From: Gemmatimonadaceae bacterium
GTDB lineage: Bacteria > Gemmatimonadota > Gemmatimonadetes > Gemmatimonadales > Gemmatimonadaceae
Assembly (NCBI GenBank): GCA_025934775.1
Contig: JAICWO010000014.1
Location: 62,001-126,000, forward strand
Length of the DNA stretch: 64,000 nt
Direction of reading: 5' to 3'
Shown one piece after another: positions 1 through 64,000 of this stretch. Numbering within the stretch: position 1 is the stretch's first letter; every line of letters starts with the position of its first letter. The position numbers and the translations under genes were made by a program. The notes under the pieces were generated by a model. It worked only from the letters and a program-made list of their open reading frames with translations, made no database searches and was not told where the DNA came from.

Positions 1-27
1 CGGCGCGATAGATTTGAAGCGGCAGTC

Positions 28-101
28 GGTCCCGTAGCTCAGCCGGTTAGAGCACTCGACTCATAATCGAAGGGTCGTGGGTTCAAGTCCCACCGGGACC
101 A
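28..101 (+). tRNA. tRNA with CAT anticodon, probably tRNA-Ile2 (lysidine type)
   Basis: A cloverleaf folds over 74 nt: the acceptor stem GGTCCCG pairs with CGGGACC, the T-arm is GTGGG/CCCAC around TTCAAGT, and the anticodon loop is CTCATAA, giving anticodon CAT. Discriminator is A101 and no CCA is encoded. CAT is shared by tRNA-Met and by tRNA-Ile2, whose C34 is converted to lysidine by TilS. The acceptor pairs C4-G69 and C5-G68, known TilS determinants in E. coli, favour Ile2 over elongator Met. The outermost anticodon-stem pair is a C/A mismatch. Confidence 0.9.
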
Positions 102-188
102 CTGAAGGGCGGAGGTTGGAGGCTGGAGGTGTTGCGCTCTCCTACTACACCAACCGGCTCCACAGCTTTATCTTTTGAGACTCATCCC

Positions 189-262
189 GGGCGCGTAGCT
201 CAGCTGGTTAGAGCGCTGCTTTCACACAGCAGAGGTCCACGGTTCGAGTCCGTGCGTGCCCA
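189..262 (+). tRNA. tRNA-Val (CAC anticodon)
   Basis: A 74-nt cloverleaf with acceptor stem GGGCGCG against CGTGCCC (one G-T pair), anticodon stem CTGCT/AGCAG with loop TTCACAC (anticodon CAC, reading GTG), and T-arm CACGG/CCGTG. Discriminator is A262 and CCA is not encoded, so it needs the CCA-adding enzyme encoded at 4807-6129. It lies 87 nt after the CAT tRNA in the same direction and is followed by a terminator hairpin, so the two are probably co-transcribed. Confidence 0.95.
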
Positions 263-278
263 TCTCGTTTCGCGGTCG

Positions 279-311
279 AACGGCCCGCCTCCGTCAGGAG
301 CGCGGGCCGTT
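279..311 (+). terminator. Intrinsic terminator of the tRNA pair, overlapping the hflX stop codon
   Basis: AACGGCCCGC (279-288) pairs with GCGGGCCGTT (302-311). Inside it CTCC (289-292) pairs with GGAG (297-300), leaving loop GTCA and one bulged C. On the plus strand the stem runs into TTCCGTTTCCGTT. The loop contains the complement of the hflX stop codon (294-296), so the last hflX codons are part of the hairpin, and it may also end hflX transcription from the other side. Confidence 0.8.
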
Positions 312-1580
312 TCCGTTTCCGTTACTCACCGTCGCCCCGGCACGCCTGAGGCGTCCGGCAAGCGCGTCGTTCAATCGCGCGGTGAGCACGAGCTCGTCCC
401 CGTCCATCTGTTGATCGACGACCTCCGCCTCGCGATGGATCTCCGACAGCAGCTTGCCGTCCGTCGGTGACATGCGGATCTCGGCGAGCGGCCGGCGCGC
501 GCGCGCGGCGCCGAGGAGCGCGCGCCGGAGAGGCTCGAGGCCGCCGTCCGCCACCGTCGACACGAACACCGACGACGGGACGAGGTGGCTGATCCGCTCC
601 TGCAGCCCCATGAGCGTTTCCTGATCGAGCAGATCGATCTTGTTGAACACGAGCAGCTTTGGCCGGTCGTTGACGCCCAGCTCGTCGAGCACCTGATCGA
701 CGACGACGCGCTGCTCCTCCCACGTCGGCGCGCTCGCGTCGATCACGTGGAGCAGGAGATCGGCCTCGCTCGTCTCCTCGAGCGTGGCGCGGAACGACGC
801 GACGAGATGGTGCGGCAGCTTGCGAATGAATCCGACGGTGTCGGTGAGCAGAACGTGCGTGCGGTCGCCCAGGTCGACCTCGCGCGTGAGCGGGTCGAGC
901 GTGGCGAACAGCCGGTTCTCGACGAAGACCTCGCTCGCGCCGGAGAGCGCACGCAGAATCGACGACTTGCCCGCGTTGGTGTAGCCCACGAGCGAGGCCT
1001 TGAATTCGCCCCGGCGCGACTGCCGCTGGATGGCGCGGCCGCGCTGCACGTCGGCGAGCCGCTCGCGCAGCACCTTGATGCGATGGCTGATGAGCCGCCG
1101 GTCGGTCTCGAGCTGCGTCTCACCGGGGCCGCGCATGCCGATGCCGCCGCGGAACTTCTCGAGGTGCGTCCACATGCGCGTGAGCCGCGGCAGCATGTAC
1201 TCGAGCTGCGCCAGCTCCACCTGCATCTTCGCTTCGCTCGTGCGCGCACGCGTCGCGAAGATGTCGAGAATCAGCTCGGCGCGGTCCATCACGCGCTTGC
1301 CGATCGCGTCCTCGATGTTCTTCCCCTGGCTCGGACTCAGCTCGTCGTCGAAGATGACGAGCGACGCGTTGGACTCCGCGACCCGGTCGCGAAGCTCCTC
1401 GATCTTGCCCGACCCCAGGTACGTGCGCGGGTCGGGCCGGTCGATCTGCTGCGTCATGTCGCCGATCACGTCGGCGCCGGCGGTGTCGGCGAGCTCCGCG
1501 AGCTCCTTCAGGTGCTCGTCCACAGCGCGGCGCGCGCCCGGACGCTTGAGCGGAGCCCCCACGAGGAGGGCCCGCTCCAC
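294..1580 (-). CDS. hflX: GTPase HflX
   Basis: Ribosome-associated translational GTPase; HflX proteins bind the 50S subunit and split stalled 70S ribosomes under stress. Seen: the N-terminal HflX domain with the glycine-rich RGPGETQLETDRR segment at about residues 150-162, the P-loop GYTNAGKSS at 199-207, then DTVGF and NKID motifs; 428 residues, normal for the family. The coordinates use the first usual start, a GTG at 1580 with no Shine-Dalgarno. A better start may be ATA at 1611-1613: AAGAGGA lies 7 nt upstream and the reading frame adds 11 residues (ISREPIVIAPP), giving 439 aa; an in-frame TAA sits just before. It is the last gene of the cca-to-hflX unit. Confidence 0.95.
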   Translation of the reverse strand: MERALLVGAPLKRPGARRAVDEHLKELAELADTAGADVIGDMTQQIDRPDPRTYLGSGKIEELRDRVAESNASLVIFDDELSPSQGKNIEDAIGKRVMDRAELILDIFATRARTSEAKMQVELAQLEYMLPRLTRMWTHLEKFRGGIGMRGPGETQLETDRRLISHRIKVLRERLADVQRGRAIQRQSRRGEFKASLVGYTNAGKSSILRALSGASEVFVENRLFATLDPLTREVDLGDRTHVLLTDTVGFIRKLPHHLVASFRATLEETSEADLLLHVIDASAPTWEEQRVVVDQVLDELGVNDRPKLLVFNKIDLLDQETLMGLQERISHLVPSSVFVSTVADGGLEPLRRALLGAARARRPLAEIRMSPTDGKLLSEIHREAEVVDQQMDGDELVLTARLNDALAGRLRRAGATVSNGNGNGPRS

Positions 1581-1636
1581 GGGCGGGGCGATGACGATCG
1601 GTTCGCGGCTTATGTTGAAGTCCTCTTATGAGAAAA

Positions 1637-2116
1637 CTATCGACCGATGCCGGTGGTCGTGAACCGTCCCGTCGACGAATACGGCACCGTGAAGTTGCCG
1701 ACGGGCGAGCCGACGGTGACGTCGCCGAGCACGTGGTAATCTACCGCTCCCTGATTGAGCAGCGAGCGGCCCGCGGCGCCGATGCCGGCGTACGTGAAGC
1801 TCACCGGAATGGTGACCACGCTCGAGTCGTTGTCCTGCACCGTGAAGCGGCTGTCCATCGAGCCGTTCGCCACCATGACGCTGTCGCCGGCCAGGTTCAC
1901 CCGATAGGTGAGCCGCGTGGCGTCGAGTCGATAGTGATTGGGATTGTACACGCTGAGCAGCACGTCCAGGCTGCCGCCCGTGAGGCCGAGCCCACGGATC
2001 CGCACGTCGCGCAAATGCACGATCGGATTCTGAAACGCCGCGTGACCCAGCGCGGAACACCCCGCCCCCGCGAGCATCGCCGCCGAGGCCGCCACCGCCA
2101 ATGCGATTCTCCTCAT
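1637..2116 (-). CDS. LEA type 2 family lipoprotein
   Basis: Predicted 159-residue exported protein. The N-terminus is a signal peptide ending in a cysteine (LAGAGC at about 15-20), a weak lipobox because -3 is not leucine. The rest resembles the LEA14/WHy fold: a conserved stretch near VYNPNHYRLDATRLTYRV is typical of bacterial LEA2 proteins that bind hydrophobic surfaces in desiccation stress. Start ATG at 2116 is chosen for the strong GGAGGAGG upstream; a longer open frame to 2338 overlaps rarA and looks non-coding. It sits between rarA and hflX with short gaps, so it is probably co-transcribed. Its function in this organism is not known. Confidence 0.85.
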   Translation of the reverse strand: MRRIALAVAASAAMLAGAGCSALGHAAFQNPIVHLRDVRIRGLGLTGGSLDVLLSVYNPNHYRLDATRLTYRVNLAGDSVMVANGSMDSRFTVQDNDSSVVTIPVSFTYAGIGAAGRSLLNQGAVDYHVLGDVTVGSPVGNFTVPYSSTGRFTTTGIGR

Positions 2117-2153
2117 CGCCTCCTCCTCCCCGTTTGGAACCCCGTGTCCCTCG

Positions 2154-3521
2154 TCAGTCCGAGGCTTCGCGCGCCTTGCGCCGAAGCTCCTCCCACCACG
2201 CCAATCGCTTCGCGATCTCCTTCTCGAATCCAAACGGCCCCGGTTCGTAGAACCGCGAGCCCTGCAGTCGCTCCGGCAGATACTCCTGCGGAATGTATGC
2301 CTCCGGAGCGTCGTGCGCGTACTGATACCCCTCTCCATATCCCAGTTCCTTCATCAAACCCGTCGGCGCATTCCGGATGTGCATCGGCACCCCTTCCGCC
2401 GGAAACTGCCGCGCCGCGTCGAGCGCCGCGCTGAGCGCAACCTTCGACCGGTTCGACTTGGGCGCCGTGGCGAGGTACACGACCATCTGCGCCATCGGAA
2501 GGTAGCCTTCCGGCGCGCCGAGCATGTGATAGGCATCACGCGCGGCGACCGCGAGCTTGAGCGCCTCCGGGTCCGCGAGCCCCACGTCCTCCGCCGCCAT
2601 CGCGATCGCGCGGCGAAAGATGATCATCGGATCGGCGCCGCCCTCCACCATGCGCGCCATCCAGTACAGCGCGCCCTGCGGGTCGCTTCCCCTAAGACTC
2701 TTATGGAAGGCGCTCAACATGTTGTACGTCTCTTCGCCGCCCTTGTCGTAGCGCGCGAAGCGAAGCTGGAGCGCGTCGCGCATCACGGGCACGGTGACCT
2801 GCCCGCCGCGCCCCACGTGCTCCGATGCCGCCTCGAGCACCGTCAGCGCGCGGCGCGCATCGCCGTCCGCTTCCGTCGCCAGCAGCGCGAGCGCGTCGTC
2901 GTCGACGCGGAGCTCCATCTCGCCGAGCCCCCGTTCGCGATCGCCCAGCGCGCGCGTGACGAGCGCACGGATGTCGTCGGCGCTCAGCGCCTGGAGCACG
3001 AACACGCGGACGCGCGAGAGCAACGCGCCGTTGATCTCGAACGAGGGATTCTCCGTCGTGGCACCGATGAGCGTGATCGTTCCCGCCTCCACGTGCGGCA
3101 GAAACGCGTCCTGCTGCGCCTTGTTGAAGCGGTGGATCTCATCGGCAAAGAGGATGGTGCCGCGACCGAGGCGCCGGCGTCCCTCGGCTTCGGCGACGAT
3201 CTCGCGCACGCGCGGCACACCCTCCGTCACCGCGGAGAACGGGACGAACTCGCGGTCGGTGTACTGCGCGATCACGCGGGCGATCGTCGTCTTCCCTGTC
3301 CCCGGCGGCCCCCAGAAGACCATCGAGCTCACCGCGCCTTTCTCGATCGAGTCGCGAAGCGGCTTCCCGGGCGCGAGGAGATGCCGTTGCCCCACGACCT
3401 CGTCGAGCGTGCGCGGCCGCATGCGCGCGGCGAGCGGCTGCGGGAGCGTGTGCTCGAACAGCGACGCCGTGCCGCGCTGGCCGCGGGACTCTTCCTCGCT
3501 TCGGCGCCGCTTGTCAGCCAT
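2154..3521 (-). CDS. rarA: Replication-associated recombination protein A (RarA/MgsA AAA+ ATPase)
   Basis: Clamp-loader-like AAA+ ATPase acting at stalled replication forks. Seen: the family start LAARMRPRTLDEVVGQ at about residues 30-45, Walker A GPPGTGKTT at 71-79, Walker B/DEIH at about 127-130, and the C-terminal MgsA tetramerisation region with a conserved YPHD-like segment (YQYAHDAPE). The 455 residues are typical. A basic N-terminal tail of about 20 residues precedes the conserved part. It follows the ZIP gene by 9 nt and precedes the lipoprotein gene. Confidence 0.95.
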   Translation of the reverse strand: MADKRRRSEEESRGQRGTASLFEHTLPQPLAARMRPRTLDEVVGQRHLLAPGKPLRDSIEKGAVSSMVFWGPPGTGKTTIARVIAQYTDREFVPFSAVTEGVPRVREIVAEAEGRRRLGRGTILFADEIHRFNKAQQDAFLPHVEAGTITLIGATTENPSFEINGALLSRVRVFVLQALSADDIRALVTRALGDRERGLGEMELRVDDDALALLATEADGDARRALTVLEAASEHVGRGGQVTVPVMRDALQLRFARYDKGGEETYNMLSAFHKSLRGSDPQGALYWMARMVEGGADPMIIFRRAIAMAAEDVGLADPEALKLAVAARDAYHMLGAPEGYLPMAQMVVYLATAPKSNRSKVALSAALDAARQFPAEGVPMHIRNAPTGLMKELGYGEGYQYAHDAPEAYIPQEYLPERLQGSRFYEPGPFGFEKEIAKRLAWWEELRRKAREASD

Positions 3522-3530
3522 GGCGCGCGC

Positions 3531-4247
3531 TCACGCGAGCACGACCGTGCGCGCGGCGAAATACAGCGCGCATCCCGCGACGAAGCTCACCGGAATCCGA
3601 AAGCCGGGCCGCGCCTGGAATTCGGGGACCAGGTTCGACGCGCCAACGTACAGCGTGACGCCCGCCGAGATCGCGAGCCCGTACGTGCGGAGAAAGCTCC
3701 ACTGATCGGTGATCAACAGCCCCGCGATCGTCGTCACGCCCAGCGCCAGCGCGGCGAGCAGCGCTTTGCCGCGGCTCGCGCCGGCCGCGAGGAACAGGCT
3801 GGTGATCGCCAGTCCTTCAGGAAACTTGTGTAACAGAACTGCAATGAAGACCAGCGCGCCCAGCCCCGTTCCGACCTGGAGCCCGCTCGCGACCGCGACC
3901 CCGTCGACGAACGTGTGCATCAGCAGTCCGACGAGTGCCGACACGCTCACCGTGTGCGACACCGCGTGCGTCTCCTCGCCAAAGTGGAAGTGCTGCCCGA
4001 TCGTGTGCTGCGTGAGGTGCACGAGCACGTACGAGAGCAGCACCACGCCGGGCGCCGCGATGCCGGCGACGCGGATGGCGTCCGGAAAGAGATCGACGAG
4101 CGACACCGAGATCAGGAATCCGGCGGCCAGCGAGAGGAGCGCATCGAGCGCTTGGAGCGTCCAGTGCACGCGTGAGATCACGGCCGTCGCGCCCAGCACG
4201 TTCGCCAGCGCGGCGGCGACACCGTACAACAGTTCGGGACGCGTCAC
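3531..4247 (-). CDS. ZIP family metal transporter
   Basis: A 238-residue membrane protein with about eight hydrophobic segments. Two metal-binding signatures of ZIP transporters are visible: HTFVDG in one helix and HKFPEG in the next. A histidine-rich cytoplasmic loop (HLTQHTIGQHFHFGEETH) lies between helices 3 and 4. Expected role is import of zinc or another divalent cation. The start is GTG at 4247, overlapping the stop of the upstream gene as GTGA, so translation is probably coupled; an in-frame extension to 4397 is rejected as shadow sequence. Metal specificity cannot be read from the sequence. Confidence 0.92.
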   Translation of the reverse strand: MTRPELLYGVAAALANVLGATAVISRVHWTLQALDALLSLAAGFLISVSLVDLFPDAIRVAGIAAPGVVLLSYVLVHLTQHTIGQHFHFGEETHAVSHTVSVSALVGLLMHTFVDGVAVASGLQVGTGLGALVFIAVLLHKFPEGLAITSLFLAAGASRGKALLAALALGVTTIAGLLITDQWSFLRTYGLAISAGVTLYVGASNLVPEFQARPGFRIPVSFVAGCALYFAARTVVLA

Positions 4248-4771
4248 GCCGGCTGCAGGCCGAGCCGCTCGGACGCCGCCGTCACGGCGTTCACCAGATC
4301 GGGAGCGGCGGGAAAGTGCTGCCGATTGGTCTTCCAGCTCTTCGTGCGCACGTGCCCCTGCTCCTCGAGCCCTTTCCCCTCGAGCAGGTACAGCCATCGA
4401 TCGCTGCGCGCGTAGATGTACAGCTCGAGGTAGGGGTTGAGCGTGAGCTGGTCGTCCGCGGTGAAGACCGAGAGCTCGACGCCGCCGTAGCGGCCGAGGA
4501 GATTCTTGAGCCGCGCGATCGATTCACGAATATCGGGCAGCGGGACCGCTTCACCTTTCCACGAACGACCGCTGCGCAGATCGTCGATCACCACGTCCAC
4601 GGCCGGCGGGAGCTCCTCGGTGAGCGTGTAGAAGAGATCCACCACGCGCTCGGCGTTCGCCACCACGTGCCCGGTGAAGTGATCGTCTTCCTGCGCGAAG
4701 GTGAACCCGTCGGAGCTGACACGGAATCTCCGCCAGATCGAGGCTTCGGGTTGTCGCCCACGAAAGAACAT
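4244..4771 (-). CDS. Conserved hypothetical protein, 175 aa
   Basis: Not recognised. The protein is soluble, mixed alpha/beta by composition, with no signal peptide, no membrane segment and no cysteine. Notable stretches are SIWRRFRVSSDGFTFAQED near the start and LTLNPYLELYIYARSDRWLY near residue 120. ATG at 4771 is chosen because GGAG lies 8 nt upstream; the frame extends to 4810 without ribosome site. It lies between cca and the ZIP transporter (stop/start overlap GTGA), so it belongs to the same transcript. Confidence 0.75.
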   Translation of the reverse strand: MFFRGRQPEASIWRRFRVSSDGFTFAQEDDHFTGHVVANAERVVDLFYTLTEELPPAVDVVIDDLRSGRSWKGEAVPLPDIRESIARLKNLLGRYGGVELSVFTADDQLTLNPYLELYIYARSDRWLYLLEGKGLEEQGHVRTKSWKTNRQHFPAAPDLVNAVTAASERLGLQPA

Positions 4772-4806
4772 GTCGGTCGCTCCGCTGTCCCGGCCCGCGC
4801 GGCACA

Positions 4807-6129
4807 TCACGCGTCCGCGTGCAGCCGCTTCCCCTCATGCAACAGCCAGTCCGTCGTGTTCCTGCTCGGATCTTCGATCACGGTCGCGAGCAGCGCGTTA
4901 AGAATCTTACCGAGGCCGGGGCCCGCCGGTATGCCCGCGCGCCGAAGATCGTCGCCGTCGATCGCCAACGAACCGAGATCGATCGCATCGTGAAACGCGC
5001 TGCGCAGCATGCGGCGATAGAGCGCGCGCACGGCAATCGCCGTCGGCGCCTCGAGCCCCTTCTGGGCTCTCGCGCGCCACACCCCGTTCGCCGCGCGCAT
5101 GAATGCGCCCACGGTCAACCGTCCGATCGCGGCAACCCATCGGCGCACCTGCGCATCGGACGGCGGCGCATCGGCGGCGAGTGCCCGCGCAATTTCGTCG
5201 CCGAGCGCATGCCAGCGATCCACCATCGTGGATACGGCCTGCAGCTCCTGCCGGGAGCTGCGCAGCGATGACAGGATCGTCGCGACCTCGTTCGCCGGCA
5301 GCTCGGACAACAGCGCGGCAAATCGAATCGCGCGGCGTGCGGGCTTGGCGCGATTCGGCACACCGATAAAGTCGGGGGCCGCCATTCTCTCGGCGGAGAT
5401 GGTCCCCACGGGCGGAATCAACGTCTCGAACGCGCCCGTGTCTCGCCAGACCGCCAGCGCCCGGCTCGGCAGGCGCACTTGCTCCATCGTCTTGTCGAGC
5501 TCCTGCTTCACCCGCTCGGGCGAGAGGCGGCCGAGGAACGGTGCACTCGCCCGGATCGCGGCGAGCGTTGTCGCGTCGATCGCGAACTCGAATCGCGCCG
5601 CGAAACGAATCGCGCGGAGCGCGCGCAACCGATCTTCGCGCATCCGCGCGTCTGGATCGCCCACCGCGCGCACGAGTCGGCGCGCGATGTCGTCGCGTCC
5701 GCCGAACGGATCACGCACCTCCCGCAGGCGCGGCGAGTACGCGATCGCGTTGATCGTGAAATCTCTGCGCGCAAGATCGTCCTCCAGCGATACGCCGAAT
5801 TCCACCTCGGCGTGGCGGCCGTCGGCTTTCACGTCGCGGCGAAACGTCGTGACTTCATGCATTCCACCGGCACGGTCGAGCACGCCGACCGTCCCGAACT
5901 CGATGCCAATCGGAATCGTTCGCCGCTCGCCGAACAGCGTCCGGATCTCCGACGGCGTCGCCGAGGTCGCCAGATCCCAATCGAGATGCGAATGTCCGAG
6001 GATCGCGTCCCGAATCGCGCCGCCCACGCACCAGGCCTCGAAGCCAGCGTCCTCGAGCTTGTCGGCGATCTCGAGTACGGCGGCTGGCGGATGCAAGCGT
6101 TCCATGGGCGGCGTGGGAGAGTTCGGCAT
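4807..6129 (-). CDS. cca: CCA tRNA nucleotidyltransferase / poly(A) polymerase family
   Basis: Class II nucleotidyltransferase that adds or repairs the 3' CCA of tRNAs. Seen: the GGAIRD motif followed by the catalytic DWD pair in HSHLDWDLAT, the RRDFTINAIAY motif, and the REDRLRALRAIRFAARF ATP/CTP-recognition region; the C-terminal half is helical tRNA-binding sequence. About 440 residues from ATG at 6129; another ATG at 6105 is possible and neither has a clear Shine-Dalgarno. Both tRNA genes in this window lack encoded CCA, which fits a need for this enzyme. It is the first gene of the unit running to hflX. Confidence 0.92.
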   Translation of the reverse strand: MPNSPTPPMERLHPPAAVLEIADKLEDAGFEAWCVGGAIRDAILGHSHLDWDLATSATPSEIRTLFGERRTIPIGIEFGTVGVLDRAGGMHEVTTFRRDVKADGRHAEVEFGVSLEDDLARRDFTINAIAYSPRLREVRDPFGGRDDIARRLVRAVGDPDARMREDRLRALRAIRFAARFEFAIDATTLAAIRASAPFLGRLSPERVKQELDKTMEQVRLPSRALAVWRDTGAFETLIPPVGTISAERMAAPDFIGVPNRAKPARRAIRFAALLSELPANEVATILSSLRSSRQELQAVSTMVDRWHALGDEIARALAADAPPSDAQVRRWVAAIGRLTVGAFMRAANGVWRARAQKGLEAPTAIAVRALYRRMLRSAFHDAIDLGSLAIDGDDLRRAGIPAGPGLGKILNALLATVIEDPSRNTTDWLLHEGKRLHADA

Positions 6130-6175
6130 TCGCGCGACCGTGGAGAATAGCCGCGCCGGCGATCGCAGTGAAGAT

Positions 6176-6204
6176 GCGATACCACTACAACTTGGCATGT
6201 ACAA
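6176..6204 (-). promoter_or_regulatory. Candidate promoter for cca
   Basis: On the minus strand TTGTAC (6199-6204) is followed after 17 nt by TATCGC (6176-6181), about 45 nt upstream of the cca ATG. The -10 match is weak (3 of 6), so this is tentative. Confidence 0.35.
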
Positions 6205-6251
6205 AGGCGATACTTCACCACGTGTTCAACCTGGCGAATTCCCGAGCCCCC

Positions 6252-6683
6252 ATGTCGAGCGAGCTGGATCAGATCCTGACGGAATCACGCGCCGCGGAGT
6301 CGTTCAAGTCGGCCGTCCGGCACTTCTGCGAACGGGGCCGATCCGAGCGGATCCGCATCGACGGCTTCGCACCGCAAATCAAGGTGCGTCGCCTGCTCAC
6401 GCAGGTCCTGAGCACCGCGCCGGAGCTCCCGATCGAAGGCGTGGAGCTCCAGGGCCAGTCAGGCTGCTCGGATTTTGCCGGCATCGTTCACGTGCATACG
6501 GCGAGCGAGACGCACGTCTACGAGTTCAAATGGGATTGCCGCTGGCGCGCCGAGCAAGAGGGCTGGACCGACTGCTTCGGTTTCCCCGACCAGATTCGCG
6601 CGGCGCAGGAATACGACTGGCGCTGCTTCGAGCGGTGGGTGCGCCGCGGCGTCGAGCCGCGCCAGTCAGACCGCCTCGAGTAG
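6252..6683 (+). CDS. Hypothetical protein, 143 aa
   Basis: Not recognised. A small soluble protein with a tryptophan- and cysteine-rich second half (EFKWDCRWRAEQEGWTDCFG, then EYDWRCFERW). No signal peptide or membrane segment. The start is uncertain: ATG at 6252 gives the most natural N-terminus (MSSELDQ), but in-frame ATG at 6174 and GTG at 6168 would add 26-28 residues; none has a good ribosome site. It is one of very few plus-strand genes here. It diverges from cca and its 3' end overlaps the convergent asparaginase gene by 18 bp. Confidence 0.7.
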   Translation: MSSELDQILTESRAAESFKSAVRHFCERGRSERIRIDGFAPQIKVRRLLTQVLSTAPELPIEGVELQGQSGCSDFAGIVHVHTASETHVYEFKWDCRWRAEQEGWTDCFGFPDQIRAAQEYDWRCFERWVRRGVEPRQSDRLE

Positions 6684-7637
6684 CATCCGGATCTCACCGA
6701 CGGTCATTCCGGCGCCAAGCGCCAGCATCAAATCGATTCGCGCCTGCTGCGGCCGGCGCGATCCCGCGAAGATCGCTCCCTTCTCGGCGAGTCTCCGCCC
6801 CCCGCCCTGATAGCCGTACGTACAGCCGACGCGGCCGCGTCCCGTGCGCGAGGTGATCACGACCGGCTTGCCATCGGCCATGAAACCGTCGATTCCCTCG
6901 ACCATCGCGGGCGGCACGTTTCCGCGTCCCATCGCGGCGATGACGATCCCGCGATCGGCCGCCCGAACGGCGTTGAGCAAACGTGAATCAGCACCAGCGT
7001 ATGCGTAAACGACATCGACGGGGCTCGCCGGCGCCTCGGGCGTCAGCACCGGCAGCCGCTCCGGCAATGCCCGGCGAAAGATCACCCGGCCGTCGTCGAT
7101 CACGCCGAGGGGTCCGAGCCCCGGGCTGTCGAACGCGTCGAGCATGTGCGTATGCGCCTTGGTGACATCGGTCGCGGCGTAGATACGATCCGACATCACG
7201 ACGAACACGCCGAGTCCGCGCGCGTCGTCGCTCACCGCGACCCGAATCGCGCCGCCCAGATTTCCCGGTCCGTCCCATCCGAGATCGCTCGACGTCCGCA
7301 TCGCACCGGTGAACGCGACCGGCTTGTCGCTGCTCACCGACCGTGCGACGAGATACGCCGATTCCTCGAGCGAGTCGGTCCCGTGCGTCACGACGATGCC
7401 GTCGACCTCCGGCCGGGCGAGATGTGTCACGATTCGTCCGCGGAGCTCCCACATCCGTTCCACGGACATGTGTGGGCCCGGGAACGCGCCCCAGTCGTCG
7501 ATCTCGAGCTCCGCGAGCTGGTCGACGCCCGGGGCGAGCGCGACGATGTCGCGGCCGGTGAGCGACGGCACCGCACCGCCCGCGGCGGGATCGTGCCGCA
7601 TCGAGATGGTGCCGCCGGTGAAGAGAAGAACGATCAT
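6666..7637 (-). CDS. L-asparaginase family amidohydrolase
   Basis: Predicted to hydrolyse asparagine to aspartate and ammonia. Both catalytic signatures are visible: the N-terminal FTGGTISM segment with the first nucleophilic threonine, and VVTHGTDSLEESAY with the TDS triad. The 323 residues are normal for the family. There is no signal peptide, so it should be cytoplasmic (type I-like location). The true start is the ATG at 7637, which overlaps the SDR stop codon as ATGA; the open frame continues upstream but only as shadow of the SDR gene. Substrate preference (Asn, Gln or other amides) is not decided by sequence. Confidence 0.9.
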   Translation of the reverse strand: MIVLLFTGGTISMRHDPAAGGAVPSLTGRDIVALAPGVDQLAELEIDDWGAFPGPHMSVERMWELRGRIVTHLARPEVDGIVVTHGTDSLEESAYLVARSVSSDKPVAFTGAMRTSSDLGWDGPGNLGGAIRVAVSDDARGLGVFVVMSDRIYAATDVTKAHTHMLDAFDSPGLGPLGVIDDGRVIFRRALPERLPVLTPEAPASPVDVVYAYAGADSRLLNAVRAADRGIVIAAMGRGNVPPAMVEGIDGFMADGKPVVITSRTGRGRVGCTYGYQGGGRRLAEKGAIFAGSRRPQQARIDLMLALGAGMTVGEIRMLLEAV

Positions 7638-8392
7638 CCGCAGAGCACGCTGCCGCCGTTGACGTTCAGAATCTCGCCCGTGACGTGCCGAGCGAGCTGT
7701 GAGCAGAGAAAGACGATGGGACCGGCGATGTCGCGCGGATCCGCCACGCGTCCGAGTGGAATGCCGGCGGCAATGCGCTCCTTGCCGCCGTTCGCGTACG
7801 GCTGCGCACACATCTCCGTGTCGACCCAGCCGGGCGCGACGCTGTTCACGGTGATGTCGCGCTTGCCCAACTCGGGCGCGAGGGATTTCACGAACGAGAT
7901 CATCGCGCCCTTGGAGGCGGCGTAGTCGGCGTGATTCGCCTCGCCGCGCTGCCCCGCGGTGCTCGCCACGAGCACGATACGGCCGCCGTCGGCGATGCAC
8001 CGCGCGACCGCGCGGGTCGTATAGAACATCGACTGGACGTTCTGCGCCATCGTGCGATCCCACTGCTCGTCCGTCATGTCGCGGAGCGGAACGTCGTCGC
8101 ACGGCCAGATCCCCGCGTTGCCGACGAAGAAGTCGAGGCCGCCGAGCGAGCCCACCGCACGATCGACCAGCTCAGTCGCGCCCGCGGCCGTCGAGATGTC
8201 CGACGCGTGCGCGATCGCGGTGATGCCGTGCGCGTCGGCGAGCGATCGCGCGAGCGCATTGGCATCCGCCGCGCGGCTGCGATATCCGATCGCGACGTGC
8301 ACGCCGTATTCGGCGAACAGCCGGGCGGTGGCGGCCCCGATGCCGCGCGATCCGCCGGTGATCAGCGCGCGCTTGCCGCGCAAATCATTCAT
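7634..8392 (-). CDS. SDR family NAD(P)-dependent oxidoreductase
   Basis: Classical short-chain dehydrogenase of 252 residues, close in style to FabG (3-oxoacyl-ACP reductase). Seen: the nucleotide-binding TGGSRGIGAA near the N-terminus, the NAG motif (VGNAGIW), catalytic serine in VASTAG, the YAASK active-site pair, and a C-terminal LNVNGGSVLCG tail typical of FabG-like enzymes. The substrate is not evident. Stop/start overlaps (ATGA) on both sides couple it to the gmhA-like gene upstream and the asparaginase downstream. Confidence 0.9.
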   Translation of the reverse strand: MNDLRGKRALITGGSRGIGAATARLFAEYGVHVAIGYRSRAADANALARSLADAHGITAIAHASDISTAAGATELVDRAVGSLGGLDFFVGNAGIWPCDDVPLRDMTDEQWDRTMAQNVQSMFYTTRAVARCIADGGRIVLVASTAGQRGEANHADYAASKGAMISFVKSLAPELGKRDITVNSVAPGWVDTEMCAQPYANGGKERIAAGIPLGRVADPRDIAGPIVFLCSQLARHVTGEILNVNGGSVLCG

Positions 8393-8964
8393 AGCTCACG
8401 CTCCACGTAGTCGCAGATGAGATGCTCGATGCAGAGGTGCAGCTCCTGCGCGCGATCGGTGCGCGCGGTCGGAATGACCACGGAGTGATCCGCGAGCGCG
8501 CGGAGCCGGCCCCCGTCGCGCGCGCTGAACGCGAGCACGCCCACACCCGTCGCCCGCGCCGCCTCGGCGGCCTCGAGCACATTGGGCGAGTTGCCGCTCG
8601 TCGAGTGAATCACGAGCAGGTCGCCGGGCTTCGCGAGCGCTTCCACCTGACGGGCGAAGATGAAGTCGAATCCGAAATCGTTGCCGGCCGCCGTCAGGAG
8701 CGACGTGTCGGTCGTCAACGCGATGGCCGGATAGGCGCGCCGGTTGCGCATGTAGCGCACCACGTACTCGGTCGAGAGATGCTGCGCATCCGCCGCGCTG
8801 CCGCCGTTGCCGCAGAAGAAGAGCGTTCCTCCGCCCCGCACCGTGGCGCGCACCATCTCCAGCGCGCGCCCGAGGTCGGCCTGCATCCCGTCCGCCACCG
8901 CCGTCGCGAGCCGCGCGAGCTCGCGCAGGCCATCAGAGAAGTGTCGTTCAATATCCGTGGTCAC
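8389..8964 (-). CDS. gmhA: SIS-domain phosphoheptose isomerase (GmhA-like)
   Basis: 191-residue SIS-domain isomerase. The signature CGNGGSAADAQHLSTE and the later HSTSGNSPNVLEA are close to GmhA, which converts sedoheptulose 7-phosphate to D-glycero-D-manno-heptose 7-phosphate for LPS core. A DnaA-initiator-associating (DiaA) relative has the same fold, so the reaction is inferred. A heptosyltransferase-like domain is encoded at 57.6 kb, which fits a heptose pathway. Start GTG at 8964 is chosen with GGAG 9 nt upstream, keeping the gene clear of the one before it. Confidence 0.85.
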   Translation of the reverse strand: MTTDIERHFSDGLRELARLATAVADGMQADLGRALEMVRATVRGGGTLFFCGNGGSAADAQHLSTEYVVRYMRNRRAYPAIALTTDTSLLTAAGNDFGFDFIFARQVEALAKPGDLLVIHSTSGNSPNVLEAAEAARATGVGVLAFSARDGGRLRALADHSVVIPTARTDRAQELHLCIEHLICDYVEREL

Positions 8965-8995
8965 GGTCGATGACTCCGGCCAGGGTGGGTGTCCG

Positions 8996-9310
8996 TCACT
9001 CGTCCGCCGCCGCCGCCAGCCGCCGCATGGCATCCGTCGCGCGGCCCTCGAGCGTCGAGGGATCCTGCGCCGCCGCCTCGAACGCGTAGGTCACGAGCGC
9101 GTCCGCCGTGAGAAGATCGAGCGCCGCATCGCGCCCCGCCGACGGCCGCGCCAGCAGATCGCGCAGGAGCGCCTCGGCGGCATCGATGAAAGCATCGGGA
9201 GCGTGCGAGGCTTCAGCGTCGCCCCACGGGCCGAGCACTTCGTCGATGCGCGCGGCCAGTCGCGCTGGCGGCGGTGAGCGTCGATCCCGCAGCCAGGCGC
9301 GGAGCGTCAC
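8996..9310 (-). CDS. Small hypothetical protein, 104 aa
   Basis: Not recognised. Alanine- and acid-rich and predicted to be mostly helical, without membrane segment or signal peptide. The start ATG at 9310 overlaps the alaS stop codon (ATGA), and the coding frame fits the space between alaS and gmhA exactly, which argues it is real. No motif suggests a function. Confidence 0.7.
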   Translation of the reverse strand: MTLRAWLRDRRSPPPARLAARIDEVLGPWGDAEASHAPDAFIDAAEALLRDLLARPSAGRDAALDLLTADALVTYAFEAAAQDPSTLEGRATDAMRRLAAAADE

Positions 9311-12099
9311 GAGTTGTTCGCGACCGCGTGTTGGACCAGCTCCGGCGCTCGCGCGAATGCGTCGCCGAACCGCGACGCGTCGGGGATGCCGGCTTGCGCC
9401 ATGTGCGGCTTTCCGCCGCCGCGGCCGCCCGCCGCGGCGGCGATCTCCTTGATCAAGGCGTCGGCGCGAACGCCGCGCTCGCGCAGGTCATCGGTTACCA
9501 CGACGAGCAGCGAGTTCTTTCCGTCCTCGAAGCTCGACGCCAGAACCCCGACCCCGCTCCCGAGCTTCTCGCGCACCGCGTCGCCGAGCGACTGCAGCTC
9601 CTTCACGTCGCCGGCGCGCACGACGCCGCTCACGAGCCGCGCACCCGTCGACCCGAGGGGCTTGGCGTCGGCGAGCAGCGTGCGGAGCTGGTCGCCGCCG
9701 CCGCGCATCGCCTCGTCCAGTCGGCGCTCGAGCGTGCGCCGCTCCTCGAGCAGCCCGGCGACGCGCTTTTCGATTCCGTCCACCGGGGCTTTGAGCAGGT
9801 CGGCCACATGGTGCAGCGTCCGCTCCTCGGCGCGCACCAACGCGTACGCGCCCGGTCCGGTCACCGCCTCGATGCGCCGCACGCCCGCGGCAACGCCCGA
9901 CTCCGTAACGATCTTGAAGACGCCAATCTGCGACGTGTTGCGCACGTGCGTGCCGCCGCACAGCTCCATCGAGAACCCGGGCACCGTGACGACGCGCACC
10001 ACGTCGCCGTACTTCTCGCCGAACAGCGCCATCGCGCCGAGCGCGCGCGCTTCCTGATACGGCAGCTCGCGCAGCGTCACCGGCGACGACCGCCAGACTT
10101 CAGTATTTACAATTTCCTCAATTTCGGCGAGCCGCTCGGCGGGTACCGGTCCGTGGTGCGTGAAATCGAAGCGCAGCCGGTCCGGCGCAACGAGCGATCC
10201 CGCCTGATGGACGCTCTCGCCGAGCACCTGTCTCAGCGCCGCGTGCAGCAGGTGCGTCGCCGTGTGATTGCGCTCGGTGTCGAGCCGTCGATCGCTCGGC
10301 ACGCGGGCCGCGACGCGCCCCCACTGAAAGGCTCCTGTCAACGTGCCGATCGCCGCCGGCCGTCCGTCGATCTTGCGCACGTCGTCCACGTCCACGCGCC
10401 ACCCGTCGCCGACGATCTCACCGCGGTCGGAGATCTGACCGCCCGACTCGGCGTAGAACGGCGACTCGCGGAGCAGCACCGCGATCCGATTGTCCGCGAG
10501 ATGCTTGACCGCCGCGACCTGCGTGTCGATCTCCACGACGTCGTACCCGACGAACGATGCGTCGGGCGCGGTTGCGCCGGGCGCGAGCTCCCACTCGATC
10601 GCCGCGTCCAGTGCGTCGCCGCTCACGCTCAATCGGCGCGACTTGCGCTCATCCTGCGACCGCCGGCGCTGTGCCTCGAGCGCGGCCTCGAATCCGGCGA
10701 TGTCGACGACATAGCCGCGCTCCCGCGCCATCAGCTCGGTGAGATCGATCGGAAAGCCGAACGTGTCGTAGAGCCGGAATGCATCGTCGCCGCTGATCGT
10801 GCCGCGAATCTGCATCCCGCCATCGGCGGGATGCTTCGGCGCGAACTGCTCGAAGCGCGAGAGGCCGCCTTCGATCGTGTCGAGGAAGCTCTGCTCCTCG
10901 ACCCGCGTCGTGTTGACAATGTGCTTGGCGCGCTGCGTGAGCTCGGGATACACACCACTCATGGTGTCGATCACCGCCTGCACGACGCTGACGAGCGTCG
11001 GCTCCTTGCGGCCGAGCAGCCACGCATGCCGCACCGCGCGGCGCAGGATGCGGCGCAGCACGTAGCCGCGCCCTTCGTTCGACGGAAACACGCCGTCGGC
11101 GAGCAGGAACGCGACGGCGCGCGCGTGGTCGGCGAGCACGCGAAACGACGCCGGGTCGACCGGGTTCGGCACGACGTCCGATCCGCCCTTGCCGCCGCGG
11201 ATCTTCACGCCGCTCCGGATCTCGTCGCTCTCGCGCCCCCAATACGGGATGCCGACCGTGCGCTCGACCGCCTCGAGCAGCGGCGCGAAGAGATCGGCGT
11301 GGTAGTTGTTCGTCACGCCCTGCATGAACGCCGCGATGCGCTCGAGTCCCGCGCCGGTGTCCACCGACGGGCGCGGCAGCGGCGACATCGTGCCGTCCGC
11401 CTGGCGGTCGTACTGCATGAACACGAGATTCCAGAACTCTAAAAACCGCCCGGCCTCGGAGCCTTCGACGAACGCGTCGAGCGAGAAGTCCTCCCGATCG
11501 ACGTCCGTCCATTCGCCCGTCGCGCCATCCGGAAAGCGCCAATCGCGCGCGACGTGCGCCAGATCGATGTAGATCTCCGAGCAGGGACCGCACGGCCCCG
11601 TGTCGGCCATCTGCCAGAAATTGTCCTTGTCGCCCAAGCCGTAGATGCGTGAGTCGGGTAGACCGGCGATCTCGCGCCAGAGACCGCGCGCCTCATCGTC
11701 CGAGTAGTGCACCGTGACGCGGAGGTGCTTCGGATCGATCCCCAGCTCGTCGGTGACGAACTCCCAGGCGAAGCGAATCGCGTCGCGCTTGAAGTAGTCG
11801 CCGAACGAGAAGTTGCCGAGCATCTCGAAGAACGTGTGGTGCCGCGCCGTGTGCCCCACCTGCTCGAGATCGTTGTGCTTGCCCCCGGCGCGCACGCACT
11901 TCTGCGACGTCGTCGCGCGCCGCGATCCCTCGGGCGGCTCCTCCATCCCGAGAAACACTTTCTTGAACTGCACCATCCCCGCGTTGGTGAACAGCAGCGT
12001 CGGATCGTCCGCCGGCACGAGCGACGAGCTCGGACGGATGACGTGTCCGTTGCGGGCGAAATAGTCGAGAAAACGCGAGCGGATTTCGGCGGCGAGCAT
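9307..12099 (-). CDS. alaS: Alanine--tRNA ligase
   Basis: Class II aminoacyl-tRNA synthetase charging tRNA-Ala, 930 residues. The N-terminal catalytic domain has the family marker TSQKCVRAGGKHNDLEQVG and the FFEMLGNFSFGDYF block; the editing domain has HTATH (about residue 610) and CGGTH (about 713), which bind zinc and deacylate mischarged tRNA; a C-Ala region with the GGRGGGKPHMAQAG glycine-rich block ends the protein. Upstream there is no Shine-Dalgarno: TATATT sits 7 nt before the ATG, so the mRNA may be leaderless. Confidence 0.97.
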   Translation of the reverse strand: MLAAEIRSRFLDYFARNGHVIRPSSSLVPADDPTLLFTNAGMVQFKKVFLGMEEPPEGSRRATTSQKCVRAGGKHNDLEQVGHTARHHTFFEMLGNFSFGDYFKRDAIRFAWEFVTDELGIDPKHLRVTVHYSDDEARGLWREIAGLPDSRIYGLGDKDNFWQMADTGPCGPCSEIYIDLAHVARDWRFPDGATGEWTDVDREDFSLDAFVEGSEAGRFLEFWNLVFMQYDRQADGTMSPLPRPSVDTGAGLERIAAFMQGVTNNYHADLFAPLLEAVERTVGIPYWGRESDEIRSGVKIRGGKGGSDVVPNPVDPASFRVLADHARAVAFLLADGVFPSNEGRGYVLRRILRRAVRHAWLLGRKEPTLVSVVQAVIDTMSGVYPELTQRAKHIVNTTRVEEQSFLDTIEGGLSRFEQFAPKHPADGGMQIRGTISGDDAFRLYDTFGFPIDLTELMARERGYVVDIAGFEAALEAQRRRSQDERKSRRLSVSGDALDAAIEWELAPGATAPDASFVGYDVVEIDTQVAAVKHLADNRIAVLLRESPFYAESGGQISDRGEIVGDGWRVDVDDVRKIDGRPAAIGTLTGAFQWGRVAARVPSDRRLDTERNHTATHLLHAALRQVLGESVHQAGSLVAPDRLRFDFTHHGPVPAERLAEIEEIVNTEVWRSSPVTLRELPYQEARALGAMALFGEKYGDVVRVVTVPGFSMELCGGTHVRNTSQIGVFKIVTESGVAAGVRRIEAVTGPGAYALVRAEERTLHHVADLLKAPVDGIEKRVAGLLEERRTLERRLDEAMRGGGDQLRTLLADAKPLGSTGARLVSGVVRAGDVKELQSLGDAVREKLGSGVGVLASSFEDGKNSLLVVVTDDLRERGVRADALIKEIAAAAGGRGGGKPHMAQAGIPDASRFGDAFARAPELVQHAVANNS

Positions 12100-12106
12100 G
12101 AGGGGG

Positions 12107-12112
12107 AATATA
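12107..12112 (-). promoter_or_regulatory. Leaderless-type -10 element of alaS
   Basis: TATATT on the minus strand lies 7 nt before the alaS ATG (spacer CCCCCTC). A start of transcription 6-8 nt downstream would coincide with the start codon. There is no ribosome-binding site and no good -35. Confidence 0.5.
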
Positions 12113-12151
12113 TCCCGTCACCGACAGCACGAGGGAGCCGCCAGCCCGCGG

Positions 12152-12646
12152 TCACGCGTCGGCGTCGCCGTCGAGTACGACGCGCATCACGCGCTGAATG
12201 TCGTCGCTGTCGTAGCCGCGCCGCGCAAGAAACGCGAACAGCCGCCGCCGTTGCGTCGCCGCGTCGACGTTGCCCAACGTCCGCAGCTTCTTTCGCGCGA
12301 CGCGCTCGATCGACGCCTCTTCGTCCACGGCTTCGTCCTCGAACACGCCGGCGATCGCGGGATCGGACACGTCGCGTGACACGCCGCGCTTCGCCAACTC
12401 CTGCTGAATGCGGCGGCGTGAGTGTCCGGCGCCAAGCGCCTTGGATCGGGCGAACTGGCGCGCGAAGCTCGCGTCGTCGAGGAGGCCCGCGGCGAGCAGC
12501 CGTTCGATCGCGGCATCGATCGCCGCAACGGGCTCGCCCTTCCGAATGAGCGCGCGCCGAAGCTCCGCGACGGAGCGCGCGCGCGCTTCGAGCAGGTCGA
12601 GCGCGCGATCGTACGTCGACCGTACGGGCCGATTGCGTTCTGTCAT
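12152..12646 (-). CDS. recX: Regulatory protein RecX
   Basis: 164-residue helical-repeat protein that binds RecA filaments and limits RecA activity. The characteristic pattern is visible: ALDLLEARARSVAELRRALIRKG, then RLLAAGLLDDASFARQFARSK, then a third repeat with FLARRGYDSDDIQRVM. It follows recA by 112 nt containing a hairpin with a T-rich tail, as in other bacteria where recX is expressed by readthrough. The T/C-rich tract runs right up to the ATG, so no Shine-Dalgarno exists. Confidence 0.92.
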   Translation of the reverse strand: MTERNRPVRSTYDRALDLLEARARSVAELRRALIRKGEPVAAIDAAIERLLAAGLLDDASFARQFARSKALGAGHSRRRIQQELAKRGVSRDVSDPAIAGVFEDEAVDEEASIERVARKKLRTLGNVDAATQRRRLFAFLARRGYDSDDIQRVMRVVLDGDADA

Positions 12647-12659
12647 GAGGGAAAGGAAA

Positions 12660-12732
12660 AGCCGGGGAGCCGCAGCCTGTTCCGAAGGGAGTTTCCGGGT
12701 CCCATCGATCCCAGGACTACTTCTCCCCGGCT
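12660..12732 (-). terminator. Terminator or attenuator hairpin between recA and recX
   Basis: In transcription direction AGCCGGGGAG (12732-12723) pairs perfectly with CTCCCCGGCT (12669-12660). The 53-nt loop has further short complementary pieces (CCTG/CAGG, GGGTCCC). The second arm ends in CTTTTCCTTTCCC, a T-rich tail, and recX starts 13 nt later. This looks like an intrinsic terminator allowing partial readthrough. Confidence 0.6.
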
Positions 12733-12758
12733 CAATCCTCAGCCGGTGATGTCGCCGA

Positions 12759-13802
12759 CTACTCTTCCATCACTTCGACGTCGGCCAGCACTTCGCGCGG
12801 GCCCACGCCGAGCAGCGTCTTCACCTTCTCTTCGACTTCCGCCAGGAGCACCGGCGTGTCGCGCAGATAGAGCTTCGCGTTCTCGCGACCCTGCCCGATC
12901 TTCTGACCGTTGTAGCTGTACCACGCGCCGGACTTGTCGATGATGCCCGCCTCCGCCGCGATGTCGAGCACCAGGCTCTCGTGGCTGATCCCTTCCGCGT
13001 ACATGATGTCGAACTCGGCTTGCTTGAACGGCGCGGCCACCTTGTTCTTCACCACCTTCACGCGGACGTGCGAACCGACCACGTCCTCCTTGTCCTTCAC
13101 CGGACCGATGCGACGGATGTCCAGACGAACCGACGCATAGAACTTGAGCGCCTTGCCACCCGTCGTCGTCTCGGGGTTGCCGAACATCACGCCGATCTTT
13201 TCGCGCAACTGATTGATGAACACGACCGCCGTCTTCGAGCGAGCGATGCCGCCCGTCAACTTCCGCAGCGCCTGACTCATGAGCCGAGCCTGCAGGCCCA
13301 TGTGCGAGTCCCCCATGTCTCCTTCGATCTCGGCTTTGGGCACGAGCGCCGCGACCGAGTCGATCACCACCACGTCCACCGCACCGGAGCGCACGAGGAT
13401 CTCGCAAATTTCGAGCGCCTGTTCGCCGGTGTCCGGCTGGGAGATCAACATCGCTTCGACGTCGACGCCCAGCTTTCTCGCATACTCCGTGTCGAGCGCA
13501 TGCTCCGCGTCGATGTACGCCGCGACCCCGCCATTCTTCTGCGCGTTCGCGACGACATGCAAGCAGAGCGTCGTCTTGCCGCTCGACTCCGGTCCGTAGA
13601 TCTCGGTGATGCGTCCGCGCGGAATGCCGCCCACGCCGATCGCCGCATCGAGATTGATCGCACCCGTCGAAATCGCCTCGACCCGAACCTTCTGATCCGC
13701 TCCGAGGCGCATGATCGAGCCCTTGCCGCAGCTCTTCTCGATCTGTGCGATGGCCAGATTCAACGCCTTCTTCTTGTCATCCTGCAAAGTCGACACAGCC
13801 AT
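12759..13802 (-). CDS. recA: Recombinase RecA
   Basis: DNA-dependent ATPase for homologous recombination and induction of the SOS response. Seen: Walker [10 protein letters not shown] at about residues 70-78, Walker [14 protein letters not shown], the L1/L2 DNA-binding region with the GNPETTTGG segment, and an acidic C-terminus ending EVMEE; 347 residues, normal. Start ATG at 13802 with AGAGGA about 10 nt upstream. The promoter lies at the end of yraN, with two direct repeats at and after the expected start of transcription. Confidence 0.98.
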
Positions 13803-13857
13803 GTCTCACTCATCCTCTCGGTTAGTTGTAGTCCGCTCTGGCCATGCAGCGTAATCG

Positions 13858-13888
13858 TACCCGAAAAGCGGTCGATTCGATACCCGAA
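13858..13888 (-). promoter_or_regulatory. Paired direct repeats at the recA transcription start (candidate operator)
   Basis: TTCGGGTA occurs twice on the minus strand, at 13888-13881 and 13865-13858, 23 bp apart (about two helix turns). With the promoter below, the first copy covers the predicted +1 and the second lies about +20 to +27, a typical repressor position. The core ACCCGAA (other strand) also occurs once upstream of uvrB. Confidence 0.45.
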
Positions 13889-13889
13889 T

Positions 13890-13918
13890 AAAATACGAAG
13901 ACGGGCTCCAGGATTCAA
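13890..13918 (-). promoter_or_regulatory. recA promoter
   Basis: TTGAAT (13913-13918) and TATTTT (13890-13895) are separated by exactly 17 nt, a good sigma-70-type promoter. The -35 overlaps the yraN stop codon. The start of transcription is expected near 13883, giving an 80-nt leader. Confidence 0.6.
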
Positions 13919-14289
13919 GCCGATTCGCGCACCGAGAATGCGTTCGGAACATGACGAATTCGGACGCGCTCGCCTTCCACGAGCACACCGACCACATCGA
14001 AGCGGTACGATTCGCACGGCCGGCCGTGCCGATCGATCCAAACGGAGGCAGATCGAGCTAACTCTCGCTGCTTCCGCCAGTTAACCGCTTCTATAGGGTC
14101 GCCGAACTCCCGCCCCTTTCGCGCCTTCACCTCGACGAACGCGACCGTCCCTTCCCGCTCGACCACGAGATCGATGTCGCGGTGACCGCTCCGGAAGCGC
14201 CGTTGGACGACCCGCCATCCGTGGCGCCGAAGCCACCGCTCCGCGATCCGCTCCCCAAGCTCGCCAAACGCCTGCCTGGCCGCTGACAT
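13915..14289 (-). CDS. YraN family protein (UPF0102)
   Basis: Small endonuclease-fold protein of 124 residues. The family core is visible: GERIAERWL near the N-terminus, then GHRDIDLVVEREGTVAFVEVKARKG, which carries the D/E-x-K residues of the restriction-endonuclease-like fold. The cellular role is not established. Upstream of the ATG, TAAGTT lies 6 nt before the start and there is no Shine-Dalgarno, so it may be another leaderless transcript. Its 3' end carries the recA -35 box. Confidence 0.9.
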   Translation of the reverse strand: MSAARQAFGELGERIAERWLRRHGWRVVQRRFRSGHRDIDLVVEREGTVAFVEVKARKGREFGDPIEAVNWRKQRELARSASVWIDRHGRPCESYRFDVVGVLVEGERVRIRHVPNAFSVRESA

Positions 14290-14335
14290 GAGGCCAACTT
14301 ATGGCGGACACCGCGGGCGCCATCACCACGGCAAT

Positions 14336-14364
14336 GCGACTCGTGCCCGAAGCACGCGAGTCGC
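14336..14364 (-). other. Hairpin between yraN and the secreted-protein gene
   Basis: GCGACTCG (14336-14343) and CGAGTCGC (14357-14364) form an 8-bp stem with an inner TGC/GCA extension. It follows the end of the gene at 14393 but has no T-tract, so it is a possible 3' stabiliser or Rho-assisted end rather than a clear intrinsic terminator. Confidence 0.4.
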
Positions 14365-14392
14365 CGCGCTGCACTGCGCTGTTGAAAGTGAA

Positions 14393-15157
14393 TCAGCGCG
14401 CGATGCGCGTCAGCTCCGTCACGAGCTGCGCGCCGCCCAGCGTTGGTACGTCGAGCGCGCTTCGCACTACGATGGGATCGTGTTTCGTGACCCAGTACAG
14501 GCCGCGCGCCGAATCACCGGCGTGCACCGACACGACCCAGCAGTCGAACGTCCCGGCCGCCACACGCACGCGATCCTCGCCGATCACCGCGATGCGCGTC
14601 GGCAGCACCGACATCCCGCCGAGCGTCACCGAGAGTGTGGCGGTCGAATCCTGGAACATCGGCTGGAGCGGCATCAGACGCAGCTCGTTCTCGAGCATGG
14701 CGCCGCTCACGATCGTGCCCGCCGGCACGCCGGCGATGCTCGAGTGCCGTCCCGGCGGCGCGCTCGTGCCGCCGTACGCGGTGTCGCCGCGGAACTCCAT
14801 CACGAGATGCGCATCGCCCTGCGACGCGCTCCAGTGCAGCGCGTGCAGGTCGGCGCCGTCGGCATAGAGCGAGTCGACCGCCGACGCGCCGCTCGCCGTG
14901 CGTGTTTCGACGAGCAGCCACGCCGGCGTGCCGACGTACGTCGCGCGCGATACGTCGACCGTGCGCGCGCCGATCGCGGTGCTGCCGTTGTCGCGCTCGA
15001 GCACCATCGAATACACGAGCTGCGTCGGACGAAGATTCATCGCGTTGATCGCGACGCGGCTCGCCGCGGCGGAGTCGCGCGCGATCGCGGTGTCCTGTGA
15101 CATGGCGTCCGGCGCGCACACGACGCCCAGCGCGAGCACGACGAGCGCGAGGCTCAT
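14393..15157 (-). CDS. Secreted protein of unknown function (DUF3108-like)
   Basis: 254-residue protein with a clear signal peptide (hydrophobic run LALVVLALGVV, then a likely cut after APDAMS). The mature part is beta-rich, with a repeating layout seen in periplasmic DUF3108-type proteins, including a V-A-A-G-T-F-D-C-W segment near the end and a YWVTKHDPIVV strand. The assignment is by resemblance only. ATG at 15157 starts 4 nt after the ftsK stop, so it is probably coupled to ftsK; LolA or other envelope proteins often sit in this place in other genomes. Confidence 0.75.
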   Translation of the reverse strand: MSLALVVLALGVVCAPDAMSQDTAIARDSAAASRVAINAMNLRPTQLVYSMVLERDNGSTAIGARTVDVSRATYVGTPAWLLVETRTASGASAVDSLYADGADLHALHWSASQGDAHLVMEFRGDTAYGGTSAPPGRHSSIAGVPAGTIVSGAMLENELRLMPLQPMFQDSTATLSVTLGGMSVLPTRIAVIGEDRVRVAAGTFDCWVVSVHAGDSARGLYWVTKHDPIVVRSALDVPTLGGAQLVTELTRIAR

Positions 15158-15161
15158 GCGC

Positions 15162-17516
15162 TCATGCTCTCGGGCCACAGATCCGATCCAGTTCGTCGAG
15201 TCCCACGAGCACGTCGCGCGGCTTGGAGCCGTCCGGCGGCCCGAGCACGCCCGCCGCGTGCAATTGATCGATGATGCGCGCCGCGCGGCCGTAGCCCACC
15301 TTGAGCCGCCGCTGCAGCAGCGATGTCGATCCTTGCTGATTCTGCACGACCACCTCGGCGGCTTCGCGGAACAGCTTGTCGCGATCGCCGACGTCCGGGC
15401 CTTCGCCGTCCGCCTGCCCCGCCTCGAGCGCTTCCTTCGCGCGGATGGTCTCGAGAATGTCCGGCTCCGTCTCCAGCGGCTCCTCGAGCACGAGTCCCTG
15501 CGCGGCCATCGCGGCGCGCTTCGCGTCGCGCACGCCCTGATACCAGTTCATCAAATGCTCGGTGTCTTCGCTCGAGAGATACGCACCCTGCAGCCGCGAC
15601 GGCTCCGACTTGCCCGGCGGAATGAAGAGCATGTCGCCGTTGCCAAGCAGCATCTCGGCGCCCGAGCCGTCGATGATCGTGCGACTGTCCACCTGCGACG
15701 CGACGCGGAAGGCGATGCGGCTCGGAAAATTCGCCTTGATGAGCCCCGTGATCACGTTCACCGACGGCCGCTGGGTGGCGAGAATGAGATGGATGCCGAT
15801 CGCGCGGGCCTTCTGCGCGAGCATCGCGATCGGCGTCTCGACCTCGCCCTGCACCGTCATCATCAGGTCCGCCATCTCGTCGATGATCACGACGATGTAG
15901 GGGAGGATCGCGCCGGTGTACTCGGTGTTCTCGAACGCGACGTCCTTCTGCTTCGGCAGCTTGAGCTTGGCGCCGTCCTGCACGCGCTTGTTGAACTCCT
16001 GGACGTTGCGGCAGCCATTCGCGGCGAGGAGCTCGTAGCGATCCTGCATCTCCATCACCGCCCACTTGAGCACCGACGCGGCGTCGCGGTTGTCGGTGAT
16101 CACCTTGTGGCGCAGGTGCGGGAGCGTGTTGTAGACCGAGAGCTCGACCATCTTCGGATCGACCATCAAGAAGCGGAGCGTCCGGGGCGTGTGGCGATAT
16201 ACCAGACTTGTAATAATGGTATTCACACAGACCGACTTGCCCGATCCCGTCGCGCCGGCGATGAGCAGGTGCGGCATCTTGGCGAGGTCGGCGATCACGG
16301 GCTTCCCCTCGAGATCCTTGCCGAGGACGATCGGCAGCGCGGCGCGCGCGGCCTGAAAGTCGCGCGTCTCGATTAATTCGCGAAATGATACTATATCGGC
16401 CGTCGGGTTCGGCACCTCGACGCCGACGGCGCCGCGCCCCGGGATCGGCGCGACGATGCGGATCGACGGCGCGCGCATCGCCAGCGCCAGGTCGTTCGAC
16501 AGGTTCGCGATCTGTCGCACCTTCACGCCCGGCGCGGGCTCCACCTCGAACTGCGTCACCACCGGGCCCGTCGTGCGGCCGACCAGCTCGCCCTCGACAC
16601 GGAACGTGCGGAGCGCGTCCATGAGCTTCTGCCCCATGGCCTCGAGCTCCCGCTTGTTCGCGTCGCCGTTCCGCGACTGTGCGGGCGTGAGCAGCTCGGG
16701 CGACGGCAGCTCTTCGCCCGCCGCGTCGGCGACCGCGGTCGCCTTGATCGCGTCGGCAATCTCGGCGTCGTGCTCCGCCATCGACTCCGCTTTCGATTTC
16801 TTCTTCCTGCGCTTTGGCTCCGCGTCGGCCGCGATCGCGTCGCCGTCGGCGACGATGAGCGCGGGATCGAGCGCGGGCATCTCCTCCGGCGGCGGCTCGA
16901 GCGAGAGCGCGAGATCGCCGGCCTCCTGCTCCCCGCCGTTCCGATCGCGCTTGCGTCGGCGCTTCGGTGGCTCGTTGGCCTCCGCCGCATCTGGCAGTGA
17001 GGGCGCGGGCGTGTGGCCGATGAGCGCGCGAATCGGATTCCAGGCGAGCGTCGCGGCCATCAGCACCGACGTCGCGAGCGCAACGACGACCCACGCGCCG
17101 AACGCGCCGAACCAGCTCGTCCACCAACCGGCAATCAACTCTCCCCAGAGGCCGGCGCCCTGGCTCGCGAGTCCGGGCAGCGGCGGCGCCATCGCGAGCG
17201 CAAGCGCGATCGGCAGGAGCAGGACGACGCCGGCGAAGAAGATCATCCACGAACGGTCGGTCTCGGACTCGAGCCGGCCGAAGAGACGCAACGCGTGCAC
17301 GCCGGGGACGAGCGGCAGCAGGATCGCCGCCGGCCAGCCGAAGAACACGACGAGCGGCTGCGCGAGGAAGGTGCCGACCGCGCCAACGCTGGCTTCGACG
17401 CTCACGCCGGCGCGCACCTGCGCGAGCGCGAGCGCTCCAAAGGCGCCCGCGAGGAACACGGCAAACAACAGCAGCGCGATCCCGAGGATCTCGCGCTTGA
17501 GGGAGGAACTGCCCAC
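15162..17516 (-). CDS. ftsK: DNA translocase FtsK/SpoIIIE
   Basis: Septal DNA pump that clears the terminus region during division. About 784 residues. Four hydrophobic segments lie in the first 200 residues, then a basic/acidic linker, the alpha/beta RecA-like motor with Walker A GATGSGKS near residue 420 and Walker B FLMVDPKMVEL, and a C-terminal gamma winged helix (STSLLQRRLKVGYGRAARII) that reads orienting sequences. GTG at 17516, just after the comB stop, is chosen; the open frame runs to 17804 but that part overlaps comB and reads as shadow sequence. Confidence 0.93.
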   Translation of the reverse strand: MGSSSLKREILGIALLLFAVFLAGAFGALALAQVRAGVSVEASVGAVGTFLAQPLVVFFGWPAAILLPLVPGVHALRLFGRLESETDRSWMIFFAGVVLLLPIALALAMAPPLPGLASQGAGLWGELIAGWWTSWFGAFGAWVVVALATSVLMAATLAWNPIRALIGHTPAPSLPDAAEANEPPKRRRKRDRNGGEQEAGDLALSLEPPPEEMPALDPALIVADGDAIAADAEPKRRKKKSKAESMAEHDAEIADAIKATAVADAAGEELPSPELLTPAQSRNGDANKRELEAMGQKLMDALRTFRVEGELVGRTTGPVVTQFEVEPAPGVKVRQIANLSNDLALAMRAPSIRIVAPIPGRGAVGVEVPNPTADIVSFRELIETRDFQAARAALPIVLGKDLEGKPVIADLAKMPHLLIAGATGSGKSVCVNTIITSLVYRHTPRTLRFLMVDPKMVELSVYNTLPHLRHKVITDNRDAASVLKWAVMEMQDRYELLAANGCRNVQEFNKRVQDGAKLKLPKQKDVAFENTEYTGAILPYIVVIIDEMADLMMTVQGEVETPIAMLAQKARAIGIHLILATQRPSVNVITGLIKANFPSRIAFRVASQVDSRTIIDGSGAEMLLGNGDMLFIPPGKSEPSRLQGAYLSSEDTEHLMNWYQGVRDAKRAAMAAQGLVLEEPLETEPDILETIRAKEALEAGQADGEGPDVGDRDKLFREAAEVVVQNQQGSTSLLQRRLKVGYGRAARIIDQLHAAGVLGPPDGSKPRDVLVGLDELDRICGPRA

Positions 17517-17520
17517 GGGG

Positions 17521-18267
17521 TTACCGCTCGCGGTCTGGTCCGAGCCTGGTGATCTGTCGGTCTTGGTAGAGCGGAATGACAGGGTAGGAATCGAGCGCGG
17601 CGCAGGCGGCGAGATCGTCGCCGAACCCCGCTTCGCGCAAGGTGCGTCCATGCTCCGACGCATCGAACAATCGGCCGAGCTGCTCGCCGTACTTGCGATC
17701 GACGAGCACGCAGGCGTGTGCGGCGTCGTTGAGCTGCACGCTGGTGAGGCGCTTCGCGACGTGATGCGCGTACCGGCCCGCGCATCCCGCGTCCTCGAGA
17801 GCAAAGCGCTTCTCTCGACCGGCGCAGATGATCGCGATGTCGGTCCCGCCGCGGAGGGCCGCGCGCAGCATCGTCAGCACCGCCGTGAAGTTGACGTACG
17901 ACGCAACGATCACGTCACGCGCGCCCTGCGTGCCGGCGATCGCCTGCGTGCCATTCGTGGTCGTCATCAGGACCGTCTTCCCTTCCACCACCTCGCGTGT
18001 GAACTCGCGCGGCGAGTTGCCCAGATCGAAGCCGGGAATCGGCAGGCTGCGCCGCTCGCCGGCGAGGAGCACGTCGCTTCGCTCGAACGCCTTCGCGCGC
18101 GTCACCACGTCCTCGGAGGTCTCGAGCGGGACCACGGCGCGCGCGCCGTTCGACAGCGCGACGGCGATCGAGCTCGCCGCGCGGAGCACGTCGATCACCG
18201 CGACGACGCGACCGCTGATGTCGGACGGCGCGACGCTCGCGCCTCCGAACAGGACGTCGACGCGCAC
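17521..18267 (-). CDS. ComB family 2-phosphosulfolactate phosphatase
   Basis: 248-residue protein of the ComB fold. Family motifs visible: VAVIDVLRAASSIAVAL, GNSPREF, and LMTTTNGTQAI. In methanogens ComB removes phosphate from 2-phosphosulfolactate on the way to coenzyme M; bacterial members are widespread, many with unproven substrates, so the activity here is inferred. GTG at 18267 follows the accC stop without a gap (TAAGTG), and ftsK starts 4 nt after its stop. No other coenzyme M or sulfolactate gene is visible in the window. Confidence 0.85.
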   Translation of the reverse strand: MRVDVLFGGASVAPSDISGRVVAVIDVLRAASSIAVALSNGARAVVPLETSEDVVTRAKAFERSDVLLAGERRSLPIPGFDLGNSPREFTREVVEGKTVLMTTTNGTQAIAGTQGARDVIVASYVNFTAVLTMLRAALRGGTDIAIICAGREKRFALEDAGCAGRYAHHVAKRLTSVQLNDAAHACVLVDRKYGEQLGRLFDASEHGRTLREAGFGDDLAACAALDSYPVIPLYQDRQITRLGPDRER

Positions 18268-19623
<1,356 letters not shown>

Positions 19624-20820
19624 TTACGAGTTGGATTCGCCTTCGAACCCCGACCACGAGGTATCGCTCGTCCCCGCGACGCCCTGCACGCGGAGGGCGA
19701 ATTCGGCCGGGCTCGTCGCGTAGAACACCGCGCTCTCGTACGAGATCGCGCCGCGCGAGTAGTGCTGCATGAGCGATTGGTCGAAGCTCTGCATACCGTA
19801 CTGCACCGCGCCTTCGCGGATCAGGTCGGGGATGTTGAGCATCTTTTCCATGTCGCGGATGTTGTCGCGGACCGCGGCCGTGTTGATGAGCACCTCGCAC
19901 GCCGGCATGCGCCCCGCCTTGTCGGAGCGCGGCACGAGTCGCAACGAGACGACCGCCTGGAGGGCGCTCGCGAGCGAGAATCGGACCTCCGCCTGCTGGT
20001 GCGGTGGATAGAACGACAGCACGCGATTGATCGTCTGCGTGGCGTCCATCGTGTGCAGCGTCGAGAACACGAGGTGCCCGGTATCGGCTGCTTTGAGCGC
20101 CGTATCGAGCGTTTCGATATCTCGAATCTCGCCGATCAAGATCACGTCCGGATCCTGGCGCAGCACGCGCCGCAGCGCCTGCCCGAAGGTCGCCGTGTCC
20201 GTGCCGACCTCGCGTTGATTGATGTGACAGTTGATGTCGCGATGGAGAAATTCGATCGGATCTTCGATCGTGATCACGTTCGCGTGGCGATTCTCGTTGA
20301 CGTGCTGGAGCATCGCCGCGAGCGCCGTCGATTTGCCGGAGCCGGTCACGCCGGTCACGAGGACGAGCCCGCGCGGCTTCATCGCGATCTCCTCGAGCAC
20401 CGTCGGGAGATTGAGCTCATGGATCGTGCGCGCCTGGTACGGAATGGCGCGCATGGCGTAGCAGAGCGAGCCGCGCTGCTGGTACACGTTGACGCGAAAT
20501 CGGCCGATGCCCGGCACGCCGATCGCGAAGTCACACTCCTTCTCATCGGCGAACTGCTTCACCTGTCGGGGCGTCATCAACTGCTCGGCGAGCGTCTTCA
20601 GATCCTCGGGGCGCAGCGGCGTGAGCTCGAGCGACTCGAGCTCGCCGTCGACGCGCACCGTCGGCGGACGGCCGACCTTGAGGTGCAGGTCGGAGCCGTT
20701 GCGCCGAATCATCTCCTGGAGCACGGCCTTGAAGTTCAAGCCGCCGGCAGCGGGCGCCGCGGCCGGCGCCGCGGTGCCCGCCGGTGCGGCGGCTTCGCTC
20801 GCCTGCGTCGGGTTAGCCAT
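19624..20820 (-). CDS. pilT: Type IV pilus retraction ATPase PilT
   Basis: Hexameric ATPase that drives pilus retraction (twitching motility). Seen: N-terminal PAS-like region, Walker A GVTGSGKST, the aspartate box and Walker B around DVILIGEIRDIET, the histidine box TLHTMDA, and an AIRNLIRE-like segment (IPDLIREGAVQYGM) that marks retraction rather than assembly ATPases. An Ala/Pro-rich N-terminal extension of about 25 residues precedes the conserved part. The ATG overlaps the accB stop by 8 nt and accC follows at once, an unusual place for pilT. No other pilus gene is nearby. Confidence 0.95.
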   Translation of the reverse strand: MANPTQASEAAAPAGTAAPAAAPAAGGLNFKAVLQEMIRRNGSDLHLKVGRPPTVRVDGELESLELTPLRPEDLKTLAEQLMTPRQVKQFADEKECDFAIGVPGIGRFRVNVYQQRGSLCYAMRAIPYQARTIHELNLPTVLEEIAMKPRGLVLVTGVTGSGKSTALAAMLQHVNENRHANVITIEDPIEFLHRDINCHINQREVGTDTATFGQALRRVLRQDPDVILIGEIRDIETLDTALKAADTGHLVFSTLHTMDATQTINRVLSFYPPHQQAEVRFSLASALQAVVSLRLVPRSDKAGRMPACEVLINTAAVRDNIRDMEKMLNIPDLIREGAVQYGMQSFDQSLMQHYSRGAISYESAVFYATSPAEFALRVQGVAGTSDTSWSGFEGESNS

Positions 20821-21319
20821 TGGGGTCGATCTTGAACAGGACCTGGCCGTATTCGACCGGCTGGGCGTCCTGCACGAGGATCTCCTTCACGATGCCCGCG
20901 TACTCGGATTCGATCTCGTTCATGATCTTCATCGCCTCGATGATGCAGACGATCTGCCCCTTCGAGACGCGATCGCCCACGGAGACGTACGCCTTCGCGC
21001 CCGGCTCCGGCGATTTGTAGAACGTGCCGACCATCGGCGATTTCACCTCGAGCCCGGTGCTCTTCGGCGGCTCGGCCGGCGCTGATGCCTCGCCTTCGGT
21101 GATTGCGGGCATGCCTTGCGCGGGCGAGAGGCGCGGCGCGATGGCCGCCGGCGCGACCATGGGCGCCATCGGCATGGGCGCGGCGACTTGCATGCCGCGG
21201 TGCTGGGGCGTCTTGGAGATGCGAATCTTCATCCCCTTGTCCGACGTGATCTCGATCGAGTCGACGGTCGATTCGTCGATCATGTCGATCAGCTTCTTTA
21301 CGTAGCGTAAGTCGATCAT
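20813..21319 (-). CDS. accB: Biotin carboxyl carrier protein of acetyl-CoA carboxylase
   Basis: 168-residue carrier. The C-terminal biotinyl domain has the modification site EAMKIMNEI, with the lysine that receives biotin, and the MVGTFYKSPEPG turn seen in AccB. An Ala/Pro/Met-rich linker joins it to an N-terminal helical region (IDLRYVKKLIDMIDE). ATG at 21319 is chosen with GAGG just upstream; an in-frame extension to 21373 has no support. It lies 46 nt after pepP and overlaps pilT. Confidence 0.95.
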   Translation of the reverse strand: MIDLRYVKKLIDMIDESTVDSIEITSDKGMKIRISKTPQHRGMQVAAPMPMAPMVAPAAIAPRLSPAQGMPAITEGEASAPAEPPKSTGLEVKSPMVGTFYKSPEPGAKAYVSVGDRVSKGQIVCIIEAMKIMNEIESEYAGIVKEILVQDAQPVEYGQVLFKIDPNG

Positions 21320-21365
21320 AGGCCTCGAAAGTGTCGCGCCGGAGCGCATCGCGTCCGACACGGCG

Positions 21366-22454
21366 TCAGCCAAGCTCCATCAGCTCGTGCGGGAAGCTCG
21401 TGAGGATGACGGGACCGTCCGCGCCGAGGAACACGTCATCCTCGATGCGCACGCCGCCCCACCCGGGCCGATAGATGCCCGGTTCGATTGTCACCACTGC
21501 GCCTTCGGCCAACGCCCCATCAGCCGTCCGTGCGAGCCGCGGGGCTTCATGCACTTCCAATCCGAGACCGTGGCCCAGACTGTGGCCGAACAGGTCTCCG
21601 TACCCGCGCTGCTGAATGTAGTCGCGAGCGATGGCGTCGGCATCCCGCCCGCTCATTCCAGCCCGGACGCCGCTGGCGGCCGTCTCGTTCGCGACGCGCA
21701 CGACGTCGTAGATCTCGCGCTGCTCGGGTGCGGCGCGCCCCACGACGAACGTGCGCGTCACGTCGGAGCAGTACCCGTGCGTCTCCGCGCCGAAATCGAG
21801 CAGGAGAAAGTCGCCTGCTTCGATCACGCGATTCGTCGACCGCGCGTGCGGGAGCGCCGAACGTGGTCCAGAGGCGACGATCGACGGAAATGGGAAACCC
21901 TCACTCCCCTCATCGCGCAGTGACTTCTCAAGAACGCCGGCCACCTCGAGCTCCGACATGCCGATGCGTACCTGCTCGATCGTCCGCGCGAGCGCCCGCG
22001 TCGCCACGCCGTTCGCCGCGCGAATGAGCCCGAGCTCGCCCGCGTCCTTTCGCTCGCGGAGCGTCTCGACGAGATCGACGGTCGGCCGCCATTGCCAGCG
22101 CGCGCCCGCTTCGAGCAAACGCTGAAAATCGCGATGCAGCAAATGGCTCGACTCGAAGCCCACGACCTGCGGATAGCCGAGCTGCGAGAGCTGCTGCCAG
22201 AGCCCCGTCCACAGGCTTTGCGGCTCGATGACGATTCGCGCGAGCTGACCAACCTCCTCGGCGACTTGCGTCTGGTACCGGAAGTCGGTGATTAACACGA
22301 CGTCCCGCGGAGTCGCGAACAGCAGCGCGCTCGACCCGGAGAAGCCCGTGAGATAGCGGATATTCGGCAGGCTGCTGACGAGCAGCCCGTCGACGTGCGC
22401 CGCGGTCAGGCCGTCGGCGAGCGCCGACAGCCGAGCTGGTCGCGGGTCAGTCAC
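21366..22454 (-). CDS. pepP: M24 family Xaa-Pro aminopeptidase
   Basis: 362-residue metallopeptidase removing N-terminal residues before proline. A creatinase-type N-terminal domain is followed by the pita-bread domain with the metal ligands in order: DFGAETHGYCSDVTRTF (two Asp), GHSLGHGLGLEVHE (His), TIEPGIY (Glu) and VRIEDDV (Glu). GTG at 22454 overlaps the aroQ stop by 8 nt. In many bacteria aroQ-pepQ-efp-accB-accC are neighbours; here efp is missing between this gene and accB. Confidence 0.92.
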   Translation of the reverse strand: MTDPRPARLSALADGLTAAHVDGLLVSSLPNIRYLTGFSGSSALLFATPRDVVLITDFRYQTQVAEEVGQLARIVIEPQSLWTGLWQQLSQLGYPQVVGFESSHLLHRDFQRLLEAGARWQWRPTVDLVETLRERKDAGELGLIRAANGVATRALARTIEQVRIGMSELEVAGVLEKSLRDEGSEGFPFPSIVASGPRSALPHARSTNRVIEAGDFLLLDFGAETHGYCSDVTRTFVVGRAAPEQREIYDVVRVANETAASGVRAGMSGRDADAIARDYIQQRGYGDLFGHSLGHGLGLEVHEAPRLARTADGALAEGAVVTIEPGIYRPGWGGVRIEDDVFLGADGPVILTSFPHELMELG

Positions 22455-22887
22455 GCGCGGCGAGCGTTTGAGCGAGCCCGCGCAGCGCGAGCTCGTAGCC
22501 GTACGCCCCGAGACCGCACACGACGCCCACCGCCGCGGACGCCAGCATCGAATGCCGCCGCTCCGCCTCACGCGCGTACACGTTCGTGATGTGCACTTCG
22601 ACGAAGGGAATCGCGACGGAGGTCAGCGCGTCGCGGATCGCGAGACTCGTGTGCGTGTACGCGCCGGCGTTGATCACCACGCCGTCCGCGAGGCCGCGCA
22701 AGGCGTGGATCGCGTCGATCATTTCGCCTTCGCCGTTGTGCTGCGCGAAGTCGAGATGGGCGCTCAGCTCGCGCGCCACCACGCGTAGCGCACGCTCGAT
22801 GTCGGCGAGCGTGGTCGTGCCGTAGAGCGACGGCTCGCGCGTGCCGAGGAGGTTGAGATTCGGCCCATTGAGGACGGCGATTCTCAC
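22447..22887 (-). CDS. aroQ: 3-dehydroquinate dehydratase, type II
   Basis: Third step of the shikimate pathway, a dodecameric type II enzyme. Seen: NGPNLNLLGTREPSLYG with the catalytic tyrosine, HNGEGEMIDAIH, NAGAYTHTSLAIRDA, and the EVHITN motif with the catalytic histidine; 146 residues. GTG at 22887 is preferred over GTG at 22911 because it gives the GTGA overlap with the preceding TPR gene and the usual family N-terminus (VRIAVLNGPN). Confidence 0.95.
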   Translation of the reverse strand: MRIAVLNGPNLNLLGTREPSLYGTTTLADIERALRVVARELSAHLDFAQHNGEGEMIDAIHALRGLADGVVINAGAYTHTSLAIRDALTSVAIPFVEVHITNVYAREAERRHSMLASAAVGVVCGLGAYGYELALRGLAQTLAARD

Positions 22888-24977
22888 GTCTTTTTCAGTC
22901 CGTTGAGCCACGCGTTGAACTGTGCGATGTCATCGGGCGCTTCGCGGGGTGCCGCGCCGTTCTCCGCGTCGTTCGCCGGCGAGGCTTGCGTCATCTCCTC
23001 CGAGAAGAATTGATCGAACGAGAAGGCGTCGGTGTTCTCGCCGCGCGGCGGAGTACCCGTCTTGAACACGTGGTCGAGCGAGAGCTCGCTCGACGCGCGG
23101 TGGGCGGGCACGCCGTGCAGCGGCGCGGTCTCCGGACCGTCCGGCGCGAACGCCTCCGCGAGTCTCGAGGCCGCGTTGGTGTCGGAATTCGATGCCTCGG
23201 CCCCGGTGAATAGCGCGTCAATGGAGCCGCTCACGGTTTCCGCGGCGGTCGGCGTCGCGCGGGAGACCGGTGGGTGTTGCCACTCGTCCGGTTCGATCGG
23301 CGGGAGCAATTCCTCTTGTGAGAATTCTTCGAATTCAACGCTCGATTGAACATCTGACTCGAGCGGCTCGCCGTACGGCGCCTCGGGAACCTCTGCGGGA
23401 GTCTCCGCGGGAGTCTCCGCGGGAGCCTCCGCGAGCGGCTCCGCGGCCACATCAATCGATTCAACCGCCTCGACGGCGCGCGCGCGAACGAGCGACTGTA
23501 AGAATTCTCTAATCGTCGGCCCGGCCGGCGCGGGCTCGGCCACCGGTTCGTCGATCGACTCCGACGGCCCGTACAAGCGGAGCTCGACGGCGCGCATGCG
23601 ATCTCCGAGATCGGAATCGGACGGCCGTGCGTCGACGAGCTTCCGATAGATCTCCAGTGCAGACTCGAGATGCCCCTGACGGAGGTACAGCTCGGCCATC
23701 GTCTCCGTCACGAACGCTTCGGGCGTGGGCGTCTCTTGCCCGTCGTGAGCGCCTTCCTGAGCCCCTTCGTCACCGCCGTCGATCGGCGCCGACACGACGC
23801 CGGTGCTGAGCGGCGTCGCATCGAACGCGACGATGTCGAGCGGCGCAGCTTCGGGCGCAGCGGCATCGAACGTCTCGAGACCGCTGACCGGCGCAGCTTC
23901 GACGTCCTCGTGCGACGAATCTTCGGCGACGATCGGGGGCGGCAGAGGGCTGTCGTCCGGCAAGCCGATGTCCAGATCCGCGGCGAGCTCGATCTCGGGC
24001 TGCGGGACGTCGGGCGCGACCGGCGCAGGCTCCGGTCCAGGCTCCGATGCCGGCTCTGACGGCTGCGCGGCGATCGCGAACGGATCCGCTTCGAATGGCC
24101 CGTCTTCCTCGCCCAGATTGAATCCGAAATCCGACGGTCCGTCGAGCGTACTCGGCTCCGCGCGCGGCTCCTCCGCTGGCGGTTCGGCACTCACGCTCGC
24201 GACCATGCCGCCGATGGAGAAGTCGTCGAGATCCATGAGCTCGTGCGACTCGCTCGCCGACGGCGCACTCGGGATCGGCGGTTCTTCGGCGATCGGCAGC
24301 GGCTCGGGCGGTAGTTCGGGCGGCAACTCGGGCGGTTGCTCGGGGGGGGCGAACGACACGAACTCCGCGGCTGGAGCGGACTCCGGTTCGATTGCCGGCT
24401 CCGCTTCCTGTTCCGGAGCCACACCGGTTTCGTCCGGCGATTTCTCGACCACGAAGCCGCCGACGTCGTGCGCGAAGGCGTGCTCGTCGCGCGCGGCGGC
24501 TGGCTGCGTCACCGTTGGCGTGCTGAGAGGCGTCGGCGCGTTGTGATCGACCGCCGGAGACCCGGACGACGTCGGCTCATTGCCGAGGAGCGACAACATG
24601 AGCTGCGCGATCTCCTCGTTGCGCGGATCCGCCTCGAGCACGCGCTGATACCAGGAGCGCGCCGCGGGAAAATCGCTCGCTTGCCGCGCGATGTCACCGA
24701 GGTGGCGCAGCGCGATCAAGTTCTCCGGATCCAGTGACAGCGCCGTTTCGAACACCGCCTTGGCCTCGTCGAAACGATTGAGCTCGAACAGCGCTTGGCC
24801 GTAGACGATGTGCCCGCTCATGTGGCCGGGCTGCTGAGGCAGGTACTCCTGACAAATGAAAATCGCCTGCTCCTGGTCACCGGCTTTCCGGTACTCGTTT
24901 GCCAGGGGGGCGAAATACCGCCGCGGGTTCTCGTCGAATTTCTTACGGAGCTCGTCGATGCGGGCGGAATTGGCCAT
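22884..24977 (-). CDS. Large TPR protein with acidic, proline-rich disordered region
   Basis: 697 residues of unknown function. Three or so tetratricopeptide repeats lie at residues 1-135, a long Glu/Pro/Ala-rich low-complexity stretch follows, one further TPR unit sits near 425-470 (LYLRQGHLESALEIYRKLV), and the C-terminus is again disordered, ending with a short conserved-looking tail (FNAWLNGLKKT). No signal peptide or membrane segment. Such proteins usually act as scaffolds. It heads the nine-gene unit down to 14393 and has a good promoter at 25037-25066. Coding tandem repeats and a C8 tract lie in the disordered part. Confidence 0.8.
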   Translation of the reverse strand: MANSARIDELRKKFDENPRRYFAPLANEYRKAGDQEQAIFICQEYLPQQPGHMSGHIVYGQALFELNRFDEAKAVFETALSLDPENLIALRHLGDIARQASDFPAARSWYQRVLEADPRNEEIAQLMLSLLGNEPTSSGSPAVDHNAPTPLSTPTVTQPAAARDEHAFAHDVGGFVVEKSPDETGVAPEQEAEPAIEPESAPAAEFVSFAPPEQPPELPPELPPEPLPIAEEPPIPSAPSASESHELMDLDDFSIGGMVASVSAEPPAEEPRAEPSTLDGPSDFGFNLGEEDGPFEADPFAIAAQPSEPASEPGPEPAPVAPDVPQPEIELAADLDIGLPDDSPLPPPIVAEDSSHEDVEAAPVSGLETFDAAAPEAAPLDIVAFDATPLSTGVVSAPIDGGDEGAQEGAHDGQETPTPEAFVTETMAELYLRQGHLESALEIYRKLVDARPSDSDLGDRMRAVELRLYGPSESIDEPVAEPAPAGPTIREFLQSLVRARAVEAVESIDVAAEPLAEAPAETPAETPAEVPEAPYGEPLESDVQSSVEFEEFSQEELLPPIEPDEWQHPPVSRATPTAAETVSGSIDALFTGAEASNSDTNAASRLAEAFAPDGPETAPLHGVPAHRASSELSLDHVFKTGTPPRGENTDAFSFDQFFSEEMTQASPANDAENGAAPREAPDDIAQFNAWLNGLKKT
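23395..23430 (-). repeat. Three 12-bp tandem repeats in the TPR gene
   Basis: GCGGGAGTCTCC occurs three times head to tail (third copy with one change). The unit is four codons, coding ETPA on the minus strand, so copy-number change keeps the frame. Confidence 0.8.
24306..24349 (-). repeat. Three degenerate 12-bp repeats followed by a G8/C8 homopolymer
   Basis: Units GGGCGGTAGTTC, GGGCGGCAACTC and GGGCGGTTGCTC (24306-24341) code PPEL-like units; they are followed by eight G residues (24342-24349), read as C8 in the coding strand. A slip in this tract would shift the frame. Confidence 0.75.
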
Positions 24978-25036
24978 GGACTGCCCTCGAAGCTTGCAGG
25001 CGGCTGAGGGCCGAAGCCCTGTTCGAGCGAAAGCGG

Positions 25037-25066
25037 ATAATACACAGCGCTGACGTCGAACGTCAA
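25037..25066 (-). promoter_or_regulatory. Promoter of the TPR-aroQ-...-ftsK unit with an embedded palindrome
   Basis: TTGACG (25061-25066) and TATTAT (25037-25042) are 18 nt apart on the minus strand, about 60 nt upstream of the TPR start. A perfect inverted repeat TGACGT-CGA-ACGTCA (25051-25065) overlaps the -35 and the spacer and is a candidate repressor or activator site. Confidence 0.65.
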
Positions 25067-25085
25067 TCAGAAGTCACTTCCTCAC

Positions 25086-25115
25086 TTGATTTTAGGCCGT
25101 CTCATGGCCTAGCTT
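25086..25115 (+). promoter_or_regulatory. Candidate ppiD promoter with inverted repeat in the spacer
   Basis: TTGATT (25086-25091) and TAGCTT (25110-25115) are 18 nt apart. The inverted repeat TAGGCC-N7-GGCCTA (25093-25111) fills the spacer. The -10 is only a moderate match. Confidence 0.45.
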
Positions 25116-25172
25116 CACACGCTTGTACTCGTTGGTTTTTCCCTCCTTCAACGCGCTTCGGAGTTACGTCCC

Positions 25173-27011
25173 GTGCTGCAACAGATGCGGGGCCTTGCGA
25201 AGTACATCTGGGTGCTCGTCGCCCTGTTCTTCGTCGGCGGCTTCCTCCTGTACCAAACGTCCGGCCTCCTTGGTCGTACCCCGATCACCCCGACGACGGC
25301 TGTCGCGGTCGTGAACGGCCATGAAATCCTGTATCAGACCTACATGAATCGGGTCCAGCAGGAGATTCAATCCGAGCAACAGCAACAGGGTCGCACGCTG
25401 ACCGAAGACGACAATCGGCGGATCGAGAACACCGTCTTCGATCAGATGGTGAACGACATTCTGCTGCAGGACGAGTACAAGAAGCGCGGCATCATCGTGA
25501 CCGACGACGAGGTGCGGGAATTCGCGCGCTATGCGCCGCCGCCCTGGATCACGAGCGCTCCAGAGCTGCAGACCGACGGCAAGTTCGATCCTGAGAAATA
25601 CCAGCGCCTCCTCACGAGCGCACAGGCCCGCGAGAGCGGGCTGCTGGTCTCCCTGGAGCAGTACTATCGCTCCGAGGTCCCGCGCGAGAAGCTGTTCGAC
25701 GAAATCGCATCGGGCGTGTACGTGACCGACGCGGAGCTGTGGCGCGCTTGGCGCGACCAGCACGACAGCGCGCAGGTGAGCTACGTGGCATGGCTCCCCG
25801 GTGCGCCCGACGCGAACGCGATCAAGGCGGTGTCCGACGCCGACGCGCGGGCCTACTTCGAGAAGCACAAGACCGAGTTCCAGGGACCCGGTCGCGCGTC
25901 GCTCTCGCTCGTCGTCATTCGGCGAGTCATCACCGCCGCCGATTCCGTCGCCGCGAAGGCGCACACGCAGGCGCTCCGCGACTCCATCGCGAGCGGGCAG
26001 GTCAAGTTCGAGGACGCGGCGAAGGCCGAGTCGGCGGACACCGCATCCGGCACGAATGGCGGACATCTCGGCAAGCAGCCCGCATCGACCTACGTCCCCG
26101 AGTTCGCCAAGGCGGCCGAGGCGCTCAAGGTCGGTGAGATCTCGCAGCCGGTGCTCTCGCCATTCGGCTACCACATCATTCGACTCGACAGCAAGAGCGG
26201 CGACACCCTCGGGCTGCACCACATCCTGATCAAGATTCAGGCGAGCGACACCGCGACTGCTCGCACAGACAAGGAGGCCGACGACGTCTCAAAGGTCGCG
26301 GCGCAGAGCGAAGAGGGCGCGAAGCTCGACACGGCGGCGAAGAAGTTCGGTCTGCCGGTCAGCCGCATCACGGTGTTCGAGGACGAGCCGGCGAATCTCA
26401 ACGGCCAGCCGGTTCCCAGCGTGAGCGCATGGGCGTTCGGCGGTGCAAAGCCGGGCGAGACGAGCGACCTGTACGACGACGACAACGGCTACTATCTGGC
26501 GCGGCTCGATTCGATTCGCCAGGGCGGCGAGCCGACGTATGAGAATGTGCAAGACGCCGTCAAGGCGCGCGTTGCCGTGATCAAGACGATCGACGACAAG
26601 CTGATGCCTCAGGCGCAGAAGTTCGCGTCCATGGCCGCCACGAGCGGCATGGAGGCCGCCGCGCAGCAGTTCGGCGCGCACGTGCAGCAGACCGGCATGT
26701 TCGCTCGCACATCGATCGTGCCCGGCCTGGGGCAGTTCTCGGAGCCGGTCGGCGCCGCGTTCGGTCTGCCGGTCGGCGCGGTGAGTCTGCCGATCAAAGC
26801 GGCGGATGGGGTGTTCGTGATCCGCACGGACAAGCGCGTCGTCGCCGACAGCACGACGTGGGCGGCTCAGAAGGAAGCGCAGCGCTCCGCGCGACTGCAG
26901 CAGCTCCGCACGCAGCGCGTGCAGATGTTCATGCAGGATCTCCGAAATTCGGCCAAGATCGACGACCGCCGAAAGGCGATCAACGCGCAGACGCGTCGCC
27001 AGTCAACGTGA
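25173..27011 (+). CDS. Membrane-anchored peptidyl-prolyl isomerase (PpiD/SurA-like)
   Basis: 612-residue periplasmic foldase. One N-terminal membrane helix (YIWVLVALFFVGGFLLY) is followed by a SurA_N-type chaperone domain (about 40-200), a parvulin domain at about 225-335 (FEDAAKAESADTAS... then FGYHIIRLDS), and a second, more degenerate parvulin-like segment. The layout matches PpiD, which helps newly exported proteins fold near the Sec translocon. Start GTG at 25173 with GGAG 9 nt upstream. It is a single plus-strand gene, divergent from the TPR gene and ended by a strong bidirectional terminator. Confidence 0.9.
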   Translation: MLQQMRGLAKYIWVLVALFFVGGFLLYQTSGLLGRTPITPTTAVAVVNGHEILYQTYMNRVQQEIQSEQQQQGRTLTEDDNRRIENTVFDQMVNDILLQDEYKKRGIIVTDDEVREFARYAPPPWITSAPELQTDGKFDPEKYQRLLTSAQARESGLLVSLEQYYRSEVPREKLFDEIASGVYVTDAELWRAWRDQHDSAQVSYVAWLPGAPDANAIKAVSDADARAYFEKHKTEFQGPGRASLSLVVIRRVITAADSVAAKAHTQALRDSIASGQVKFEDAAKAESADTASGTNGGHLGKQPASTYVPEFAKAAEALKVGEISQPVLSPFGYHIIRLDSKSGDTLGLHHILIKIQASDTATARTDKEADDVSKVAAQSEEGAKLDTAAKKFGLPVSRITVFEDEPANLNGQPVPSVSAWAFGGAKPGETSDLYDDDNGYYLARLDSIRQGGEPTYENVQDAVKARVAVIKTIDDKLMPQAQKFASMAATSGMEAAAQQFGAHVQQTGMFARTSIVPGLGQFSEPVGAAFGLPVGAVSLPIKAADGVFVIRTDKRVVADSTTWAAQKEAQRSARLQQLRTQRVQMFMQDLRNSAKIDDRRKAINAQTRRQST

Positions 27012-27030
27012 TCGGCGACCATTGAATCAG

Positions 27031-27070
27031 AAAACGAAAGCGCGGGCCATTTGGCCCGCGCTTTCGTTTT
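27031..27070. terminator. Bidirectional intrinsic terminator between ppiD and tatA
   Basis: An 18-bp perfect inverted repeat, AAAACGAAAGCGCGGGCC (27031-27048) against its complement at 27053-27070, with a 4-nt loop. Each arm ends in a run of T (TTTT) after the GC-rich stem in its own direction, so it serves both convergent genes. Confidence 0.92.
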
Positions 27071-27104
27071 GTCGTCTCTCGTGTGCTGGCGGGTCGAACC
27101 CGGA

Positions 27105-27377
27105 TCAGATCAAGCGCTTTGGCTCGCTGCGCGACGGCTCCGAGTCCTGACGACGCGCCGCGGCCGGCTCGCCCGGCGGAAGGCGATCGATGCTCGCCGC
27201 GGCGTCACGAATCGGCTCGCGAATCTCGCGCTCCGCGTCGTTGATGTTCCGCTTGAACTCGCGAATGCCCTTCCCGATCGACGCGCCGATCTCCGGCACA
27301 CGCCGAGCGCCGAAGAGCACGAGCACGATGACCAGGATGATCATCAGCTCGCCGAATCCCAGATTCCCGATACCCAT
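27105..27377 (-). CDS. tatA: Twin-arginine translocase subunit TatA/TatE family
   Basis: 90-residue pore-forming Tat subunit. Seen: short N-terminal membrane helix (ELMIILVIVLVLFGARRVPEIG) with the FG hinge, an amphipathic helix with GKGIREFK, and a charged tail. Exports folded proteins together with TatC, whose gene is 14 kb away in the Tol/LptD unit. ATG at 27377 has AGGAG 7 nt upstream; the stop codon of the DUF4321 gene lies inside that site. It could also act as TatB, since no separate tatB is seen. Confidence 0.93.
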   Translation of the reverse strand: MGIGNLGFGELMIILVIVLVLFGARRVPEIGASIGKGIREFKRNINDAEREIREPIRDAAASIDRLPPGEPAAARRQDSEPSRSEPKRLI

Positions 27378-27386
27378 ATCTATCTC

Positions 27387-27671
27387 CTAGAAGAGCGAAC
27401 GCGCGATGAGGTAGGCCACCAGCACACCGACAAGACTAAGTAAAGATACATCCAGTGCCACCGGCCCAATCGAAAACTTTATCAGCACCAAATCGATGCT
27501 GAGGGGCCCAAGGGACGGCGTCACGCCTGCCGTGAGAAACTGCTTCGCCGCGCCGCCCGGGAACAGAATTCTGGCGGCCTGCTGCATGGCCCCGCCGGCG
27601 ATGAACCCGACGGCGAGCACCAAGGCATGAAACCCCGGCCGATGCTTGGATGATCCGCGTGGAGGTGCCAT
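27387..27671 (-). CDS. DUF4321 family membrane protein
   Basis: 94 residues with two hydrophobic segments (ALVLAVGFIAGGAM and LLSLVGVLVAYLIARS) joined by a loop with the FSIGPVALDVSL strand typical of DUF4321. Function unknown. It lies 1 nt after polyprenyl synthase and just before tatA, so it is part of the TPR2-ispB-DUF4321-tatA unit. Confidence 0.8.
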   Translation of the reverse strand: MAPPRGSSKHRPGFHALVLAVGFIAGGAMQQAARILFPGGAAKQFLTAGVTPSLGPLSIDLVLIKFSIGPVALDVSLLSLVGVLVAYLIARSLF

Positions 27672-27672
27672 T

Positions 27673-28680
27673 TCAGGACCGCCGGTCCATGACGTAAGCG
27701 ATCGAGTCCGTCAATGCCGACCGGACGGGACTTTCAGGTAAGACGCTCAACGCCTGCTCCGCGTCATGAGCAAACTGTTCACCGCGCCGCCGCGCGTACT
27801 CGATACCGCCCGCGTCCGCCACGATCGAGATCACGTCGGCGATCAGCTCGTCCGCCGGCGCTTCGTCGGCGAACAGCTGCTCGATACGTTCGCGGCTGCC
27901 CTTCGACACATTGGGCAGCGCCCCGATGAGCGGCAGCGTGACCTTGTGCTCCTTCAGGTCGAGCCCGCCTGGTTTTCCGGTGACCGCTTCGTTCTCCGTG
28001 TAATCGAGGATGTCGTCCGCAATCTGGAACGCCATGCCCAACCGATCACCATAACGCGCCATCGCGTCTCGATATTCCGCGGCCCCGCACAGCGCGCCGC
28101 TCTCGCACGCGGCCGCCATCAGCGACGCCGTCTTGTTGCGAATCAGTTGATAGTACTCGTCCTCGCCGAAGCGCAACGCGTCCACTGCCGCGAGCTGGCG
28201 CATCTCGCCAATCGTGAGCTCGTTGGCGACGTCGGTGATGATCTTCATGATCGCGAGATCGCCCATGTCGACGAGCCCGATCAACGCGCGCGAGTACAGG
28301 AAGTCGCCCATGATCACCGAGATCTGGTGACTGAAGAGCGAGTTCACCGTGGGCAATCCGCGGCGCAGAACGGAGTGGTCGACGGAGTCGTCGTGCACGA
28401 GCGTCGCGAGGTGCATCAACTCGACCACGGCCCCGAGGCGAATCGACCGTGCTTCCGGACGGTCGAGCACCGCACTGGCGAGCAGCGCCAGCGTCGGCCG
28501 AAACATCTTGCCGCGCATGAGCAAGAGATGACTGCTCACCGATTGAATCAGCGGCAGATCGTCCGTGACGAGGCGTTCGATTTCACTTCCCACGTCCTCG
28601 AGGCGCGCGGCGACCGGCCCCTGAATGTCGCGCAGCGCTGCCGTCGCGGGCACGCGCGCACGCGTCGCGATGCCGCTCAT
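27673..28680 (-). CDS. Polyprenyl diphosphate synthase
   Basis: All-trans prenyl chain elongation enzyme of 335 residues, supplying the side chain of respiratory quinones. The first aspartate motif appears as HDDSVDHSVLRRG and the second as QIADDILDYTENE, both with the expected arginines or lysines around them; the KHDVTLP-like block reads KEHKVTLPLIGAL. Chain length (hepta- or octaprenyl) cannot be fixed from sequence. The start ATG overlaps the TPR stop (ATGA). Confidence 0.92.
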   Translation of the reverse strand: MSGIATRARVPATAALRDIQGPVAARLEDVGSEIERLVTDDLPLIQSVSSHLLLMRGKMFRPTLALLASAVLDRPEARSIRLGAVVELMHLATLVHDDSVDHSVLRRGLPTVNSLFSHQISVIMGDFLYSRALIGLVDMGDLAIMKIITDVANELTIGEMRQLAAVDALRFGEDEYYQLIRNKTASLMAAACESGALCGAAEYRDAMARYGDRLGMAFQIADDILDYTENEAVTGKPGGLDLKEHKVTLPLIGALPNVSKGSRERIEQLFADEAPADELIADVISIVADAGGIEYARRRGEQFAHDAEQALSVLPESPVRSALTDSIAYVMDRRS

Positions 28681-31292
28681 CGCGCCGCTCGTTCGAGCTC
28701 GGTCATTCGCTCGGCGATGTCTCTGAATTGGATGTCGATCACGAACACGCGCTGATAGTACGCAAGCGCATCATCCCCATTGCCCTGCTCCTCGGCGGAG
28801 CGGCCGAGCAGATACAACACGCCCACGAGTTGATCCTCGCTCGCCCGCTCGCTCAGCGCCCGCGAGAGAATGGACGACGCGAGCTTGAATTGGCCCTTGT
28901 CCATGAAACACTGGCCAAGCGCCTCGTACGTAGGCAAGCGATTGGTCGGACTGCCGAGCGCTTTCTGAAATTCCGCGATGGCCTCGTCGAGGAGCCCCAT
29001 CTCCTTGTACGCGATCGCCAGATCGTAGTGACTCTGGTAGTCCTCGGGATCGACGTTCTCGGCGACGCCTTGCTTGAATTTGCGGAGCATGTCCGCGAAG
29101 TCGGCTTCCTCGTCGCCGCTCGGCTCCTGTTCGGCGACGACCATGCGGGTGTCCTTCGGGCCGTCGTCGTCGCGCAGCCAATCGCCCAAGTTCACGAAGT
29201 CGGCCGCCGGCTGCGGTGCGCGGACGGGTTCCGGCGGCGCTTGAATACTCATGGTGCGCCGGGCGCCCGAGGCTCGCGGCGGCGGAGGGGGTTCGGGCTC
29301 CGGAACGACGATCGTCTCGAGCGCGGCCTGTGCGCGCAGCTCGTCGGGCGCGAGATCCAGCACGCGCTGATACACCGTGCGCGCCTTGTCCGGCTGGTCG
29401 GAGCGCAGAAGCGCATCGGCGAGCGCGAGATAGGCCTCGATCAGGCGGCCGCGGTCGTTCGTCCGAAAGGCGTACTCGACGCGCTTCTGGTGGTGCTTGA
29501 CCTGCTCGGGCTCGAGACGCGCGATCTCCTCGGCGAGCGACGACGCGAGCTCGAGATCGCCGGAGTGCTCGGCCCCCGCCATCGCTGTTTCGAGTTCTTG
29601 AATACCACTTTCGCGCTCGCCCGCCTCGAGCATCGCCTCGGCGAGCTCGCGGCGCAGGCTCCAATTCTCCGGCTCGCCCTCGACGCTCGCCTTGAGGATC
29701 TCCATCGATTGGACGGCGACCATCGTCGAGCGGCGCGCGACCGACGGCGTTGGAACGACGATCGGCTCGTCGTCCGCCAAGAGGCTCTCGGCGTTGAGAT
29801 CGACCAGCTCCTCTCCCGCTGATGGCTCGAGCGATTCGTCGCTCACGAGCTCGAGGTCCTCGTCGAGCGAGAGCTCCTCGAGCGGACGCGAGACGCGCGG
29901 CGTCGGCGCGGGCGCCGCCGGAATGTCGAGATCCATCAGCGGCAGGCCGTCGAGCACCGCGTTCGAGCTGGCGGGCGTCGGCGTCGCGGATCGCGGCGGG
30001 GTGTGAGGCGGAGCAGCCGGCGTCGGCGGCGTCGTGAGATCCGACGTCGCGAACTCGATCGAGACCCGTCGATCCGGCCGCGGTTCTTCGGGCTCGGGCA
30101 CGATCAGCTCGAGATCGCCGCTGCCGCCGGTGGACTCCTCGTCCTCGTTCTCGTCCTCGTTCTGGCTTTCGTCCTCGTCCCGCATCGCGTGTGTCGGCTG
30201 CGACGAGCGGTGCACGGGCTCGGACGGTTCATCGACGAGCGACGTCGGTTGGATGTCGAGCAGCGAGCTGGATGGCGTCTGCCGAATCAGATCGTCGTCC
30301 GCGAGCCGCGTCGACTCGAGGCCGAGCAGCGACTCGGACGGCGTCTTCTCGAACAGCACCGCGTCGTCGTTCACGCGCGTGATGCCGGTGATCGGCGTGG
30401 CACCGTTGGGCGTTTCGCGCAGCGGCTCGTCGATCGAGGGCCGGATCGCCGCGCCGTGCTCGATCTCACTCGACGCGGCGGGCGCGATCGGAGGCGCCAC
30501 TGGCGGAGCTACTGGCGGAGCTACTGGCGGAGCGACTGGCGCGGGCGGAGTAGGCGGTGCGGGCGGCGGTGGTACCGGCATCGACACGCTTGCGCGCGAC
30601 GAAGGCGTTGGCGCGTCGAGATCGAGGAAAATCAGGTCACTGGCGCTGCTCTTCTGCGTTCCGCCGCCCGAGCGCGGCTCGACCGCCGGATCGATCGCGC
30701 GCATGCGATCGGCCGTGGCCGCCGCTTCGGCCGCGCGGCCCTCGGCATCGTAGCGCTCGTAGAGCGTTTGCAGCTGCTCGATCGCTTCGTTCTTCCGATT
30801 CGCTCGCGTGAGCTGGTCGGCCAGCATGAGGCGGATGTCGTCCTGATCCGGACAGAGATCCGCGAACTCCTTGAGCGCGCGAAAGGCTTCGTCGATCCGA
30901 CCGGACTTCTGCATCCGATCCGCGTACTCGAGAAAATTGACCTTCGCGTCGTTCTTGAAGCCCTTCTGCGCGCTGATGCGGCCGAGCTTGTAGTACACGC
31001 TCGCGCGCCCGGGCGAATGGCGCAGAATCTTGTTGCAGAGCGCGATCGCGTTGTTGAAGAAGCCGGTGTCCGCGTACCGGTCGACCGCCTGCTCGTAGTA
31101 ATCGACTGCGTCGGCAACGTTGCCCTGGCGGAGCATCAGGTCGCCAACACGATTGAACAGGCCGACGTCCAACTCGTCGGCGTGCTGGTCGAACGATTCC
31201 AGGAGCTTGACGTAGACAGCAATCGCCTTGTCGAACTGCTTCTTCAGCTCGAGCTCGGCCGCCTGCTTCTTCAGCTTCGCAACGTTCGACAT
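28677..31292 (-). CDS. Large TPR protein (second), 871 aa
   Basis: Cytoplasmic-looking protein with TPRs at about 1-200, a long acidic and Pro/Ser/Thr-rich disordered stretch at about 205-520, TPRs at about 530-680, another low-complexity part, and a C-terminal TPR block (EDYQSHYDLAIAYKEMG at about 750). Each part is normal for bacterial scaffold proteins; the layout resembles the TPR protein at 22884-24977. No signal peptide, no membrane segment. It starts the unit with polyprenyl synthase, DUF4321 and tatA. The 64-nt gap upstream holds an AT-rich TATTTT at 31322-31327 but no convincing -35. Confidence 0.8.
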   Translation of the reverse strand: MSNVAKLKKQAAELELKKQFDKAIAVYVKLLESFDQHADELDVGLFNRVGDLMLRQGNVADAVDYYEQAVDRYADTGFFNNAIALCNKILRHSPGRASVYYKLGRISAQKGFKNDAKVNFLEYADRMQKSGRIDEAFRALKEFADLCPDQDDIRLMLADQLTRANRKNEAIEQLQTLYERYDAEGRAAEAAATADRMRAIDPAVEPRSGGGTQKSSASDLIFLDLDAPTPSSRASVSMPVPPPPAPPTPPAPVAPPVAPPVAPPVAPPIAPAASSEIEHGAAIRPSIDEPLRETPNGATPITGITRVNDDAVLFEKTPSESLLGLESTRLADDDLIRQTPSSSLLDIQPTSLVDEPSEPVHRSSQPTHAMRDEDESQNEDENEDEESTGGSGDLELIVPEPEEPRPDRRVSIEFATSDLTTPPTPAAPPHTPPRSATPTPASSNAVLDGLPLMDLDIPAAPAPTPRVSRPLEELSLDEDLELVSDESLEPSAGEELVDLNAESLLADDEPIVVPTPSVARRSTMVAVQSMEILKASVEGEPENWSLRRELAEAMLEAGERESGIQELETAMAGAEHSGDLELASSLAEEIARLEPEQVKHHQKRVEYAFRTNDRGRLIEAYLALADALLRSDQPDKARTVYQRVLDLAPDELRAQAALETIVVPEPEPPPPPRASGARRTMSIQAPPEPVRAPQPAADFVNLGDWLRDDDGPKDTRMVVAEQEPSGDEEADFADMLRKFKQGVAENVDPEDYQSHYDLAIAYKEMGLLDEAIAEFQKALGSPTNRLPTYEALGQCFMDKGQFKLASSILSRALSERASEDQLVGVLYLLGRSAEEQGNGDDALAYYQRVFVIDIQFRDIAERMTELERAAR
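30499..30534 (-). repeat. Three 12-bp tandem repeats in the second TPR gene
   Basis: ACTGGCGGAGCT is repeated three times (last copy with one change) and a fourth begins. It codes PPVA units on the minus strand. A second repetitive stretch coding Asp/Glu/Asn lies near 30138-30180. Confidence 0.8.
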
Positions 31293-31356
31293 CAGCGCCT
31301 GATGTGATGCGCGGGCGTGAAAAAATACTCCCGCGAACCAGGGGGAAAGTGGACGG

Positions 31357-32646
31357 TTAAGTTACCGCTAAGTCGCTCTGGTGACAAGTTTTGCCCCCCA
31401 CGAACGTCGCCACGCAGCGGTTGTCTCCGTACCAGTACGGCAACTCCCGAATATCGCCGATGTCGAAGAGCGCCAAATCGGCGGAGTAGCCTCTCGTGAT
31501 CTGACCCACGCGGTCAGCGAGCGAAAGCGCTGCTGCCCCGTTGACCGTTGCCGCGACCACCGCCTCGGCGACGCTGAGCCTGAGCTGACTGACGCCGAGC
31601 GCCAGGATCAGCGGAAAGTTTGGTGTCGGCGAAGTGCCCGGGTTGAAGTCGGTCGCGAGCGCGAGCGGCACGGCGGCCTCGATGAGCCGCCGAGCCGGCG
31701 CATGCGCGGTCTTGCCGAGGAAGAGCATCGTGCCCGGCAGGACGGTGGCGACCGTATCAGCCGACGCGAGCGCGGCGATACCGTGATCGGAGACCGCCGC
31801 CAGATGATCGGCGGAGGTCGCGTTGAGCTGCGCCGCCAGCTCCGCACCGCCGGCCGACGACAGCTCGTCCGCGTGCATCTTGATTCCAAGTCCGGCATTG
31901 CGCGCGGCGGTCAGGATCTCGCGGCTCTCGTCCACGGTGTAGACGCCGGTCTCGCAGAACACGTCGGCGAAGCGCGCGAGGCCGCGCGCCGCGACTGCCG
32001 GGATCATCTCGTGCACCAGCGCATCGACGTACGCGCGACGCGACGCCGCCGATTCGCGGTGCTCGAGCGGAATCTCGTGCGCGCCGAGGAAGGTCGGCAC
32101 GATGCGCACCGGGAGCTCGCGCGTCAGCCGCGCGATGACGCGCAGCGTCTTGAGCTCGTCGTCGAGGGTGAGGCCGTAGCCGGACTTCACCTCGATCGTC
32201 GTCGTGCCGAACGCGGCGAGGCGCATGAGCCGCGGCCTCGCGAGCGCGATGAGTGTTTCCTCATCGAGCGCCCGGAGGTCGCGCACGGAGGAGTGGATGC
32301 CGCCGCCGCGCCGCGCGATCTCCATGTAATCGAGACCGGCGGCCCGCATCTCCTGCTCCTCGAAGCGCGGCCGGCCAAAGATGCCGTGCGTGTGCGAGTC
32401 GACGAGCCCGGGCGTGAGCACGCCGCCGCGGCAGTCGATCTCGCGTGCATCAGAGAACTGTGATCGGAGATCGGTGAGCGGCGCCACGTCCGCAACGCGG
32501 TTGTCGAGCACCGCCACGCCCACCCCGGTGCGCACGCCCGCGTCGCGCATCTCGGCGCCGCGCCGCGCGCGGCCGGGGCCGGCGCACGTCACCACTTGCG
32601 AGACGTTGGCGAAGATCGTCGCCGGCTCGATGTGACACTTGCTCAT
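31357..32646 (-). CDS. hutI: Imidazolonepropionase
   Basis: Third step of histidine degradation: opens imidazolonepropionate to N-formimino-glutamate. Amidohydrolase-fold protein of 429 residues. Seen: the metal-binding DSHTHGIF, the VKSGYGL block, MHADELSS with a metal ligand, and TDFNPGTSP near the end. ATG at 32646 follows the radical SAM stop by 18 nt. The next enzymes (hutG or hutF/hutG) are not in the window. Confidence 0.95.
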   Translation of the reverse strand: MSKCHIEPATIFANVSQVVTCAGPGRARRGAEMRDAGVRTGVGVAVLDNRVADVAPLTDLRSQFSDAREIDCRGGVLTPGLVDSHTHGIFGRPRFEEQEMRAAGLDYMEIARRGGGIHSSVRDLRALDEETLIALARPRLMRLAAFGTTTIEVKSGYGLTLDDELKTLRVIARLTRELPVRIVPTFLGAHEIPLEHRESAASRRAYVDALVHEMIPAVAARGLARFADVFCETGVYTVDESREILTAARNAGLGIKMHADELSSAGGAELAAQLNATSADHLAAVSDHGIAALASADTVATVLPGTMLFLGKTAHAPARRLIEAAVPLALATDFNPGTSPTPNFPLILALGVSQLRLSVAEAVVAATVNGAAALSLADRVGQITRGYSADLALFDIGDIRELPYWYGDNRCVATFVGGKTCHQSDLAVT

Positions 32647-32664
32647 GTCCAGGTCACCGGCGGC

Positions 32665-33635
32665 TCACGCCATCACGTCGCGAACGCGGGAGAGCCGCAG
32701 CGGCGCCTGCGCCTCGCCGCGGCACGCGTAGTAGCAGGCGTTGCAGTCGATCGGCGCGTACGCCTTGAAATCGCGCCAGTGAAAGTCGGTTGGAAAATCG
32801 GGACACCGCTTCACGTAACCCATGGGATCGATGTGAATCGTCCGGATGCCCGAGCGGCAAGGCTCGCGCATCTCGCCCCGAATGTACCGCGGAATCTGCT
32901 CGAGATAATAGTCGGAGTTGGTGATGACGCCGCGCCGCCGGCGCTTGAACGCCAGCAGCTCGCGTACGAGCTCGTCGAGGCGGGCGAGATCCGCCTCGCG
33001 CAGCAGGTGCTCGGGGTTGCCGTTCTTCGCATCGGTGTACACGCTCAGGTTCAGCCCCACGCCGAGCGACTCGGCGTGCCGCACGACCGTCATGATGTGA
33101 TCGACGTTGTCGTGCTTGATGACGGTGTTGAACCGAATGTTGTCGATGCCGAGAGCGCGGAGCGCCGGAATGGTGTCGAGAATTCGACGAGCGAGCCCCG
33201 GGATGCCGCGGGCGGCGTCATGCCGTTCGTCCAGATAATCCAGCGAGATGTTGAACTGATTCACGCCGGCTTCCCAGAGCGACCGGCCGCGCTCCGGCGT
33301 GAGCATGGCGCCGTGCGTGATGAGCGTGATGTACTTGAGCGCGATCGCGCCGTCGACCTCGGCGACGAGATCCTCGAGGTCGCGCCGCAGCGTCGGCTCA
33401 CCGCCGGTGAACGTGACGAGCATCGGGTTGAAGTAGCGCGCCGCGTCAGCGAAGCTTTTGAGCTCCGCGTCGCGCGCCGACGCTTCGGTTTTCCAGTAAT
33501 CGCAGAAGCCGCAGCGCGCGTTGCAGCGCATCGTGACCTCGAAGTGCACGAGCACCGGACGGCGGCGCGCGGTGAGCCACGCGTACTTCCCGAGGAAGAG
33601 CGCGACGTGGTACGGCTTGAAGCGGGCGCTCAGCA

Positions 33636-33636
<1 letters not shown>
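32665..33636 (-). CDS. Radical SAM protein with five C-terminal cysteines, inside the hut operon
   Basis: 323 residues. The radical SAM 4Fe-4S motif is CNARCGFC (Cys 38, 42, 45), followed by the GGEPTLR SAM-binding segment. The C-terminal part has Cys 260, 278, 298, 301 and 305 (spacing C-x17-C-x19-C-x2-C-x3-C), resembling SPASM or twitch domains that hold an extra cluster. GTG at 33636 overlaps the hutU stop by 1 nt (TAGTG). The reaction is unknown; SPASM-type enzymes modify peptides or small molecules. Nothing in known histidine degradation needs it, so the placement is notable. Confidence 0.88.
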
Positions 33637-35327
<1,691 letters not shown>

Positions 35328-35329
35328 CG

Positions 35330-36850
35330 TCAACTCACCAGGGCTGAAGACAGAATCTCGTCGGCGTCGATCGCGGCCGCGAGCCGTTCGATGTCGGGCG
35401 AGAGCACGCGGTCGTTCTCGAGCGGCGACACGATGGCGCGTACTGCCGCGTGGGCGCGCGCAACGCCGCGCCCCGGCTTGAGCGGCGCGCGGTAGTCGAG
35501 ACCCTGGGCCGCGCACATCAGCTCGATGCCGAGCACGTAGCGCACGTTGCGGATGACGCGCCGCAGCTTCCAGGCCGCGGCCATCGCCATCGGGACGACA
35601 TCTTCCTTGTTGCCGTCGGTCGGGATGGTGTCGACGCTCGCCGGATGCGCGAGCACCTTGCACTCGCTGGCCAGCGACGCGGCGGTCACCTGCGCCATCA
35701 TGAAGCCGGAGTTCACCCCCGCGTCGCGCGCGAGGAACGCGGGGAGTCCCTGATTCAGATCAGGATTCACTAATCGGTCGATACGACGCTCGGCGATCGT
35801 CGCGAGGTTCGTGAGCGCGATCGCGAGCACGTCGAGCGCCATGGCGACCGACTGGCCGTGGAAGTTGCCGCCGCTCAGCAGCTCGCCCGTCTCGAAGACG
35901 AGCGGATTGTCGGTCGCGGCGTTGAGCTCGCGGCCGATCACGCCGGCGCAGAAGTCGATCGCGTCGAGCACGGGGCCGTGCACCTGCGGCATGCAGCGTA
36001 GCGAGTACGCGTCCTGCACGCGGGGATCGCCGCTTCGGTGCGATTCGCGGATCTCGCTGTCGGCGAGCAGCTCGCGGAGCAACGCTGCCGACGCGGCCTG
36101 ACCGAGCTGTCCGCGCACATCGTGTATGCGAGGATCGAACGCCACCGGCGTGCCGAGGAGCGCCTCGAGCGACATCGCACCGGCGACGTGCGCCGTGCGC
36201 CAGAGGCGGTGCGCGTCGAGGAGCGCGAGCGCACCAATCGCAGTGTGCGCCTGCGTACCGTTAATGAGCACGAGCCCTTCTTTCGGACCAAGGCGCACGG
36301 GCTCGAGGTTCGCGCCGCGGAGCATGTCGGCCGCGGGGCCGGTTGCGTCGCCGCGATGCAGCGTGCCTTCGCCGATCAACGCGAGCGCGAGATGCGCGAG
36401 CGGTGCAAGGTCGCCGCTCGCGCCCACGCTTCCCTGCTCCGGGATCGGCGGGTAGAGGCCGACGTTGAGCATTCCCAGCAGCAGCTCGGCGATGTCGGGG
36501 CGTGCGCCCGAATAGCCCTTCGCGATCACGTTGGCGCGCAGCAGCATCATCGCGCGGACTTCGCGCTCGGGGAGGAGATCGCCGACGCCCGCGGCGTGGC
36601 TGCGCACGAGATTCACCTGCAGCTCGGCGAGCCGCTCGGGCGGGATCGAGACCTCGGAGAGTTTTCCGAATCCCGTGGTCACGCCGTAGACGACGGCACG
36701 CTGGTCGACGATGCTCTGGACCACGCGTCGAGCCAGCAGGGCTCGCTGCCGCGCAAGCGGCGCAAGCGTGACGCTCGCACGGGCGGTCGCGACCGCCGCC
36801 ACGTGATCCAGCGTCAGCGAATTTCCGTCGATGCGGACTTCGTTCGTCAT
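35330..36850 (-). CDS. hutH: Histidine ammonia-lyase
   Basis: First step of histidine degradation: histidine to urocanate and ammonia. 506 residues. The Ala-Ser-Gly triad that forms the MIO cofactor is at 144-146 ([11 protein letters not shown]); YGVTTGFG near residue 55 and the GNFHGQ block are also family hallmarks. ATG at 36850 is chosen; an in-frame frame runs to 36991 but overlaps the upstream lipoprotein gene. No Shine-Dalgarno is obvious. It is the first gene of the hut unit. Confidence 0.97.
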
Positions 36851-36920
36851 GACGCGGAATGTCGGCTCGCGGGTGCACCAATTCAAGTCGACGAGCCGGC
36901 ATTCCGTCCGGACGGTTACT

Positions 36921-38027
36921 TCATGGAGCAGGCGCTCGATTGAGCTCCGGATTGCCGCCCGCGGATTGATACGACCAATCGAAGACGACATAGTCTGAAG
37001 TGACGAACCCGACGCGTACCGCGGCGAAATGCACGCCGTCGGGCTTCACGATCCTGAACACGTACGCGTGACCGGGGAGCGCCTGCACGCCGGCCGCCGA
37101 GTAGCCTGCGGATGGTGCGCGATCGACGCTCGTGAGGCTCGGCACGGCTCCCGCCGTGTACGGCGCCACGGTAGTGCTGCTCTGCGCGGGCGTGAGTGCG
37201 AGTGTGTTGTCGGCGTTCCGAACGACGCTGAACGCGACGTCGCGGCGCGATGCGGTGGTGACCACGCCGAACGTGTGCGCGCTGTCGTCGGAGAAGAGGA
37301 ACGCCGAGCTGTCGGCGCGCGCGGCGGTCGCATACACGAGCACGTTCCGGGCGTCGTAGCGCGGGGTGTCCAGGTGCGCGTCGCTCCATTGGCTCTCGTG
37401 GCCATCACGCGTCACGGCGCTCACCGCGAAGCATCGCGACACGCCATTGGGAAGGTCGCCGGCAATGAAGTCGTCCGACACTGTCGTTCCCTCGAGCACC
37501 CAACCCGCGGTGCAGACGCCGCGAGAGCCGTCGTACGGAGTCGAGTACACGCGGTAGTGATCGAACGTCCCGTTCGAGGCGTCGATCGCGTTGCTGCTCC
37601 ACGACAATTGGATGGCCTGGTTGAGCGAGATCGACGCGAGCGCCTGCGGCGCCGGCAGATGCGACTCGAGATCGATCGTCACGATATCTGAATTCGCAAT
37701 CTCGTCACCATTCTCGTCGCGCGTCGCGACGTAGTACTGCAGCTCCGGTGTGCCGGCATCGTGGAACGTGGGCGACGTGGTCGTCGCGCGGAGCTGCCAG
37801 TCGGCACCGGCCGACGCGCGGCCATACACGTTGAACGCGCTCGCCCGCCCGCTCGCGGGAATCTCCCACATGAGCAGCACGCCCAGGGGCGACCCGGGAT
37901 CTCCGCTCGGGATCAGTTGGTAGGTGAGGTTGGTCGGCGCGTTGGGATCGGCGCCGGGACCGGTGAGCAGCGCTTCGCAGGACGCGAGCGGAAGCAGCGC
38001 GGCCAGCATCAAACGACTCAGGTGCAT
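36921..38027 (-). CDS. Predicted lipoprotein with fibronectin III-like repeats
   Basis: 369 residues. The signal peptide ends in a textbook lipobox (LPLASC, Cys at about 17). The mature part has two beta-sandwich-like segments of about 90 residues (near 35-130 and 130-220) with the WEIP...YGRAS and WSSNAID...YRVYS patterns common to fibronectin III domains, then an unassigned C-terminal domain. It should be anchored in the outer membrane. GGAG lies 6 nt upstream of ATG 38027. Whether it belongs to the hut transcript (70-nt gap to hutH) is unclear. Confidence 0.82.
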   Translation of the reverse strand: MHLSRLMLAALLPLASCEALLTGPGADPNAPTNLTYQLIPSGDPGSPLGVLLMWEIPASGRASAFNVYGRASAGADWQLRATTTSPTFHDAGTPELQYYVATRDENGDEIANSDIVTIDLESHLPAPQALASISLNQAIQLSWSSNAIDASNGTFDHYRVYSTPYDGSRGVCTAGWVLEGTTVSDDFIAGDLPNGVSRCFAVSAVTRDGHESQWSDAHLDTPRYDARNVLVYATAARADSSAFLFSDDSAHTFGVVTTASRRDVAFSVVRNADNTLALTPAQSSTTVAPYTAGAVPSLTSVDRAPSAGYSAAGVQALPGHAYVFRIVKPDGVHFAAVRVGFVTSDYVVFDWSYQSAGGNPELNRAPAP

Positions 38028-38085
38028 GCGCACTCCGGGTGGGCTTCGTGCGATCGGAGTGCATCCGGCGGACCAGACCGTGACG

Positions 38086-38105
38086 CGCCGCAAGTCGTTG
38101 CGGCG
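38086..38105. other. Hairpin between lptD and the lipoprotein gene
   Basis: CGCCGCAA (38086-38093) pairs with TTGCGGCG (38098-38105) around a 4-nt loop. It lies about 60 nt upstream of the lipoprotein start. No T-tract follows, so it may be a 5' leader or 3' end structure. Confidence 0.4.
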
Positions 38106-38138
38106 ACGCGCCGATCGCCTGCGGCCTCACGTTGCCGC

Positions 38139-38154
38139 GTCCACTGTCGTGGAC
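38139..38154. other. Small hairpin downstream of lptD
   Basis: GTCCAC (38139-38144) and GTGGAC (38149-38154) form a 6-bp stem with a 4-nt loop, 40 nt after the lptD stop. Without a T-tract it is a weak terminator candidate. Confidence 0.35.
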
Positions 38155-38194
38155 AGCGACCTGCCTTCACGAGAGGTCAGTGTGTCCGTGGATT

Positions 38195-41188
38195 TTAGAA
38201 CGTCTGGCCGGAGCGGACCGTGGCGCGGTTGTAATCGAACTTGATGTCCGGGTCCGCCTTGAGCGCGATCGTGAAGTTGAACGCGAAGTTGCCGTTCGGC
38301 GACTGCGTGAAGCCGAACATCGCGCGCCAGTCGTGCAGATCGCGCTGGAGCTGGACCATGTGGCTCGCGAACTGATGGTGCTCGAAGTCGTAGGTCGACG
38401 TCCAATGCGCCGACCACTTCGGCGTGAGGTTGAACGCGATGTTCGACTGGAGCGACGTCGTGGGTGGAATCTTGTACGCCGGGCCGCCCGCTTCGGTCGG
38501 CGGAATCGGCGTATCGGTCGTGGGTTGTGCACGCGCCTGCGCGAGACAGGCGTCGAGCAGGAACGGCTCGCCCTGCGAGATCTGCTGGCAGCGCACCTGC
38601 GGATCGTACTCGATGACGTTGGCGCCGACCGGCGGACGCGGGCTCGAACGCGAGAATGCGAAATTCGCCGTCCACCCGGCGGTGGTCGGCACGATGAACC
38701 GGTCGCCGCCGCGCACGCTGCCGGCGACGGGCTGCGCGGCGAACTGCGCCTGCTCCGCGGCATCGGGCGCCGGCTTCGCGCCTTCGACGCCGACGCCGGG
38801 CGACGGCGCCTTTTGCGGCTCGGGCGCCGGATGCCCGAAGAGGCGCGAGAGCACCGTGAATGGATTCTTGTCGCGGCCAATATTGAGCGACGCGGAGATC
38901 GTCTGGAGCCACGGCTTGAACACGGCCGAGTCGCTCAGCGCCGAGCCTTGGAAGAGCGAGTAGTTGGCGCTGAACTCGAAGCCGGGAAGCAGATCCGAGT
39001 TGAGGTCGTAGCCCCACGAATCGGTCGTGATGCCGCGCATCGCGCTGAGCCCGCGCGACTTCGCGACGCTCGCGCGCTCGAAGTCATAGGTGAGCGGCGT
39101 GAAGTTGACGCTGAGCAGCTTGATCTTGTCCGACGAACCGGTGGTCGTCGCCGAATCATTGCCGCCGGTGCGCGGCCGAACCTTGGCCTCGAAGTTCTGC
39201 TGCAAGCCGAAGGAGACGGAGTTGGACGCGAGATTTCCGAGATAGCCTTTGCGCGTGCTGCCGATCGCCTTGAGGTAATCGTTGCCGACGTCGGCGGCCG
39301 GCGCGTAGCTGTAGCTGATCGACGGCGTGATCGAATGCCGGATCGCCTCGAACGGACCGAAGCTGGCGAACGTGAAGCGATGATAGAGCGTCGGCGTCGC
39401 CGACAATCCGAAGTTCAAGCGCTTGGCCTGATGGACGTACTGCCCGTTGGTGCGCTCGCTCGCGATCCAGAACGGCCCAGGGTCGACGTTCGAGAGGCCG
39501 ACGCTCGGCGTGAGATTGAATCTGTTCTGCGCCACGCCGGGGAGCGTGAACTGCGGATTCCAGTCGACTTCCGTCTTGTACGTCGACGCGAACACGCGGT
39601 TCGCGATCACGTCGCCCGTGTTCACGTCATAGATCTGGTATTGCTCGGGGAAGTTGTTCCGCTGCTGGTGAATGCGGAACGAGTTGTGAAAGTCCCAGCC
39701 GAAGATCTGGAGCGGCGTATCGAACGTGGTCGTCGCGTCGTACGAGCTGCGATTGGTATTGACCGTGCTGTCGAGCTTCCCGAGCGCGTTGATCTCGTAC
39801 TTCGTCGAACCCGGCCCGGGTTGATCCATGCCCAGCGTGGAGTTCTCGCTGAAGCTGAAGCTCGGCGTCCACGTGAGCCACTTACCCACGCTCACGGGCG
39901 TCGAGGTCAATGAGAACGTTGGAAACGTGCGGTCGACCTGCTTCCGGCCCGGGTACTGCTTCTGCGTCGCGCCAAGCGAGAGCGACGCGGGCCCAAGCTT
40001 GGTCGTGTACGTCGCGGCCGACGCGATCGTCGCGAGCGCGGTGTACGGGTTGAACGTGTTCTGCCGCTGGAGATCTGTGCTCGTGACGTAGTTGACGCTG
40101 GTCGTGAAGTGCGTGTCGTGAGAGAAGTCCTGCGAGTGCGACCAGCTCAGGCCAAGGTTCGTGCGGTGGTCCGCCTGCGTCGTGTAGTTCAAGCCGATGC
40201 GGCCGCCCATGAACCGGTCGAGCCACTTGTAATTCCAATCGAAGTTGTAGCGGAGCCAGCCCGGATCGGTGGCGACGCCGCCCGCGGAGCTGCGCCAGTC
40301 GAGCCACGTCGCAAAATCGAAGTAGTCGCTGAGCGCCCAGTAATAGCCCACGTGGTCCACGTTGCGCCGATACGTTGGGCTGTTGCGCACGATGTCGCCG
40401 AACCCGAACTGCGGCGGGAGAATGCCGCTGTGCCGCCCGGAGCGGTTGTCGCTGAAGATGAACGGGAACCACGCGACGGGGATGTCCTTCACGTACATCA
40501 CCACGTTCCGCGCGACGATCGCGTTGTTCGACGTGCGCTTCGCTTCCTTGTACACGAACTGGTAATCCGGAATCGAGTCGCTGCAGCTCGTCATCGATCC
40601 GCCGCGGATCCACGCCGTCGGCGAGTGTCCCGCCGTGCTGTCGATGTCGACGCGCGCGGTGTTGACGTGCATGTACCACATCTCGCCGTTGCTCACCGGG
40701 AGATACGCGTTGCTGATGCGCGCCGACCGCTGCCCGAGGCTGAAGCTGATCTGCGGATAGAACCCCGTGATGTCCGCCTGGCCGCTCGACGGGTCGCTGA
40801 GCACGTAGTGGCCGCCCGTGATCACGCGCCGCGCGCTCTCCGTGTAAAAGATGCCGCTGTCGCTGACGACCGTTTGCGAGTCGCGCTGCACGACCGCCTT
40901 GAGCTTTTTCTGCTTGTTGGCGAGCAGGTCGAGCGCGCGCGTCTGGGCGTTGAAGTTCGCGGTGTCGCCCTGGTAGCGCGTGATCGAGTAATCCTTGAGG
41001 TCGAGCAGCTTCTGCGTGACGCTGTCCGGCGTCGGCCAGCGGACGAGCGCGGTCGTGTCCTTGGTCGAATCACGCCGCACCGGCTGCTGCGTGCCTGGGC
41101 GCATGCCGGGCAGACCGGGCAGACGCTGCGCCTGCGCCGCCGCGCCGCCGCCGATCAGCATCAGGAGCGCGATGAGCCACCGCTTCAT
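38195..41188 (-). CDS. lptD: LPS assembly protein LptD
   Basis: Outer-membrane beta-barrel that inserts LPS. 997 residues, longer than E. coli LptD (784). Seen: a signal peptide at 1-20, an OstA-like domain at about 60-180 with the RVITGGHYVLSDPSSGQADITG segment, then a long barrel with many aromatic, alternating strands, and a C-terminal strand region ending FDYNRATVRSGQTF. A proline/alanine-rich insert (residues near 770-830) is specific to this sequence. Only a few cysteines are visible, so the disulfide pattern of E. coli is not obvious. It is the last gene of the envelope unit and starts inside the tatC stop (ATGA). Confidence 0.92.
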   Translation of the reverse strand: MKRWLIALLMLIGGGAAAQAQRLPGLPGMRPGTQQPVRRDSTKDTTALVRWPTPDSVTQKLLDLKDYSITRYQGDTANFNAQTRALDLLANKQKKLKAVVQRDSQTVVSDSGIFYTESARRVITGGHYVLSDPSSGQADITGFYPQISFSLGQRSARISNAYLPVSNGEMWYMHVNTARVDIDSTAGHSPTAWIRGGSMTSCSDSIPDYQFVYKEAKRTSNNAIVARNVVMYVKDIPVAWFPFIFSDNRSGRHSGILPPQFGFGDIVRNSPTYRRNVDHVGYYWALSDYFDFATWLDWRSSAGGVATDPGWLRYNFDWNYKWLDRFMGGRIGLNYTTQADHRTNLGLSWSHSQDFSHDTHFTTSVNYVTSTDLQRQNTFNPYTALATIASAATYTTKLGPASLSLGATQKQYPGRKQVDRTFPTFSLTSTPVSVGKWLTWTPSFSFSENSTLGMDQPGPGSTKYEINALGKLDSTVNTNRSSYDATTTFDTPLQIFGWDFHNSFRIHQQRNNFPEQYQIYDVNTGDVIANRVFASTYKTEVDWNPQFTLPGVAQNRFNLTPSVGLSNVDPGPFWIASERTNGQYVHQAKRLNFGLSATPTLYHRFTFASFGPFEAIRHSITPSISYSYAPAADVGNDYLKAIGSTRKGYLGNLASNSVSFGLQQNFEAKVRPRTGGNDSATTTGSSDKIKLLSVNFTPLTYDFERASVAKSRGLSAMRGITTDSWGYDLNSDLLPGFEFSANYSLFQGSALSDSAVFKPWLQTISASLNIGRDKNPFTVLSRLFGHPAPEPQKAPSPGVGVEGAKPAPDAAEQAQFAAQPVAGSVRGGDRFIVPTTAGWTANFAFSRSSPRPPVGANVIEYDPQVRCQQISQGEPFLLDACLAQARAQPTTDTPIPPTEAGGPAYKIPPTTSLQSNIAFNLTPKWSAHWTSTYDFEHHQFASHMVQLQRDLHDWRAMFGFTQSPNGNFAFNFTIALKADPDIKFDYNRATVRSGQTF

Positions 41189-41976
41189 GCGACGACGCTC
41201 GATTCCGGCGGCCGTAGCGCGAGCCGGCGCTGCCGGCGCCGATAGACGAAGTACGCGCCAATCACGCTGAGCTCGTACAAGAGATAGAGCGGCACGGCGA
41301 GCGCGATCGTCGTCCAGACCATGTCGCCCGGCGTGAGGAACGCGCCGATGATCACGATGATCACGATCGCGTGGCGCCGGTATTTGTTCAGGAACTGCGG
41401 CGTGACGATGCCGAGGGCCGCCAACGCGAGAATGACGATCGGCAGCTCGAAGCTCACGCCGAACGTCAGGATCATCGAGAATAGAAAATCAAAATAGTCC
41501 TCGGCCGTGATCAACGGCACGAGCGACGGGCCGCCGAAGCCGAACAGCCAGGGCAGCGCGAGCGGCACGACGACGAAATACGCCAGCGCGGCGCCGGCGG
41601 CGAACAGCAGGATGCCGGCATAGAGCACTCCGACCGCGACCCGCTTCTCGTGCCGGCGTAGCGCGGGCGCGAGAAAGGCCCAGAGCTGGAGCAGGATCAC
41701 CGGCGCGGCCAGCACGAAGCCGATCGTCATCGCGACGTCGAGCGTGACGGTGAAGGCTTCGCTCGGGTGCATGAACGCGAGCTTCTCCACCGGATGCTGC
41801 GGCAAGTCGAAAATCGGGCGCGCGAGAAGCCCGATCAGATCGAACTGCATGGCGATCCAGAACCCGATGCCGACCCCGACGATGACGGCGATCAACGAGT
41901 AGATGATCCGCCACCGCAGTTCCTCGAGGTGATCGAGAAACGGCATTTCACCGCTTTCAGACTTCGGGATCGGCAT
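41185..41976 (-). CDS. tatC: Sec-independent translocase subunit TatC
   Basis: 263 residues with six membrane helices. Seen: the cytoplasmic FLDHLEELRWRI motif near the start and the FSMILTFGVSFELPIV block, both hallmarks of TatC, which recognises twin-arginine signal peptides. It lies 14 nt after cpoB and overlaps lptD by 4 nt, whereas tatA is 14 kb away. Basic C-terminal tail in the cytoplasm. Confidence 0.95.
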   Translation of the reverse strand: MPIPKSESGEMPFLDHLEELRWRIIYSLIAVIVGVGIGFWIAMQFDLIGLLARPIFDLPQHPVEKLAFMHPSEAFTVTLDVAMTIGFVLAAPVILLQLWAFLAPALRRHEKRVAVGVLYAGILLFAAGAALAYFVVVPLALPWLFGFGGPSLVPLITAEDYFDFLFSMILTFGVSFELPIVILALAALGIVTPQFLNKYRRHAIVIIVIIGAFLTPGDMVWTTIALAVPLYLLYELSVIGAYFVYRRRQRRLALRPPESSVVA

Positions 41977-41990
41977 TCGGCTCCGGCGAT

Positions 41991-42806
41991 CTACACTCGT
42001 TCGTGCAGCAACGTATCAGCGAGTCGCGCTTCGTCGGAGTCAGGGTAATCGCGAACGACGCGCTGGAGAAACTTGCGCGCTTCGCTCTTCTTGTTGGCGT
42101 CCCACAGCATCTTGCCGTGGCGATACAATCCGGTCGCCGCTTCCGGACTCTTCGGGTACTTGTCCGCGACGAGCAGGTATACTGAATCTGCCGCCGCGCT
42201 GTTCCCCTCCTGCGCGTACGACTCACCAATATAAAGCTGCGCCCGCGACGCACGATCGTCGTTGGGAGACGAATTGAGCAATTGCTGGAAGTTGTTCCGC
42301 GCCGCCGCTGTGGCGCCTTCCTGCAACTGCTGGCGCGCGGTGATGAACAGCGTCGCCGCGCCTGGCCCGGTTGCCTGCTGAGTCGTGTCGGTTCCCGGCG
42401 CCGGCGGCGGCACGGCGGCGGGATTCGCCATCGCGCCCTGCTCTCTCAGCGCCTGCAACTGCGCCTGCGCGTTCTGGAGGTTGCGCGTCGTCTGGCCGAG
42501 CAGCGCCTGAATCGTCACGATCTGCTTGCCGATCGCATCGAACTCGCCGGCGGAATTGGCCTGGAACGACGCGAGCCGCTCGGCGAGCACGCGGACCGAA
42601 TCGTTGATTCGCCCCACCGATGCCGACACGGCCTCGATCTGCCGCGCGCGCGATTGGTCCGCGCGCAGGATCGCCGTGTCGCCGCCGGCGAGCTGCGCGC
42701 GCGTGGCGCGCAGCTCGTCCTGCAGCAGTCGAATGTCACTCTTCGATGCGAGACACCCGCCCGCGGCCAACAGCACCGCCGGGGTCAGCGCGGTCCAGCG
42801 CTTCAC
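41991..42806 (-). CDS. cpoB: Tol-Pal system protein CpoB (YbgF)
   Basis: 271 residues. A lipoprotein-type signal (VKRWTALTPAVLLAAGGC, Cys 18) is followed by a coiled-coil region (about 20-110), a Pro/Ala linker and three C-terminal TPRs (LQEGATAAARNNFQQLLN onward) as in YbgF/CpoB, which coordinates Tol with peptidoglycan synthesis. E. coli CpoB is soluble and periplasmic, so the lipid anchor is a difference. GTG at 42806 overlaps the pal stop (GTGA). Confidence 0.9.
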   Translation of the reverse strand: MKRWTALTPAVLLAAGGCLASKSDIRLLQDELRATRAQLAGGDTAILRADQSRARQIEAVSASVGRINDSVRVLAERLASFQANSAGEFDAIGKQIVTIQALLGQTTRNLQNAQAQLQALREQGAMANPAAVPPPAPGTDTTQQATGPGAATLFITARQQLQEGATAAARNNFQQLLNSSPNDDRASRAQLYIGESYAQEGNSAAADSVYLLVADKYPKSPEAATGLYRHGKMLWDANKKSEARKFLQRVVRDYPDSDEARLADTLLHERV

Positions 42807-43417
42807 GGCGCCTTCAGCGTCTGCCCGCCCGCGGTGATCTCGAACTCGGCGCGGCGGTTCTGCGACCACGCGCTCTCGTCGTGACCCTGGGCGATTGGAC
42901 GCTCCTCACCGTAGCTGATCGTTTCGATGCGCGAATCGGCGATGCCGTGCTGCACGAGGTACGCCTTGACCGCGGCCGCGCGGCGCTGGCCGAGGGCGAG
43001 GTTGTACTCGTCGGAGCCGCGCTCGTCGGTGTGTCCCGCGACGCGAATCGTGACGCTCGGGTTCGCCTGAAGCACCGGCACCTTGGCGTCGAGGATCTGC
43101 TGGTCCTCGGCGCGAATGTCGGACTTGTCGTAATCGAAGTGCACCATCGCGGTCAGCGCGGTCCGCGCCTGCTCGGCGGCCCGGGCGGCCGCGTCGGCGG
43201 CGGAGCGCGCGGCGGCGGCACTGTCGGCGGCGCGGCGCTGCGCGGCGGCGATGCTATCGGCGATGCGCTGTCGTTCCCGAGCGGCGTTGATGCTGTCCTG
43301 GTTGGGGCCGGGCGCAGCGACCGGCGTGGGCGCCGGAGCGGGCTTCTTGTGGCAGGCGTCGAGCGTGACGACGCCGGCGACCGCGAGCGTCAGAGCAGCG
43401 ATACGCTGAATTCGCAT
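42803..43417 (-). CDS. pal: Peptidoglycan-associated lipoprotein Pal
   Basis: 204 residues. Lipobox LDAC with Cys 22, a Pro-rich stretch, an Ala-rich coiled region (about 40-85) longer than in E. coli, then an OmpA-like domain with VHFDYDKSDIR, GHTDERGSDEYN and LGQRRAAAVKAYL, which binds diaminopimelate of peptidoglycan. It is 61 nt from tolB; that gap holds AT-rich sequence but no clear promoter. Confidence 0.95.
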   Translation of the reverse strand: MRIQRIAALTLAVAGVVTLDACHKKPAPAPTPVAAPGPNQDSINAARERQRIADSIAAAQRRAADSAAAARSAADAAARAAEQARTALTAMVHFDYDKSDIRAEDQQILDAKVPVLQANPSVTIRVAGHTDERGSDEYNLALGQRRAAAVKAYLVQHGIADSRIETISYGEERPIAQGHDESAWSQNRRAEFEITAGGQTLKAP

Positions 43418-43478
43418 GAGATGGGGTCTCCGAGAGGTGGCGATGGGTGTTCTGATACTTGAATACCAGGTTCTTAAC

Positions 43479-44804
43479 TCACTGTCCCCCGCTGCCGCCG
43501 AGCCGCGCCGACCAGGCGGGGAGGCGATCCCCCGGCGAATGCGTCAACTGGCGCACCCGGCCCGACTCGGTGTCCATGATCCACAACTGGCGCTCGCCCG
43601 TCCGGGAGGAGGTGAACACGAGATGCCGCGCGTCGGGGGCCCACGACGGCTGTTCGTTCTGCCCCTCGCTCGTCAACAGCTTCGGCGTGCCGCCGGTAAC
43701 CGGGATGGTGCGAATCTGGAAGCGATCGTTGATCCGCTCCGCGTAAGCGATCAGGCGGCCGTCGGGAGACCAGTCCGGGTCAGTCCGATAGTTCTTCTCG
43801 CTGAAATCGTAATTGGTGAGGACGTCAGCACTGGTTCCATCGGAGTCCATAATATACAACTCCGGACGGCCGAGCGCGTTACTCACAAAGACAATTCGAC
43901 GACCGTCGGGACTCACCGCCGGAAGCGATTCCTCCACGCCGCGCGAGCCTGGGGTCAGACGCTGCGTCGCGCCGCCGCTCACGGCGATCGAGTACAGATC
44001 GCTCTCCGTCTCGCCCGCCCGCGTGTACACGACGCGCGATCCATCGGGCGTGAACACCGGCGTGCTGTAGTTCACGTTTCGCGTCGGTCCCACGAGCGTG
44101 CGCGATTGGCCGGTCGAGAGGTCCATGACGACGATGCGCGACGACGGACCGTACGTGCTGTACGCGATCATCGTAGCGGCTGGATTCCATGCCGGACTGA
44201 TGCCGTTTGCGTCCGTCGGCAGCGTGATCTCCGAGGCACCGTCGCTGTCGACGACGCGAATGCTCGCGCCGCGCAGATACGCGATGCGCGACGATGCGAT
44301 GCCCCGCTGTCCGGTCACCCAACGCGTGACTTCGTCGGAGACCTGGTGAATGGATTGACGCCAGTCGCGGCTCATCGGATTCCCCGCGAGCGCGAACTCC
44401 TTCACGTTCACCACCGCGCCGCGCGTGACGTCGTGCAGCGCGACGTGCAGTCCCGCCGGCACCGGCGTGATCTGCACGATCGCCTGTACGCCGAGGTGCT
44501 GAAAGATCGGATAATTGAGTCCCGCGGCCGTGCCGGCATTCTTGAGCGCACCCGGGTCGCTCGAGTCGATCGGCGTGAGCGTGAAGCGATCGCTGAAATC
44601 GAGATCGCGCTTGACGATCGCGCGGACGGAATCCCCGAACGCGCCCGTCACCGGCAGCACGACGACGGTGTATTTGTCGTGCGAGGGATCGTACACGCCG
44701 TTGATCGTGATGCCGCGGTACGTCGTGTCCTGCGCGCGGAGCGCGGGCGCGAACGGCAACGCGATCAGCGCGACCAGCGACGCCGTGCGAGAGAGTCGTA
44801 TCAT
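43479..44804 (-). CDS. tolB: Tol-Pal system translocation protein TolB
   Basis: 441-residue periplasmic protein. Signal peptide MIRLSRTASLVALIAL..., cut after RAQ or nearby; an N-terminal alpha/beta domain (about 30-165); then WD40-like beta-propeller repeats, with PDGSRVVYTRAG, PDGRRIVFVSNA and PDGRLIAYAERI marking blades. Contacts Pal and TolA. ATG at 44804 overlaps the tolA stop (ATGA). The open frame extends to 44936 over tolA but without coding character. Confidence 0.95.
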   Translation of the reverse strand: MIRLSRTASLVALIALPFAPALRAQDTTYRGITINGVYDPSHDKYTVVVLPVTGAFGDSVRAIVKRDLDFSDRFTLTPIDSSDPGALKNAGTAAGLNYPIFQHLGVQAIVQITPVPAGLHVALHDVTRGAVVNVKEFALAGNPMSRDWRQSIHQVSDEVTRWVTGQRGIASSRIAYLRGASIRVVDSDGASEITLPTDANGISPAWNPAATMIAYSTYGPSSRIVVMDLSTGQSRTLVGPTRNVNYSTPVFTPDGSRVVYTRAGETESDLYSIAVSGGATQRLTPGSRGVEESLPAVSPDGRRIVFVSNALGRPELYIMDSDGTSADVLTNYDFSEKNYRTDPDWSPDGRLIAYAERINDRFQIRTIPVTGGTPKLLTSEGQNEQPSWAPDARHLVFTSSRTGERQLWIMDTESGRVRQLTHSPGDRLPAWSARLGGSGGQ

Positions 44805-45511
44805 CGATAGACCGATGGAGTGAACCGGAATTGCACCGGAAGAATGTCTTCGTTGAAGCTGCCGGGAAGCGCCCCGAACGATTTCGCGTTCGCCGCGGCT
44901 TCGACCGCCGCGAGCGCTGCCTGATCGAAATTCCAATTTCGAGACGACTCGGCGACCGCAATGCTGTTCGGATCCACGCTGCCGTCGCGCTTGATCACGA
45001 AACGAACAGTCGCCGTCAACGTGGCGCCCGTCGGCCGGAAGCGCAGCAGCACCTGCCGCGTGATGTTGTCGATGTACGGCTGATACGGGAACTCGACGCC
45101 GGGCGTGTGGACGTTCGCGACGTCGGCGCCCTTCCCACCCGTTGGTCCGCCGCCGGCCACAGGCGCGGGCGCTTTCTCAGGCTTCTCCGGCGCAGCGACG
45201 GGAGTCGCTGCCTTTGGTGCGGCCCTGGTCTTCACCTTGGGCGGCGCAGGCGCCTTCGTGGCCGGAACTGATTTCGCCGGCGGCGGCGTGGGCGTCGTCT
45301 TCTCCACCGGCGGCGTGGGCGCGGGGCGATCCTGAACGACACCAACGGCGCGCTCGCCCGGCGGGGCGGCGAACAACTGCACGCGATAGATCGGCGCCTG
45401 CGGCGGAGGAGCCGGCGGACGCAACAGCAGAACCGCCGCGATCAGTCCGCCGTGCAGCACGACGGACACGACGATCGGCCCGCGGAGCCGGGGAGCCGAG
45501 AGTTCCGTCAC
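44801..45511 (-). CDS. tolA: TonB/TolA family energy transducer
   Basis: 236 residues: one N-terminal membrane helix (PIVVSVVLHGGLIAAVLLL), a Pro/Lys/Ala-rich spacer (about 40-125) and a C-terminal TonB-type domain (TATVRFVIKRDGSVDPNSIAV). Placed between tolR and tolB, so it most likely fills the TolA role, although the C-terminal domain looks like TonB. Spacer repeats are shorter than in E. coli TolA. Confidence 0.88.
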   Translation of the reverse strand: MTELSAPRLRGPIVVSVVLHGGLIAAVLLLRPPAPPPQAPIYRVQLFAAPPGERAVGVVQDRPAPTPPVEKTTPTPPPAKSVPATKAPAPPKVKTRAAPKAATPVAAPEKPEKAPAPVAGGGPTGGKGADVANVHTPGVEFPYQPYIDNITRQVLLRFRPTGATLTATVRFVIKRDGSVDPNSIAVAESSRNWNFDQAALAAVEAAANAKSFGALPGSFNEDILPVQFRFTPSVYR

Positions 45512-45925
45512 CTACCGCACGTCCTCCGGCTCCGTGACGAGCCCGACGTTCGTGACGCCGTCGGCGTTCATGATCCCGAGCACCTGAGCGAAGGTTCCAT
45601 AGTCGACGTTTTTATCTGCTCGGAGATACACGCCGTTCCGCATTCGGTTCTGCGCCAGCGACGGGAACACCACGCGAAACTCGCGAAGTGTATAGTGCTG
45701 ATCGTCGATCACGACGTCGCCCGCGTGCGTGACGGAGACCGTCAGCTCGCCCTTGGACTCGAGCGGCTTCGACTGCGCTTGCGGCAGCGAGATGTCGATC
45801 CCGCCCTGCATCATCGGCGCGGTGATCATGAAGATCACGAGCAGCAGCAGCATCACGTCGATCAGACTGACGACGTTCACGTCCGCGTTCAGCTCGTAGC
45901 GGTGCCGGCGCGCGCGCCTGGGCAT
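45512..45925 (-). CDS. tolR: ExbD/TolR family protein
   Basis: 137 residues: one membrane helix with the conserved aspartate needed for proton use (VVSLIDVMLLLLVIFMITAP), then a periplasmic domain with the LRADKNVDYGTFAQVLGIM fold typical of TolR/ExbD. It works with TolQ as the proton-driven motor of the Tol system. It ends where tolA begins. Confidence 0.95.
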   Translation of the reverse strand: MPRRARRHRYELNADVNVVSLIDVMLLLLVIFMITAPMMQGGIDISLPQAQSKPLESKGELTVSVTHAGDVVIDDQHYTLREFRVVFPSLAQNRMRNGVYLRADKNVDYGTFAQVLGIMNADGVTNVGLVTEPEDVR

Positions 45926-45926
45926 G

Positions 45927-46682
45927 TCAGATCCGTCCTTCGCGCACGAGCAGCGCGATCACCGCCGTGCCGAAATTCTCCATCATCGCGTCGAAGCGAT
46001 TGAGGCGGCTCGCGAAAATGTTGTAGCCGAACGTCGCCGGGATCGCGACGGCGAGCGCCGCCGCGGTCGCCGTGAGCGCCTCTCCCACGCCGGGGGCAAC
46101 CGCGGCGAGATTCCCGGAGCCCTTCGTCGCGATTCCCAGAAATGCCTCGATCACGCCGAGCACTGTACCGAGCAGCCCGATGAGCGGGCTCACCGAGCCG
46201 ATGGTCGCGAGCCATGGGAGAAAGCGTCCGATGCGGTCGCGCTCCGTCGACGCTTCGGTGTCGAGCAGCAGGTGCAGCGTCTCGATCTGTGAGCCGCTGA
46301 GCGTTGCCGCCGCCGGCGTCTGGGTCGTTCCGGTGATCGACAGCTCGCGAACCTGTTGGTTGGCGACGCGCGCATCGCCGACGAAGTGCATCGCGCGAAG
46401 AAAGAGCCGCGCGAGCGCGTTGGGCGGCGCGCGCTTGGCAAGCGCTCCCGCTTCGTCCAGCCGCGACGCGCGATCGAACTCCCGCGAGAATTTCAGCGAC
46501 GCCGACGACGCCTTCGAGAGCGCGCGCCACACCGCAAAAATGATGGCCCAGCTCAAGAGCGAGAGAAACGCGAGCAGGATGAGCACGAATTTCGTGATCA
46601 TCGACGCGCCGAGAATGAGATCGATTGGATTCGTCGGCACCGAGCCGTGGAGCGCCTGCAGGGCGAAGAAAGCGACGTGCAC
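45927..46682 (-). CDS. tolQ: MotA/TolQ/ExbB proton channel protein TolQ
   Basis: Membrane motor subunit, about 251 residues from GTG 46682. Three hydrophobic segments: FVLILLAFLSLLSWAIIFAV near residue 30, then IGSVSPLIGLLGTVLGVIEAFL, then ALTATAAALAVAIPATFGYNIFA. The last two form the conserved channel helices. GTG at 46682, 11 nt after the epimerase stop, is preferred; it lacks a Shine-Dalgarno, and ATG at 46604 would start just before the first helix. Confidence 0.92.
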   Translation of the reverse strand: MHVAFFALQALHGSVPTNPIDLILGASMITKFVLILLAFLSLLSWAIIFAVWRALSKASSASLKFSREFDRASRLDEAGALAKRAPPNALARLFLRAMHFVGDARVANQQVRELSITGTTQTPAAATLSGSQIETLHLLLDTEASTERDRIGRFLPWLATIGSVSPLIGLLGTVLGVIEAFLGIATKGSGNLAAVAPGVGEALTATAAALAVAIPATFGYNIFASRLNRFDAMMENFGTAVIALLVREGRI

Positions 46683-46693
46683 GTGTGGTGTGG

Positions 46694-47674
46694 TCAGAGT
46701 CGAGATGCGGCGGTGGAGTTCGCGCGAGCGGCAAACCAGCGAAAGGTTTCGGCCAAACCGTCCGCTAACGAGACGCGCGGAGCCCACTCGAGGACACGCC
46801 GCGCGCGTTCGATGATGATCGACGAATGCTGCGGCTCGCCCGGGCGCTTGGGCGCGAACTCGATCGGCGTGTCCACGGCGGCTGCGGCGAGCAGCGCGTT
46901 CGCCAGCTCGAGCACCGGCGTGCCGACCCCTGTGCCGACGTTGAACGCCCGCTCGTCAACGCGGACGCCGAGTGACAGCGGCATCGTCGCGGCGCGCCAC
47001 GTGGCCTCGGCGACGTCGCTCACGTGCACGTAGTCGCGCGTCTGGAGACCGTCGCCGAACACGGTGAGCGGCCGCCCTTCGAGGATGCGGCCGCAGAAGA
47101 TCGCGACGACGCCGGCCTCGCCATGTGGATCCTGCCGCGGGCCGTACACGTTGCCGAAGCGCAGCGACACCGTGTCGAGGCCGTGGATGCGCGCGAAGTA
47201 GCTGAGATAGTACTCGGCCGCGAGCTTCGCGATCGCGTACGGCGAGTCGGGTTCCTTGGGCGTGGTCTCGACGTTCGGCGGCGTCGCGAGCTCGCCGTAC
47301 AACACGCCGCCCGTCGACGAGAACACGACGCGCGTCCGCTTCGCGTGCGTGCTGTGTCGCACCGCCTCGAGCAATCCGAGCGTCGCGACGATGTTGACGC
47401 CGGCATCGAGCACGGGATCGGCGACGCTGCGGCGCACATCCATCTGCGCGGCGAGGTGCACGATCGCGTCGAAGCCACCCGTCGCGACGATGCGCACCGC
47501 GTCCGGCGCACGCACGTCGAACTGATGAAACCGCGCCGCGGCCGGGACGTTCTCCCGCTTGCCGGTCGAGAGATCGTCGATGATTTCGACATCCCATCCG
47601 CGCTCGAGGAACCGGTCGACGACGTGCGAGCCGATGAAGCCGGCGCCGCCCGTGATGAGAACGCGGCCGCTCAT
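46694..47674 (-). CDS. NAD-dependent epimerase/dehydratase (UDP-glucose 4-epimerase-like)
   Basis: 326-residue extended SDR. Seen: GGAGFIGSHVVDRFL near the N-terminus, SSTGGVLYGE with the catalytic serine/threonine, SPYAIAKLAAEYYL with the Y-x-x-x-K pair, and FGNVYGPRQ. Closest in style to GalE-like enzymes acting on UDP-hexoses for surface glycans; exact sugar not decided. Overlaps the hemA stop (ATGA) and is followed by tolQ, so it lies inside the envelope unit. Confidence 0.9.
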   Translation of the reverse strand: MSGRVLITGGAGFIGSHVVDRFLERGWDVEIIDDLSTGKRENVPAAARFHQFDVRAPDAVRIVATGGFDAIVHLAAQMDVRRSVADPVLDAGVNIVATLGLLEAVRHSTHAKRTRVVFSSTGGVLYGELATPPNVETTPKEPDSPYAIAKLAAEYYLSYFARIHGLDTVSLRFGNVYGPRQDPHGEAGVVAIFCGRILEGRPLTVFGDGLQTRDYVHVSDVAEATWRAATMPLSLGVRVDERAFNVGTGVGTPVLELANALLAAAAVDTPIEFAPKRPGEPQHSSIIIERARRVLEWAPRVSLADGLAETFRWFAARANSTAASRL

Positions 47675-48990
47675 TCCGCGCGATCGGAGTCCGCCGGCGA
47701 CCGCGCCGCGGACTCCGCCGACTCGCCGCCGGGATGCTCGTCCGGCGACTTGACGCCGAACAGGTACCGCGCCACGTCGACCACGCCGAGCCCGCGCCCG
47801 TTCGCCGCGGCCGCCCGCAGGCGGACGGTGGGCGAGTGTAAGAATTTATTCATTAAAGATTTAGAAAACTCCTCGAACGCCGCCCGCTCCGTCTCGGGCA
47901 GGTTCGGCAGCCGGCGCAGCGCCTGCGCCAGCTCGCGCGCGCGGAGCTCGTCCATGTGCGCGCGCACTTCCGTGAGCACCGGGACCGCGGCGAGGCCGGC
48001 CACCCACTCCCAATACCGCGCCACCTCCTGCTCGATCAGCTCCGCCGCGCTCGGCAGCTCGGCGCGCCGGCGCTGGAGATTGGCGGAGACCACCGCCTGC
48101 AGATCGTCCAGGTTGTAGAGGAACACGTTGTCGAGCGCGCCCACGGACGGGTCGACGTCGCGCGGGAGCGCGATGTCGAGGATGCAGAGCGGCCGGTCGC
48201 CGCGCGCCGCGAGCGCCGGCTTGACGTGCTCCACGTGCACGATCGGCCGCGGCGACGCGGTCGAGCACACGAGCACATCGACGTTGGCGAGCGCCGACCA
48301 GCATTCGTCGTAGCCCATCGCCTGCGCGCCGTAGCGTGCGGCGACGTCCACGGCGCGGTCGAACGTACGGTTGGCGACGATCGACGTGCGCACGCCCTGG
48401 TCGCCCAAGCACTCGAGCGCGAGCTCCGCCATCTCACCGGCGCCGAGCACCATGGCGCGCTTGCCCGCGAGCGACCCAAAAATCTGCTTCGCCAGCTGTA
48501 CGGCCGCCGAGCTGACCGACGCCGCTCCGCGCGACACCGACGTTTCGTTGCGCACGCGCCCCGCGACCGACAGCGACGTCTGGAACAGGCGATTGAGAAT
48601 CGGTCCGGAATACCCTCGGCACTGCTCCCACGCGTCCCGAACCTGCCCGTGGATCTGCGCCTCGCCCAGGACCATCGAATCGAGGCCGCTCGCGACGCGG
48701 AAGAGGTGCCCAACCGCCGTACGATCGCGGTGCACGTAGCCGAACGGTGACGCGTCTCGCCCGAGGCGCGCCGAGAGCGCGGACCAGACGATCGATGCGG
48801 GATCGGCCTCGCCATCGACGAGGTAGACTTCCGTGCGATTGCATGTCGAGAGCAGTACGGCTTCGCGCGCACCCGCCGTCTCGCGCAGCGCGCGGAGGGC
48901 GCTTTCGATCTCGCCCGGCTGGTACGCGACCTTTTCGCGGATCCCGAGCGAAGCGCCGCGATGATTGAGGCCGAGGACGGTCAGCGCCAT
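47671..48990 (-). CDS. hemA: Glutamyl-tRNA reductase
   Basis: First committed step of tetrapyrrole synthesis by the C5 path: reduces glutamyl-tRNA to glutamate-1-semialdehyde with NADPH. 439 residues. Seen: STCNRTEVY with the catalytic Cys 50, GLDSMVLGEAQI, the NADPH-binding VLGAGEMAELAL, and a C-terminal helical dimerisation part. ATG at 48990 with GAGG 9 nt upstream; a longer open frame reads into the neighbour. It follows the hemX-like gene by 16 nt. Confidence 0.96.
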   Translation of the reverse strand: MALTVLGLNHRGASLGIREKVAYQPGEIESALRALRETAGAREAVLLSTCNRTEVYLVDGEADPASIVWSALSARLGRDASPFGYVHRDRTAVGHLFRVASGLDSMVLGEAQIHGQVRDAWEQCRGYSGPILNRLFQTSLSVAGRVRNETSVSRGAASVSSAAVQLAKQIFGSLAGKRAMVLGAGEMAELALECLGDQGVRTSIVANRTFDRAVDVAARYGAQAMGYDECWSALANVDVLVCSTASPRPIVHVEHVKPALAARGDRPLCILDIALPRDVDPSVGALDNVFLYNLDDLQAVVSANLQRRRAELPSAAELIEQEVARYWEWVAGLAAVPVLTEVRAHMDELRARELAQALRRLPNLPETERAAFEEFSKSLMNKFLHSPTVRLRAAAANGRGLGVVDVARYLFGVKSPDEHPGGESAESAARSPADSDRAE

Positions 48991-49006
48991 GCGGCGAGCC
49001 TCGCGC

Positions 49007-49813
49007 TCACAGGAACTGCCCCGTCGCCGGCGCGGCGACGCGGAACGCCACGTACAACACGAGCACGAGCACGAACGCGACGCTTGAATACTTGGCCGCG
49101 CGCTGCGCTTGCCATCCCCGCGCGAGCCGCCCGAGCGCGATGCACGTGACCGCGATCCACGCGCCGAAGCCCCAGACGAGCTGCGGCATGTTGAGCTCGT
49201 GATACTCCACCGAGTACGTGGAGGCGAGCACGACGCCGAGCGTGAGGCCAAGCCATCCCGCGATCGCCGCGAGATGATTCACGCGATCGAGGGTCGCGAG
49301 CGGCGGAAAGACGCGGAAGATCATACCGAACCGCCGCGACTTGAGCTCGCGGTGTTGCACGAGGTACATCATGCCCGCGGCGGCCGCGGTGGCGAAGGCC
49401 GCGATTCCCACGAAGCTGAGCGCGATGTGCGAGAAGAGCCAGATACCGCGCATGCCTTCCGCGGAGCGGCCGGGCGTCATGCCGATGACGTTCGCGAAGA
49501 TCGTCGGCACGGCGGCGAGCGGCGCGGCAACGAGCGTCAGGCTGACGTCGCGAGCGAGCGCCTCGACGATGAGCAGCGTGAGCGCCAGCGCGGCGCCGGC
49601 GAACGAGAGCGCCGGGCCGAGACCCGTGAGCGGCACGGCGTCGGCACGCATCGCGAACGCGACGATGGCCGAGACGTGCGCCGCGACGCCGATTCCAAGC
49701 ACGGCGAGCACGGCGGCCACGGGTGCTCGCACCGGGCGCGCCAGCGGCGCGGCGGCAACAGCCGCCGCGCCGAGGTAGCAGGAGATGGCGATGAAGTGGG
49801 CGATCGCGATCAT
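49007..49813 (-). CDS. CcsA/HemX-type cytochrome c assembly membrane protein
   Basis: 268 residues with about eight membrane helices. The C-terminal region (VEYHELNMPQLVWGFGAW) has the tryptophan-rich segment and histidine typical of CcsA/HemX-like haem-handling proteins; a full WWD motif is not obvious. Its place next to hemA matches hemX of other bacteria, where it affects HemA level. The first gene at 49848 (LysM) is 34 nt upstream. Confidence 0.85.
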   Translation of the reverse strand: MIAIAHFIAISCYLGAAAVAAAPLARPVRAPVAAVLAVLGIGVAAHVSAIVAFAMRADAVPLTGLGPALSFAGAALALTLLIVEALARDVSLTLVAAPLAAVPTIFANVIGMTPGRSAEGMRGIWLFSHIALSFVGIAAFATAAAAGMMYLVQHRELKSRRFGMIFRVFPPLATLDRVNHLAAIAGWLGLTLGVVLASTYSVEYHELNMPQLVWGFGAWIAVTCIALGRLARGWQAQRAAKYSSVAFVLVLVLYVAFRVAAPATGQFL

Positions 49814-49847
49814 GGTCGACCGCCCAAATCTACTGAGGGATCAGAGC

Positions 49848-50963
49848 TTAGGGCATCTTCGCCGCGACGCGCGCGGCCGTCCCTTCCTCGAGTTTCGGCT
49901 GCGCCACCGAGGTGACGATCGCGCTGACGCCGTACGGCGTCACGCGCAACACCTGCGCACGGCCGAGCGGAACTTCCGGGATCGCGAACGACTCGCCCTC
50001 GGCGGCCCGTTCCCGCGGCTGATAGAACTCGATCTGGTCGCCAGTCGCGACGCTCCGCCCCGCAATGTCGAGGACGACGTAGCGCTGCATCGAAGGAAGC
50101 ACCGGCTCGTTTTCGATCCAGCGAACCTTGCCGGACGCGCCGTTCGCGACGGCCACCGGCGAAGCCGCTCCGGCGACGCCAGTGTCGAGCGGAATCAGAT
50201 GCTCGCCTTGCTGCATCTGGCCGAAGAGCGCAACCACTTTGCCCGTGGCCGCCTCGCCGTTCCTCGGCGCACGCGTCACTTCGATCACGCCGGTCGGAAT
50301 CACGATCTGCCCAAAGCCTTCGATGAGCGGACCGAGGCGATAGCTCAAATACCGCTCGTGCTCGGGTGCCACCGCGCCAGCCGGCGGCGCGAAGAATACC
50401 GGGTCGTACAGATTCAACCGCGAGCGATCCGCGGATGCGATACCGGGAACGTCGCCGCTCTCGATGATGTGCCCGGAATTGCGCGGGCCACCGCGGCGAT
50501 CGACCCACGGCGAAGCGATGTACTCGCCGCGTCGAACGGTCGGCTGCGGCGCCGGCGTCGCGGCGAGCGGCGGTGGTGGTGCGGGCGTCGCGGGGGCGGG
50601 GCGCATCGCGGGCGCCGGGGCTGGCGCAGGCGCGACGGGCTCGGGCTCCGGCGGCGAAACGGCGACGATCTTCGCCGGCTCGCCCGGGAGCTTGAGCACC
50701 TCGCCCGGATAGATCCAATGCGGATCCTCGATCACATCGGTGTTGAGGCGGTAGATCTCGGGCCACAGAAAGGGATCGCCGAGATAGGCGTGCGCGAGAT
50801 CCCACAGCGTGTCGCCGCGCTTGACGACGTGCGTCTTTGGCGGCGATGCCGTGGGCTGCTGACTCACGACGACCTGCGAACGCGTCGCGGCGATCGCGAC
50901 CGCAACGGCCACGGCGCGCACTACGCGCCCGCGTTGAAGGCTGCGGACGGCCCGCACGAGCAT
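49848..50963 (-). CDS. LysM-domain secreted protein
   Basis: 371 residues. A short N-terminal hydrophobic stretch (AVAVAVAIAA) acts as signal, then one LysM domain at about 44-92 (THVVKRGDTLWDLAHAYLGDP, then IYPGEVLKL) that binds peptidoglycan, a Pro/Ala linker (about 100-140), and a long C-terminal region of unknown fold. GGAG lies 9 nt before the ATG at 50963. It opens the twelve-gene envelope unit ending with lptD. Confidence 0.88.
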   Translation of the reverse strand: MLVRAVRSLQRGRVVRAVAVAVAIAATRSQVVVSQQPTASPPKTHVVKRGDTLWDLAHAYLGDPFLWPEIYRLNTDVIEDPHWIYPGEVLKLPGEPAKIVAVSPPEPEPVAPAPAPAPAMRPAPATPAPPPPLAATPAPQPTVRRGEYIASPWVDRRGGPRNSGHIIESGDVPGIASADRSRLNLYDPVFFAPPAGAVAPEHERYLSYRLGPLIEGFGQIVIPTGVIEVTRAPRNGEAATGKVVALFGQMQQGEHLIPLDTGVAGAASPVAVANGASGKVRWIENEPVLPSMQRYVVLDIAGRSVATGDQIEFYQPRERAAEGESFAIPEVPLGRAQVLRVTPYGVSAIVTSVAQPKLEEGTAARVAAKMP

Positions 50964-51097
50964 AGCGTCGACTCCAGACGAGAAGAGAAAGACCTACAAC
51001 ATCGGCGGCGAACGGTGCCGGCCTCTGCGTGGTGACGATTGGAGGCACGCGAGGGAAACGTGATCCACGACACGAACGTGCACTCCCTAAATGCAAG

Positions 51098-51126
51098 ACG
51101 GGCAAGCCCATCGAGGGCTTGCCCGT
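51098..51126 (-). terminator. Intrinsic terminator after ssb
   Basis: ACGGGCAAGCCC (51098-51109) pairs with GGGCTTGCCCGT (51115-51126), 12 bp with a 5-nt loop, 27 nt after the ssb stop. In the ssb direction it runs into CTTGCATTT, a moderate T-rich tail. Confidence 0.8.
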
Positions 51127-51153
51127 TCCGGCGAGGATTCCGCGTCGCTGGAC

Positions 51154-51648
51154 TCAGAACGGCAGATCGTCGTCCTCTTCGTTCAAGGCGTTCGGGAAAT
51201 CCTCGAAGTCTTCGCCACCGGCGGGCGCTTTGGCTTTGGTCGCCGGCGCCGGTGCGCGGCGCGCGCCGCTCTCACCGCCGTCGAAGTCGCCGCCGCCGCC
51301 CTTGCCGCCGCCGAGCATGATCAGCTCGCGCACGTTGATCTCGGTGCTGTAGCGCGTCTGACCATCCTTGTCCTGCCACTGGCGGTACTCGATCCGGCCT
51401 TCGACGTAGAGCTTGTCGCCCTTGTGGACGTACCGCTCCACGATGTCGGCGAGTTGAGAGCTCTTCGTGTTCCACACGACGCAACGATGCCACTCCGTCT
51501 TTTCCTGTTTGGAGCCCGACGCGTCGTTCCACGAACGGCTGGTCGCGAGCGAGAATGTCGCGACGCGGTTGCCGCCGGTGGTGGAGCGCACCTCGGGATC
51601 GTTGCCCAGGTTTCCGATCAGAGTGACTTTGTTCAAGCTACGGCTCAC
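51154..51648 (-). CDS. ssb: Single-stranded DNA-binding protein
   Basis: 164 residues. OB-fold at about 1-110 (NKVTLIGNLGNDPEVRST, then WHRCVVWNTKSSQLADIVERYV), a Gly/Ala-rich linker, and the acidic partner-binding tail DDDLPF at the end. Start GTG at 51648 with AGGAGG 6 nt upstream. A single gene by its own terminator; the 119-nt gap to rimI contains AT-rich sequence with no sure promoter and an imperfect hairpin (CGATGCG near 51709). Confidence 0.96.
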   Translation of the reverse strand: MSRSLNKVTLIGNLGNDPEVRSTTGGNRVATFSLATSRSWNDASGSKQEKTEWHRCVVWNTKSSQLADIVERYVHKGDKLYVEGRIEYRQWQDKDGQTRYSTEINVRELIMLGGGKGGGGDFDGGESGARRAPAPATKAKAPAGGEDFEDFPNALNEEDDDLPF

Positions 51649-51767
51649 AGGTTCCTCCTGGCGAGAGAGTCGATGACCTCGCCGCTCACGGTATGATCCA
51701 GTCCCTGTCGATGCGCAAGCAATTCAACGCACATCGACGATTTCCATTGCACAACTCCGAACGCCTC

Positions 51768-52229
51768 TCACAAACCACCCACCTGCTTCAGCGTGCGCCG
51801 TAGCACGATGGCATCTTCGGCCGGACGCCTGTAATACCCTCGCCGCCGTCCGACTTCCTCGAACCCACGCGAGCGGTAGAGCCGGCGAGCCCGCTCGTTC
51901 GAGTCCCGCACCTCCAAGTACACGTTCGCGATTCCGCGCGCCGCGGCCGTCTCGAGCGCCGCATCGAGCAGCCGAGCGCCGATGCCGCTTCCCCACCCCT
52001 CTGGCGCCACCGCGAGATTCGCGATCTCGCCTTCGTCGGCCACCAGCCAGGCCACAACATAACCCACGACGAGTCCGTCGTCACCGCGCGCCAGCACGAA
52101 GTGCACGGCCGGGTGCGCGTGTGCGTCTCGAAACGACTGCATCGACCATGGATCGCTGAAGGCCGCCCGTTCGATCGCGACGATTGCTTCGAGATCCTCC
52201 TCCTCCACCGGCTCGATCGAGATGTTCAT
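51768..52229 (-). CDS. rimI: Ribosomal-protein-alanine N-acetyltransferase RimI family
   Basis: 153-residue GNAT acetyltransferase. The acetyl-CoA loop reads VAPEGWGSGIGARLLDAAL (Q/R-x-x-G-x-G/A type), followed by LEVRDSNERARRLYRSRGFEEVGRRRGYY, close to RimI, which acetylates S18 and other N-termini. ATG at 52229 overlaps the tsaB stop (ATGA). The tsaE-tsaB-rimI order is common. Confidence 0.9.
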   Translation of the reverse strand: MNISIEPVEEEDLEAIVAIERAAFSDPWSMQSFRDAHAHPAVHFVLARGDDGLVVGYVVAWLVADEGEIANLAVAPEGWGSGIGARLLDAALETAAARGIANVYLEVRDSNERARRLYRSRGFEEVGRRRGYYRRPAEDAIVLRRTLKQVGGL

Positions 52230-52891
52230 CCCGCCGGCAGTGGCTTCCCGTGTGTCGACTCCCATCGCACCTGCGCCTCGGCGAGTCGCCCGTACGACGG
52301 CTCCCAACTCGCGACGTCGACGGGACCGCGCGCCGCGAGCATGCGCTCGAGATGCACGACCGCGCTCGCGCGCGGTCGAGCGACGATCGAGTTCGGCGAT
52401 CTCGTTGGGCTGATGACATGCGCGCCGTAGCTCTCCGCGATGTGCGCCACCTCTTCCGCGTGGACGATCCGCGCCGGCTCCAGCTCGTCCGTCCGCCCGC
52501 TCGCGTCGCGATCGTACAACGACACGTAGCATTCCCCGCGCAGCGCATCGATCGCGGCGAGATAACGGCCCTCCGGCACATCCGGCCCTCCGACGATGAG
52601 CGCCATCGACGGCACAGAGAAGAGCGGCCGGTGAGCGCCAGTCGCGATCCCTTTCGCGATCGCGCCCGCGATGCGGAGACTCGTGAAGCTGCCCGGGCCG
52701 GCTCCGCAGACGATGCGATCGATCGCGTCCGTGGTGAGCCCTGCCTCGTCGAGGACATCCGCTACGGCGGGCATCAGTCGCTCATCGTGCAGCCCCTTCA
52801 TCGCGACCGCCGATTCCGCGACCACGCGGCCGTCGACGATCACGCACGCATCGCCTTCGTACGTCGACGCGTCGATCGCGAGCGTGATCAT
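52226..52891 (-). CDS. tsaB: tRNA t6A synthesis protein TsaB
   Basis: 221 residues of the actin-like ASKHA fold: ITLAIDASTYEGDACVI, DRIVCGAGPGSFTSLRIAG, then a Gly-rich block. TsaB forms a complex with TsaD and TsaE to put threonylcarbamoyl on A37 of ANN-reading tRNAs. tsaD is not in the window. ATG at 52891 overlaps the tsaE stop. Confidence 0.93.
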   Translation of the reverse strand: MITLAIDASTYEGDACVIVDGRVVAESAVAMKGLHDERLMPAVADVLDEAGLTTDAIDRIVCGAGPGSFTSLRIAGAIAKGIATGAHRPLFSVPSMALIVGGPDVPEGRYLAAIDALRGECYVSLYDRDASGRTDELEPARIVHAEEVAHIAESYGAHVISPTRSPNSIVARPRASAVVHLERMLAARGPVDVASWEPSYGRLAEAQVRWESTHGKPLPAG

Positions 52892-53346
52892 ACGTGGCCG
52901 CCGGCGTACAACAGCCGGCGATCCGGATCGTGCGGCAGATGCTGCAAGCTCATCGGCACGTGCAGATGCGGAATGCGATCGCCGGCGCGCTCCGGCCACT
53001 CGATGAGAATCAGCGCCTCTTCGGCCACGAGCTCGTCCCACCCCAGCTGCGTCAGGTCGTCAGGGCTCTCGAGTCGATAGAGATCGACGTGGTAGACCGG
53101 CGACTTGGGTGCATCGTACCGATGCACGAGCGCGAACGTGGGACTCGTCACCTCGTCGGCAACGCCGTAGCCGCGACAGACTGCCTGCGCGAGCGTCGTC
53201 TTGCCGGCGCCAAGCTCGCCCGACATGGTGACGACGAGCGGCGGCAGCGCGACGCGGCCGAACCGTTCGCCCCAGGCAACGAGCTCCGACTGCGTCAACG
53301 CCAGATGCCCGTGCTCCGCCAACGGCGGGACGATCGGATCGTGCAT
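52888..53346 (-). CDS. tsaE: tRNA t6A ATPase TsaE
   Basis: 152 residues. Walker A SGELGAGKTTLAQAVCRGYG, TSPTFALVH and the YHVDLYRLE signature identify TsaE, the small ATPase of the t6A complex. It starts 3 nt after the uvrB stop, so it is in the uvrB transcript. Confidence 0.94.
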   Translation of the reverse strand: MHDPIVPPLAEHGHLALTQSELVAWGERFGRVALPPLVVTMSGELGAGKTTLAQAVCRGYGVADEVTSPTFALVHRYDAPKSPVYHVDLYRLESPDDLTQLGWDELVAEEALILIEWPERAGDRIPHLHVPMSLQHLPHDPDRRLLYAGGHV

Positions 53347-53349
53347 GGA

Positions 53350-55392
53350 TCAGCGTCCGCCGCGCGCCGCGCCGGCGGCCATTTTGTTCTTGTTGCTCGA
53401 GTCGCGCTTGGCGCGGAGCTCGAAGAGTTGATCGCGAAGCTGCGCGGCGAGCTCGAAGTCCATCGCCGCGGCGGCGTCGCGCATCTGCTGATCGAGCATC
53501 TTCTCGAGCGACTCGGCGTCCACGATCGCGTAGCCGCGTGCCGGCTCGGCGACTTTCTTCGCATCGCGCTCGGAGCGCGCATCCGCCACGCGCGTGATGA
53601 ACCGCACCTGGTCGACGCTCTTGCTCACGCTGCGCGGCGTGATGCCGTGCTCCAGGTTGTGCTGCACCTGCAGCTCGCGCCGCCGTCCGGTTTCCTCGAT
53701 GCACCGCTGCATCGAGCCGGTGATGCGGTCGGCGTAAAAGATCGCGCGGCCGTGCGCATGGCGCGCCGCGCGGCCGACGGTCTGAATGAGCGAACGGTCG
53801 CTGCGGAGGAAGCCTTCCTGATCGGCATCGAGAATGGCGACGAGCGACACCTCGGGAAGATCGAGACCTTCGCGAAGCAAGTTGATGCCGACCAGCACGT
53901 CGAATTCGCCGAGCCGGAGGCCGCGCACGATCTCCATGCGCTCGATCGCGTCGATGTCCGAGTGCATGTAGCGCACACGCACGCCGACCTGCTGCAGGTA
54001 GTCCGTGAGATCTTCGGCCATGCGCTTGGTAAGCGTCGTGACGAGCACGCGCTCTCCTCTGCGTTCTCGAATTCGAATTTCATTCAGGAGATCGTCGACC
54101 TGGCCGCGCACCGGCCGGATCTCGATCTCGGGATCGACCAAGCCCGTGGGCCGGATGATCTGCTCGACGACGACGCCTTCGGAGAGCCGCAGCTCGAGAT
54201 CGCCGGGCGTCGCCGACGCGAAGATCGCGCGCGGGGTCAGCGCGAGAAACTCGTCGAACATCAGCGGCCGGTTGTCGAGCGCGCTCGGGAGCCGGAAGCC
54301 GTACTCGACGAGCGTGAGCTTGCGCGCGCGGTCGCCGTTGAACATGCCGCCGATCTGCGGGAGCGTGACGTGCGATTCGTCGACGATGACGAGGAAGTCG
54401 TCGGGGAAATAGTCGAAGAGACAGGCCGGCCGCTCGCCGGCATCGCGTCCGGACAGATGGCGCGAGTAATTCTCGATCCCGGCGCACGTCCCGATCTCGA
54501 GCATCATCTCGATGTCGAAGTTCGTGCGCGACTCGAGCCGCTGCGCCTCGAGCAGCTTGCCCGCCGCACGGAGCTCGGCCAGTCGATCGCCCAATTCGGC
54601 GCGAATGAGCTTGACCGCGCGCTCCAGGGTCGGCCGCTCGGTGACGAAGTGCTTCGCCGGATAGATGGCCGCGCGCTCGAGCGCCGCGATCGTCTCGCCG
54701 GTGAGGACGTTGATCTTGGTGATCCGCTCGATCTCGTTCCCCCACATCTCGACGCGGACGCCCTGCTCCTCGTAGGCCGGAAAGATCTCGACCGTGTCGC
54801 CGCGGACGCGGAACGTGCCGCGCTCGAAGGCGACGTCGTTCCGCGAATACTGAATGCGCACGAGCGCGCGGAGGATGTCGTCGCGCTCGATCGTCTGCCC
54901 CGTGGTGAGCGTCACCATCTGCTCCCGGTATGACACCGGGTCGCCGAGGCCGTAGATTGCCGAGACGGTGGCGACGATGATCACGTCGTCGCGTTCCATC
55001 AAGCTCGATGTCGCACGCAGGCGCAGGCGATCGATATCCTCGTTGATCGACGCGTCCTTCTCGATGTAGGTGTCGGTGGTCGGAACGTAGGCTTCCGGCT
55101 GGTAATAGTCGTAGTAGGAGATGAAGTACTCGACGGCGTCGTGCGGGAAGAAGCTCTTCAACTCCCCGTAGAGCTGCGCCGCGAGCGTTTTGTTGTGCGA
55201 GAGGACGAGCGTCGGTTTGCCGTGATTCTTGATCACGTTCGCGACCGACATCGTCTTGCCGGAGCCCGTGACGCCGAGCAGCGTCTGGAATCGGTCGCCG
55301 CGATCGAGGCCGGCCGTCAGCTCGGCGATGGCTTTGGGCTGGTCGCCGGCGGGCTGGAAGGGTGCCTGGAGATCGAATTCGGCGCGCGGCAT
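53350..55392 (-). CDS. uvrB: Excinuclease ABC subunit UvrB
   Basis: Damage-binding helicase of nucleotide excision repair, 680 residues. Seen: Walker A GVTGSGKT, the beta-hairpin [12 protein letters not shown], helicase motif [23 protein letters not shown], motif [11 protein letters not shown], and the C-terminal UVR motif ([20 protein letters not shown]) that contacts UvrC. TATATT lies 6 nt before the ATG and there is no Shine-Dalgarno, so the mRNA may be leaderless. The open frame to 55473 is rejected. Confidence 0.97.
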
Positions 55393-55398
55393 GGTGGT

Positions 55399-55406
55399 AA
55401 TATAAC
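55399..55406. promoter_or_regulatory. Overlapping divergent -10 elements for uvrB and the GT-like gene
   Basis: TATATT (minus, 55399-55404), preceded by TG one base before it (extended -10), stands 6 nt before the uvrB ATG. On the plus strand TATAAC (55401-55406) overlaps it, about 28 nt before the gene at 55434. One AT-rich core may therefore serve both directions. Confidence 0.45.
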
Positions 55407-55433
55407 ATCCCTCCTCGGTTTTTGTTCGGGTCA

Positions 55434-57524
55434 ATGCTCGGAGCCCCTCCCCTGTCGTCAGACGCCGAAGCACCCGCCCGCCGCGCGACGCGCGGCAGCC
55501 TCGCCCTCTGGGTCGGTACGACCCTGGTGTTCGGATTGGCCGCCCTCGCCGTCGCGTTCGAGACCGCGATGCACTTCTCCGGCTCCGCCATCGACGGACC
55601 GTTCCAGTTGTACGACGCGATGCGGCGCCTCGCGGCCGGCTTCCATCCCGGAATCGACTTCCAATACTTTCACGGACTTGGATTACCGTACGTATATTAT
55701 TGGTTCTACAAGATGCTCGGCGGTGGGCTGCCGGCGTCGGAGTTGGCGCGCGAGCTGATCACGACGGCGCTGTTTCCGCTCGTGCTGATCGGAACGTTCC
55801 GCGCATTCGAGCGCGACTGGCGCCGCGTGCTCGCGCTCACGACGGCCGCGTTCGCGCTGAGCTTCGCGCTGCATCTCGCCGGCGTGATCTACGCGCTCAA
55901 CAGCATGATCGGGCTTCGCTCGGCGCTCCCGACGCTGACCCCGGCGGTGTGGTACGCCGTGCGATCGCGGCGAACGCGTGTCGCGCTGGTCGGCGCCATG
56001 ATGGGCGCGTCGCTGTTCGTGAGCACCGAGCAGGGACTGGCCCTCCTCGCCGCGTTTTTTCTCGCCGGAGTGCTCGTCGTCGTTCGGGCGTCCGAACGCC
56101 GGGGTCCCCTCCTGGAGTGGGTCGCGTCGCTAGTGCTGGCCGTCGTCGTGTTGTTCGCGCTGCTCGTGATCGTTGCCGGCGTCGGAGGCGCCCGCGGCGC
56201 GCTCGCCTACAATTTCCGGATCGTGCCGCGGGATCAGTACTGGTTCTTCGGTGCCCCGCCGAACCGGTTCGTCTCGTCGTGGCGGACGGGCCTCCAAATG
56301 CTGCTCGGTCTCTGGCAGGTCGGCCTGGTCATCCTCCTTGCCGTGCTCTACACCGTACGGCATTGGTGGGAATTCTGGCGCATGCCGGAATCGGACCTCG
56401 GCCGTCGTCGGCTGTCGCTCGGCCTACTCGCGCTGTACGGCCTGCTCTCGTGCGCGTCGCTCCTCGGCGTCTTCACCTTCGTCTACTCGCAGCCATGTTG
56501 GCGCGTGGTACTCGTGCTCACGCTGCTCGAGATTGCGGATTTCGCGACACGCTACGATCTCGAGCGCCAACGAACGGACTGGCTCGGCGTTCCGCGTGGA
56601 CTTGCCACGGCATCACTGCTGCTGACCGCCTATACCTTCGGGACGATTCCCGTGCTGCGTGTCGCTCTCATGGGCGGCGTGCGGCACATCGTGGTCGACC
56701 ACGGCATGCATCACGCCGGCTTCACGGTCGAGGGCATCTGGCCGGCCACGCTCGCGGATGCGCAGCGCGTCATCGACGCGCACCGGTCTCCGTCGGGCGC
56801 AACACCTCAGCTCTGGTCGACCTACTCGGGGTGGATCGAAGCGCGAAACGACATCTTCAATCCGTCGTTCGACTACATCATTCACGCGCTCGGTCCGGAC
56901 AACCGCCAGGCGTACGTCGACCGGTTCCGATCGACCCGCCCTGTGCTCGTCCAGACGGTGCGCCCGACGTACACGCAATACGAACCTTGGCTCGAGAACG
57001 CCGACTGGGCGTGGTACGACGAGCTGCTGACTGGCTACCGGCCAATCGCGGCGACCCCGTGGTCACTGTTCTGGGAGCGACGGACGACGCCCGCCCCCGA
57101 GCCTCGCCTGATCTACGCGGCCTCGCTGGGATCGAACACCAACCTCGTGCGCCTGCCAGCCGTCGGCGCGCAGAGAGGCCTCGATTCCGCGGGAAGTCCC
57201 GCCTTGCTGCTCGAGGTGGAGCTCGACTATGACGTCCACAACCCGCTTCACGCGCTTCCGATCATCGGTGCCACCCCGCGCTACTTGGTCGGAATCGTCG
57301 GTGCGTTGAGCAGCACGCCAGTATCGCTCGACCCGTGGGTGCACCGCGCTCGATTCCCACTGGTCGTCCAGGCGGGGCGGCCCCCGGTGCTCCTCTTCCA
57401 GACCTTCTCACTGCTTCCCGGCGCGTCGTGGACTCCGCGATCCATCCGGGTCTGGGTTCGGCCGCTCGATGCGGACACGAACCTCTGGTTTTACGATCTG
57501 CTCGGCCGCCTCCTGGGCAGGTGA
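55434..57524 (+). CDS. Polytopic membrane protein, GT-C glycosyltransferase-like
   Basis: 696 residues with about ten to eleven membrane helices in the first 430 residues and a soluble C-terminal part. The region [29 protein letters not shown] has the acidic loop positions seen after the first helix in GT-C enzymes that use lipid-linked sugars. No signature fixes the substrate, so glycosyltransferase is inferred. ATG at 55434 has no ribosome site; a TTG at 55422 is possible. Divergent from uvrB and 32 nt before the GT9/GT-C fusion. Confidence 0.75.
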
Positions 57525-57556
57525 TACTTCGGTCGCCCTGCAGCCGTCCTATCGAT

Positions 57557-60499
57557 ATGGACATCAGGGCGCAGCGAAAAGCGGACAACTACGTCGGCCG
57601 ACTCGGAATCGCCGTACTCCGTCCGCTCGCCATGGTGTTGGGTGCACTCCTGCGCCGCGATCACGAGCTCACCGTCGGCGACGAGGTTGTGTGGGTCAAG
57701 CTGCTCGGCGGCGGAAGTCTGCTCATCGCGATGCCGATGCTGTTGGGCTTTCGCCGCGCCCATCCAACGACGCGGATGGTGCTGATCACCACGCCGGCGG
57801 TAAAGCCGTTCGCCGAGTTGATGGGTGTCTTCGACGAATACCGACTCATCGACAACCGCGGCCTGACGCGCCTCTTCGCGACATCGCTGCTCGCACTGAT
57901 GAAGACGTTCCGAGCGGATTGTATCGTCGACCTCGAGGTGCACAGCCGCCTGACCACCGTGTTCACGACGCTGACCATGGCGCGCAACCGGGTCAGCTTC
58001 TGGTTGGAAGACATTTTCTGGCGCCGCGGTCTCGCATCGCATCTCGTCTTCTTCAATCGCGCATCGGGGAGCTTCCATTTCTACGACCGCATCGCCGAGC
58101 TGTTCGGCGTCGAGATCGCGGACCGCGAGCCCTGCCGCGAGTCGATGCTGGCCGCGTGCCGCATCGCCGAAGACGTCCCGAGCGTTCACGGGCAGGTGTG
58201 TGTCGGGTTCGCATGCTCCGACCTCGCGCACGAGCGGATGCTCACGACCGCGCAGTGGATCGCGGTGTTTCGCGCCAATCTTCGCCCTGAGCACCACCGC
58301 TTCCTTCTGCTTGGCGGGGCCGCCGACCGAGGGACGGCCGACGAGCTCGTGGCCGCGCTTCGGCCGCACTTTCCGGATCTCGCATTTCGGAATTGTTGCG
58401 GCGAGACGTCGCTCGCCGGCTCGACCGCTCTTCTCGCGGAGTCGCCCGAGTTCTGGGGGATCGATTCCGGCCTCCTGCACATCGCGCGTACCCTGGGGCT
58501 GCGCACGGTCTCCTACTGGGGTCCGACGGATCCGTCCACGCTGCTGCGCGACACGTGGCAGCTGGACGAGACGACGCACTACCGAAAGATCGCGTGCTCG
58601 CCGTGCGTTCACACGAGCGAGCAAGCGCCTTGCCACGGTGACAATCGTTGTATTCAAGGACTCTTCAATCCCATGTCATCTCCGATCAACTGGACGCCAA
58701 TGGAGCACCCGCCCGCGCGCGAGGGACATCGCGAACACGTCCGCCGGCTGTTCGCCGCCGCGTGGCGCAACGTCGGGTTTCTGTGCGTGGCCGGCGTGCT
58801 GCTGTATTGCGTGGTCCATGCGTTCGATCCGCCGCGCCTGAACTGGGGCGATTCGGCATCGGACTACAACGTGATGACATCCGGACGCAATTTTCAGAAG
58901 TACGGATTCTTGAAACTCCGGTTCACGCCGTTCGTGCTCGACCCCGCGGTGATGACGCCGGCCGACGGCTGGGCGATGTACACGCATTATCCGCAGCTTC
59001 CCGATCTCATGAACGGGGTGCTGCGCACGGCATTCGGCCTCTCGACGCTCGTGCAGTTCCGGTTCGTCGCGCTGGGCTTCTCGTTCGTCGCGTTGTTCTT
59101 CGTGTACCAATTGCTTCGCGCGTATTGGAGTCGCCAGACCGCGCAGATGGCGCTCGCGCTGTGGGTCACGAATCCGTTGTGGATTCAACATGCCGACTAC
59201 CTGCATCATGCGCCGTACGCAGCGTTCTTCGGATTTGGCGGGTTGTATTTCCTCGTGCGATATCTGCGCGGCGACGGACGGAAGCGATTCTTCCTCGCCT
59301 CGGCGGTGTTCGTGTTTTTCACGTTCCTCGCATCATACGATTTTTGGATCTTCGAGCCGTTGCTCATCGCGACGGTGACATTCGCGCACTATCGACGCGT
59401 GAGCTGGCCGGCGGTCCGCGTATTGGGGATCCTCGCCGGATGCACCCTCCTCGCGTTGTGCCTCAAGTGGTCGACGAACATCTGGGCGCTCGGCGGCGTG
59501 CACGGGTGGCTGGCCGATCTCAGGTATCAGATGGTGGAGCGCGGGACGAACGAGCTGGTCAAGGTGGACTACCAGCAAGGCATCTGGGCGACGCTCACCG
59601 GGCGCGTCGAGCGATTCTTCACGCTCGCCCTCTTCCCGATCACCCTGTTTTGGGCAGTACTGCCATTCATCCGCGCCCGAGTCGATCATCTCCCGGAGAG
59701 CGTGAAGCGAATTGCCAATCCGCTACCGGTGCTCATCGCCGCGCTGCCATTTCTGATGCTCTTCGTCGAGTTGTGGGTCGGCCAGTACTATCCCACGCTG
59801 CTGATCCTTCCGTTCTACGCCATTGGCTCGGCCGGCGTCATCGCCATCCTGCTCGAGCTCGAACTTCCGGTGGCGAGATTCGCTGGTGCCGCGCTTTTCG
59901 CCGCCGTCCTGTTCAGTTCGATCGATGAGGACGCGACATTCAAGAAGGCATTCTTCGATCGCAGCGCGATCCAATCATTGAAGGCCGAGCTCGACCGCGT
60001 CGCGCAACCGGGGCAGCAGATTCTGACCGATCACGTCTTCGACGCGGCTTACCGCTATTACTTCGATCACAACACCGTCGCATTGATCTTGAATCCGCCG
60101 CCGCGGTTCCCGACTGCGATCCAGTACTACACCGATGCACGCCGGCCCCATATCGCGCCCGCGAGCGGCGCGCTGTACGTACAGCACAAGCACCTGTCCG
60201 AAGAGATGTACGACAAGGGCTATTACTACATCCTCGGGCGGACGGGGTTTTGGCAGCCGTGGGCGAATCCCGAGCGCTACCATCAGGCGCTCGACGGGTA
60301 CATCCGGCACGCGGATTCGGCGCTGACGAGAGTGGTGATCGCGGCTGGCGGCCAAAAAATCGCCGACACCGATTTCTACACGCTCTGGCGCATCCCGCCT
60401 GAGATCGGCGGCGTGGTGATCAGCCCGACCAGACCGTCCGGCGGATTAGGCGTCGCGCCGGCGAAACACGAAACCCATCTCGCCGAAGTTAAACCGTAG
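57557..60499 (+). CDS. GT9 heptosyltransferase-like / GT-C membrane glycosyltransferase fusion
   Basis: 980 residues in one frame. Residues 1-372 look like a GT9 heptosyltransferase: VVWVKLLGGGSLLIAMP, FWGIDSGLLHIARTLGL, WGPTDPSTLL, and the PCVHTSEQAPCHGDNRC cysteine block. From about 394 to 840 there are roughly nine to ten membrane helices with GDSASDYNV and YTHYPQLPDLMN, as in PMT/ArnT-type GT-C enzymes; a soluble tail ends the protein. An internal ATG at 58673 (residue 373) marks the domain border, but no stop precedes it. The start is ATG 57557. Expected role: LPS or surface-glycan assembly. Confidence 0.85.
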   Translation: MDIRAQRKADNYVGRLGIAVLRPLAMVLGALLRRDHELTVGDEVVWVKLLGGGSLLIAMPMLLGFRRAHPTTRMVLITTPAVKPFAELMGVFDEYRLIDNRGLTRLFATSLLALMKTFRADCIVDLEVHSRLTTVFTTLTMARNRVSFWLEDIFWRRGLASHLVFFNRASGSFHFYDRIAELFGVEIADREPCRESMLAACRIAEDVPSVHGQVCVGFACSDLAHERMLTTAQWIAVFRANLRPEHHRFLLLGGAADRGTADELVAALRPHFPDLAFRNCCGETSLAGSTALLAESPEFWGIDSGLLHIARTLGLRTVSYWGPTDPSTLLRDTWQLDETTHYRKIACSPCVHTSEQAPCHGDNRCIQGLFNPMSSPINWTPMEHPPAREGHREHVRRLFAAAWRNVGFLCVAGVLLYCVVHAFDPPRLNWGDSASDYNVMTSGRNFQKYGFLKLRFTPFVLDPAVMTPADGWAMYTHYPQLPDLMNGVLRTAFGLSTLVQFRFVALGFSFVALFFVYQLLRAYWSRQTAQMALALWVTNPLWIQHADYLHHAPYAAFFGFGGLYFLVRYLRGDGRKRFFLASAVFVFFTFLASYDFWIFEPLLIATVTFAHYRRVSWPAVRVLGILAGCTLLALCLKWSTNIWALGGVHGWLADLRYQMVERGTNELVKVDYQQGIWATLTGRVERFFTLALFPITLFWAVLPFIRARVDHLPESVKRIANPLPVLIAALPFLMLFVELWVGQYYPTLLILPFYAIGSAGVIAILLELELPVARFAGAALFAAVLFSSIDEDATFKKAFFDRSAIQSLKAELDRVAQPGQQILTDHVFDAAYRYYFDHNTVALILNPPPRFPTAIQYYTDARRPHIAPASGALYVQHKHLSEEMYDKGYYYILGRTGFWQPWANPERYHQALDGYIRHADSALTRVVIAAGGQKIADTDFYTLWRIPPEIGGVVISPTRPSGGLGVAPAKHETHLAEVKP

Positions 60500-61264
60500 C
60501 GCGAGCGAGAAGCCGCCGAGGAATTTCTTCACCGACGGCGGCGCGCCGAACTTGTGCAGGAAGTGCGCGACCACCATCTGCGGCGATACGAACTTGAGCG
60601 GATAGAACTCTCGCTCGGCCACGAAGCCGCGGCGCCGCATGAAGTCCAGCACACCGGCGCGCGACCACTGAAATTGGTGATCCGGCAGCTTGTGCGGCCA
60701 AAGCCGCCCGAGCAGCCGCTGCGAGAACGAGTCGCCGCGCGGCAGCACCATGAGAATTTGCGAATTCGGCGCGCTGTTCCGAAGCATCCAATCGAGAAAC
60801 GCCGCCGGGTCGGGGATGTGCTCGAAGCTGTCCTGAAACACCCAGAGATCGATCGGCGCGTCGAGTCGCGGCGGAAGCCGAAACACCGACAGCAGCTCCG
60901 CGCGCACGCCGGACACGCGCACGCGTTCGATCGCGGCGTCGTTCGCCTCGAGACCCACGACGGACGCCGCGCGCTCGGCCAGCACGGGGAGGCACGAGCC
61001 TCCGCCAAAGCCGACCTCGCAGGCGCGCTTCCCCTCCAGCGCGATGCCGCCCCGCCGCAGCCAGTCGCGCAGCGTCCGAGCCTTCAGCGCACCAACGCGC
61101 GGGTCGTAGTGCCCGCGCTGCTCGGGATAGCCCGCATCGTACGGGACGATCTCGCCGAGCGAGTCGACGTCCCAGTAGGATCCGCACGTTGCGCAGACGC
61201 GGCGAAAGGCGCGCGAGCGAGCGTTCGCGTCGGGGTGCTCGCAGAGGAAGGCCGGTGTCGTCAT
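60446..61264 (-). CDS. SAM-dependent methyltransferase with N-terminal zinc-ribbon-like cysteines
   Basis: 272 residues. The N-terminal CEHPDANARSRAFRRVCATCG has three cysteines and a histidine that could hold a zinc. Then a class I methyltransferase fold: motif I EVGFGGGS at 83-90, LEANDAAIERV, and DSFEHIPDPAAF. It resembles methyltransferases acting on sugars or lipid-linked products. Its 3' end overlaps the convergent GT fusion gene by 54 bp. ATG 61264 lies 32 nt after the Rel stop, so it shares the rel transcript. Confidence 0.85.
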   Translation of the reverse strand: MTTPAFLCEHPDANARSRAFRRVCATCGSYWDVDSLGEIVPYDAGYPEQRGHYDPRVGALKARTLRDWLRRGGIALEGKRACEVGFGGGSCLPVLAERAASVVGLEANDAAIERVRVSGVRAELLSVFRLPPRLDAPIDLWVFQDSFEHIPDPAAFLDWMLRNSAPNSQILMVLPRGDSFSQRLLGRLWPHKLPDHQFQWSRAGVLDFMRRRGFVAEREFYPLKFVSPQMVVAHFLHKFGAPPSVKKFLGGFSLALRFNFGEMGFVFRRRDA

Positions 61265-61296
61265 CCTTTGCAGACGAGCGACGCCGGGCCCGCGTC

Positions 61297-63486
<2,190 letters not shown>

Positions 63487-63625
63487 GGGACGAGCCCGTA
63501 TCGCCGCCTGTCACGGCGGCCGCATACCGAGCTCGATGCAGAGACGGTACCGGACGAGCCTCGTGTGATGGTACCCCGGAATGATACAGACGGCGGCGTG
63601 CGCCGGACCAGCCGTGGCGCGCGGT

Positions 63626-64000
63626 CTACAAGAGCCCGGCCTCCGCGAAACTCGCGTAGCGCCCGCGCCCGATGATCACGTGGTCGTGTACCGGGATGTC
63701 GAGCAGCCGGCCCGCCGCGACGAGCTGCTCCGTGACGGTCCGGTCGTCCGCCGAGGGCGACGGATCGCCGCTCGGATGGTTGTGCACGAGCACCACGGCG
63801 GCCGCACTCTCGGCGATCGCTTCGCGAAAGACTTCGCGCGGGTGCACTAATGAGGAATTGAGAATCCCCCGCGTGACGGTGATATCGCGCTCCAGCCGAT
63901 GCTGCGCGTCGAGCACCGCGACGTGGAACTCCTCGACGGGCAGATCTTCCATCCGCGGCGCAAAGTAGTCCACCACGTCGCGCGGCGAGCGGATCGGCAC
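63626..64000 (-). CDS. radC: RadC/JAMM-domain DNA repair protein, partial (5' end outside)
   Basis: 124 C-terminal residues are present; the gene continues beyond the window end. The JAMM metalloprotease-like signature HNHPSGDPSPSADD is clear, with the preceding LNSSLVHPREVFREAI block that marks RadC. The N-terminal helix-hairpin-helix part is cut off. The RadC function is uncertain in all bacteria despite its name. Confidence 0.9.
   Translation of the reverse strand: MPIRSPRDVVDYFAPRMEDLPVEEFHVAVLDAQHRLERDITVTRGILNSSLVHPREVFREAIAESAAAVVLVHNHPSGDPSPSADDRTVTEQLVAAGRLLDIPVHDHVIIGRGRYASFAEAGLL

Follow-up and report, generated by a model that had tools for sequence, protein, structure and literature searches.

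A GT9–GT-C glycosyltransferase gene fusion, most likely a lineage-specific variant, within one genus of the Gemmatimonadaceae

Introduction

Can two glycosyltransferases of different classes be encoded as a single protein chain in a member of the Gemmatimonadaceae, and if so, what might joining them achieve? The window analysed here (the whole stretch of 64,000 nucleotides, from a 4.88 Mb draft genome of 47 contigs) was the subject of an earlier note, which claimed that a GT9 domain and a GT-C domain share one uninterrupted frame. That claim was borne out by the open frame of 980 codons and by the same fusion in a second species of the genus (genome G118).

Results

The reading frame

57557..60499, plus strand: fused GT9–GT-C gene, 980 codons and a stop (open frame; same fusion in G118)

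Reading-frame analysis of the window found these 980 codons to be without interruption, with 28 and 5 stops in the other two plus-strand frames across the gene. Codon-position GC followed a coding pattern almost throughout, with third-position values of about 0.7–0.9; at residues 361-405 the pattern was weaker yet kept (0.64/0.53/0.69). The first methionine (57557) is retained in five of five aligned relatives, so that a 5′ extension of the gene to the GTG at 57335 is unneeded. The G118 protein is fused in one frame of 977 aa, with 64% identity over residues 1-963, and comparison of the two fused genes gave a pS of 0.56–0.58 and a pN of 0.22–0.25, both domains being under purifying selection. 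Between 58640 and 58820 there is no stop in any plus-strand frame and the junction contains no homopolymers of four or more, so that one miscalled base could not turn the gene back into a tidy pair. A stop or frameshift near 58660-58673, raised in the earlier note as a finding that would separate the two genes, has no support in the sequence examined. Very probably the fusion is genuine and its product is made as a single chain.

The GT9 half

57557..58699, plus strand: GT9 (GT-B) domain, residues 1-381, with C-terminal cysteine motif CSPCVHT..PC.GDNRCI and tail NWTP (PF01075; Foldseek)
57716..57718, plus strand: Ser54, in the column of the WaaC catalytic base Asp13, GGGS instead of GxGD (alignment with GT9 paralogues)
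58463..58465, plus strand: Asp303, equivalent of WaaC Asp261 in the nucleotide-sugar site (invariant in 10 of 10 aligned GT9 proteins)

The first half matched PF01075 at 43–45 bits, against a gathering cut-off of 22. The full-length AlphaFold model was poor (pLDDT 46), confident in part, and was used for this half only; its top nine Foldseek matches were all GT9 structures (3tov, 1psw, 2h1h, 2gt1, 6dfe, 2h1f). WaaC (HepI), WaaF/RfaF (HepII) and the Veillonella GT9 protein 3tov resemble this half in GT-B fold, in PF01075 and in the Asp261 equivalent, and the C-terminal cysteine motif resembles that of part of the GT9 family. The fused protein differs from these in having serine for the catalytic Asp13 and in its fused membrane domain. 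Serine occupies the Asp13 column in five of five family members, and aspartate in five of five other GT9 paralogues from the same genome and from others. The position of WaaC Lys192 is presumably Arg227 (counted by hand from the following Trp).

The earlier note had named this domain a heptosyltransferase. The NCBIfam heptosyltransferase models gave 15.7–32 bits and none reached its cut-off (134.6–569); because these scores fall so far short the name is unjustified, and the catalytic Asp13 is replaced (Ser54) in the whole subfamily. As a separate observation, ADP-heptose genes may be present in the genome: a gmhA-like gene lies at 8401-8853 of the window on the minus strand (179.7 bits, cut-off 209), and the window is immediately preceded by an rfaE-like kinase gene (G000:C19:61015-61938; 343 bits, cut-off 345).

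The GxGS form of GT9 was also found in Azospirillum and Acidibrevibacterium, outside the phylum, and therefore marks a wider GT9 branch, not a local defect. The plasmid protein of Azospirillum sp. B510 (WP_012978653.1) is 38.6% identical over residues 1-373 and also has GGGS, but its gene stands alone and is followed by a GMC oxidoreductase gene. The plasmid-borne Azospirillum GxGS gene (L053:8001-9185) adjoins that oxidoreductase and belongs to a glycan island that also encodes a DUF2142 protein, a GT2, a GT4 and a methyltransferase.

In E. coli WaaC, the substitutions D13A, D261A and K192A lower activity 4688-, 2027- and 926-fold, respectively (PMC5713226), and the activity of the GT9 domain is uncertain because the catalytic base of characterised members is missing. 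A serine at the position where D13A is so costly would suit a catalytically dead domain that serves the GT-C enzyme in binding or as a scaffold, a reading that we consider unlikely given the strong conservation of the other active-site and cysteine motifs, the low pN/pS, and the existence in another phylum of unfused GxGS members that stand alone.

The GT-C half

58739..60499, plus strand: GT-C domain, residues 395-980, with TM1 at about 405-423, outer loop 1 containing D432/D436, further membrane helices and a C-terminal alpha/beta domain at about 818-947 (alignment; structure model)

The model of the second half was built from nine sequences (mean pLDDT 64, pTM 0.58). Its top 25 Foldseek matches were all GT-C enzymes or parts of them (STT3, AglB, ArnT, DPY19, AftA, PglB, PMT, ALG9, Emb), from E 3e-4 upwards and with 10–15% sequence identity in the structural alignments. 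The fold search supports a predicted GT-C fold for this half. Pfam PMT_2 did not match the GT-C half of the window protein; that of G118 scored 26.7 bits against a cut-off of 26.1, and 25.4 when scanned as the full-length protein. A family profile of this half gave weak matches in four other genomes (E 2e-4 to 9e-4), and the two that were checked are PMT_2 proteins. Profile comparison with three PMT_2-type proteins was in register and not significant (probability 3.9%).

GT-C enzymes carry an acidic motif after TM1 (DxD/DD, E allowed; PMC6801728). Here D424, D432 and D436 are invariant after TM1, with D432 and D436 spaced Dx3D, not the classical DxD/DD spacing. ArnT/PMT_2, STT3/PglB/AglB and DPY19 resemble this half in polytopic fold, in acidic residues in outer loop 1 and in the C-terminal alpha/beta domain, whereas the fused protein is very remote from them in sequence, lies below the PMT_2 cut-off and has an N-terminal GT9 domain.

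The junction

58673..58675, plus strand: Met373, internal-start candidate of the earlier note, within the GT9 tail and not conserved in G118 (alignments)
58700..58741, plus strand: junction, comprising Met382 (ATG in both fused genes), a 12-residue linker and V395 (GTC) (alignment with split genes)

Aligned to the ends of separate GT9 proteins, the GT9 tail reaches about ten residues beyond NWTP. The GT9 C-terminal segment ends at about residue 385-390 and the GT-C part starts at about V395, placing the true junction at residues ~383-395. The earlier note had put the boundary at residue 372/373, with Met373 as a possible start of the GT-C protein. Its domain order holds and its position does not: Met373 sits in a conserved tail that separate GT9 proteins also have, and it is absent from the G118 fused protein. 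Met382, common to both fused proteins, appears to be the better candidate for an internal start.

The separate GT-C genes start with ATG in G117 and with GTG in G116, two other genomes of the genus. The alignment column of this start codon holds V395 (GTC) in the window and CCG in fused G118, and the original GT-C start codon is gone from both fused genes. The two fused proteins have NWTPME in common and 12 residues each from Met382 to the old start column, which favours one fusion event for both. The linker is the least conserved stretch of the fused protein (31% identity between the window and G118), as expected for a tether, and it is Arg-rich ahead of TM1, fitting an N-in topology.

Translation might restart at Met382, so that the GT-C enzyme would mainly be a separate protein and the long frame would matter little. 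This reading would account for the ATG at Met382, which the fused genes both have and the split genes lack, and start-stop coupling is tight in the relatives; but the full chain must be made, since no stop separates the domains, nothing better than a weak GGA precedes Met382, and the old GT-C start has been lost from each fused gene. We judge restart as the main route to be decidedly unlikely, although internal initiation at Met382 could additionally yield a separate GT-C protein.

The island between uvrB and relA

53350..55395, minus strand: uvrB, left island border (gene-order comparison)
55422..57524, plus strand: GTC1, upstream polytopic membrane protein, at most 700 aa long and a conserved member of the island (resembles GT-C by eye alone)
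60446..61264, minus strand: SAM methyltransferase (Methyltransf_23), same island (family match; gene-order comparison)
61297..63486, minus strand: relA/spoT-type gene, right island border (gene-order comparison)

The order uvrB, GTC1, GT9, GTC2 (the GT-C half), methyltransferase, relA is the same in the window, G116, G117 and G118. The fused gene and the convergent methyltransferase gene overlap tail to tail by 54 bp at their 3′ ends (60446-60499). The island (55422-61264) is absent from two of the six genomes of the genus (G114, G115), in which uvrB stands next to relA without the four genes that separate them elsewhere. Between species the island glycosyltransferase proteins are 45–69% identical, compared with 88–91% for the flanking uvrB and relA, and this divergence would fit a variable surface-glycan function.

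GTC1 shares 45–54% identity with the orthologues from other species of the genus. It had no Pfam or NCBIfam match and its profile comparison with GTC2 was not significant; its resemblance to GT-C proteins is by eye, and it was rejected as a proven GT-C.

Fused and split relatives

In searches of 179 genomes from the family and 288 from the order, only its own genus gave near-full matches to the fused protein. The earlier note had counted the presence of only separate proteins in close relatives against a fusion; one of the three island-bearing relatives, G118, is also fused. In G118 the fused gene is immediately followed by another GT-C2 copy, unfused (L023:6317-8119), whose start lies in a GTGA overlap with the stop of the fused gene. 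The other two have separate genes at the same site. In G117 the GT9 protein ends in WTPIAYPKRRTKVS and the GT-C protein starts with MKSFGSWLWRNLGF a few bases later, and in G116 the GT9 protein ends in PVTQ, with a 4-nt GTGA overlap leading into the GT-C start VKRVASAVWDNIGF. In another genus (G154, L025:6963-9610), a 43% identical GT9 gene passes through a GTGA overlap into a PMT_2/DUF2079-type GT-C gene, which had no match in the GTC2 profile search.

The coupling of this GT9 branch to a different GT-C in G154 suggests a repeated GT9/GT-C partnership, and the GTGA stop-start overlap of G116 and G154 is a plausible precursor state of the fusion. Because G117, G116 and G154 show split pairs that are closely spaced or overlapping, the coupled pair is the usual arrangement, from which part of one genus appears to have derived the fusion. 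The GTC2 gene tree groups the window with G118 (90/88), the uvrB and relA tree groups it with G117 (90/96), and in the GT9 gene tree its placement was not settled; the trees conflict and do not settle whether there was a single fusion event.

Further long frames with GT9 matches were rejected as fusions. A 953-aa frame in G143 is a spurious long frame in GC-rich DNA, and among the matches listed elsewhere in the phylum, five in frames of 824–1060 aa have spurious 5′ extensions and no polytopic membrane domain. Most relatives do without the fusion, hence it is not essential to function. The fusion is most likely real, common to two species and narrow in distribution, a lineage-specific variant.

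A more specific relationship between the halves is conceivable, in which the polyprenyl-phosphate sugar used by the GT-C is made by its own GxGS GT9 partner, so that donor synthase and periplasmic transferase share one chain. The GT2/GT-C pairs Dpm1/PMT and ArnC/ArnT offer an analogy. Serine replaces Asp13 in the whole subfamily while the Asp261 equivalent is kept, and by our reasoning transfer to a phosphate would not require a catalytic base, in line with this loss; moreover, G154 has this type of GT9 in start-stop coupling with a different, PMT_2-type GT-C, and in the window it is fused to GTC2. However, the Azospirillum relative (39% identity) lacks a GT-C as direct neighbour and we know of no GT9 enzyme that glycosylates polyprenyl phosphate, so we hold this reading to be quite improbable.

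That an assembly or sequencing error joined two separate genes, as a draft of 47 contigs and the split pair in some relatives might suggest, is so improbable that it was rejected, since the independent, divergent (64% identical) G118 is fused in frame with the same linker length and the junction is free of homopolymers, with no stop close by in any of the frames.

Discussion

The fusion itself, its presence in a second species, the split genes in others, the gene order and the fold class of the halves can be read from the sequences, and what follows from them for function is put conditionally. We consider it rather probable that the gene arose in this lineage when two neighbouring, co-translated glycosyltransferase genes of an envelope-glycan island became fused, and that it serves one pathway across the membrane. 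The product would be one membrane protein, in which a cytoplasmic GT9 (GT-B) domain is followed by a short basic linker and the first helix of the GT-C domain. Because the GT9 domain precedes the Arg-rich linker and TM1, it would face the cytoplasm, and the GT-C active site would face the periplasm. At the cytoplasmic face a lipid-linked intermediate would be the substrate of the GT9 domain; outside, the GT-C domain would add a later sugar of the same pathway from a polyprenyl-phosphate donor. The fusion would thereby fix the stoichiometry and the location of both steps. That the protein unites two sequential steps of one lipid-linked glycan pathway is, in our judgement, about an even call, and cross-membrane coupling by fusion is plausible.

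The two-domain Ppm1 of M. tuberculosis, a polyprenyl-phosphate-mannose synthase fusion, follows the same principle, with a cytoplasm-facing glycosyltransferase fused to a polytopic envelope-assembly enzyme, but it joins a GT2 to an Lnt-type acyltransferase, not a GT9 to a GT-C. In the literature searched, a search that did not extend to domain-architecture databases, no report of a GT9–GT-C fusion was found, which hints that the combination may be new; both parts are of known kinds.

Gene fusions tell which enzymes work together, and a GT9 tied to a membrane GT-C points to a common glycan pathway in Gemmatimonadota, a phylum in which little is known about envelope sugars. Fused and split orthologues within one genus provide a ready comparison. 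The missing catalytic base marks out this GT9 branch and, if the GT9 domain did supply the donor for its GT-C partner, this would place a GT9 (GT-B) enzyme in a role known for GT2 enzymes.
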